Below are positions 1 through 37,931 of a stretch of 37,931 nt of DNA, in pieces. Every line of letters starts with the position of its first letter. Within the stretch, counting starts at the first letter, position 1. A program made the position numbers and the translations under genes. This DNA is from Bacteroidales bacterium (GTDB taxonomy: Bacteria; Bacteroidota; Bacteroidia; Bacteroidales; WCHB1-69), in assembly GCA_024400785.1 (NCBI GenBank), contig JAKSME010000007.1, positions 1 to 37,931 of the forward strand. The letters run 5' to 3'. Below the pieces are notes generated by a model, which was not told where the DNA came from, made no database searches, and worked only from the letters and a program-made list of their open reading frames with translations.

Positions 1-1353
1 TACTTCCCGAGAATCTATTGGCTCTCTAATTCACAAGATCTTATTGTATTGAAAATGAATCGTTTGCAAAACAAAGTCGAATTTTTCCGTTGTAATATGC
101 AAACGAAGGCAAAAGATGTTGTCCTTACGGATGAAAATGCTTGCTGGATTGACATTACCGACAATTATTATTTTTTGAATGACAATAAAACAGTCATTTT
201 CTTATCGGAACGCGACGGCTATCGTCACATTTACAAAGCTGAATTTGGCAAAACTCCCGTTCAACTCACCTCTGGAAAGTATGAAGTGGCAGAAATTTCC
301 GCCATCGATTTCCAAAAGAAGATGATTTATTATCTGTCGAATGAAACCGCTGTGCCGAATCAAGATTTGTTCAGCATTAATTTTGATGGAAAGAAAAAGA
401 AAATGCTCACCGACGGCACGGGCTGGAACGATCCGACTTTCAACAGCAACGCTCATTTTTACTGCAACACTTACAGCGATGCCAATACTCCGCCGGTTTA
501 CACGCTTCATAGCGCGAACGGTAAATTGTTGTATACCATTCAGGATAATGCAGCTTTCAAAAACAAAATGCAGGATTACGGCTTTACCACCAAGGATTTG
601 TTCACTTTCACCACCTCTGAAGGTGTGGAATTGGAAGGCTGGATGATGAAACCGAAGGATTTTGACCCCAACAAAAAATATCCCGTTTTGATGTACGTTT
701 ATGGCGGGCCCGAAACACCGCAGGTGCTCAATAACTTCAGCAGTCCGTTCGATTTCGCTTGGTATCAGATGCTGTGCCAAAAGGGTTACATTGTGGCTTG
801 CGTAGACGGTCGTGGCACCGGCCGCAAGGGCGACGCGTTTACCAAAGTTATTTACAAACAGATGGGAAAATACGAAGCCATTGACCAGATTGAAGCTGCA
901 AAGTACTTCAAATCACTGCCTTACGTTGATGACAACCGTGTCGGTATTTGGGGCTGGAGTTTCGGTGGTTACCTTTCCGCACTTTCTATGTTCAAGGGGG
1001 AAGGCACTTTCAAAATGGCTATCTCTGTGGCTCCCGTCACCAACTGGCGCTATTATGACAACATCTACACGGAACGTTATCTCCAAAAACCGCAGGACAA
1101 TCCCTCCGGCTACGATGACAACTCCCCCTGCTTCTTCGCCGACCAACTCGAGGGCAATTACCTTCTCATTCACGGTACCGCCGACGATAATGTCCATTTC
1201 CAAAATGCCATCGACCTCGTCACCCAACTCAACAAGGCCAACAAACAGTACGAAATGTTCTTCTATCCTAACAAAAACCACTCTATTTACGGAGGCAACA
1301 CCCGTTTGCATCTTTACAACAAACTTACCAACTTTATCCTTGAAAATCTGTAA
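1..1353 (+). CDS. Dipeptidyl-peptidase IV-type serine peptidase (S9B), 5'-truncated by window edge
   Basis: The reading frame is open from base 1, so the N-terminal part lies outside the window; the first Met at 49 is internal. The visible part holds the end of the DPP-IV beta-propeller and the complete alpha/beta-hydrolase domain. Counting from the Met at 49, the catalytic triad is Ser304 in GWSFGGY, Asp379 in HGTADDNVH and His411 in NKNHS. The Asp-His spacing of 32 residues equals that of human DPP4. S9B enzymes of Bacteroidetes are periplasmic or outer-membrane exopeptidases that remove X-Pro or X-Ala dipeptides, feeding peptide-based metabolism. A lipoprotein gene follows 35 bp downstream on the same strand. 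The family call is firm; exact specificity cannot be read from this fragment. Confidence 0.92.
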   Translation, partial: YFPRIYWLSNSQDLIVLKMNRLQNKVEFFRCNMQTKAKDVVLTDENACWIDITDNYYFLNDNKTVIFLSERDGYRHIYKAEFGKTPVQLTSGKYEVAEISAIDFQKKMIYYLSNETAVPNQDLFSINFDGKKKKMLTDGTGWNDPTFNSNAHFYCNTYSDANTPPVYTLHSANGKLLYTIQDNAAFKNKMQDYGFTTKDLFTFTTSEGVELEGWMMKPKDFDPNKKYPVLMYVYGGPETPQVLNNFSSPFDFAWYQMLCQKGYIVACVDGRGTGRKGDAFTKVIYKQMGKYEAIDQIEAAKYFKSLPYVDDNRVGIWGWSFGGYLSALSMFKGEGTFKMAISVAPVTNWRYYDNIYTERYLQKPQDNPSGYDDNSPCFFADQLEGNYLLIHGTADDNVHFQNAIDLVTQLNKANKQYEMFFYPNKNHSIYGGNTRLHLYNKLTNFILENL

Positions 1354-1388
1354 TTAATTATAAATCAAATAATTAATTGATTGTTAAT

Positions 1389-2312
1389 ATGAAATCTTTC
1401 GGTAAAATATCACTTCTCTTGCTCGCTATTTTCATTTTTACTTCTTGTGAAAAAGATTGCGTTTTCAGACCTAAGGAAAAAATTGAATATGTGCGTGAAT
1501 CTTCCAAAACAGTGGTCAAGGAGTATAATCCGGAAACCGGCGAGTGGGAAAGCAATGTGGTTACAACTCCGCAACATATAGTTCAAAAATGGAATTGGAA
1601 TCGCAACGTGCTGAAAAGCATTACCTATTACAATGATAATGAACAGGAATTGTATACTGATGATTTTGAATATGTTGGCAAACAATTATCCAGAATTTCC
1701 TGGGGTACGGAATGGTCGTATAAGTTCGACTATGATGGAAACAACCTCATCTCCATCACTTATTCTGATGGCAATTTTGTTCATTCCATTTATACTGTTT
1801 CTCACAAAAGGGGAAAAATCTCGAAGATCACTTTCACTGATTACGATTTGAAAAATGCCGACCATCCTCTGCCGGAACATATTTGGAATTACTTGCTTCC
1901 CAACTGTGGCGCACATGCCATCGCTCAATTGCAGGCCTGCCTTTCAAAGTCGAGCGAGCAGAAAACGGAAGCTCAGAATGTGGTTGAATTTTCATGGACG
2001 GGTGAAAATATCACTAAAATGACGGTTACTTCCGGTACGGAAAGTTACATCGTGGCTTATGGTTATGACAACAAGATGAATCCTTTACGCGGTTTATTGG
2101 CCGTAGGGGAAATGGGTTATTTGGATAGTTTCAGCAAAAACAATGTCGTGGAGGAATCCCTTGTTGACGCTCACGGCAATGTGTTGGAAAATATGAAATA
2201 CACCTATACTTACATGGGTAATTATCCCGAAACCAAGAGTTATCATTACGTTTATGAAGATGATGAGGTTCAGGAGATGGAGACATTAACTTTGAAATAT
2301 GATTATAAATAA
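1389..2312 (+). CDS. Putative lipoprotein with YD-like repeat stretches
   Basis: About 307 residues. The start is taken at ATG 1389 because the upstream in-frame TTG (1377) would put extra residues before a standard signal peptide. Residues 1-20 form a lipoprotein signal with a lipobox-like FTSC, so Cys20 is probably lipidated. The mature part is rich in Tyr, Asp and short beta-strand patterns such as YDYDGNNL, YSYGYDNKM and KYTYTYMGN, which resembles the DUF4595/YD-repeat-like surface lipoproteins of Bacteroidales. No catalytic motif is visible. It sits between a DPP-IV peptidase and a GH106 gene (21 bp gap), so it may be cotranscribed with the latter. Function unknown. Confidence 0.8.
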   Translation: MKSFGKISLLLLAIFIFTSCEKDCVFRPKEKIEYVRESSKTVVKEYNPETGEWESNVVTTPQHIVQKWNWNRNVLKSITYYNDNEQELYTDDFEYVGKQLSRISWGTEWSYKFDYDGNNLISITYSDGNFVHSIYTVSHKRGKISKITFTDYDLKNADHPLPEHIWNYLLPNCGAHAIAQLQACLSKSSEQKTEAQNVVEFSWTGENITKMTVTSGTESYIVAYGYDNKMNPLRGLLAVGEMGYLDSFSKNNVVEESLVDAHGNVLENMKYTYTYMGNYPETKSYHYVYEDDEVQEMETLTLKYDYK

Positions 2313-2333
2313 GGGGTTTAGAAGGTAAAATCG

Positions 2334-5171
2334 ATGAATACTCGCTTCCTTTTTACCCTTTTTTTCTTTTTTGCGTTCGCCGCAACTTCCGCACAAACCG
2401 AGCATTCGGATTCCCCGTCGGGACCGTACGCTCGGTTTTACGTTCCAGATGCTCAGTACCGTCCGTTTGTGCGATGGTGGTGGAATGGTGACAAAGTAGA
2501 GCGCGACGAACTCATTCGCGAGCTGCATCTGCTCCATGACGCCGGTATCGGCGGTGTGGAAATCAACCCCATCGAATTTCCTTCGCGCTGCGACTCGGTC
2601 GGCAAACCTTCACTCGTTTGGCTCAGCGATGAGTGGCTCGACGTGCTGGAGTCCGTTCTCCAGGAAGCTAAAAAGTTGAATATGCGCTGCGACCTGATTG
2701 TTGGCTCGGGCTGGCCTTTCGGGGCGGAAACATTGCCGCCGGAAGACCGTGCTTCGGTCATGCTCACGTATGCGCTCCCAACCCGCGGCGATACCACGCT
2801 CATCCTTTCCAAATCGGAAATTATGGCTGCTGTCGATCCCAAAGTTACAGTTCCTAATCCATTAAGAACCAGCGAATTGGTATCGCTTCTTCTTGTCCCT
2901 GACCCCGTGGATGGACTATATCAGGTAGAAGATTTCACCTCGCAGTTTGATAGCGACTCGCTTGTTTTGCACGTGCCGTCGGGGCCGCATGTTGTCTATG
3001 CACTCGTGCGGTATGATGCTTTTGCCAGCGTCATCAACGGCGCGCCCGGTGCCGCCGGTTCCATTCTCGACCATCTCAATGCCGATGCCGTCCGCCGTTA
3101 CCTGCTCAGCATGTCGGATGCCCTGACGGGAAAATTGGGCGCTTTGCCTATGTGGCTTCGTGCCCTTTTCGCCGACAGCATGGAGTTGGAAGGCTGCAAT
3201 TGGACCGGTGACTTTGCGGCCGAATTTCGTCGTCGCCGTGGCTACGACCTTATGCCGTGGCTTCCTTTCACGATGTTCAAGGTTGGAAGACTCGGAAATG
3301 TAGAAAGTTACAAGTTTGGTGCTGAGAAGACGGCCAAGTTTCAAGAGCAAGTCAATCGGGTTCGTTACGATTTTGAAACAACAAAGGCAGAATTGCTACA
3401 TGAGCGTTATACCGCCACCTTTTTGCAGTGGTGTCGCGACAACGGAGTGAAGTCGCGCGCACAAGCCTACGGCCGTGGCTTCTTCCCGTTGGAATCTTCT
3501 TTGGCTTATGACATTCCCGAAGGTGAGTCGTGGACCACGAATTATCTCCGTCACCGCGTGGGTGAGGAGATGGGCGACAGCGACTATCGCCGCGGCCGCG
3601 CTTACACCATGATCAACAAGTACGTGTCTTCCGCCGCCCATCTCAGTGGCAACCGCATCGTTAGCGCTGAAGAAATGACCAACACCTATCGTGTTTTCAA
3701 CACCTCACTCGAACTGCTGAAGGTGGGTTCCGACATGAGTGCCTTTTCCGGCGTCACTCATTCTGTGTGGCACGGTTTCAACTATTCTCCCCCCGAAGCC
3801 GGCTTCCCAGGTTGGGTGCAGTACGGCAGTTATTACAACGAACAAAATCCGTGGTGGCCCTACTTTCATCTGCTCAACGACTATCGCGCCCGAATGAGCG
3901 CATTGCTGCAAAATGCTGATATGGTGGCAGATATAGCAATCCTCCCCGCCAACGAAGACCTTTGGACAATCTATGGCGTGCAGACGGAACCTTTTCCCGA
4001 AAAACTCAATGTGCCGTACACTTCCCTTCTTTGGGAGGCCATCCACAAAAACGGCGGTGGCGCCGACTATGTTTCCGACCGCTTGTTGCAAAGTGCGGAG
4101 GTGAAAGAAGGTAAACTCTGTGTGGGCAAAAAAACGTATAAAGTGCTGATTTTGGCGGAAGTGTCCGGGATTTCTGCGGGCGCATTGGCAACGATTTCCG
4201 ACTTTGTTGCTGCGGGCGGACGAGTCTTCTGCATAGGGAAATTTCCCGACCGCTCGTTGGGATTGTTGAATTTTGAAAAAAGGGATAAACAGATCCAAAA
4301 GTGTGTTAAAAAGTTAGAAAATCAGCCCCAAAATTTCGTTTTGTTGGAAAAACCAAGTGATGGGAAATTCTTGGAGTGGTATGGAAATGTAATGCGAGAT
4401 TATTCGTTGCCCCATACGATTACGATTTCTTCTCCGGATAGGTTCCTGCTTCAAAATCACTATGTTATGGATGATGGTTCCGACTTTTTTTTGTTTGTGA
4501 ATGGGCATCTTACCGAGTCGCGGGCTACGGAGGTGATTTTCCAGAAAGACTTTGTGGACGGTAGAACGGCATGGCTTTATGATGCTGCTACCGGTGAAAG
4601 ATACCGTTTGCCCCTGCGTGCCGACACACTCTCGGTAACTCTCTGTCCTGCGGAAACATGGTTGGTGGTTTTCGACCGTGACACGGTCGGCCCTTGCTGG
4701 CAGCCGTTGCCTGAGATTTCTTCCCATGCCCGTGAGTTGACCGGCTGGCAGGTGCAGTTATGGAATCCGCTGCTGGCAGACAGCGAGTCAAAGTCGTTAA
4801 CGATGCGGTACCCGGTGGATTTGCGAGAGACGGCTGATTCAACCTTTTCCGGAGTCGCCACATATAAAACCACAGTGTTGTTGGATTCGATGTCGGAAAG
4901 AGTGGTGTTGGATTTGGGGCGTGTAGCGGATGTTTGTGAGCTGTTTGTGAATGGCCGAGCGTGCGGGGTGAAATGGTTCGGCCGCCGCGTGTATGATATC
5001 ACCCCTTATATCCATCTCGGTTCCAATAGTGTGGAGGTGCGTGTTACTACGCTGATTGGTAACTATTTACGAACATTCTCTGATGATGCTACCGTGCAGC
5101 ATTACATTTTTAAGCGTGGGCAATCTACTGTGCCGGCTGGATTGATTGGACCGGTGATGTTGGATAGGTGA
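2334..5171 (+). CDS. Secreted GH106-type alpha-L-rhamnosidase
   Basis: 945 residues with a signal peptide (about residues 1-20, cleavage near SAQ). The first domain opens with RPFVRWWWNGD (residues 43-53) and HDAGIGGVEINPI, a segment typical of GH106 family proteins, followed by the long TIM-barrel region. The last ~120 residues form a galactose-binding-like beta-sandwich (VVLDLGRVADVCELFVNG and similar). GH106 enzymes hydrolyse terminal alpha-L-rhamnose from pectins (rhamnogalacturonans) and arabinogalactan-type glycans, in the periplasm or at the cell surface. Length fits the family. No SusC/SusD, regulator or other pectin enzyme lies next to it, so it is not in a classical polysaccharide utilization locus. 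I did not assign the catalytic Glu residues. The family call is good; the substrate is inferred. Confidence 0.82.
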   Translation: MNTRFLFTLFFFFAFAATSAQTEHSDSPSGPYARFYVPDAQYRPFVRWWWNGDKVERDELIRELHLLHDAGIGGVEINPIEFPSRCDSVGKPSLVWLSDEWLDVLESVLQEAKKLNMRCDLIVGSGWPFGAETLPPEDRASVMLTYALPTRGDTTLILSKSEIMAAVDPKVTVPNPLRTSELVSLLLVPDPVDGLYQVEDFTSQFDSDSLVLHVPSGPHVVYALVRYDAFASVINGAPGAAGSILDHLNADAVRRYLLSMSDALTGKLGALPMWLRALFADSMELEGCNWTGDFAAEFRRRRGYDLMPWLPFTMFKVGRLGNVESYKFGAEKTAKFQEQVNRVRYDFETTKAELLHERYTATFLQWCRDNGVKSRAQAYGRGFFPLESSLAYDIPEGESWTTNYLRHRVGEEMGDSDYRRGRAYTMINKYVSSAAHLSGNRIVSAEEMTNTYRVFNTSLELLKVGSDMSAFSGVTHSVWHGFNYSPPEAGFPGWVQYGSYYNEQNPWWPYFHLLNDYRARMSALLQNADMVADIAILPANEDLWTIYGVQTEPFPEKLNVPYTSLLWEAIHKNGGGADYVSDRLLQSAEVKEGKLCVGKKTYKVLILAEVSGISAGALATISDFVAAGGRVFCIGKFPDRSLGLLNFEKRDKQIQKCVKKLENQPQNFVLLEKPSDGKFLEWYGNVMRDYSLPHTITISSPDRFLLQNHYVMDDGSDFFLFVNGHLTESRATEVIFQKDFVDGRTAWLYDAATGERYRLPLRADTLSVTLCPAETWLVVFDRDTVGPCWQPLPEISSHARELTGWQVQLWNPLLADSESKSLTMRYPVDLRETADSTFSGVATYKTTVLLDSMSERVVLDLGRVADVCELFVNGRACGVKWFGRRVYDITPYIHLGSNSVEVRVTTLIGNYLRTFSDDATVQHYIFKRGQSTVPAGLIGPVMLDR

Positions 5172-5180
5172 AAGAGTGAT

Positions 5181-5262
5181 GGGTGAATGGTGGAAAGGTG
5201 GAAAGGTGGAAAGGGTGGAAAGGGTGGAATGGGTGAATGGTGGAAAGGTGGAATTGGTGGAA
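5181..5262 (+). repeat. Degenerate GGTGGAAAG tandem repeat array
   Basis: Immediately after the GH106 stop codon comes about 80 bp built almost only from G, A and T, with repeated units GGTGGAAAG, GGGTGGAAAG and GGGTGAAT at 9-10 bp intervals. Pyrimidine C is absent. Positions 5226-5253 recur perfectly as the reverse complement at 37897-37924. A related array in opposite orientation lies at 6040-6104, so pnuC is flanked by inverted copies. No spacers of CRISPR type are present. Confidence 0.85.
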
Positions 5263-5314
5263 GAATGTTTTTTTTGAGAAATTTGCTGTGAAAAATATTA
5301 AAGAGTTTGGCAAT

Positions 5315-6022
5315 ATGAATGTTGATAACAAACAATACGATTCCTGTGCTGATAAGGATGAAAAGAGGGGATTGGCTGCCGTTTTGTATCGCGAATTTGT
5401 TGAGGATTCTGACATTTTCTATTGGATTTTTTTGATTGGCGGAATGGTTACGCAGACGGTTGCTTTTTTCGTTTCCGGGTTGGGTGCCTTGTCGTATGTG
5501 AGTGGTTTGTGTGGAATCTTTTCCGTTTTGTTATGCAGTCGTCGAAAAATCTCCATGTATGTATTCGGTTTTTTGCAGATATTAACTTACATGGTATTGG
5601 CGTACCAACAAAGGTTATATGGAGAAATCGCCATTAATGTCTTCTATTTAGTCACCATGGTATATGGTTGTTTTGCGTGGTCTCGTTCATACGAAGCGGG
5701 CATGGTTGAACCGAAAATCCTTTCCGGTTTCAACCATCTGCTTATTGGTGTTTTCACCTTTGCCGGTGTTTTTGTGGCTTGGCGCTTATTATCGGCTTAT
5801 ACTAATGATACACAGCCGTTTATGGATGCATTGACCACAGTTCCCGCGTTGGCAGCTCAAATTCTGATGGTTACCCGTTGCAAAGAGCAATGGTGGTATT
5901 GGTTGGTGGTTGATGTCGCCGCGGTATACATGTGGTTTGTCGCTGCCGACTGGTGCATGGTCGCACAATATGCTTTCTGGATAGGAAATTGTGTGTATGG
6001 CCAGTACAAGTGGAGTAAGTGA
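5315..6022 (+). CDS. pnuC: PnuC-family nicotinamide riboside (or related vitamin) transporter
   Basis: 235 residues from ATG 5315. The frame opens upstream at 5237, but those residues are encoded by the repeat array and lack any feature, so 5315 is preferred. The protein has about seven hydrophobic segments and the PnuC pattern near the C-terminus, CKEQWWYWLVVDVAAVYMW, the conserved W-x2-W-x3-D type helix. PnuC proteins carry nicotinamide riboside by facilitated diffusion across the inner membrane for NAD synthesis; relatives carry thiamine (PnuT) or riboflavin (PnuX). No TPP or FMN riboswitch is visible upstream, and no NadR or kinase gene is adjacent, so the substrate is not fixed by context. 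Convergent with the yifB gene. Confidence 0.85.
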   Translation: MNVDNKQYDSCADKDEKRGLAAVLYREFVEDSDIFYWIFLIGGMVTQTVAFFVSGLGALSYVSGLCGIFSVLLCSRRKISMYVFGFLQILTYMVLAYQQRLYGEIAINVFYLVTMVYGCFAWSRSYEAGMVEPKILSGFNHLLIGVFTFAGVFVAWRLLSAYTNDTQPFMDALTTVPALAAQILMVTRCKEQWWYWLVVDVAAVYMWFVAADWCMVAQYAFWIGNCVYGQYKWSK

Positions 6023-6039
6023 CAACAGGTGCTGAATCC

Positions 6040-6104
6040 TTCCCGCCCTTCCACCTTTCGTCCTTTCCACCCTTCGCCCCTTCGCCCTTTCCACCTTTCC
6101 ACGA
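6040..6104 (-). repeat. GGTGGAAAG-type repeat, inverted copy between pnuC and yifB
   Basis: On the minus strand this stretch reads as runs of GGTGGAAAGG, GGGCGAAGG and GGACGAAAGG. It fills the convergent intergenic space between the pnuC stop and the yifB stop. It is the same motif family as 5181-5262, in opposite orientation and more diverged (some T replaced by C). Confidence 0.75.
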
Positions 6105-6107
6105 ATC

Positions 6108-7649
6108 TCACCTTCCCCAGCTGTCCCTATCCAGGCTGCGGAAGTTGATGGCTTCTGACAGGTGGTCTGCAGTGATGTTCGTGCACCCATCGAGGTCGGC
6201 GATGGTGCGGGCGACTTTGAGGATTCGGTCGTAAGCGCGGGCGGAGAGTCCGAGGCGGTCCATGGCCATTTTCATCAGCGCTTTGCACTCTTCGTCGATG
6301 GCGCAGTACACTTGAAACATCTTTGTGTTGACTTGTGCGTTGCAGTGGATTTCTGGGCAGTTTTTGTATCTTTCTGCCTGGATGTTCCTGGCTTGCACCA
6401 CCCGTTCCCGCACTTTGGAGCTGGATTCGCCCTTCTGTTTCGTCAGAAGTTCCTCATTGCTGAGTGGTTTGACCTCCACGTGCAGGTCAATACGGTCGAG
6501 AAGCGGCCCCGAGATGCGGGAAAGATACTTTTGTACCACGCCGGGCATGCAGGTGCATGGGATTTTGGGGTTGTTGTAGTTCCCGCACGGGCATGGGTTC
6601 ATGGCTGCGATGAGCATGAAGGAAGCGGGGACGTCAACAGAATATTTGGAGCGTGAAATGGTGATGGAGCGGTCTTCCAGCGGCTGTCGCAGCACTTCTA
6701 ATGTTGCTCTGTTCATTTCAGTCAGTTCGTCTAAGAAGAGTACGCCGTTATGAGCGAGGGAAATCTCTCCGGGTTGCGGGTGTTGACCGCCGCCAACCAG
6801 CGCCACATCAGAAATTGTGTGGTGCGGCGCTCGGAAGGGGCGGACGCAAATGAGTGATGAATACCGGCTCATCTTGCCGGCCACAGAGTGAATTTTGGTA
6901 GTTTCCAGAGCCTCGTCCAATGTTAATGGAGGTAAGATGGAAGGCAGACGCTTCGCCAACATCGTTTTGCCAGAGCCCGGTGGCCCGATGAGGATGACGT
7001 TGTGACCGCCTGCCGCCGCGATTTCCAATGCCCTTTTGATGTTCTCCTGCCCCTTTACATCGGCAAAATCGAACTCGTAGTTGTTCAGGCTGTTTTGGAA
7101 TTCCTCGCGTATATCTATCGTCGTTGGCGTGATGGGAATGCCTTCGTTAAAGAAATCAATCACTTGCTTGATGTTTTCCACCCCCAATATCTCAATTCCT
7201 TGCACGATGGCCGCCTCTCTCGCATTCTGTATCGGCAGTATCGATCCCTTTTTCTGCTTCCGTCTCGCCTCTATCGCCATTGGCAACACCCCTTTTACAG
7301 GCTGTAACGTTCCATCCAACGAGAGTTCTCCCATAATATAGTAGTCCTCCACAATTTCTTCCCCCTTCATCTGTTCTGATGCAATCATTATCGCAACAGC
7401 CAACGTCAAGTCAAAAGCTGCACCTTCCTTCCTTATGTCGGCAGGTGCCATGTTGATGATGATTTTTTTTCCGGGTATCTTATAATTATAGTTCCTGAGT
7501 GCCGTGTCTATCCGGTGCTGGCTCTCCTTGATGGCACTGTCTGGTAGCCCAACCAAGAAATATCCAACACCAATTTCTACACTTACTTCTACTGTGATGG
7601 GAATGGCAGCAACACCCATCAATGCGCAACTGTGAGTTCTTATGAGCAT
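6108..7649 (-). CDS. YifB/ComM-family Mg-chelatase-like AAA+ ATPase
   Basis: 513 residues, full family length. The N-terminal Lon-like/ChlI fold contains GVGYFLVGLPDSAIKES, and the AAA+ core has Walker A GPPGSGKT at residues 222-229 and Walker B LFLDEL. The C-terminal Mg-chelatase domain ends in INFRSLDRDSWG. ComM in gamma-proteobacteria is a hexameric helicase promoting branch migration during natural transformation; the family is widespread and a broader role in recombination is likely. It is a single gene with its own promoter box (7696-7703) and no DNA-uptake genes nearby. Confidence 0.93.
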   Translation of the reverse strand: MLIRTHSCALMGVAAIPITVEVSVEIGVGYFLVGLPDSAIKESQHRIDTALRNYNYKIPGKKIIINMAPADIRKEGAAFDLTLAVAIMIASEQMKGEEIVEDYYIMGELSLDGTLQPVKGVLPMAIEARRKQKKGSILPIQNAREAAIVQGIEILGVENIKQVIDFFNEGIPITPTTIDIREEFQNSLNNYEFDFADVKGQENIKRALEIAAAGGHNVILIGPPGSGKTMLAKRLPSILPPLTLDEALETTKIHSVAGKMSRYSSLICVRPFRAPHHTISDVALVGGGQHPQPGEISLAHNGVLFLDELTEMNRATLEVLRQPLEDRSITISRSKYSVDVPASFMLIAAMNPCPCGNYNNPKIPCTCMPGVVQKYLSRISGPLLDRIDLHVEVKPLSNEELLTKQKGESSSKVRERVVQARNIQAERYKNCPEIHCNAQVNTKMFQVYCAIDEECKALMKMAMDRLGLSARAYDRILKVARTIADLDGCTNITADHLSEAINFRSLDRDSWGR

Positions 7650-7695
7650 ATCTTTGTTCTTTTTGTTAATGATTATTTTGTAAAAATTAACACCG

Positions 7696-7703
7696 CAAAG
7701 ATA
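7696..7703 (-). promoter_or_regulatory. Promoter -7 box TATCTTTG for yifB
   Basis: Minus-strand TATCTTTG matches the Bacteroidetes sigma-ABfr -7 consensus TAnnTTTG and lies 46 bp before the yifB ATG. No clear -33 TTTG is visible at the usual distance. Confidence 0.4.
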
Positions 7704-7742
7704 TATTGCTGAAATGAAGAAATGGTACTCTGTTGAAAACTT

Positions 7743-8213
7743 TTATTCAGAAAGAGAAAACCACCGTTTTTCAAAGGCATCTCCTTCGTACATTGTTTCC
7801 GTTTCAAACTGATTATTAAGCAGATTCATTCTTTTTCCTTTTCCTTTGTCTAAAACTGCAACAACAATTTTGGTTTCAGAGTTATTAACAATTAAAAAAC
7901 AATCTTCACACGAACTGCTGTCCGATAGCGTTATTTTGGAAGTTTTTTCCAATTCATCCAATAATTTTGTTAGAGCTTCAAAATCTTCACACTCTGCTAA
8001 AATTTGGTTTAGTATAAGACTGTTGGTGTGAAAAACGCGTTTCGGCTTCGGCGGTATGGTGGGGTCGTCGCCCGACAAAGTCACGGGTTCTACATAATTG
8101 TCATTTCCAAAGCTGATGCGTACGGCGCCACCGCCGTTGCCGTCGTTTTGAGCTATAAGCAACATGGGCGCAATGCACAAACAGATGATGAAGGTGAGAA
8201 TGGTCTTATTCAT
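7743..8213 (-). CDS. Small secreted hypothetical protein
   Basis: 156 residues. A hydrophobic signal peptide covers residues 1-21 and ends at LIAQ, consistent with signal peptidase I cleavage. The mature part begins with a Gly/Asn-rich stretch (NDGNGGG), then a Pro/Asp-rich segment, then a helical middle part with one CEDC pair (SSSCEDCFL). No recognised domain. It begins 12 bp after the exonuclease gene on the same strand and is probably cotranscribed with it. I do not recognise a function; the CEDC pair could be a disulfide or metal site. Confidence 0.7.
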   Translation of the reverse strand: MNKTILTFIICLCIAPMLLIAQNDGNGGGAVRISFGNDNYVEPVTLSGDDPTIPPKPKRVFHTNSLILNQILAECEDFEALTKLLDELEKTSKITLSDSSSCEDCFLIVNNSETKIVVAVLDKGKGKRMNLLNNQFETETMYEGDAFEKRWFSLSE

Positions 8214-8225
8214 GTCTGGGATTTT

Positions 8226-8726
8226 TTACAATAATTTAATGGCGATGGCGGCGCACGCTTCGGCATCCGCTAACGCGTTATGATGATTGGAAAGGTCGTA
8301 TCCGCAATATTTGGCCACTGTTGGAAGCCGATGATTTTCAATAACATCAGGGGAGGGGAGAAGTTTCTTGGAGGCCTCTAATGTGCAAAAAAATGGGTAA
8401 TTCGGGTAACGCATCCTATAGTGTTTGAAGGTCGTTTTCAGCACATTTTCATCAAAAGATTTGTTGTGTGCCACCAAGGGCAACCCTTCGATTTTTTCTG
8501 AGGCAAGTTTCCAAACTTCCGGAAAAAGCGGAGCATTCATGGTATCCTCTTTTTTGATACCGTGAACGCGTGTGTAAAACCAAGGATAGTAGTTCGGTGT
8601 GGGTTTAACCAAACTGTAAAAACTGTCAACCATCTGCCCTTCTCGAACGATGACAATGCCTACAGAGCAAATGCTGGTGTATTCTTTGTTGGCAGTTTCA
8701 AAATCTATTGCAGCGAAATTTATCAA
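8226..8726 (-). CDS. DEDDh 3'-5' exonuclease (DnaQ-like / RNase T fold)
   Basis: 166 residues forming a bare exonuclease domain. Motif Exo I is AAIDFET (Asp8, Glu10), Exo II is AHNKSFDENVLK, and Exo III is HHNALADAEA with the His of the DEDDh subclass. These acidic residues bind two metal ions for hydrolytic removal of 3' nucleotides. Bacteroidetes carry several such short, stand-alone DnaQ-like proteins. It lacks a polymerase-binding tail and other domains, so it may be a proofreading-like or RNA/DNA-processing nuclease; the substrate cannot be told. First gene of a likely two-gene unit with the secreted protein downstream. Confidence 0.88.
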   Translation of the reverse strand: MINFAAIDFETANKEYTSICSVGIVIVREGQMVDSFYSLVKPTPNYYPWFYTRVHGIKKEDTMNAPLFPEVWKLASEKIEGLPLVAHNKSFDENVLKTTFKHYRMRYPNYPFFCTLEASKKLLPSPDVIENHRLPTVAKYCGYDLSNHHNALADAEACAAIAIKLL

Positions 8727-8783
8727 AATTGTTTATTTAAGATATTGATTAATAGGAAATTAAGTTATTATATGTAGTGGTGG

Positions 8784-8815
8784 CAAAGTTACATTTTTTT
8801 TAAATAATCTCACAA
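8784..8815 (-). promoter_or_regulatory. Promoter (TTG-N21-TAACTTTG) for the exonuclease gene
   Basis: On the minus strand a TTG (8813-8815) lies 21 bp before TAACTTTG (8784-8791), matching the Bacteroidetes -33/-7 pattern. The -33 part overlaps the last codons of the GH3-GH29 gene. Confidence 0.4.
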
Positions 8816-11800
8816 CTCTTTCACTACTGCGTAGGCACCGCTTTGTTGTAGTGTGATGGCATATTTGTGCCTCCCGTCCTTCGACTGTGTGTATCGCACG
8901 TTCCCTTCCGCGTACGGATATAGCGGCCGTGTGCCGTATATGGCATAGCCGTTTTCCAATAACCAGCCGCCTATCTCGCAAAGCCGCTGCTGTGCCGCCA
9001 ACGGTAGCTGCCCATCAGCATCGGGACCGACATTTAAGAGGTAGTTACCACCTTTCGCAACTATATCTATCAGTGTGTGAATAAGTTGTCTGGAACTTTT
9101 GTAGTTGTCATTCTCCACGTATGACCAACTGTCGCCCATGCTCATGCAGGTTTCCCAAGGGTAAGGCAGCAGCGTGTCGGGAACTTGTTGCTCCGGCGTC
9201 CGGTAATTTTCATATTTGCCACCCACACTTCGATCTACGATGATGAGGTCGGGATTTTCTGCTCGCGCCATCTTCGCAATGCGCTGCATATCAATGTCTT
9301 GAATGCGTTGGTATGCTCCAAGCCATTCTCGCGTTTCCTCCGTCAGGCTCCATGCCGGTCGTACCCAGCCGCCGTCCAACCAGAGAATGTCAATCTCTCC
9401 ATAATTGTGTGTGATCTCATACAACTGATTGTAAGTAAACTCTTTATACTTTTCCCATCGCTCGGGATAAATGTTGATGTCATAGTTGACGTTGCGATCT
9501 GGCGTTGTCCATTCGTGCGCCCAGTAGTCATCGCAATGCCAGTCGGGTTTTGAAAAGTAGAGCCCCGTCCACATATTTTGCGCGCGGAAAGCGTCCACCA
9601 CCGACTTGGTGATGTCGGGTTGCGGTGTGGAATGGTAGGGACAGTCGGGTCCCGCCACGCTGTAATCGGTGTATTTGCTGTCGAACATGCAGAAACCGTC
9701 ATGGTGCTTGGTGGTGAAAACCACATATTTCATGCCCGCCTCTTTTGCAACTGCAGCCCATTGCTCAGGGGCGAATTTTTTCGGGTTAAAAGTTTGATTT
9801 AGTGCTTGATAGCGTTTCTTGTATTCGTTGTAATCTTCACCATTGCGGGTGATCCACGGCTCATTGCAGATGCTCCACGACTCCACTACCCCCCACTGAG
9901 CATACATTCCCCAATGCAACATAAAGCCAAATTTCAAATCCTGCCATTCTTCCATTCGGTTCAAAATCACGGGGGCTGTTTCTGGCTGCGCGTCTGCGGA
10001 TACTTCCTCGACCACGGTTGTATTTTCACTGTCGAACCCGATTTCAATAACATAGTTTCTGCCAGATTTTGGCTCAATCATCACCTGTTTTTCTTCATCA
10101 AAAACCTTCAACCAAAATGGATCTATCTGGATGTCAAAGTCTTTTGTCGCGTGAACGGGAATGGTGAGATGAGCGAAACCAACCAAACTCTTTTTCGGGG
10201 CGGCCGTATCTTCCAAATTTCTCACGTAGACTTGTACCACGGCTTTTCCTGTCGGTGAAGTGCACCTTTCGGATATTCGGTCATGGGAAACGGTCCCGTG
10301 AATGGTGAGGCTTTCTCGGCAAAAAGTGACATTTTTCAATGAAAACTGACTGTAACTCAATCCGAAACCAAACGGGAAAAGCGGTTTCTCTTCCATATAG
10401 CGATAGGTGCGCCCTCGCATATTATAGTCGGTAAATTCCGGCAGTTGTTGCGTTGAGCGGTAAAAAGTCACAGGCAAACGGCCGAAAGAGTTGCGTTTTC
10501 CAGCCAGCGTTTGTGCAACTGCCGCTCCCATCTTTTCCCCACCGTACCAACATACCAATATTGCATCTACTTCATCCACAATGTTTTCCAATGCAATGGC
10601 ACTGCCTGTGCAAAGCAACAAAACAATCGGTTTCCCATATCTTTTCAACTTTTTTAAGTCATCAAGTTGAGATTGGGGCAGTTCAATCCGTGTTCTGTCG
10701 CCTTTGTAGAACCCGGGTTCGTTTATTGGCAGCTCTTCACCTTCCAATTGAGGAGAAAGCCCTCCAACATAGACGATGACATCGGAATTTTTTGCTTTTT
10801 TGGTAAGAGGAAAAAGGTCGCTCATTCCTTCCCAAACGGAAACGGTGTGCTGCGGCGTTCCGTTGTAGTTGCCTATCGGCATCAGTGTGTCGGCGGCATT
10901 GGGACCGGTTAGAAAGATTTTTGTCCCTTCAGAAATGAGTGGCACTATGCCATTATTTTTCAACATTACGATACTGCTTGATGAAGCATATATTTGTGTA
11001 TCAATTATTTTTAAAAAATAATTGGGTGATAAAATGTTACTTGATGGTTCTTCTACGCGCAGTCGGGTAGTAAGGATTCTGCGGACATGTTCGTTGATTT
11101 TCGCTTCGCTGATCCAGCCCGAATCCACGGCTGTTCTGAGAGCGGAAAGTCCGCTACCGCATTCCAGATCCACTTCGCTCCCGAAAGCGTCTGCAGCGGC
11201 GCGAGGAGCACTTGTGTGTGTTTCGTGGCGCGGCGTCTTCGCATCACGCTCCCAACAGTCGTTCAACGCCCAGCAGTCGGTCACCAGCAAACCGTCGTAC
11301 TGCCACCGATGCCGTAAAATGTCTACCAGCAATTCTTTGTGGGTACAGCACGGCTCCCCGTTCAAACGATTGTATCCGCACATCACTTGTTGCACATCGC
11401 TGTTTTTGATAATGTACTCAAAGGCAGGAAGATAGGTGGTCCACAAGTCGCGATATGAGATTTGCGCGTCAAATTGGTGGCGCAAACTTTCGGGACCGCT
11501 GTGCACGGCCAGATGCTTGAGGCAGGCGGCCGTTGTGAGGTGGCCGTCGCCATAGCGTTCGCTCTCTTGCAGCCCATTGACACAGGCCAATCCCATCATT
11601 GCGGTAAGAAACGGGTCTTCGCCGTAGGTTTCCATGCCGCGTCCCCACCGTGGGTCGCGGAAAATGTTGATGTTCGGGGTGAAGAAAGTGAGTCCGGTGT
11701 AGTCGCCATACTCGCCCGCAGCTTGCGACTGGCGGTGTTTTTCTCGGGCTTCTGCCGCTGTGGCGGAAAAGATTCCGCGCACCAATTCAGGGTCGAATGT

Positions 11801-12067
11801 CGCCGAGAGCGCGATGGGCATGGGCCAAACCGTCGCCAACCCATTGCGTGCCACACCGTGTAAAGCCTCATTCCACCAACTGTAAGCCGGCAGGCCGACA
11901 TGCGGAATGGCCGGATTTTGATGCTCCATCAGCGAGAGTTTCTCATCAAGCGTCAGTTGCGACAATATTGCCTCTGCCCGCTCTTCGATACTGCTCCCCG
12001 CATGGTTCTGCGACATGGCGGCGAAGGAACACATTATCATGAATAACAGGCAGTAAACTCGCTTCAT
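8810..12067 (-). CDS. Secreted GH3 glycosidase - GH29 alpha-L-fucosidase fusion
   Basis: One uninterrupted 1085-residue frame. Signal peptide 1-19. Residues ~25-670 are a complete GH3 protein: (beta/alpha)8 domain with DPRWGRGMETYGEDP (138-152) and nucleophile Asp264 in LVTDCWAL; a second alpha/beta domain with GLSPQLEGEELP (candidate acid/base Glu near 442-445); then a fibronectin-III-like end. This subtype resembles beta-xylosidases and beta-glucosidases. After a short linker (~680-705), residues ~706-1085 are a GH29 fucosidase: FGFMLHWGMYAQWG, TTKHHDGFCMFDS, and nucleophile Asp898 in ILWLDGGW. Together they could remove beta-xylose or beta-glucose and alpha-fucose from one glycan, for example fucosylated xyloglucan or host glycan; that is inference. 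It follows the HAD gene by 12 bp. No CBM or T9SS domain is seen. Confidence 0.9.
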   Translation of the reverse strand: MKRVYCLLFMIMCSFAAMSQNHAGSSIEERAEAILSQLTLDEKLSLMEHQNPAIPHVGLPAYSWWNEALHGVARNGLATVWPMPIALSATFDPELVRGIFSATAAEAREKHRQSQAAGEYGDYTGLTFFTPNINIFRDPRWGRGMETYGEDPFLTAMMGLACVNGLQESERYGDGHLTTAACLKHLAVHSGPESLRHQFDAQISYRDLWTTYLPAFEYIIKNSDVQQVMCGYNRLNGEPCCTHKELLVDILRHRWQYDGLLVTDCWALNDCWERDAKTPRHETHTSAPRAAADAFGSEVDLECGSGLSALRTAVDSGWISEAKINEHVRRILTTRLRVEEPSSNILSPNYFLKIIDTQIYASSSSIVMLKNNGIVPLISEGTKIFLTGPNAADTLMPIGNYNGTPQHTVSVWEGMSDLFPLTKKAKNSDVIVYVGGLSPQLEGEELPINEPGFYKGDRTRIELPQSQLDDLKKLKRYGKPIVLLLCTGSAIALENIVDEVDAILVCWYGGEKMGAAVAQTLAGKRNSFGRLPVTFYRSTQQLPEFTDYNMRGRTYRYMEEKPLFPFGFGLSYSQFSLKNVTFCRESLTIHGTVSHDRISERCTSPTGKAVVQVYVRNLEDTAAPKKSLVGFAHLTIPVHATKDFDIQIDPFWLKVFDEEKQVMIEPKSGRNYVIEIGFDSENTTVVEEVSADAQPETAPVILNRMEEWQDLKFGFMLHWGMYAQWGVVESWSICNEPWITRNGEDYNEYKKRYQALNQTFNPKKFAPEQWAAVAKEAGMKYVVFTTKHHDGFCMFDSKYTDYSVAGPDCPYHSTPQPDITKSVVDAFRAQNMWTGLYFSKPDWHCDDYWAHEWTTPDRNVNYDINIYPERWEKYKEFTYNQLYEITHNYGEIDILWLDGGWVRPAWSLTEETREWLGAYQRIQDIDMQRIAKMARAENPDLIIVDRSVGGKYENYRTPEQQVPDTLLPYPWETCMSMGDSWSYVENDNYKSSRQLIHTLIDIVAKGGNYLLNVGPDADGQLPLAAQQRLCEIGGWLLENGYAIYGTRPLYPYAEGNVRYTQSKDGRHKYAITLQQSGAYAVVKEL

Positions 12068-12079
12068 GTTTCAATTTTT

Positions 12080-12775
12080 TTAGAAAAAATCCAGTAAATC
12101 GGAAAAAGTCTCCGCCCGTCGCATGTTCCCATGCTCGAAATCTTCGATGATTTCGTGCTGCCACATGATTTCGTAGGGAATGTGTACCGCCATCGCTCCA
12201 ATATTCAGCGCGGGCAGTATGTCCGATTTGAGGGAATTCCCCACCATCAGCAACTCTTCCGGCGCAATATCCATGGCCGTACAAAGGTCTCTGTAGTCGC
12301 TTTCCTTTTTATCCGTAACAATAAATACTCTGTCAAAAAATGGCAGAAGTCCAGACCTTTTTAGCTTGTTTTCCTGGGTGAGAAGTTCCCCCTTGGTGAA
12401 GACGACAAGCATATATTTTTCAATGCTTTTCAAGTGTTCCAGAGTCTCTTTCACACCAGAAAGTGGTGTGGCTTTGAGACGCACCAAAGTACGACCTGCC
12501 TCAATAATTTTCCCGATGTCGTGAGCAGGAACTTTGCCTTTGCTGGCTTTCACCGCATTTTCAATCAGCGACATGGTGAAAGCCACGGCGCCATAACCAT
12601 AATCTGGCATATTGTCCATCTCGATGGCATAGAGCTGTTCGGAAATTTCTTCCTTGCTTCCGTAGGGCGAGAGAATGTCGCACATTTCGGACTCCACTTT
12701 GCGAAAAAATGGCTCATTGTCCCACAAAGTATCATCGGCATCAAATGCAATTACTTTGATGTTTTCCAACTTCAT
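12080..12775 (-). CDS. HAD-superfamily phosphatase
   Basis: 231 residues. Motif I is DADDTLWDN (Asp12 nucleophile, Asp14 acid/base), motif II lies in VVFTKG, motif III Lys in the TDKKESDY region, and motif IV is VGNSLKSDI. The helical cap between residues ~20 and ~95 places it in the class I (C1 cap) group that includes phosphoglycolate- and nucleotidase-like enzymes. It therefore probably dephosphorylates a small metabolite in the cytoplasm; the substrate is unknown. It lies 16 bp after metG and 12 bp before the GH3-GH29 gene, so the three genes are likely one transcript. Confidence 0.88.
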   Translation of the reverse strand: MKLENIKVIAFDADDTLWDNEPFFRKVESEMCDILSPYGSKEEISEQLYAIEMDNMPDYGYGAVAFTMSLIENAVKASKGKVPAHDIGKIIEAGRTLVRLKATPLSGVKETLEHLKSIEKYMLVVFTKGELLTQENKLKRSGLLPFFDRVFIVTDKKESDYRDLCTAMDIAPEELLMVGNSLKSDILPALNIGAMAVHIPYEIMWQHEIIEDFEHGNMRRAETFSDLLDFF

Positions 12776-12791
12776 ATCGACAGGAAATCAA

Positions 12792-14846
12792 CTATTTCAC
12801 CGTGCTGCCGGCATTAACTTTCTTTTCGGGTTGCATGAGTGAAAGACTGCCGTCGGCGTTTTCTGCCATGAGCACCATGCCGTGCGATTTTACGCCCTTG
12901 ATTTCTTTCGGGGCAAGATTGATGAGCATCAACACTTGCTGGCCGACGAGCTTTTCGGGTTCGTAGTATTCGGCAATGCCGGAAACGATTTCGCGGGTGT
13001 CAACGCCCGTATTGACTTTGAGTTTCAGCAGTTTCTTGGTTTTGGGAACGCGTTCTGCCTCCAACACCGTTACCACGCGGAGGTCCATCTTCTGGAAGTC
13101 ATCGTAACTGATGTCCTCCTTGGCATTGATGGCCGGGGCATTGGCGAGGGCGTTGGCTTTTTTGGCATCTTCCAACTTCTTGACTTGTGCGGCGATGGCT
13201 TCATCTTCAACTTTCACAAACAGAAATTCTGCCGGGTTGATTTTGTTCCCGGCTTTCAGCAAATCTGTGTGCCCTCCGTCGTTCCAATTCTTGTTATTAA
13301 GATTGAGCATCTGCTGTAATTTGGCAGAGGTGAAAGGAAGGAATGGTTCGCAAAGTACTGACAAACAAGCACAAATTTGTAAAGAAACGTGAAGGATGAT
13401 CTTCACATATTCAGGATTCTCTTTTTGTTTTTTCCATGGTTCAGTTTCGGTAAGGTATTTGTTGCCGAGGCGGGCGAGATTCATCAATTCGGCTTGAGCT
13501 TCGCGGAAGCGATAGCGTTCGATGCTGTTTCCAATGCGCTGCGGAAATTCGGCTATTTGGCTCCGTACCTCTTTTTCCAAGTCGGTCAGCTCTCCTAATT
13601 CAGGAATGATGCCTCCGTAATATTTGTGAGTCAGGGCCACGGTTCTATTGACGAAATTGCCAAAGATGGCGAGCAGTTCGTTGTTATTTTTGGCTTGGAA
13701 GTCGGCCCATGTAAAGTCGGCATCTTTGGTTTCCGGAGCGATGGAGGTGAGGGTGTAGCGGAGGGTGTCCTGTTTGCCCGGGAAATCCTGCAAATATTCG
13801 TGCAACCAAACGGCCCAGTTGCGGGAGGTGGAGATTTTGTCACCTTCTAAATTGAGAAATTCGTTTGCAGGAACATTTTCCGGCAAAATATAACTGCCAT
13901 CAGCTTTCAACATGCACGGGAAAATGATGCAGTGGAACACGATGTTGTCTTTCCCGATGAAGTGAACCAGCTGTGTATCATCATCTTTCCACCATTTTTC
14001 CCAATCGGTTCTACCTTGTTCCTTCGTCCATTCTTTCGTTGCGGAAATGTAGCCGATGGGCGCGTCGAACCAAACATACAGCACTTTCCCTTCTGCATCT
14101 TTGAGCGGAACTTGCACGCCCCAGCTCAAGTCGCGGGTGACGGCGCGGGGATGCAAACCTGCTTCAATCCAAGATTTGCATTGACCGTAAACATTCACTT
14201 TCCAATCCTCCTTGTGCCCTTCGAGAATCCACTCTTTCAGCCACGGTTCGTACTGGTCCAAAGGAAGATACCAGTGCTTGGTTTCTTTCATCACTGGCGG
14301 ATTTCCGCTCAGTGTTGACTTGGGATTGATGAGGTCGGTGGCATTGAGTGTGGCGCCGCACGCTTCGCATTGGTCTCCGTATGCCTTTTCATTGTGGCAG
14401 TGCGGGCATTCCCCGGTGATGTAACGGTCGGCGAGGAACTGTTTGGCTTCTTCATCGTAATACTGTTGTGAAGTTTGCTCGATGAGTTTTCCGTCGTTGT
14501 AAAGTTTTGTGAAATAGGCAGCAGCGGTTTCGTGGTGTGTGGGGTTGGAGGTGCGGGAATAGATGTCGAAAGATATTCCTAACTCTTTGAATGACTGTTT
14601 GATGATATTGTGATAGCGGTCTACGATATCCTGCGGAGTAACGCCCTCTTTGCGTGCTTTGAGCGTAATGGGAACGCCGTGTTCGTCGGAACCGCCGAGG
14701 AACAGCACCTCTTTCCCGTTGTTGCGGAGGTAGCGTGCATAAATGTCGGCAGGAACGTAAACGCCGGCAAGATGACCGATATGAACGGGGCCGTTCGCAT
14801 ACGGAAGGGCCGAAGTAATGGTGTAGCGTGCAGGATTCTTTTTCAT
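12792..14846 (-). CDS. metG: Methionyl-tRNA synthetase with C-terminal tRNA-binding domain
   Basis: 684 residues from ATG 14846; the frame extends upstream to 14918, but that segment contains the promoter box and terminator, so it is not coding. Class I catalytic signatures are VHIGHL (HIGH, residues 22-25) and [12 protein letters not shown] (a KMSKS variant, KISTS). The connective peptide carries a zinc knuckle CPHC-x9-CEAC. A C-terminal EMAP/Trbp111-like OB fold (from about residue 575, [21 protein letters not shown]) makes this the long, dimeric MetG form. It charges tRNA-Met. First gene of the metG-HAD-GH3/GH29 unit. Confidence 0.97.
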
Positions 14847-14868
14847 TTTATTCTGATTTATTAAAGTG

Positions 14869-14876
14869 CAAAAATA
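14869..14876 (-). promoter_or_regulatory. Promoter -7 box TATTTTTG for metG
   Basis: Minus-strand TATTTTTGCA lies 22 bp before the metG ATG and just after the terminator of the upstream operon. This supports independent transcription of metG and its start at 14846. Confidence 0.45.
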
Positions 14877-14885
14877 CAAAATTTT

Positions 14886-14918
14886 ACAAAAAATGGAGGC
14901 ACTTGCCGGTACCTCCAT
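14886..14918 (-). terminator. Rho-independent terminator of the mce-decarboxylase operon
   Basis: On the minus strand ATGGAGGTAC and GTGCCTCCAT pair over 10 bp (one G-U) around a 6-nt loop (CGGCAA) and are followed by TTTTTTG. It lies 25 bp after the stop of the decarboxylase beta subunit. Confidence 0.85.
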
Positions 14919-14943
14919 CCTATTTTTATTTATTGATTATTAA

Positions 14944-16131
14944 CTAGTTGTAAAGGAAGCTCAGCAATACGCCCGCAGCAACGGCACTACCGATAACGCC
15001 GGCCACGTTCGGCCCCATGGCGTGCATGAGCAGGTAGTTCGTTTTGTCGTATTTTAGACCTTCTACGTTGGAAACACGTGCACTGTCAGGCACTGCGGAT
15101 ACACCGGAGTTGCCAATCAACGGGTTGATTTTGTTGCCTTCTTTCAAGAAAAGATTGAAGAATTTTACGAAACATACGCCTGCCGCTGTTGCAATGACGA
15201 ATGAAACGGCACCGAGGAAGAAAATAAGCACGGATTTATAGTTGAGGAAGGTGGAAGCTTGAGTTGAGCAACCAACGGTCAAACCGATAAGGATGGTAAC
15301 GATATCGATGAGCGCATTGGAAGCAGTGTTGGCCAAACGTTTGGTTACACCACTTTCTTTCAGTAAGTTACCGAAGAAAAGCATACCAAGAAGAGGAAGA
15401 CCGGTGGGAACGATGAAAGCGGTGAGGAGGATACACAGAATGGGGAAGAGGACCTTTTCGCGATGGGTGACGGCGCGCGGCGGACGCATGCGAATGACAC
15501 GCTCTTTGTCGGTGGTGAGCAAACGCATGATCGGCGGCTGAATTACCGGTACCAAGGCCATGTACGAGTACGCCGAAATGGCAATGGCACCCATCAAACT
15601 CGGTGCTAACTTCGATGATATGAAGATGGCCGTAGGACCGTCAGCACCACCGATGATACCGATAGCACCAGCTTCCATGGGAGTGAAACCCAACAACAAA
15701 GCGATGATGTATGCACCGAAAATACCAAACTGGGCCGCCGCACCAATCACAATCAATTTCGGATTGGAAATCAAAGCCGAAAAGTCGGTCATTGCACCAA
15801 TACCCAAGAAGATTAACGGTGGGTAAAAACCCTTTAACACACCGAAATACAAGTAATTAAGTACAGCACCATTTTCATATACGCCCACTTGCAAACCATC
15901 GGTGAAAGGAATGTTGCCAACGATGATGCCGAATCCGATCGGAATCAACAGCATGGGTTCGTATTCTTTAATGATAGCCAGCGCGATGAAGAATGCGCCG
16001 ATGAGGATCATGATGATGTTTCCGAGTTGCGCGTTCGCAAAACCGGTGTATCCCCAAAACTGACTGATACCATCGACGAATGCTTCGCCAATGCCTAATT
16101 GCAGCAGTCCGGACATGATTAAATTGCTCAT
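14944..16131 (-). CDS. Na+-transporting (methylmalonyl-CoA/oxaloacetate) decarboxylase beta subunit
   Basis: 395 residues, very hydrophobic, about ten membrane segments. The conserved family segment GADGPTAIFISSKLAPSLMG (with Asp in the membrane) and the polar loop around VIQPPIMRLLTTDKERVIRM identify the OadB/MmdB/GcdB family. This subunit decarboxylates carboxybiotin and pumps Na+ outward. Being 25 bp behind methylmalonyl-CoA epimerase, its complex is most likely methylmalonyl-CoA decarboxylase of the succinate-to-propionate pathway. The carboxyltransferase (alpha), biotin carrier and small gamma subunits are not in this operon; a terminator follows directly. So they must be encoded elsewhere. 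Family certain, substrate inferred from context. Confidence 0.93.
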   Translation of the reverse strand: MSNLIMSGLLQLGIGEAFVDGISQFWGYTGFANAQLGNIIMILIGAFFIALAIIKEYEPMLLIPIGFGIIVGNIPFTDGLQVGVYENGAVLNYLYFGVLKGFYPPLIFLGIGAMTDFSALISNPKLIVIGAAAQFGIFGAYIIALLLGFTPMEAGAIGIIGGADGPTAIFISSKLAPSLMGAIAISAYSYMALVPVIQPPIMRLLTTDKERVIRMRPPRAVTHREKVLFPILCILLTAFIVPTGLPLLGMLFFGNLLKESGVTKRLANTASNALIDIVTILIGLTVGCSTQASTFLNYKSVLIFFLGAVSFVIATAAGVCFVKFFNLFLKEGNKINPLIGNSGVSAVPDSARVSNVEGLKYDKTNYLLMHAMGPNVAGVIGSAVAAGVLLSFLYN

Positions 16132-16156
16132 ATCTGATAAAACTTTTAGTTAAACG

Positions 16157-16570
16157 CTATTTTTTGTTGGGGTTTTCACAAAGCTCGGTCAAAACTTTGC
16201 CAGTGCTTTTCGGATGGAGAAAACCGATTTGCAAACCTTCTGCACCAGCACGCGGTGCTTTGTCAATCAATGCAACACCCTTTTCTGCCATCTCATTCAA
16301 AGCATTGGCGGCATTGTCAACGCAAAATGCGATGTGATGGATGCCTTCACCCTTCTTTTCAATGAAACCGGCAATCGTGCTGGTCTCATCCGTGGGCTCC
16401 AATAATTCAATCTTGGTCTGGCCAACCATGAAAAAAGCAGTCTTTACCTTCTGGTCAGCAACAACTTCGGTGGCGTAACACTTCAGTCCAAGGATGTTTT
16501 CATAATACGGAATTGCATCTTCCAAACTCTTAACGGCGATGCCAATGTGTTCAATATGTGATATTTGCAT
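16157..16570 (-). CDS. mce: Methylmalonyl-CoA epimerase (VOC fold)
   Basis: 137 residues, normal length. Two betaalphabeta-betabetabeta modules carry the metal ligands typical of the family: His in HIEHIGIAV, Glu in KIELLEP, His in IHHIAFCVD and Glu in VLTELCE. It interconverts (S)- and (R)-methylmalonyl-CoA, linking the B12 mutase product to decarboxylation to propionyl-CoA. First gene of a two-gene operon with the decarboxylase beta subunit (25 bp gap). The box TAATTTTG lies 29 bp upstream. Confidence 0.95.
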   Translation of the reverse strand: MQISHIEHIGIAVKSLEDAIPYYENILGLKCYATEVVADQKVKTAFFMVGQTKIELLEPTDETSTIAGFIEKKGEGIHHIAFCVDNAANALNEMAEKGVALIDKAPRAGAEGLQIGFLHPKSTGKVLTELCENPNKK

Positions 16571-16599
16571 AACAAAAATGTTTTTCCAATTTCGGTGTG

Positions 16600-16607
16600 C
16601 AAAATTA
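16600..16607 (-). promoter_or_regulatory. Promoter -7 box TAATTTTG for mce
   Basis: Minus-strand TAATTTTGCAC matches TAnnTTTG and is correctly placed for a short leader before the mce ATG at 16570. Confidence 0.4.
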
Positions 16608-16650
16608 CAAAAAAATGTCAGTATTTCATAAGGAAATATAAAAATAATTA

Positions 16651-16665
16651 TTGCCCACTGGACAA
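16651..16665 (-). terminator. Weak hairpin after the lipoprotein gene
   Basis: Minus strand TTGTCC-AGT-GGGCAA forms a 6-bp stem with a very short loop, followed by an A/T-rich, T-containing run. It could end the guaD-ligase-lipoprotein transcript, but the stem is short. Confidence 0.25.
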
Positions 16666-16694
16666 CAACAATTTTATCTCACAATCCATCCCTC

Positions 16695-16715
16695 TAAAGT
16701 CCAAAGTCCAAAGTC
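16695..16715 (+). repeat. Three tandem heptamers (T/C)AAAGTC
   Basis: TAAAGTC CAAAGTC CAAAGTC directly abut the stop codon of the minus-strand lipoprotein gene. A short simple-sequence repeat with no other apparent content. Confidence 0.7.
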
Positions 16716-17155
16716 TACTCACTATACTTCTTGTAAGTGTAAGTCGCCCAAACCTCGGTGCTCGAACCATTGGTGCTGTAATAGTCGTAGTCGTCCTCAC
16801 AGTAACAATAAATGCGGACTCGATACCTTTTGGTGGGTTTCCAATTTTCCCGCAGATGCGCGTCCACTTGGTCGGTCAGTGCCGTCGTCTCCTCTCGGAT
16901 GCGTTTGTATTCGGAGTAGGGAACATCTTTAACAATAAAGCCGTGATTTTTGATACTGTCGCCGTAACTTCCTTGCGCAATGCCTTCATCAAAAGCATGA
17001 AGCAGGTTGGTGATTTCATCACTCGGTTCGTAGTTGAAGTTGGTGATGTCCCAGTAAACCTTGTAACTCTTGGGCACTTTGCTCTCGTTTTCACAAGAAC
17101 TGACGGCCAAAACCATCGCAATGACGGTGAAGCAGACAAAAATGACTTTTTTCAT
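16715..17155 (-). CDS. Hypothetical lipoprotein
   Basis: 146 residues from ATG 17155; the frame is open upstream into the ligase gene, but the start at 17155 gives a clean lipoprotein signal MKKVIFVCFTVIAMVLAVSSC with lipobox VSSC (Cys21). The mature protein is acidic in the middle and Tyr-rich at the end (YCYCEDDYDYYST). No known domain. It begins 10 bp after the acyl-CoA ligase, so it is probably translated from the same transcript. Likely anchored in the periplasm or outer membrane; role unknown. Confidence 0.78.
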   Translation of the reverse strand: MKKVIFVCFTVIAMVLAVSSCENESKVPKSYKVYWDITNFNYEPSDEITNLLHAFDEGIAQGSYGDSIKNHGFIVKDVPYSEYKRIREETTALTDQVDAHLRENWKPTKRYRVRIYCYCEDDYDYYSTNGSSTEVWATYTYKKYSE

Positions 17156-17165
17156 AATGGTATGG

Positions 17166-18962
17166 CTATTGAGCTGAGGAATTTTCTTTTTTGTCGTATT
17201 GATAAATCTCGCGGCAAAGTTGGTCGTATTTTTTATACAAAGTCGCACGTTTCAACTTCAAAGTTTGCGACAGCTCGCCAGTTTGCGGTGTCCAAGTGTC
17301 GGCAACCAGTCTGAACTTGCGTATCTGTTCGTGTTCGGCCAGATTGTTGTTCAGTTTGTTCACCTCGTATTGCACGCGCTTGATGACGTCGGGGTTGTTG
17401 CACAATTCTTCGTTTGAATTGTAGTGGATTTTGTGTTTGGCGCACCAAAAATGCAAGGAATCGAAGTTGGGAACGATGATGGCTGCTGCAATTTTCTCAT
17501 TTTCACCGATGACCATGGCCTGTTCAATGAAATATGATTCTTTTAAACGGTTTTCCAACACCTGCGGCGCAACATATTTCCCGGTGGAAAGTTTGAAAAT
17601 CTCCTTCTTTCGGTCGGTGATTGTCAAATAGCCGTTCACCAATTTGCCGATGGCGCCGGTGTGGAACCAACCTTCTTCGTCAATCACCGCTTTGGTGTTT
17701 TCTTCATCTTTGTAGTAGCCCACCATCAAGCAGTCGCCTTTGGTGAGGATTTCTCCATCTTCTGCCAACTTGAACTCAATGCCGGGCAGAATCGGTCCGA
17801 CGGTGCCGGGATGCAGTTCGTTTTTCCCGGGATTGTTGACCGCAATGACAGGAGAGGTTTCTGTAAGTCCGTAACCTTCAAACACATGCATTTGAGCTGC
17901 GGTGAAAGTGCGGATGATTCTTTCTTGGATGGAGGATCCGCCTGACACGATAATCATCGGATTTCCGCCCATATTTTCCCGCCATTTGGAGTAAACCAGC
18001 AGGTCAGCGATTTTATATTTGGTTTTATAGATATAGCCAATTCTCTCATTATCATATACTTGCGCGATTTTGAACGCCCAAGAGTAGATGGCGCGTTTGG
18101 CTCCTTTCAAATCTTTTCCTGCCGCTTGCAATTTGGTAAACATCATTTCCAACACACGGGGCACGGCGCAAAAGCCCATGGCATGAATGTCTTTCAAATC
18201 TTTGCCGATGGTGGCCAAACTTCCTGCATAGTAAATGGTTCCGCCCAGCATTTGGTACATATAGTTGCAAACGCGTTCGTAAACGTGGCACAACGGGAGA
18301 AAACTGAGCACGCTCGCGTGGAAATCGTGTGTGTTCATGGCCGTTACGGTCGCTGCGTTGATGACCATGCTTTTGTGTCGAAGCAGCACGCCCTTGGGAT
18401 TTCCCGTGGTTCCGGAGGTGTAAATGAGCGTGCCGATATCTTCCGGGGAGGTGTTTTTCTTGATTTCTTCAATAACGGGCTTCCATTTCTCCACGTGGGC
18501 GCGCCCCAACTCCAACAACTCATTGAAGTTTTTCTGTCCTTCAATGGTGGCAATGGTGAAAATGGTGGGCTGCAACTGCAGATGCGGAATGGCGGGTTCT
18601 ACGCGTTTGAAAATCTGTTCTACGCCAATCACCACGATTTTGGCATCGCAGTGGTTCAAAATGTATTCGTAATCATGCTCGTTGAGCGTGGGATAGACAG
18701 GCACGTGGATTCCGCCGGCCATCGTAATGCCCATGTCGAGAAAGTTCCACTCCGGGCGGTTTTGCATGATGGTGGCCACTTTGTCGCCTTTCTGCAAACC
18801 CAATTCCAACAGGGCCGATGAAATGGCGTAAGAGTGTTCCACATATTCTTCGATGGTGTATTTGCGCCATTTCCCACTCGCATCCCGACGCGCTAATACC
18901 TCTTTGTTTCCGTATTTTTCTTTTAAATTGTCTAAAATATCAAAAATTCTAAGCATTTTCAT
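17166..18962 (-). CDS. Long-chain fatty-acid-CoA ligase (AMP-forming)
   Basis: 598 residues, typical for the FadD15/FAA1-like branch common in Bacteroidetes. Adenylate-forming motifs: TLIYTSGTTGNPKG (A3 P-loop), VFEGYGLTETSP (A5), WFHTGAIGKL (A7; the usual Asp after TG is Ala here) and TDRKKEIFKLSTGKYVAP (A8 with KxSxGKY). It activates fatty acids to acyl-CoA at the cytoplasmic membrane. The guanine deaminase gene lies 34 bp upstream and a lipoprotein gene 10 bp downstream on the same strand. In the A7 motif most family members read TGDIG; the Ala in place of Asp should be checked against close relatives. Confidence 0.92.
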   Translation of the reverse strand: MKMLRIFDILDNLKEKYGNKEVLARRDASGKWRKYTIEEYVEHSYAISSALLELGLQKGDKVATIMQNRPEWNFLDMGITMAGGIHVPVYPTLNEHDYEYILNHCDAKIVVIGVEQIFKRVEPAIPHLQLQPTIFTIATIEGQKNFNELLELGRAHVEKWKPVIEEIKKNTSPEDIGTLIYTSGTTGNPKGVLLRHKSMVINAATVTAMNTHDFHASVLSFLPLCHVYERVCNYMYQMLGGTIYYAGSLATIGKDLKDIHAMGFCAVPRVLEMMFTKLQAAGKDLKGAKRAIYSWAFKIAQVYDNERIGYIYKTKYKIADLLVYSKWRENMGGNPMIIVSGGSSIQERIIRTFTAAQMHVFEGYGLTETSPVIAVNNPGKNELHPGTVGPILPGIEFKLAEDGEILTKGDCLMVGYYKDEENTKAVIDEEGWFHTGAIGKLVNGYLTITDRKKEIFKLSTGKYVAPQVLENRLKESYFIEQAMVIGENEKIAAAIIVPNFDSLHFWCAKHKIHYNSNEELCNNPDVIKRVQYEVNKLNNNLAEHEQIRKFRLVADTWTPQTGELSQTLKLKRATLYKKYDQLCREIYQYDKKENSSAQ

Positions 18963-18996
18963 GATACAAACAATTTAATCGTTGATATTCCAAATT

Positions 18997-19467
18997 CTAA
19001 TATTCAGTTTTGTTTTCGCAGGTTTTCCACGCTTGGAAGGTCTTGGCGGCCTCCTCACGGTCGTGTTGGGTGGCAGGAATTTTTCGCTCTGCGGGCGCGA
19101 TGGCGATTTCTTCGTAGATGAATGAATCGTCGAACCCCGCGTCAGCAGCATCGGCTTTGTCGGCTGCGTAATAAATCCGCTCGGGACGGGCCCAGTAAAT
19201 GGCTCCTAAGCACATCGGACACGGTTCGCAACTTGTATATATCTCACATCCAGTTAGTTGAAATGTATTTAAGTTGTGGCAGGCTTCGCGTATGGCCATC
19301 ACTTCGGCATGCGCTGTAGGATCATTGTTGAGGGTGACACAATTGCTGCCCCGCCCCACAATCTCTCCGTCTTTTACAACCACCGCGCCAAAAGGACCGC
19401 CCTTCCCATCTTTCAAACATTTTTGCGATAGCGCTATCGCCTCCATCATAAATCTTTTTTCGTACAT
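18997..19467 (-). CDS. guaD: Guanine deaminase (CDA-fold)
   Basis: 156 residues, aligning by eye over its length with the short, Bacillus-type GuaD. The zinc site is H53-A-E55 in PTAHAEVMAIR plus C83 and C86 in SCEPCPMCLGAIYWARP. The domain-swapped C-terminus AGFDDSFIYEEI ... FQAWKTCENKTEY is the part that separates guanine deaminases from TadA and cytosine deaminases. It converts guanine to xanthine and ammonia (purine salvage or catabolism). Likely first gene of a unit with the acyl-CoA ligase; the box TATTTTTG lies 33 bp upstream. Confidence 0.92.
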   Translation of the reverse strand: MYEKRFMMEAIALSQKCLKDGKGGPFGAVVVKDGEIVGRGSNCVTLNNDPTAHAEVMAIREACHNLNTFQLTGCEIYTSCEPCPMCLGAIYWARPERIYYAADKADAADAGFDDSFIYEEIAIAPAERKIPATQHDREEAAKTFQAWKTCENKTEY

Positions 19468-19500
19468 CTTAGATTGTTCAGTATCAAAATTTCAAAGCGG

Positions 19501-19508
19501 CAAAAATA
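19501..19508 (-). promoter_or_regulatory. Promoter -7 box TATTTTTG for guaD
   Basis: Minus-strand TATTTTTGCC, 33 bp before the guaD ATG, fits TAnnTTTG. The -33 element is unclear (GTTTC at the right distance). Confidence 0.4.
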
Positions 19509-19610
19509 CAAAAAAGTTGTCATTTGAAACTTTTTTCGTTTCGTTTTTTCTCTTGGAAAATTCTTCTTTATTTTTTTTACAATGATAAAGAAACAAAAGA
19601 AAAAAACTTG

Positions 19611-19618
19611 TATTTTTG
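19611..19618 (+). promoter_or_regulatory. Promoter -7 box TATTTTTG for the T9SS-secreted protein
   Basis: TATTTTTGCAC lies 35 bp before ATG 19654 in an A/T-rich leader; matches TAnnTTTG. No convincing -33 TTTG. Confidence 0.45.
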
Positions 19619-19653
19619 CACGTTAATTTATTATTCACTTAAATTTTTAAATT

Positions 19654-20451
19654 ATGAAGAAAATTTTATCCTTTGTTGCAGTTTTATTTGCTGTTGTTGC
19701 AGTTAATGCACAGGTTAATACCTTCCCCTACACAGAAGGTTTTGAAAACGGTTTCGGCCAGTGGGAAGTTCAATCAACTTCTACAACTACTTGGGGGATT
19801 GGTACTGACCAAGTTGACGGTTCGGCTCTTAGCGGTACCCAATTCGCTAATTGTACTTATGATGAAAGTTTAGCGGCCCAAGATGAAAAATTGATCAGCC
19901 CTACTTTTGACTTTTCCAATCTTACTCAACCCACGCTCTCTTTTTGGACTTCCATGTCTTACTATTGGGGCGTTGATCCTTATCCGAACTATCATCTCGT
20001 TGTTGCTGTAAGTACTGATGGCGGTGCTACCTATACCGACATTTGGGACAGCCAGACCATTGGAGAATTCGAAAATTTCCAGTATTTCGAAGCTACTCCC
20101 GACATCTCTAATTTGGGTGGTCAATCCAATGTTAAAATCAGATTCAGCTATCTCGGTCAAGATGGCGCTCAAATCATGTTGGATGACATCGCTATTAGCG
20201 GTACTGTTGGCATTGAAGAAAACAATGCTGCACAAGTTAGCATTTTCCCGAATCCTGCCACCAGCGTTTTGAACGTTAATGCAGAAGGTTACAACACCGT
20301 TGAAATCGTTAACCTCCTCGGTCAGGTTGTTTACAGCGCAAACGCTGAAAGCAACATGCAGATCAATGTTAAAGATCTTACCAATGGTGCTTACTTCGTT
20401 CGCATGAACGGCGCTAACGGTACTACCACCCAGAAATTCATCAAGAAATAA
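19654..20451 (+). CDS. Secreted choice-of-anchor-J/cleaved-adhesin-like protein with T9SS sorting domain
   Basis: 265 residues. Signal peptide 1-19 (ending NAQ). Residues ~22-185 form one jelly-roll module, starting FPYTEGFENGFGQWE and containing LISPTFDFSNL, SFWTSMSYYW and MLDDIAISG, the pattern of choice-of-anchor J / cleaved adhesin domains in Bacteroidetes. Residues ~192-265 are a type A T9SS C-terminal domain: VSIFPNPATSVLNV, VEIVNLLGQVV and GAYFVRMNGANGTTTQKFIKK. The protein should cross the outer membrane and be cell-attached or released. It is a single-gene unit with its own promoter box and a strong terminator. No protease domain is present, so it may bind glycan or protein; that is inference. 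Confidence 0.88.
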   Translation: MKKILSFVAVLFAVVAVNAQVNTFPYTEGFENGFGQWEVQSTSTTTWGIGTDQVDGSALSGTQFANCTYDESLAAQDEKLISPTFDFSNLTQPTLSFWTSMSYYWGVDPYPNYHLVVAVSTDGGATYTDIWDSQTIGEFENFQYFEATPDISNLGGQSNVKIRFSYLGQDGAQIMLDDIAISGTVGIEENNAAQVSIFPNPATSVLNVNAEGYNTVEIVNLLGQVVYSANAESNMQINVKDLTNGAYFVRMNGANGTTTQKFIKK

Positions 20452-20477
20452 GGATGATACGCGCTTTCGCGCAACAG

Positions 20478-20512
20478 AAAGGGAAGTCAAAAAAAATGAC
20501 TTCCCTTTTTTT
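20478..20512 (+). terminator. Strong Rho-independent terminator
   Basis: GGGAAGTCA (20481-20489), 7-nt A loop, TGACTTCCC (20497-20505), then seven T. Perfect 9-bp stem 29 bp after the T9SS gene stop. It is A-rich on the other side, so it may also end the minus-strand S1/P1 nuclease transcript. Confidence 0.92.
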
Positions 20513-20551
20513 GTGCCGGTCATCTTCCGTTAAAAAAATCACGATAGCAAA

Positions 20552-20577
20552 TTAACCGTTTCCTCGTTTAACCGTTT
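20552..20577 (+). repeat. Direct repeat of TTAACCGTTT
   Basis: TTAACCGTTT occurs at 20552-20561 and 20568-20577, with further partial copies following, in the space between the terminator and the nuclease stop codon. Short simple-sequence character. Confidence 0.5.
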
Positions 20578-20587
20578 AACCCATCTC

Positions 20588-21370
20588 TCATCCGTAAATC
20601 TCATTCAACAACCCCGCCAACCGGATTCCAGCCGCATACAACTGCCACTCCATCACGCCGGAAAAATGGTAAATGTAGTGGTAGGTGTTACCGTCCCATC
20701 CTGCCTGATATTCATATATCTCGCTGGTTAGTCGGTAGTTATGTGTGAGAATTGCCTCTTTTGACATTTGCATGATGGATTTTGCCTCCCTCTCGAACCT
20801 CGACTCCAAATATTCGGCATACTCCGTGTAACTGTATCCGCGCGCGTTGATAAGGTCGGTGTCCCATACGCGATGCAAGTTCGTGCTTTGGCCAAACCAT
20901 TGAAACTTAATTTTGTTTCCGCCATAGTCATCCAGGTGCCCTGTGTGCATCGGACAGAAACAGTCTCCCGTGAGATGGATGATAAAACGCAGCGCGTCGA
21001 AATCATCCGGGTGATTGTCCAAAACGGCAGTCAAACTATCCATGACACGCCAAAGGTTGCCGCCCTCCGTCGGATAGTTCTTCCGCAGCGCTATCAGTGT
21101 CTCGTCGCTCATCCCGCCCTCCAAATCCTGAAAGTGCCAGTCGTAACTGTTCGGATAAATGGTGTCACTTTTGATTTCATCCGCCCAGTTAGCCCAATAC
21201 ACAATTCCCTTTGTTCCAAGCACTTTGTCAATCTGCTTCTTAGTTTTTTTGTTCAAATGGTTGTAGGCTATCTGCGCGATTATGCGGTGGCCTTCCTGCC
21301 CCCAGCCAAAGGTTTGTTGTACCGGGAAAATGAACAAAATGAGCAAAGGAAGAATGAATAATTTTTTCAT
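20588..21370 (-). CDS. Secreted S1/P1-type nuclease
   Basis: 260 residues. Signal peptide ends at FG, leaving Trp23 of WGQEGHR as the new N-terminus; in this family the N-terminal Trp amino group is itself a zinc ligand, so the predicted cleavage is functionally consistent. Further ligands are in WHFQDLEGG, FIIHLTGDCFCPMHTGHLDDYGGN and NLHRVWDTDLI. These trinuclear-zinc enzymes degrade single-stranded DNA and RNA and 3'-nucleotides in the periplasm or outside, giving phosphate and nucleosides. It lies 37 bp after the MetH-activation-domain gene on the same strand; that neighbour has no evident functional link. Confidence 0.92.
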   Translation of the reverse strand: MKKLFILPLLILFIFPVQQTFGWGQEGHRIIAQIAYNHLNKKTKKQIDKVLGTKGIVYWANWADEIKSDTIYPNSYDWHFQDLEGGMSDETLIALRKNYPTEGGNLWRVMDSLTAVLDNHPDDFDALRFIIHLTGDCFCPMHTGHLDDYGGNKIKFQWFGQSTNLHRVWDTDLINARGYSYTEYAEYLESRFEREAKSIMQMSKEAILTHNYRLTSEIYEYQAGWDGNTYHYIYHFSGVMEWQLYAAGIRLAGLLNEIYG

Positions 21371-21407
21371 AATAATAAATATAATTTATTGATTTTAAGC
21401 GAAATAA

Positions 21408-22022
21408 CTATTTGTTTTTATAACAAGTAGTCCCACGCATTCGGTAACTGCAATGTGAAAAATTAGCACAGTTTGTGCAGCTTTTCGGTTTTGTTCGGCC
21501 AATTCGAAGCACGCCGGTCATCGATTTGCTGGGCAACATCATGCCGGAGTCCAAAAAGGTGATGCCGATTTTTTCCGCATGGAGGATTTCCGCAATGTTG
21601 CGGCTGTCGGACAGCGGAGTGCCGCCATAACCGGGACAGAAACGGAAACCCAGTTCGGGGTAGGGGAGGGCGGCTTCGTAAGTGTCGGCCAACATTTCCA
21701 AGTACACACCGGCGGTGGTGTCGAAAACTACCGCTGATGCCATGTCGGTAAGTTCCAAGCGGCGGAGGTGCTTGTCTACTTCGTTCCCTAACGTGGTGGT
21801 ACACAGTAAGATGCGGTTGGTGTCGGACAGATATTCGTGGTAGCCCGCTGCTTGTAAAAACTCGGGAATGACTGAAAATTCGGCATAAAGGTAACGGAAA
21901 TTGGAAATTTCTTCGAGCGAGCGCCAGGCATTTTCCACCTGCGCGGCAACGCTTCGGTCGGGCACGACTTCCGGCGGATACCCCAAATGTTTCAATATCT
22001 CTTTTTGAATTCTCTCTTCCAT
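21408..22022 (-). CDS. Stand-alone vitamin B12-dependent methionine synthase activation-domain protein
   Basis: 204 residues from ATG 22022 (the longer frame to 22103 would run through the promoter box). The conserved core is FRFCPGYGGTPLSDS, then IGITFLDSGMMLPSKSMTGVLRIG, and a Cys-rich end CTNCANFSHCSYRMRGTTC. This is the family of small proteins equivalent to the C-terminal SAM-binding reactivation domain of MetH. In MetH that domain re-methylates cob(II)alamin with SAM and an electron donor. The separate form is known in anaerobes alongside short MetH proteins. The four to five Cys at the end may bind metal. No metH, metF or B12 transport gene is in the window. Confidence 0.85.
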   Translation of the reverse strand: MEERIQKEILKHLGYPPEVVPDRSVAAQVENAWRSLEEISNFRYLYAEFSVIPEFLQAAGYHEYLSDTNRILLCTTTLGNEVDKHLRRLELTDMASAVVFDTTAGVYLEMLADTYEAALPYPELGFRFCPGYGGTPLSDSRNIAEILHAEKIGITFLDSGMMLPSKSMTGVLRIGRTKPKSCTNCANFSHCSYRMRGTTCYKNK

Positions 22023-22031
22023 TTCAAGTCG

Positions 22032-22039
22032 CAAAATTA
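22032..22039 (-). promoter_or_regulatory. Promoter -7 box TAATTTTG for the MetH-activation-domain gene
   Basis: Minus-strand TAATTTTGCGAC lies 9 bp before ATG 22022, implying a nearly leaderless transcript if used. It also argues against the longer upstream start. Confidence 0.35.
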
Positions 22040-22105
22040 CATCAATTTTTTTAGAAAAATAAAAGAAAATGATGCCTAAAACATCCGACTGATTTCTTCC
22101 CAATG

Positions 22106-22137
22106 GTTGTGAGTTTCAATGGTTTTGCTTAATTTTG
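22106..22137 (+). promoter_or_regulatory. Promoter (GTTG-N20-TAATTTTG) for the 22202 lipoprotein
   Basis: GTTG at 22106-22109 and TAATTTTG at 22130-22137 with 20 bp between them fit the Bacteroidetes -33/-7 layout well. ATG follows 64 bp downstream in an A/T-rich leader. Confidence 0.5.
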
Positions 22138-22201
22138 CATCGTTTTAGAAATAAAAAAAGAATTATTATAAATATTTAAAAATCAATTAATTAGAAATAA
22201 A

Positions 22202-22552
22202 ATGAAAAAGATTTTTTCTGTTTTATGCGTCACTTTGTCCTTGGTTATTTTTGTGGCTTGTGGGAAAAAAGAAGCACAGCAAACCGAACAAAAGGCAGAA
22301 AGCCAGGAATATAAAGCTGCTGTGGAATGCATTAATAAGTACGAAAGCGACATCAAAGCTTCCAAAACTTGCGAGGATTTGGAAACGGCAACGAGCGCAT
22401 TTTACAGCGCCCAAGCTGAAATTGAAGTTCCCGACAAGGCAGAACGCGAACAGCTGAAACCGATGATTGACAATGTTCAGAAAGTTTTCCTCAAGAAGTA
22501 TGAGGAACTGGGTTGCGCCTCCATTTCGGATGAAGAGTTGGCCGAAGAGTAG
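22202..22552 (+). CDS. Small helical lipoprotein
   Basis: 116 residues. Lipoprotein signal 1-20 with lipobox FVAC (Cys20), followed by a Gln/Glu/Lys-rich linker (KKEAQQTEQKAESQE) and an amphipathic helical segment to the end, which is acidic (DEELAEE). It has three further Cys. No known domain. It is monocistronic, with its own promoter, and convergent with the phosphodiester-glycosidase-like gene 6 bp away. Probably periplasmic or outer-membrane-anchored; function unknown. Confidence 0.75.
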   Translation: MKKIFSVLCVTLSLVIFVACGKKEAQQTEQKAESQEYKAAVECINKYESDIKASKTCEDLETATSAFYSAQAEIEVPDKAEREQLKPMIDNVQKVFLKKYEELGCASISDEELAEE

Positions 22553-22558
22553 TCGCTG

Positions 22559-23356
22559 TTAATTTTTCTTTGATTTGAAGAGAAGCCAATTGGTGGCCCA
22601 CTTGCAAGGGGCGCTGTTGGTTTCAATCACTTCGCCATAATTGTCTCTGTACCAGGCATGGCTCCAGCCGCCCATGTCTAAGTTGATGGCGTATGTCACT
22701 CCGAAATCTTTCAAATAATGGGCGAAAGTGCCGTAAGGAACTTTTTCCTTAGTCTCTATGATACAGAGTTTTCCGTCTTTCTCACAAAGGGCGCGGAACA
22801 CGTAGTCTTTGTGAATCCAGAAGTCTTGGTTCAGGGTGTCGGTGTATGCGATTTCGCCATCGAATATGGTGAGAACTTGGCAGAATCCCATTCCCCCGTG
22901 CTCGGCTGCGACGTGCAGGACGGAGTCGTTGATGCGGTCAAAGTGCCCTTGTCCATCGTAGAAGGTAAAGGCCCCATTGCAAATGGGTTCATCCGAGCCA
23001 TGATAGAATCTTCCTTTGTTGACATGGTTGCAGCGTCTGTTTTCGTGATTGAAGTTTTTGAGGCACTCGGCGGTGAACGCGGCGCCGCAACAATAGAGAA
23101 TGTCATCGCTGCTGGGCACGTTGCTACCGTATGCCATCTCCAAATTCCCGAAATTCGGGTAATATACGATGATGTTGTTCAACGAGTCGATGCGCACATT
23201 ATCGTATATTGCTTTATCTCCGCTAAAATGTGCTGATTTGCAGTCGGTTGCTAATACCGACGAGGTGGTGAAGAAGAGGAGTTGGAAGATTGTTTGCGTG
23301 GCAAGGAAGATTGAAGTGGAGAATTTGAAACGAAAAGGGGGAGGGGAATATTGCAT
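22559..23356 (-). CDS. Secreted phosphodiester-glycosidase (NAGPA)-like protein
   Basis: 265 residues from ATG 23356; the upstream TTG at 23365 falls in the rplI terminator and is rejected. A hydrophobic segment at ~12-36 ending TTSSVLA looks like a signal peptide. Weak family signs are ICNGAFTFYDG (like the NGgFF motif) and YAINLDMGGWSHAW (like the NLDGGGS motif of NAGPA/DUF2233 proteins) near the C-terminus. Such enzymes cleave sugar phosphodiesters or act in exopolysaccharide processing. Five Cys in the first 110 mature residues suggest disulfides. The call is tentative; it could be another fold. Confidence 0.5.
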   Translation of the reverse strand: MQYSPPPFRFKFSTSIFLATQTIFQLLFFTTSSVLATDCKSAHFSGDKAIYDNVRIDSLNNIIVYYPNFGNLEMAYGSNVPSSDDILYCCGAAFTAECLKNFNHENRRCNHVNKGRFYHGSDEPICNGAFTFYDGQGHFDRINDSVLHVAAEHGGMGFCQVLTIFDGEIAYTDTLNQDFWIHKDYVFRALCEKDGKLCIIETKEKVPYGTFAHYLKDFGVTYAINLDMGGWSHAWYRDNYGEVIETNSAPCKWATNWLLFKSKKN

Positions 23357-23363
23357 GAAAGAC

Positions 23364-23393
23364 AAAAACCGAGACGGGAGGCCTCGGTTTTTT
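23364..23393 (-). terminator. Terminator of the rpsF-rpsR-rplI operon
   Basis: AAAAACCGAG (23364-23373) and CTCGGTTTTT (23383-23392) form a perfect 10-bp stem with a 9-nt loop. Read on the minus strand it lies 23 bp after the rplI stop and ends in T-rich sequence. It sits directly before the ATG at 23356. Confidence 0.88.
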
Positions 23394-23415
23394 CGTATGT
23401 GATGAGCTGAAAAGA

Positions 23416-23874
23416 TTATTCAGCTGCTTCAGCAACTACATTGATGTTCAAAGAAACTTTGAATTCTCTGTGAAGGTTGACCATAGCGGTATATTCACCG
23501 AGCTGCTTGATGTGTTCATCTTTCAAAGCAATCTGACGGCGATCGATTTCGATGTCATGTTGAGCTTTGAGAGCTTCTGCAACGTCAATGTTGGTAACAG
23601 AACCGAAGAGGACGCCGGTTTCAGCGGCCTTAACGGGAATGTTAACGGTGAGGCCTTCAATTTTGCCAGCGAGAAATTCAGCTTCTTTGCGGATTTTCTC
23701 AGCTTTGAAAGCGCGTTGTTTCAAAGTTTCAGCCAACATTTTGCGGTTGGGCTCGGTAGCCGGGATGGCAAAACCTTGCGGAATGAGGTAATTTCTTGCA
23801 TAGCCGTCTTTCACCTTTACGATGTCATCGGCATAACCTAAATTCTGAACGTCTTGTTTTAAGATAACTTCCAT
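23416..23874 (-). CDS. rplI: Ribosomal protein bL9
   Basis: 152 residues. The N-terminal domain has the bL9 signature MEVILKQDVQNLGYADDIV and VKDGYARNYLIPQGFA, followed by the long connecting helix and the C-terminal domain (FGSVTNIDVAEAL). Third gene of rpsF-rpsR-rplI. A perfect AAGGAGG lies 8 nt before the ATG and touches the rpsR stop codon, which is unusual for this phylum. bL9 binds 23S rRNA at the L1 stalk base. Confidence 0.98.
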   Translation of the reverse strand: MEVILKQDVQNLGYADDIVKVKDGYARNYLIPQGFAIPATEPNRKMLAETLKQRAFKAEKIRKEAEFLAGKIEGLTVNIPVKAAETGVLFGSVTNIDVAEALKAQHDIEIDRRQIALKDEHIKQLGEYTAMVNLHREFKVSLNINVVAEAAE

Positions 23875-23882
23875 GATATTGC

Positions 23883-23889
23883 CCTCCTT
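23883..23889 (-). promoter_or_regulatory. Strong Shine-Dalgarno AAGGAGG of rplI
   Basis: Minus-strand AAGGAGG, 8 nt before ATG 23874, overlapping the last base of the rpsR stop codon. Full complement to the 16S CCUCCUU tail. Most other genes in this window lack such a site. Confidence 0.85.
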
Positions 23890-24164
23890 TAGTTGTTAGA
23901 TTTCAAATTGTCTGTAACGAAAGGAAGTAAAGCCAAATGTCTGGCTCTTTTTACTGCCTGTGCCACTTTTTTCTGATATTTCAATGAAGTACCGGTGAGA
24001 CGGCGGGGCAGGATTCTGCCTTGTTCGTTCACGAATCTTTTCAAGAATTCACCATCCTTGTAATCGATGTACTTGATACCGCTTTTTTTGAAACGGCAAT
24101 ATTTCTTCTTTCTGATGTCAACCGCGATGGGGGTCAAATATTTGATGTCTGTTTGCTGTGCCAT
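23889..24164 (-). CDS. rpsR: Ribosomal protein bS18
   Basis: 91 residues. Core motif [18 protein letters not shown] ... [24 protein letters not shown], then [14 protein letters not shown], diagnostic of bS18. It forms a heterodimer with bS6 on the 30S platform. In Bacteroidetes ribosomes bS18 takes part with bS6 and bS21 in hiding the anti-Shine-Dalgarno tail of 16S rRNA. Its own gene here has a perfect AAGGAGG 7 nt before the ATG, overlapping the rpsF stop. Confidence 0.98.
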
Positions 24165-24171
24165 AATTCTT

Positions 24172-24178
24172 CCTCCTT
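24172..24178 (-). promoter_or_regulatory. Strong Shine-Dalgarno AAGGAGG of rpsR
   Basis: Minus-strand AAGGAGG lies 7 nt before ATG 24164 and overlaps the TAA stop of rpsF (24177-24179). The first gene rpsF has only A-rich leader sequence and no such site. Confidence 0.85.
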
Positions 24179-24572
24179 ATTCGTTGTTCGTATTTTCAGC
24201 GGGTTGTTCGGCAACGGGTGCTTCAACATTGGCTGCTTTTTCTTTTCTCAGATTGCGTCTTTTCTCTGCGTAAGCAATGGCGTGTTTGTCCATGGAAACA
24301 GTGAGATAACGCATGATTTTTTCGTCACGACGGTATTGGAGTTCAAACTCTTTTACCACGCTGCCTTCAGCAACGAATTCAAAAAGATGATAGAATCCGG
24401 AAGTCTTTTTTGCAATCGGATACTCTAATTTGCGCAATCCCCAGTTCTCCTGGTGCACGATTTCTGCTCCTTTGTCGAGAAGGATTTTCTCGAACTTTTT
24501 AACCGTTTCCTTCATCTGTTCTTCAGACAAAACGGGAGTCATAATGAAAACGGTTTCGTAATGATTCAACAT
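24177..24572 (-). CDS. rpsF: Ribosomal protein bS6
   Basis: 131 residues. bS6 fold begins with NHYETVFIMTPVLSEEQM, has GLRKLEYPIAKKTSGFYHLFEF in the middle and LQYRRDEKIMRYLTV, then a Lys-rich and Glu/Ala/Pro-rich C-terminal tail of about 30 residues (EAPVAEQPAENTNNE). First gene of the operon, with promoter at 24621-24650 and an A-rich, SD-less leader. Confidence 0.98.
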   Translation of the reverse strand: MLNHYETVFIMTPVLSEEQMKETVKKFEKILLDKGAEIVHQENWGLRKLEYPIAKKTSGFYHLFEFVAEGSVVKEFELQYRRDEKIMRYLTVSMDKHAIAYAEKRRNLRKEKAANVEAPVAEQPAENTNNE

Positions 24573-24620
24573 GTTTTTACTGTTTTTTGATTATAAATTA
24601 TTGATGTTTTTTTGGGGGTG

Positions 24621-24650
24621 CAAAAATACAACTTTTTTTGTTTCAGACAA
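24621..24650 (-). promoter_or_regulatory. Promoter (TTG-N19-TATTTTTG) for the rpsF operon
   Basis: Minus strand: TTG (24648-24650), 19 bp, then TATTTTTG (24621-24628), followed by CACCCCC near the probable transcript start. Good fit to the Bacteroidetes consensus. Confidence 0.5.
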
Positions 24651-24962
24651 TAAGGTTAAAATTTTTTTATTTCTCCGTTTCCGACACGGCTCATCCCGTT
24701 TTGTAATTATATATATATCATTTAAAACTTCTGCTTTTTTGTAAAATATACGGACTTTTTTTCCAAGCCCAGACGCTGTCAAACAAAAATCATCATTTGT
24801 CAAGGTTGATGAAAATAGGGGAAATATGGTGCTTTTATTGAAATGTGTTCTATCAAATTGTTGATTTTTAGATAAATACAAATTAAGATTTAAACATAAA
24901 ATATTAACAGAATGCTGTTTGTTTTATTTGAAAAAATCAAAAAATAACCCGTTAATAAGCAT
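24651..24962. other. A/T-rich divergent intergenic region, no gene seen
   Basis: The space between rpsF and ftsQ (24573-25061, 489 bp) is the longest non-coding stretch. Apart from the two outward promoter boxes I see no RNA gene, repeat or convincing ORF. A 96-codon minus-strand frame (24591-24881) overlaps the rpsF promoter and has a low-complexity composition, so it is rejected. There are long T and A runs and an alternating TA tract near 24710. Confidence 0.6.
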
Positions 24963-24970
24963 TATCTTTG
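24963..24970 (+). promoter_or_regulatory. Promoter -7 box TATCTTTG for ftsQAZ
   Basis: TATCTTTGCAC matches TAnnTTTG. The leader to the ftsQ ATG is about 85 nt and is C-rich, unlike the A/T-rich DNA upstream of it. No -33 TTTG at the usual distance. Confidence 0.45.
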
Positions 24971-25061
24971 CACACTATTCAAACTGCCAAATGCCGACGG
25001 GTTGTTGTTCCCCCGAGGCGTCCTCCACAACTGCATCCCATAACCATCATTCCCACCTTTA

Positions 25062-25823
25062 ATGAAGAAACTGAAAAGTATTCTCGTATTCTTTTTTTTG
25101 GCCTGCGTTATCGTTCTCGTGGGGGTGGCTGTTGTGCATCATTTGAACATGACTTGCAACACGTTGGAAGTCTGTGTCGAAACAGTCTCTGGGCCGACTC
25201 CCCTGACGGAAAAAGTCGCCCACCGGCTCATCACCGACTCGGAAGCCAACCCCATTGGGAAAAAAGTACGCAAGGTTGACGCCGCCGCACTGGAAACCGC
25301 TCTCCGGAAGAACCCCTGGTTCAATAAAATCACTGCCACCACGGTCAAGGGAAGCCGCCTCATAGTCACCCTCTCCGCAAAATGCCCCATCGCACTGCTC
25401 TGCCTCTCCGATGCCGACCCGCTCCTCCTCGCCGACAACGGCCAACTGCTTCCCGATGACGCACATATCACCAACCTCCCCGTCATCAACGGCTCAATTA
25501 CCAAACTCTCTCCCAACTTCTCTGTGAAAAAATCAAAGCAGACAGGACTCAAAAACGCATACTCAACCGCACTCTTCCTCTGCAAAAACAAAGACTACGC
25601 CGCACAGTACCCGCAGATCTTCGTCCGTCCCGACGGACTTGTCGAGCTCTACAGCATCTACGGCGACCAGCCCGTTCTCATTGGAAATGCAGACAAACTG
25701 CCGGAAAAACTCGCCAACGTCGACATCGCCTACAAAAAAGGCATACTGACCGCCGGCAATTACAAAGCCTTGGATGCACGCTTTCACAACCGCATCTACG
25801 CAATCAAATCGCAAACCAATTAA
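25062..25823 (+). CDS. ftsQ: Cell division protein FtsQ (divergent Bacteroidetes type)
   Basis: 253 residues. One N-terminal membrane helix (~7-25, ILVFFFLACVIVLVGVAVV) and a periplasmic part with a POTRA-like region followed by the beta domain: ALRKNPWFNKITATTVKGSRLIVTLSAKCPIALL is the typical FtsQ-like stretch (N-P-W-F ... A-x-x-P-I-A). It connects early and late divisome proteins. It is assigned from this pattern and from the directly following ftsA (11 bp) and ftsZ. The coding sequence is markedly C-rich at third positions. murC, normally just upstream in the dcw cluster, is absent. Confidence 0.88.
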   Translation: MKKLKSILVFFFLACVIVLVGVAVVHHLNMTCNTLEVCVETVSGPTPLTEKVAHRLITDSEANPIGKKVRKVDAAALETALRKNPWFNKITATTVKGSRLIVTLSAKCPIALLCLSDADPLLLADNGQLLPDDAHITNLPVINGSITKLSPNFSVKKSKQTGLKNAYSTALFLCKNKDYAAQYPQIFVRPDGLVELYSIYGDQPVLIGNADKLPEKLANVDIAYKKGILTAGNYKALDARFHNRIYAIKSQTN

Positions 25824-25834
25824 CCTTCCTCACT

Positions 25835-27166
25835 ATGGCCAAAAATAATCAAACTCAAGACAGATCGCCTAAAATGATTGTCGCTCTCGACATCGGTACC
25901 ACCAAAATCCTAATGGCAATGGGGTATATGCGAGAAGACGGGAAAATCGAAGTGTGTGGATACGGCAGCTCTGTGTCCACAGGCGTCAGATACGGATTCG
26001 TGTTCAATCCGAGAGATACCATCAATAACATCAAGACGGCGCTTGAACAGTTGATGAATACGGTCAGCGAACCCGTGAAGGAAGTGTATGTCGGAGTTGC
26101 CGGCCGCCACATCAGAAGCGTGGCCTCTACCAACAGCATCACCCGCCCCGCCGGTCTCGACCGCATGGTGGAAGACGAGGAAATCGAAAACATGCAGCGC
26201 CAAATGGAAGGAATGACCATGCGCAATAGCGAAATCATCGCCGTCATTCCCCAATATTACGAAGTTGATGGGACCATCACCAATCGAGCTAGCGGCACAC
26301 TTTGCCAAAAGCTTGTCGGCCACTACCAATTGGTAACCGGCGACACCGACGAGGTGAAACGTATTGTCCTCAGCGTCAACGGAGCCGAACTCGTGACGAA
26401 GAAACTCATCCTCGAACCCATCGCCTCCGGCATGGTCTGCCTGAGTGACCAGGAAAAGAAAAACGGCGTGGCCCTCATCGATATCGGCGGCGGTACCACC
26501 GACCTCGTCATCTTCTACGAAGGCGTACCCGTTTATGTCAAGGTCATTCCCGTGGGAGGCAAAGCCATCACAGAAGATATCTCTAAACTGAACCTCACTT
26601 TTGAACAAGCCGAAGAACTCAAAATCAGACACGGAAATTGCGTTCCCAATCCCAACAGTAACAACTTCATCACCATTCCCGATTATACGGGCTTCGGCCA
26701 AGGCATGAAGATCAATGAAACCAACCTTTCACAGGTGATTAATGCCCGAGTCGGTGAGGATATTCTCAAACCCGTACAAGAAGCCATCGCCGAATCCGGC
26801 TATGCCAATGTGGTTAACAACATCGTAATCACCGGCGGCGGCTCCCAACTCAAAAACATCCACAGTCTCGCCGAATTCATCATTCACCGCCCTTGCCGAA
26901 TCGGCTATCCTATCTTCGGCATATCTTCTACCATCGACAGCGCACTCAAAAGCCCGGTCAGCTCCACCGCCCTCGGTCTGCTCCAGCTGGGTTGCATGGC
27001 GGAAAAAGGAAGTTTCGTCGAATCCGCTCCCGTGGAAGAACCCAATGAACCTGTAAAGGAACCGAAAAAGAGCGGTGTCAAACTTCCCGACGTCGGCCGC
27101 TTCTTCGACTCTGTAACCGATTGGTTCGGAAAATTCATCACGAATACAGGCGAAGGTATTAACTAA
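25835..27166 (+). CDS. ftsA: Cell division protein FtsA
   Basis: 443 residues, actin-like ATPase. Phosphate-1 motif IVALDIGTTKI, the SHS2 (1C) domain around YVGVAGRHIRSV, phosphate-2 GVALIDIGGGTTDLVIF, and adenosine motif NIVITGGGSQLKNI. The C-terminal tail after a Pro/Glu/Lys linker ends in VGRFFDSVTDWFGKFI, an amphipathic helix that would serve as the membrane-targeting sequence. It tethers FtsZ to the membrane. 27 bp upstream of ftsZ. Confidence 0.97.
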   Translation: MAKNNQTQDRSPKMIVALDIGTTKILMAMGYMREDGKIEVCGYGSSVSTGVRYGFVFNPRDTINNIKTALEQLMNTVSEPVKEVYVGVAGRHIRSVASTNSITRPAGLDRMVEDEEIENMQRQMEGMTMRNSEIIAVIPQYYEVDGTITNRASGTLCQKLVGHYQLVTGDTDEVKRIVLSVNGAELVTKKLILEPIASGMVCLSDQEKKNGVALIDIGGGTTDLVIFYEGVPVYVKVIPVGGKAITEDISKLNLTFEQAEELKIRHGNCVPNPNSNNFITIPDYTGFGQGMKINETNLSQVINARVGEDILKPVQEAIAESGYANVVNNIVITGGGSQLKNIHSLAEFIIHRPCRIGYPIFGISSTIDSALKSPVSSTALGLLQLGCMAEKGSFVESAPVEEPNEPVKEPKKSGVKLPDVGRFFDSVTDWFGKFITNTGEGIN

Positions 27167-27193
27167 TTCATCGTAAATAAAGAACTTTAAGAT

Positions 27194-28909
27194 ATGTCAG
27201 AAGAAATCGTATCAAATTTTGGAGGTAAGACCATGACAGAAGAAATTACATCGAACTACGGCGAAGCAAGAAAGAAGACGATTATCAAGGTAATCGGCAT
27301 CGGTGGCGCAGGAAATAACGCTGTGCAACACATGTATAAAGAAGGTATTGTCGGTGTGGATTTCCTCGTTTGCAATACAGACAGAAATGCCGTTGAAAAC
27401 AATGCGGTACCCATGAAGCTGGTTTTCGGCGAAAGCGGCCTCGGCGCAGGCGCCAATCCTAAAGAAGCAGAACGCCTCGCCAACGAAAGCGAAGACAAAA
27501 TCAAAGAAATGATCGGCAACGATACCAAATTGCTGTTCATCACCGCAGGTATGGGTAAAGGCACCGGCACCGGCGCTTCTCCCGTAGTCGCCCGCATCGC
27601 CCGCGAAATGGGAATCCTTACCATCGCAGTCGTTACCTACCCGTACGAACTCGAAGGAACCAAAAGCTTCGATAAAGCTGATAAGGGTATCGCCGAACTG
27701 AAAAAATATGTCGACTCGCTCATCATTGTCCAAAACCAAAAAATGTTGGACGAATATGAAAACGAAACCCTCCGCGTCGCCCTCGGTTACGCCGACGATG
27801 TCCTGAAAAACGCAGTTAAGTGTATCGCCGAACTGATTACCCTCGACGGCTACCAAAATGTCGACTTCCACGATGTAGAAACCATTACCAAGGATAGCGG
27901 CGACGCCATGCTCGGCTTGGCAGAAGCCAGCGGCGAAGACCGCATCGAAAAAGTGGTCGCCGGCGCACTTACCTGCCCCCTGATCGACGACGCAAATGTG
28001 GATTACGCACAAAACTTCCTCTTCTTCGTCCGCTACGGCGAAGGCCGCGAACTTACCGTCGCCGAACTGAAAAAACTGTCCAAGGAATTCGATAAGTTCA
28101 GAAGAGCTGACACTAACGTCATCTGGGGCCATGCAGCCGATAAAGACCTCGGAGACAAAATCCGACTCTCTGTCATTATTACCAACTACACCCACAAAGA
28201 AGAAACTCCCGCTACTGAAATTGCTTGGAAGTCAGAACCGAACAATTCACCTTCTATCGACTCCCTGTTCGACCAACCTGCGGTTATCCAGACACCCGCT
28301 CCGGCTCCCGCTCCAATACCGGCTCCCGCTCCAGCGAATGTCACCACTTCTCCCGCTACTCCCAATGCCAATACCGTGGTTTTTGAACCTAATCCGAGTA
28401 TTCAAGTAACCGAACCCAACGCTAACATCGACACTCAACCATCGAATAGCAATCCTCAAAACTTCTCTCAACAACAACCCGTATTGCAGGCATCCCCAGC
28501 TCCCACTATCGATGATATTTTTAATTTCTCTCAACCACAGCAAAATCCTGTAACTCAACCCAGCCAACCCATTTTTGAACAGCCGACACAACCCGCCTTA
28601 GTTCAGCCCGCGCAACCCAATTTCGGCGAACCTATTCAGCCGTCCGCTCCCAAAGTTCCTGAATTCGCATTTGAAAACGGAACCGCCATCGGCCAAATCC
28701 AAATTTTGGATGATGGAATTGAAGAAAAATATGAGGATCAGCAGAAGTTTGATGATTTCTTGAAAAGACCGGCTTTTGACAGACTTCAGGAAAATGCACC
28801 TAAAGCACAGCAACAAAGAATGGAGCAAATGGTAACCCCCGCAAAAGTGGTTCCGCAACCCAGCTACTCCAAAAATATGTTCTTTAGCGTGATTCCATCC
28901 GTCGATTAA
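27194..28909 (+). CDS. ftsZ: Cell division GTPase FtsZ, long linker form
   Basis: 571 residues from 27194, or 558 from ATG 27233. The GTPase domain spans roughly 28-340: IKVIGIGGAGNNAV, FLVCNTDRNAV and the tubulin signature loop, here AGMGKGTGTGASP with Lys122 where most FtsZ have Gly. About 175 residues of Pro/Gln/Asn-rich linker follow (PAPAPAPIPAPAP and others), then a probable C-terminal conserved peptide FLKRPAF at 522-528 and a 43-residue tail. It forms the Z-ring. The first 13 residues (MSEEIVSNFG...) are near-duplicated at 14-23 (MTEEITSNYG), and only the second ATG has a GGAGGT 6 nt upstream, so the true start is unsure. The 3' end overlaps the convergent WbqC gene by 26 bp. Confidence 0.97.
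   Translation: MSEEIVSNFGGKTMTEEITSNYGEARKKTIIKVIGIGGAGNNAVQHMYKEGIVGVDFLVCNTDRNAVENNAVPMKLVFGESGLGAGANPKEAERLANESEDKIKEMIGNDTKLLFITAGMGKGTGTGASPVVARIAREMGILTIAVVTYPYELEGTKSFDKADKGIAELKKYVDSLIIVQNQKMLDEYENETLRVALGYADDVLKNAVKCIAELITLDGYQNVDFHDVETITKDSGDAMLGLAEASGEDRIEKVVAGALTCPLIDDANVDYAQNFLFFVRYGEGRELTVAELKKLSKEFDKFRRADTNVIWGHAADKDLGDKIRLSVIITNYTHKEETPATEIAWKSEPNNSPSIDSLFDQPAVIQTPAPAPAPIPAPAPANVTTSPATPNANTVVFEPNPSIQVTEPNANIDTQPSNSNPQNFSQQQPVLQASPAPTIDDIFNFSQPQQNPVTQPSQPIFEQPTQPALVQPAQPNFGEPIQPSAPKVPEFAFENGTAIGQIQILDDGIEEKYEDQQKFDDFLKRPAFDRLQENAPKAQQQRMEQMVTPAKVVPQPSYSKNMFFSVIPSVD
27221..27226 (+). promoter_or_regulatory. SD-like GGAGGT before the second FtsZ ATG
   Basis: GGAGGT lies 6 nt before the in-frame ATG 27233, inside the annotated ftsZ coding region. 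The first ATG (27194) is preceded by AACTTTAAGAT without any SD match. It may mark the real or an alternative start. Confidence 0.55.
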
Positions 28910-29510
28910 GATTCTCTCCGGCTTCCGGACCTATATTAAATAATAGGTCAATGACCGATAAATTATCTGTAAACGGAATCCGGTCTTCAAAAACCTGGGA
29001 ATAGGGCGCACTGCCTAACAAGGATTCCCGCTTGGGATGAATCTCATTTCGCAAATCTGTGATTTCAGAATACTCCTTCTCAAAAGTCTCTGTCAGTACG
29101 GGGACTTTTTTTATTTTCAACAACTTCATTAGGGTTGCTGTCAATTCCAAGTTGTAATCAAAAAGGAATTCGTATTTTTGACTGAAAAAAGGGTAAAGAA
29201 AGTCCTTGTAATACAAGAAGTAAGGAGTTCCGCTGTAGGCTGTTTCAATGGCCCGCCAATGCTTCAATTGCCAGTCGCACTTGTAGTCGATGCGAACATC
29301 TTTGATGCACATCCGCTCGGGGTCGGGCCGCGTGGGCAACAGCAAGGGCTGAACCCCGCTCGCTGTCAAAATATTCGTGCGGTTGCGAAAGGGCTGCTTT
29401 TGAAAACTTTCACACCCCTCCATAAAAAATACTTCGCTTTTGGAAATAAAAGCGAAGTATTCTATGTTGGGGAGATAGGCCGTCGATAAGACGATTTTCT
29501 CCGATTTCAT
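28884..29510 (-). CDS. WbqC-family protein
   Basis: 208 residues. The family pattern is clear: STAYLPNIEYFAF, then ESFQKQPFRNRTNILTASG, and DYKCDWQLKHWRAIETAYSGTPYFLYY, ending in LSVIDLLFNIGPE. WbqC-like proteins occur in O-antigen loci and, in Bacteroidetes, as isolated genes; the biochemical role is not established. Its ATG shares a base with the stop of the upstream protease gene (TAATG), indicating translational coupling. The 3' end overlaps the convergent ftsZ by 26 bp. Confidence 0.87.
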   Translation of the reverse strand: MKSEKIVLSTAYLPNIEYFAFISKSEVFFMEGCESFQKQPFRNRTNILTASGVQPLLLPTRPDPERMCIKDVRIDYKCDWQLKHWRAIETAYSGTPYFLYYKDFLYPFFSQKYEFLFDYNLELTATLMKLLKIKKVPVLTETFEKEYSEITDLRNEIHPKRESLLGSAPYSQVFEDRIPFTDNLSVIDLLFNIGPEAGENLNRRMESR

Positions 29511-31171
29511 TATTTCGAAATGATGATTTTAGAACGATAAACGTCACCGGCATTGCTGATTTCCATCATGTACATGCCAGCAGTCAATGAATTGAGATTA
29601 ATATTGAATTCAGGGGCTAATGATACGGTGCGGCTCCAAACGAGGTTGCCCATCATATCATAAACATGGCAAACGCCGTTTCCTTCGTGGAAATCACCGG
29701 AAACAGTAACCATGCCGCTCGTCGGATTCGGAAATACGTTGAGACTCTTGCTTCCTTCGTAGTTGGCAATGGCATCGGGAGAACCAATCATCCAAACACC
29801 TTGCAAAGTGGTAACACCACTGTTGTTCGGATCCAACCACGGTTTCAATTTCTTGGCATTGTTGCTGTTGTTGCCGTTCGTCCAGGAATTGGAAAGCTTG
29901 CCATATTCGTCCATTCCACCAGGATTGCTGCAGCTGCTTGAACCGGCATAAAGCTGTCCGATAATGAGTTTGTCCTTGTTGAATAACGGAGAACCGCTGG
30001 AACCTTGTTCCGTTGCGCCGGTAGCCGTTGCCCAAGTGGTCAGCCAGTACTTTGTGGTGTTGGAATAAACCTGAGCCCCGTTGCGCAAGGTTTGAGGAAT
30101 GCTGAATTTTTTGATGTCACCTCCAGGATGATGAATCGCAGCGCAAGAAGTAGCAGCGTTCAAAGAGGCGGTTTGTGTAGCAGAATTGTCCCATCCAGCC
30201 AAGAATACGTTAAAGATAGGGTTGATGGTTCCGGTGATTTCTACCAACATGAAATCTGAGCTGGAATCGCCATTGTCTTTGGCTTTCAGCGTGTAACCTG
30301 TTGCGGTTTTGTAAATGGAACCGTTGCTGCCGTTGCAAGTAGTGGCTTGATAACCAAAATAGAATTTCCAAGTGCCGCCTTCATAACAGTGGTTGGCAGA
30401 AAGTAAATAATGCTTCTGGTTGGTTGGCGTGTTGCCGGTGTTGTTTACCATGGCACCGGAACACATGTAAATATAACCACCACTGGTCATGGTGTAACAT
30501 ACAACAGACTGGATTTGTGCGTGCCATTGAGCATCGTAACAAATGGCATTCGGATGGCAAGTGCCTTCGGCTGTACCGATACCACCTTCAACATCTTTAT
30601 TAATATGGAAGAAATCGTAGTAACCCTGAGAAAGCTGGTCGATGACCAAATTGCCGTGGAAAGCGACGTTGGCAGGCTCGTAATATTCAAGAATGATGGT
30701 TTCGCCCGGCATTTCCTGCGGATAGAAAGTACCATCTTCCATCTTGTTGAGGCAGGTGAATTTACCGATAAATTCATCTCTGTCGGGAGTATAGAAATAT
30801 AATTCTGCCCCTTCCGGAATATCGAAGGTGCTGAAATTCATGGAAGTAAAGGTGGCTTCCTTCATGTGGAAAGCCACACGCCAAAGTCTGGAGCCATCTG
30901 GCAAATAGTCCATACGACCGCAATTATTGATATTGTAATTCACATCAATGGTAACACCGATTCTCAAAGCGTGGCTCTTGCCTTCAATAGAGGCATCTTC
31001 TGCTAAAAGAGCGTCAACGTCAAGTGCATCAAATTCAATCTCTGGAACGATGGTGGAAATTTCATTGTGTTTGAAAGAATAAGGTTCACCACCATAACTC
31101 ATTTGCGCCATTGCATTGGTTCCCCAGATACAAAAAATGGCGACGAGGGCAATTTGTAATAAATGTTTCAT
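29510..31171 (-). CDS. T9SS-secreted lysyl-endopeptidase-like trypsin-fold protease
   Basis: 553 residues. Signal peptide ~1-23 (ends AMAQ). An N-terminal pro-region to ~205 (with an ALYFYTPD-like beta fold) precedes the chymotrypsin-fold domain: His261 in LLSANHCY, Asp306 in SSDFMLVE, Ser392 in EQGSSGSPLF. This arrangement, with IHHPGGDIKKFS, resembles lysyl endopeptidases (Achromobacter protease I-like). The C-terminus (~475-553) is a T9SS type A sorting domain: LNVFPNPTSGMVTV, VYDMMGNLVW, AGMYMMEISN and KIIISK. It should be exported as a zymogen to the surface. It is the second of a tandem pair (18 bp after the larger paralogue) and coupled to the WbqC gene. Exact P1 specificity is not assigned. 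Confidence 0.92.
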   Translation of the reverse strand: MKHLLQIALVAIFCIWGTNAMAQMSYGGEPYSFKHNEISTIVPEIEFDALDVDALLAEDASIEGKSHALRIGVTIDVNYNINNCGRMDYLPDGSRLWRVAFHMKEATFTSMNFSTFDIPEGAELYFYTPDRDEFIGKFTCLNKMEDGTFYPQEMPGETIILEYYEPANVAFHGNLVIDQLSQGYYDFFHINKDVEGGIGTAEGTCHPNAICYDAQWHAQIQSVVCYTMTSGGYIYMCSGAMVNNTGNTPTNQKHYLLSANHCYEGGTWKFYFGYQATTCNGSNGSIYKTATGYTLKAKDNGDSSSDFMLVEITGTINPIFNVFLAGWDNSATQTASLNAATSCAAIHHPGGDIKKFSIPQTLRNGAQVYSNTTKYWLTTWATATGATEQGSSGSPLFNKDKLIIGQLYAGSSSCSNPGGMDEYGKLSNSWTNGNNSNNAKKLKPWLDPNNSGVTTLQGVWMIGSPDAIANYEGSKSLNVFPNPTSGMVTVSGDFHEGNGVCHVYDMMGNLVWSRTVSLAPEFNINLNSLTAGMYMMEISNAGDVYRSKIIISK

Positions 31172-31189
31172 CTTTCTTGTTTAGATTGA

Positions 31190-33565
31190 TTATTTAATAA
31201 GTGAAATTTTCTTGGTAAAATTCTGATTGTCAGTTTGTACGGAAATGATATACATTCCACTGGTCAAGGATGAAAGATTCAAGGTAACTTCGTTAGAACC
31301 CATCTGCTGGTCAACTTGCAAGAGCTTGCCACTCAGGTCGTAAACCTTGATTTCTGCAGTTTTGATTTCACTGTTTTCCAAACGAACGGTGACATTTCCG
31401 GAAGTGGGGTTGGGATAAATGACTGTGTTGACTTCTTCCACTTCTTCAATTTCGGTGGCTGCCGGATCATCGCACAATTGCGGGAAAAGAGCGTGTGTGA
31501 GCGCAATTCCCCAAGAATCAGCATCGGAATATTGGCTCCAAGTGGAATCACTGTTCATTTCCCATGCCGTGTTGGCAGCATTACCCTGGCTGTTGGTGAC
31601 CAGCCCGAAAGTGCCACTCGTCGGAACCATGAATCCTGCAAAGAAACTTCCATTCACTGTGATTGCTGTATTGAATTTGCAATAGTAACGACGGCGCAAT
31701 TGAGGATAACTGGTCGGCATCTGCGGGTCGTTTTCGATACAACTATGATTTGCTATCTCACTGAGAGACACCGTTTTGCTGCCAAGTATCGCACCGGGTT
31801 GGCCATTGTTGTCAGCCCATACACAGAAGGTGATGTTGCCAGTGCCGCTCACCATGCCTACATTCATAATCATGTTCACAATGTATTCTTCGGTGCTGTC
31901 TTTCTGGAAATAGTCTGCCTTGGCCAAATCACCGTATGAATTGGTTCCAGCCAAATATCCTTCGTCAGGTGTGCGGTAAAGAGTTAAAGTCCCGCCCAGC
32001 GGGTAATGCAATTTGTGACAGTTTCCTTCAACTCCCGGGTTGTCCGGATCATCCGGATTATCTGGATTGTCTGGATCATCTGGATTATCTGGATTATCTG
32101 GTTCATCTGGATTGTCTGGATTGTCAGGGTTGTCGGGGTTGTCTGGATTGTTGGGGTCGAACATCGGGCAAGTGGTGTTTCCTGTGTTGTTCGGGTCCAA
32201 CCACGGTTTGGCCTGCATGTCATTGCTGCTGCCGTTGCGGTCCCAGTGGTAGTACAGTTTGCCGTAAAGGTCGTGGTGTGGATAACTACAGCTGGCAGAA
32301 CCACCCGTCAGTGTGCCAACCAAGTAGCCATCTTGGTCAAACAAACCGGAGCCAGAAGAGCCGCCTTCGGTAACGCCCAAGTTGGTCTGCGTCTGCCTCC
32401 AATCAGTAATCCCCCAATGTGCATTGCTTGCACATCCGGTGTAAGAACCTGTGGTAACGGTAGTTGAAGATGAAATTTTCTTAACGTCCCCTGCCGGATG
32501 GTGAATGCCGGTAACGGTCGTCGCTGCCGTGTTGTCACGTCTCCAACCTGCGTAAATCGGATTCCAAGAGTTGTCAGGGGCTTGATTTAATTGTAAAAGG
32601 TAAAAGTCAGAACCTCCGCTCATCGGACCGTAAGCTTTTTTCGTACAGCCGGTTCTGGAGTGCATTTGAGCTTGGGTGCTTCCGGTGCAAGTGGTGTATT
32701 CCAGGTTGAAGTCGAAACGCCATTGGTTGAAGTTGGCGGCTGTGGCATCCGGTCCGCAGTGGTTGGCCGTCAGAACGTACGGCGTACCGTCGTTGGCAAG
32801 ATTGTTGATCAAGGTTCCGGAACACCAACCAGCACTGTTGCCTTCCCTGACGAAAATTCTCACCACCGATTGCTTGTGGAGCTGCCAGTTCTGGCCTTCC
32901 GGACAGTTGACATTGACTTCGCAGCTTTCGCTGTCGCCGATGTCGCGCAAACGCTCCAGTTGGTCAAGTCCACGGAAAACGTAACCGACCTGCGAGATGC
33001 TGAGGTCGGGGACTTCCACTTCACTGTGCAACACGGCTTTCTTTGCGCCGGGTGTCAACATGCTAGGCGCAACATATTCTATAATAACGCTTTGCCCTAA
33101 AATGATACCGATTACAAAACCATTGTCCCCCGTATTGTCTTCCGATGTGTACCCCCCGATCAACTGCGAGCGGGTCTCGTCATAAACATACAATTCACCG
33201 CCTTCTGGAAGGTTGAAACGGTCAAAATAAAGCGACAATCCTCGGGCATCCCTGCTTGTAACTCTGGCTCTCCAAATCGTCATCCCATTGTCTAACTCTT
33301 CCCATGTTCCGGAATTGAGGGGCGTGATGTCAACATCCTTCAATTGGGCAATTACATACAAGCCTTCCTTCTCATCATTGCCGATCGCCTGGGCAATAAA
33401 GTCTGCATCAGCAGGTTCTACACGCATTTCTCCAAAATTGGAAAACATCTGCGATGTCCCAAAACTGGCGGGAAGAGTCCCAGTTAAATGCTGTCCGAAA
33501 CAAAAATTTCCAAAAGCTAAAATATTAAAAATGATAAAACAAACGAGGGTGTTTAGTTGTTTCAT
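31190..33565 (-). CDS. Large T9SS-secreted lysyl-endopeptidase-like protease with NPD-repeat linker
   Basis: 791 residues from ATG 33565; the longer frame to 33601 starts before the signal peptide and crosses the promoter box. Signal ~1-24. A pro-region to ~225 is followed by the protease domain with His269 in LTANHCG, Asp320 in GGSDFYLLQL and Ser404 in TEGGSSGSGLF, closely parallel to its downstream paralogue (shared HHPxGDxKKxS and KPWLDPNNTG). Residues ~472-511 are a linker of NPD/DPD repeats. Then comes an extra beta-rich module of ~190 residues (DYFQKDSTEEYIV ... NITFCVWADNNGQPG) and a T9SS sorting domain (VIYPNPTSGNVTV ... KKISLIK). It probably degrades extracellular protein. Confidence 0.92.
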   Translation of the reverse strand: MKQLNTLVCFIIFNILAFGNFCFGQHLTGTLPASFGTSQMFSNFGEMRVEPADADFIAQAIGNDEKEGLYVIAQLKDVDITPLNSGTWEELDNGMTIWRARVTSRDARGLSLYFDRFNLPEGGELYVYDETRSQLIGGYTSEDNTGDNGFVIGIILGQSVIIEYVAPSMLTPGAKKAVLHSEVEVPDLSISQVGYVFRGLDQLERLRDIGDSESCEVNVNCPEGQNWQLHKQSVVRIFVREGNSAGWCSGTLINNLANDGTPYVLTANHCGPDATAANFNQWRFDFNLEYTTCTGSTQAQMHSRTGCTKKAYGPMSGGSDFYLLQLNQAPDNSWNPIYAGWRRDNTAATTVTGIHHPAGDVKKISSSTTVTTGSYTGCASNAHWGITDWRQTQTNLGVTEGGSSGSGLFDQDGYLVGTLTGGSASCSYPHHDLYGKLYYHWDRNGSSNDMQAKPWLDPNNTGNTTCPMFDPNNPDNPDNPDNPDNPDEPDNPDNPDDPDNPDNPDDPDNPGVEGNCHKLHYPLGGTLTLYRTPDEGYLAGTNSYGDLAKADYFQKDSTEEYIVNMIMNVGMVSGTGNITFCVWADNNGQPGAILGSKTVSLSEIANHSCIENDPQMPTSYPQLRRRYYCKFNTAITVNGSFFAGFMVPTSGTFGLVTNSQGNAANTAWEMNSDSTWSQYSDADSWGIALTHALFPQLCDDPAATEIEEVEEVNTVIYPNPTSGNVTVRLENSEIKTAEIKVYDLSGKLLQVDQQMGSNEVTLNLSSLTSGMYIISVQTDNQNFTKKISLIK
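32037..32154 (-). repeat. 9-bp tandem repeat coding for (NPD)n linker
   Basis: About 13 nine-base units of the type AATCCAGAC/GATCCGGAT on the coding strand encode N/D/E-P-D triplets. The copies differ mainly at third positions and by Asn/Asp/Glu exchange. Being 9 bp units, gain or loss by slippage keeps the frame, so the linker length can vary between strains. Confidence 0.88.
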
Positions 33566-33598
33566 GTGATAAGATTTTGACACTAAAAAATAAGCTGG

Positions 33599-33606
33599 CA
33601 AAAATA
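33599..33606 (-). promoter_or_regulatory. Promoter -7 box TATTTTTG for the protease operon
   Basis: Minus-strand TATTTTTGCC lies 33 bp before ATG 33565 and matches TAnnTTTG. It is divergent from the rsfS box. Confidence 0.42.
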
Positions 33607-33674
33607 GTTATATTTTTTTGATTTTTGTAGGTTTAATGCTCTTTTTTTTAAGGTATAAATTAAATAGTAATTTG

Positions 33675-33682
33675 TAATTTTG
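33675..33682 (+). promoter_or_regulatory. Promoter -7 box TAATTTTG for rsfS-ftsH
   Basis: TAATTTTGCACG lies 24 bp before the rsfS ATG; matches TAnnTTTG. The -33 element is not clear. Confidence 0.45.
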
Positions 33683-33706
33683 CACGCTAAATCTAAAATT
33701 GACTAA

Positions 33707-34087
33707 ATGGGAAAAATTAAAGTCGCAACGAAGAAAAAAGACCTGTTTCAAGGAGAATTGAGTGAATTGATTGTGCAGGCATTGTTGGAAAAAAAAGGTG
33801 AGGATGTCACCGTTATAGATTTGAAAAAAATCAATCATGTTTATTTTGACAAGTTTGTGATTTGTACAGGCACCTCCAAAACTCATGTGGAAACACTTTG
33901 TGATTTCGTACAAGAAACCACAAAGCGTGAAGCTGGCATTCTCCCGACTTTTGTTGAAGGAGTTGCTAATGGCGAATGGGTGCTGCTTGATTATTTTGAT
34001 ACGATCGTCCATATTTTTCAACCTGAAGCACGCGAATTTTATAAGTTGGAAAGTTTGTGGAGCGATGCCGATATCCAACATTTGTAA
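33707..34087 (+). CDS. rsfS: Ribosomal silencing factor RsfS (Iojap/YbeB)
   Basis: 126 residues, family length. Conserved: ALLEKKGEDVTVIDLKKI, DKFVICTGTSKTHVETLCDFV, and EGVANGEWVLLDYFDTIVHIFQPEAREFYKLESLW. RsfS binds uL14 on the 50S subunit and blocks subunit joining when nutrients are low. First gene of a run with ftsH (21 bp), the LUD-domain gene and cdsA, an order seen in many Bacteroidetes. Confidence 0.96.
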   Translation: MGKIKVATKKKDLFQGELSELIVQALLEKKGEDVTVIDLKKINHVYFDKFVICTGTSKTHVETLCDFVQETTKREAGILPTFVEGVANGEWVLLDYFDTIVHIFQPEAREFYKLESLWSDADIQHL

Positions 34088-34108
34088 GATAATTCGTTAT
34101 TTGTAAGA

Positions 34109-36199
34109 ATGGCTCAGAAAAACAATTCTAATCAGAATGGAAAAAAAGGCAAACCCAAGTTTTCTTTTACTTGGATTTACTTGATTGTCATCGCGGTCCT
34201 TATCGGCGTCTCGTTGTTCAGTGGCGGTGCCAAGCGCGCTAAAGAAATTAATGACCAGGATCTTAAAGAAATCGTCATCCAAAAAGATGTCGAAAAGGCC
34301 GAATATGTGCAGAAGGAAGAACGTGTTTACATCTATCTGAAAAAACCAAGTATTGATTCCAAAGAAAAATATGCCGATTTTCGAAAAGAAAGGCTGGACG
34401 GTCCCCACTATTGTATCCAATCTGATTATAAAGACTTTAAGGACGATTTGAACAATTGGATTGAAAAAGCTGCCAGAAAATCCGCTACAGATTCCATCGC
34501 CCACTTGATGGAAATTCAGAAGACGGCTGATTCCACCATCGCCCAAAATATGCGAATCCCTGATAAGGAAGATTTGGCCGATGAACTCTCGCAAGAATAT
34601 GCCTTCTCTATAAGCCAGGATAACTCAAAAGATTGGTTTTCAAACCTTTTTGTTTGGATTCTCCCCCTGGTATTTATCGTTTTGTTCTTTTGGTTGTCGT
34701 CTCGTGCCATGCGCGGAGGTGGCGGCGGCATGTTCAATATCGGTAAATCAAAAGCCCAGGTTTATGATGAAAAGTCTGCACAGTTGGTTTCCTTCAAAGA
34801 TGTTGCCGGATTGGAAGGCGCCAAGGAGGAAATTGAGGAAATAGTCGACTTTTTGAAAAATCCCAAACGCTATACTGTGCTGGGTGGTAAAATTCCCAAA
34901 GGAGCTTTGCTCGTAGGCCCTCCGGGTACGGGTAAAACCTTGTTGGCCAAAGCCGTTGCCGGAGAAGCCAAAGTGCCTTTCTTCTCCCTCTCGGGTTCCG
35001 ATTTTGTGGAAATGTTCGTCGGTGTCGGCGCGTCCCGTGTGCGTGACCTCTTCAAAACTGCAAAGGAAAAAGCACCGTGCATCATCTTTATCGACGAAAT
35101 CGATGCCATCGGTCGTGCCCGCGGTCGCAACGCTATCAGCGGCGCTAACGATGAACGCGAAAGCACTTTGAACCAACTTCTTACCGAAATGGACGGCTTC
35201 GCTACTAATGCCGGTGTCATTATTCTGGCCGCTACCAACCGAGCCGACATCCTCGACAGCGCCCTCCTCCGCGCCGGCCGCTTCGACCGCCAAATCCATG
35301 TCGAACTCCCTAACCTCAACGAACGTAAGGGCATCTTCGAAGTCCATGTCCGTAAATTGAAACTCGCTGAAGATGTCGACCTCGACTTCTTCGCTAAACA
35401 AACCCCCGGCTTTTCCGGCGCCGACATCGCCAATGTCTGCAACGAAGCTGCCCTTGTAGCTGCCAGAAAGTCCAAACAGGCCATTGAAAAAGAAGACTTC
35501 CTCTCCGCCATCGACCGAATTATCGGTGGACTTGAAAAGCGCAGCAGCATCATCACTCCCCAGGAAAAACGAATTATCGCCTTCCATGAGTCCGGACATG
35601 CCTCAGTCAGCTGGCTGCTGGAACATGCTTCACCTTTGGTCAAAGTCACCATCGTCCCGCGCGGCAAAGCTCTCGGCGCCGCTTGGTATCTTCCCGAAGA
35701 ACGGCAAATCACCACCTTTGAGCAGATGTTTGATGAAATGTGCGCCCTCGTCGGTGGCCGCGCCGCCGAAGAAGTCACCTTCGGCCAAGTCTCTACCGGC
35801 GCACTGAATGACCTTGAACGCGTTACCAAAATGGCCTACTCCATGGTCGCATATTACGGCCTCAACAAAACCGTGGGCAACATCAGTTATTATGATTCCA
35901 CCGGCCAAAGCGAATATTCCTTCCAACGCCCCTATAGCGAAAAAACAGCCGAGGAAATTGATAAGCAAGTGCGCGAATTGGTCGAGTCTGCCTATAATAC
36001 ATCCAAGAAAATTCTTCTCGATAACAAAGAAAAATTGGAAACCCTGGCCAACATTCTACTTGAAAGAGAAGTCATTTTCGCTGAAGATCTTGAAAAAATT
36101 TACGGAGAACGCCGGGGTGAACAACCACAGGATTCTTCCGTAGAAGACAAAGGTCCTTCAAACCTAATTGAAAATATTGAGCAAGATGCAAAAGAATAG
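34109..36199 (+). CDS. ftsH: ATP-dependent zinc metalloprotease FtsH
   Basis: 696 residues. Two membrane helices (~21-38 and ~177-197) enclose a periplasmic domain of about 135 residues, which is larger than in E. coli. The AAA+ module has Walker A GPPGTGKT at 270-277, Walker B IIFIDEID at 325-332 and the SRH around [20 protein letters not shown]. The peptidase site is HESGH at 493-497. The tail is acidic. FtsH removes damaged membrane proteins and short-lived regulators. Its end overlaps the next ATG by 14 bp. Confidence 0.97.
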
Positions 36200-36893
36200 T
36201 TCTTACGATGGTTTGGTAAATTCCAAAAATACAATTTGTGAGGCCGTCCGTACCGCTTTGGCTTCACCGGCCCCCTCTTTCCCTACTTCTATCCCTAGAA
36301 ATGTGGAACTTTTTGACCCCATTCCGCAACTCACCGACTGTTTTAAGAACCAGTTCATCACAGCTGGGGGAAAGTACGTTCCTTTCGATGTGGATTCTCA
36401 GGCCCCGAATTCGGAAAAGGCATTTGTACAAAGGAAAATGTTCGAATATCTCAAATTCGAATTGGAAGAGAGCAATTGTCACAAGATTCTGAATGCGTCA
36501 GCTCAACTCGCGCCCGCTTTGTCCGCTTTTGGCATTACGACAACTGACGTGTTGGTGGGCTCCGAAACGGTGGATGCCGTCATCGTCTATGCGGAGTTCC
36601 TTATCGCTCGTACGGGCAGCATTGTCTTTTCTCAAAGAAATGACCTGATGCTTTATCCTTCTATTAAAAATTTGGCACGTAATATTATCGTGCTGGCATA
36701 CTCTAACGGCATCGTGCCTGATTTGCATCAACTTATCGGTATCACTCGTCGTTCCTCCAACGACAACCCTCGGTTGGAAGAATATGATTTCGATTTCGAT
36801 ATGATGGAAATTATAACCCCGACAAAGCAAGGAAACGAAAATCCTACTCCTGCCAATCCCCATGTCACTCTCATTCTTATCAATGAGTTTTAA
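36186..36893 (+). CDS. LUD-domain protein (LutC/YkgG-like)
   Basis: 235 residues from ATG 36186, which lies inside the ftsH 3' end; the frame opens upstream at a TTG (36168), judged less likely. The C-terminal half shows the LUD pattern: VLVGSETVDAVIVYAEFLIARTGSIVFS, then LMLYPSIKNLARNIIVLAYSNGIVPDL. LutC is a subunit of lactate oxidase complexes, but lutA and lutB are not present here, and the position between ftsH and cdsA suggests a different, membrane-related or unknown role in Bacteroidetes. Translation is probably coupled to ftsH. Confidence 0.85.
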   Translation: MQKNSSYDGLVNSKNTICEAVRTALASPAPSFPTSIPRNVELFDPIPQLTDCFKNQFITAGGKYVPFDVDSQAPNSEKAFVQRKMFEYLKFELEESNCHKILNASAQLAPALSAFGITTTDVLVGSETVDAVIVYAEFLIARTGSIVFSQRNDLMLYPSIKNLARNIIVLAYSNGIVPDLHQLIGITRRSSNDNPRLEEYDFDFDMMEIITPTKQGNENPTPANPHVTLILINEF

Positions 36894-36923
36894 TTTTATA
36901 TTGTATATATATTATAATAATAA

Positions 36924-37766
36924 GTGAAAAATCTAATCTTACGCACCTGTACGGGTATCATTTTTCTCGCTGCCGTCATCTCTTCCTTCTTGCTTTATGA
37001 TAAGGTTCCCGCCTTTTTCTATCTGCTTTTCCTCTTCTTTACCGTTGTCGGAACTTTTGAATTGACACGTATGGCCGAAAATATTGGAATCAAATCCAAT
37101 ATGCCTATCGCCCTCCTCATGTCCGCTTTTGTTTTTTCCTGGCCGTCATTTTGTTATTTCGGTCCTCTCTTTTTGTATATTTCCCTCTGTATCATTCCAT
37201 TACTCTTCGTAATACTACTATTTATTGAGCTTTTTAAAAATGAAGGGAAACAGTTGACCAATGTGTCCGTTACCTGTTTGCCCATGCTCTGGGTCGCAGT
37301 TCCTTTTGCCATGGTGGAAATAATGCTTTCAAATGGTGAAATTCCATTGGTGCTTTCTATCTTCATCATTATCTGGCTGAGTGATACACTTGCCTATTGC
37401 AGCGGGCGCCTCTTTGGAAAACACAAGCTCTTTGAAAGAATTTCACCCAAAAAGACCATGGAAGGTTTTATCATCTCCATGGTGCTCACCGCAGCCATTG
37501 CTCTCAGCTTCCATTGGATCCCATTCTTTAATGTGAATGGCTTCACTAGACCGTGGCATTGGTGCTGTCTGGCTCTTCTGGTTATTCTCTCCGGAACATT
37601 TGGCGACTTGGCCGAATCAATGTTTAAGCGTAATTGCGAGGTGAAAGATTCAGGAAAAATCCTTCCCGGTCATGGCGGCATCCTTGACCGCTTTGACTCA
37701 TCCTTTTTCGCAATTCCCATGGCTTTTGCTTTTTGGATGCTTCTACAGTTATTATCTATATATTAA
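36924..37766 (+). CDS. cdsA: Phosphatidate cytidylyltransferase
   Basis: 280 residues from a GTG start at 36924, which places the Met right before the first membrane helix. About eight hydrophobic segments. The family signature is exact: SMFKRNCEVKDSGKIL followed by PGHGGILDRFDS near the C-terminus, with SDTLAYCSGRLFGKHKL and ISPKKTMEGF before it. It makes CDP-diacylglycerol from phosphatidic acid and CTP, the branch point for phospholipid synthesis. Last gene of the rsfS-ftsH-LUD-cdsA run and followed by a terminator. Confidence 0.96.
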   Translation: MKNLILRTCTGIIFLAAVISSFLLYDKVPAFFYLLFLFFTVVGTFELTRMAENIGIKSNMPIALLMSAFVFSWPSFCYFGPLFLYISLCIIPLLFVILLFIELFKNEGKQLTNVSVTCLPMLWVAVPFAMVEIMLSNGEIPLVLSIFIIIWLSDTLAYCSGRLFGKHKLFERISPKKTMEGFIISMVLTAAIALSFHWIPFFNVNGFTRPWHWCCLALLVILSGTFGDLAESMFKRNCEVKDSGKILPGHGGILDRFDSSFFAIPMAFAFWMLLQLLSIY

Positions 37767-37784
37767 TGCAGGTAATCATTTCAT

Positions 37785-37814
37785 AAAAGGGGCGTTATAC
37801 AACGTCCCTTTTTT
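37785..37814 (+). terminator. Rho-independent terminator after cdsA
   Basis: AAAAGGGGCGTT and AACGTCCCTTTT pair over 12 bp (one G-U) around the loop ATAC, followed by further T. It lies 18 bp after the cdsA stop. Confidence 0.9.
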
Positions 37815-37896
37815 ATTTTTTACGGAATCCTCCCCTTTAATCTTGTAAATGGATGAAGGAATGAATGGGGTAATGGATTAATTATGTCCCTCATAC

Positions 37897-37924
37897 TTCC
37901 ACCTTTCCACCATTCACCCATTCC
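37897..37924 (-). repeat. GGTGGAAAG-type repeat, copy identical to 5226-5253
   Basis: Read on the minus strand these 28 bases match 5226-5253 without a mismatch. The neighbouring bases 37845-37880 are also G/A/T-rich and similar in style (GGATGAAGGAATGAATGG). The array may continue beyond the window end. Confidence 0.85.
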
Positions 37925-37931
37925 CCGAAGA

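Follow-up and report, generated by a model that had tools for sequence, protein, structure and literature searches.

The window, i.e. the whole 37,931-nucleotide stretch of Bacteroidales DNA analysed here, carries on its reverse strand a gene in which a glycoside hydrolase of family GH3 runs on into a GH29 fucosidase (Table 1). The first-pass annotation had described it as one continuous frame with two complete glycosidase domains, a single signal peptide and intact active sites, and the analysis agrees with this description. The N-terminal signal peptide has no internal counterpart, both catalytic domains are recognized by their Pfam profiles, and neither an in-frame stop nor a remnant of a second signal peptide was found at the joint of the fused protein. 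Asp264, the expected GH3 nucleophile, is aspartate in all 24 rows having that column in an alignment of 41 rows, and Asp898 in all 19 rows having its own. A WxDG-type nucleophile motif is present in 94/94 rows of the GH29 tree. Glu442 and Glu444, each conserved in 24/24 rows of the alignment, presumably mark the acid/base site of the GH3 half, of which one would be the catalytic residue. Judging from the sequence, the fused protein is probably periplasmic. Its AlphaFold model (pLDDT 79.7, pTM 0.66) consists of two separate folds with low pLDDT at residues 689-696 of the linker; domain contacts are not firm in it, and it favours neither the presence nor the absence of channelling. In the source genome (G000) the fusion is the sole match to the GH3 N-terminal domain, and one further GH29 is encoded on contig C22.

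Table 1. Positions of the fusion gene, its domains and neighbours in the window, and of related single-ORF fusions in other loci (L numbers; positions within each locus)
Feature	Location	Positions	Strand	Remarks
GH3-GH29 fusion gene	window	8810..12067	-	1085 aa, ATG start, single ORF
Signal peptide, ~residues 1-20 (MKRVYCLLFMIMCSFAAMSQ)	window	12008..12067	-	judged type I by eye, without lipobox
GH3 N-terminal domain (Glyco_hydro_3), residues 57-333	window	11069..11899	-	Pfam 1.3e-33, over cut-off
Asp264, GH3 nucleophile in VTDCW	window	11276..11278	-	alignment position; expected role
GH3 C-terminal domain (Glyco_hydro_3_C), residues 366-572	window	10352..10972	-	Pfam 8.1e-42, over cut-off
Glu442-Gly-Glu444, expected GH3 acid/base region	window	10736..10744	-	conservation; expected role
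Fn3-like domain, residues 610-677	window	10037..10240	-	Pfam 4.1e-8, over cut-off
Fusion joint, residues 683-702	window	9962..10021	-	GH3 end directly into mature GH29 N terminus
GH29 catalytic domain (Alpha_L_fucos), residues 691-1040	window	8948..9997	-	Pfam 6.4e-92, 309.1 vs cut-off 25.2 bits
Asp898, GH29 nucleophile in WLDGGW	window	9374..9376	-	alignment position, motif
HAD hydrolase	window	12080..12775	-	12 bases upstream of fusion; context not conserved
metG	window	12792..14918	-	16 bases beyond HAD; context
Reverse GH29-GH3 fusion	L104	4740-8414		
Reverse GH29-GH3 fusion	L162	80-3787		
Reverse GH29-GH3 fusion	L219	5723-9439		
Reverse GH29-GH3 fusion	L221	723-4421	-	
PNGase-GH29 fusion	L150	7246-10542	-	single ORF
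PNGase-GH29 fusion	L207	7617-10946		single ORF
PNGase-GH29 fusion	L208	8275-11601	-	single ORF
PNGase-GH29 fusion	L209	7263-10607	-	single ORF
PNGase-GH29 fusion	L210	7364-10714		single ORF

The position of the gene behind metG and a HAD hydrolase gene, outside a PUL, had been noted before and considered odd. The location holds, but its oddness is not a clue, since hardly any two relatives share their flanking genes and the metG-HAD setting is therefore uninformative. A conserved operon with these two genes was rejected, as no other window gene lies near the fusion in the second genome carrying it (G001). A scan of 23 proteins of the window found no SusC or SusD, the other probable genes being shorter than 300 aa, and no PUL is visible around the sampled tandem GH3/GH29 loci, which are flanked by mixed genes. 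The GH3/GH29 pair thus looks autonomous, and its neighbours give no substrate clue in the genus. The gene yifB adjoins the pair in L024, L028 (where it is broken into two frames) and L092, as in the window but in opposite orientation. The window also encodes, at a distance of 3.6 kb from the fusion, a GH106-like alpha-L-rhamnosidase that includes a GH2_N domain (2334-5171, forward strand), and further on two back-to-back trypsin-like proteases with T9SS sorting tails (29510-31171 and 31190-33601, reverse strand).

The full-length fusion is present in two of the 13 genomes of the genus, G000 and G001 (UBA1756, locus L016). The G001 protein, from a separate assembly, is a full-length fusion with 79% identity, has no internal stops and shares the position of the joint. 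The source MAG is fragmented into 179 contigs, which could suggest an assembly or annotation artefact, but a second species shows the identical fusion and joint in its own independent MAG, which makes this extremely improbable; the fusion is genuine and not an assembly error. Between the two species the GH3 half shows a dN of 0.13 and a dS of about 2.3, and the GH29 half a dN of 0.09 with saturated dS. Such low dN together with saturated dS indicates purifying selection on both halves.

The 79 named relative loci retained, from uncultured Bacteroidales of which many came from ruminants, were classified by ORF reading. GH3 is followed by GH29 as a separate neighbouring gene in 25 of them, with a 4-base overlap in 16 of these pairs and a 1-base overlap in two. 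A fused single ORF was found in one locus (L016), one intervening gene in another (L022) and a distance of 3-6 kb between the two genes in two (L053, L080), while 46 loci carry GH3 without GH29 and four GH29 without GH3. The gene lying between GH3 and GH29 in L022 (10111-11322) encodes an AAA_14/DUF4143 ATPase, and a related gene is located 3' of GH29 in L021. Four extra fusions suggested by frame values of 1228-1335 aa (G199, G212, G365, G449) were discarded because ORF reading gave separate neighbouring genes.

Comparison with the separate genes shows how the joint was formed. Standalone GH3 proteins stop about six residues past the point where the fused protein runs on, and in standalone GH29 proteins of the genus PDAQPETDPVILNR comes after an N-terminal signal peptide. 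The fused protein of the window continues directly into DAQPETAPVILNR, a near variant of which is found in L016. GH3 has thus lost its stop and GH29 its signal peptide, and the frames were aligned. In the midpoint-rooted GH29 tree (94 rows) the two fused proteins group together with supports of 100/98, next to separate genes of the same genus (97/90), and the GH3 tree (91 rows, built by a quick method) gave the same placement with supports of 100 and 98. In these trees both halves lie among tandem-gene lineages. The fusion probably arose when a deletion joined a GH3 gene to the GH29 gene co-transcribed behind it, a pair whose separate form persists in relatives.

Such a deletion between overlapping genes may have been neutral, leaving two independent enzymes which draw no benefit from their linkage; this concerns the benefit of the fusion and not its substrate, and its chance is only slightly below even. 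It fits with the pair remaining separate and often overlapping in relatives, with the occurrence of both genes on different contigs in three genomes of the same genus (G002, G006, G009), and with a short linker of low model confidence. Against it stands the maintenance of the fusion in two species, over a time in which synonymous sites became saturated while dN stayed low in both halves.

The first-pass annotation had proposed a search for other GH3+GH29 architectures, which turned up the G001 fusion and also single ORFs of the reverse order, GH29-GH3 (Table 1). These resemble the fusion of the window in carrying both families on one chain in the same bacterial family, but differ in domain order, in their NF052329/BglX-like GH3 and in a GH29 that forms a separate long branch. 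Their count excludes seven genomes with frame values alone (G024, G027, G069, G070, G072, G076, G077). In L103 a pair of this type occurs as separate genes.

The reading we prefer, at a probability of roughly 60%, is that the fusion encodes an exported, probably periplasmic, bifunctional exo-glycosidase which trims the core of plant N-glycans in two steps. A GH92 alpha-mannosidase would act just before the GH3 half, which would take the beta-1,2-xylose off the core mannose and unblock the core; the GH29 half would remove the core alpha-1,3-fucose once the xylose is lost. According to PMC9522356, the Phocaeicola (P.) massiliensis GH3 B035DRAFT_00995 is active on pNP-beta-xylose and on the beta-1,2-xylose of N-glycans but not on xylobiose, and the GH29 B035DRAFT_02132 needs this GH3 to act first for complete removal of core alpha-1,3-fucose. 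This published order, repeated by the same two families on the fused chain, points to plant N-glycans. The earlier expectation of one substrate bearing both a beta-xylose and an alpha-fucose is well supported. Members of the GH29 clade are fused to, located beside or co-occurring with peptide-N-glycosidases (PNGases). GH92 is present in 80/104 genomes of the bacterial family, and the source genome has two partial GH92 genes, the longer of which has 6f8z, 6f91 and 7zgm (third-best) as its best solved relatives.

For the association with PNGases, 104 genomes of the family were searched for the PNGase domain PF09113 and for matches to either half of the fusion protein at E <= 1e-100. The domain was found in 65 genomes and the fusion match in 55, with PNGase in 51/55 match-positive genomes against 14/49 others (Fisher OR 32, p 7e-12, kinship ignored). 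Across 393 genomes of the order, 124 of which have a PNGase, it is present in 78 of at least 101 genomes positive for the GH29 clade against 46/292 others (OR 18, p 3e-29, kinship likewise ignored); the GH29-half matches were counted down to about E 1e-111. Single-ORF PNGase-GH29 fusions of 1098-1116 aa occur in five Bacteroidales genomes from several families (L150, L207, L208, L209, L210). Together with two unfused rows, their GH29 parts make up one branch (100/100) on the side of the window's clade in the midpoint-rooted tree. Like the fusion of the window they join a related GH29 to another step of the same putative pathway, but their partner is an amidase and their GH29 is only 52-54% identical to that of the window, which counts against the N-glycan reading. 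GH29 lies beside PNGase in L211, L212 and L213, in the last with one intervening gene for DUF4838, a domain that may correspond to GH163, and SusC, SusD, GH29, GH20 and a type II PNGase are found inside 14 kb in L215. In the order sample GH29 and PNGase lie within 10 kb in 8/78 genomes that have both (p ~1e-6 to 2e-4, with an assumed chance of 1-2% each). For the one strong-scoring PNGase of the family that was tested (L166), the best matches were PNGF-II and 7ZGN, the latter a plant/insect-active PNGase according to PMC9522356. In L016 a PNGase-like gene, whose product also has F5/8C and T9SS domains, lies about 4 kb from the fusion, and genes of this type are present in 8/13 genomes of the genus, the source genome not being among them. 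Homologues of the PNGase-like gene L095 1353-3770 on G002:C66, G006:C12 and G009:C39 have one in-frame stop each in the matched stretch, probably upstream of the true start.

Several other results speak against plant N-glycans as the substrate. No PNGase was found in the source genome, one of four family genomes with a fusion match and without PNGase (the others being G031, G054 and G057). As this genome is 88.8% complete, the gene may belong to the missing part, or the cell may live on glycans that other organisms set free. At the order level 23 of the at least 101 GH29-positive genomes are without PNGase, and a PNGase near the locus was seen in just one of the 79 named loci, namely L016, the other fusion. 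Xyl3A (NF041776, xylan 1,4-beta-xylosidase) is the best NCBIfam match of the GH3 half, but the score of 749.6 bits lies far below the cut-off of 1250. The best-matching segment reaches no further than residue 417 and leaves some of the 846 model positions uncovered, presumably a PA14-type insert.

Other substrates were weighed with marker counts, i.e. profile matches over cut-off in the 104 family genomes. GH10 was found in none of these genomes, GH31 in three and GH43 in eight, and none of the three in the source genome. Fucosylated xyloglucan, the substrate named in the first-pass annotation, does end in alpha-fucose, and xyloglucan oligosaccharides are cleaved by some GH3 enzymes. The fucose of xyloglucan is attached to galactose above alpha-xylose, however, and the residues attacked by GH3 and GH29 would not be successive ones. 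With the GH31 alpha-xylosidase, which xyloglucan use requires, missing from the source genome and so rare in the family, with no PUL around the gene and with a GH29 clade that tracks PNGases, this proposal is not supported and very improbable. The side chains of grass glucuronoarabinoxylan, alpha-L-Gal-1,2-beta-Xyl-1,2-Araf, would require both activities in sequence: the GH29 half would take the terminal alpha-L-galactose or fucose, and then the GH3 half the beta-xylose on arabinose. The xylosidase model as best NCBIfam match agrees with this. So does the finding in PMC4491172 that a GH95, from a family otherwise made up of fucosidases, releases L-Gal from corn xylan. The absence of GH10, the scarcity of GH43 and the tie of the GH29 clade to PNGases, on the other hand, make grass xylan an unlikely substrate.

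According to PMC9522356, the N-glycans of plants are allergenic and cause difficulties in therapeutics produced in plants. If trimming of plant N-glycan cores is indeed the function, the fusion would be a natural one-chain enzyme for both core sugars and a useful tool. It would also mean that plant glycoproteins are exploited by some gut Bacteroidales with small genomes though they have no GH10 and mostly neither GH43 nor GH31, and the PNGase-GH29 fusions would offer an independent route to the assignment of a GH29 clade that is otherwise poorly defined. Separate enzymes with each of the two activities are known, and it is the architecture on one chain that is new. Among open-licence PMC papers, neither the phrases GH3-GH29 or GH29-GH3 nor a paper titled for such a fusion was found, and no related paper for PDB code 9EU1. 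As a tentative and rather speculative extension, gut Bacteroidales might repeatedly place consecutive reactions of plant N-glycan degradation on one chain, as PNGase-GH29 fusions in several families and as GH3-GH29 in the genus of the window. The GH3-GH29 chain might carry out an ordered two-step removal of the two core sugars that are specific to plants and immunogenic, perhaps without letting the intermediate go.

Among known systems, NixE and the N-glycan cluster of X. campestris (Dupoiron 2015) reportedly employ a GH29 in sequential processing of plant N-glycans. The role of the GH29 would be the same here, but the X. campestris genes are separate and clustered, and the likeness is one of description. 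The pathway of P. massiliensis is comparable by family and description as well. It and the fusion share the two enzyme families, their expected order of action, a type I signal peptide on the GH3 and, at the level of genomes, the company of type II PNGase and GH92, but no PNGase was found in the MAG of the fusion itself. In P. massiliensis these are two proteins from two loci, and here they are one chain.
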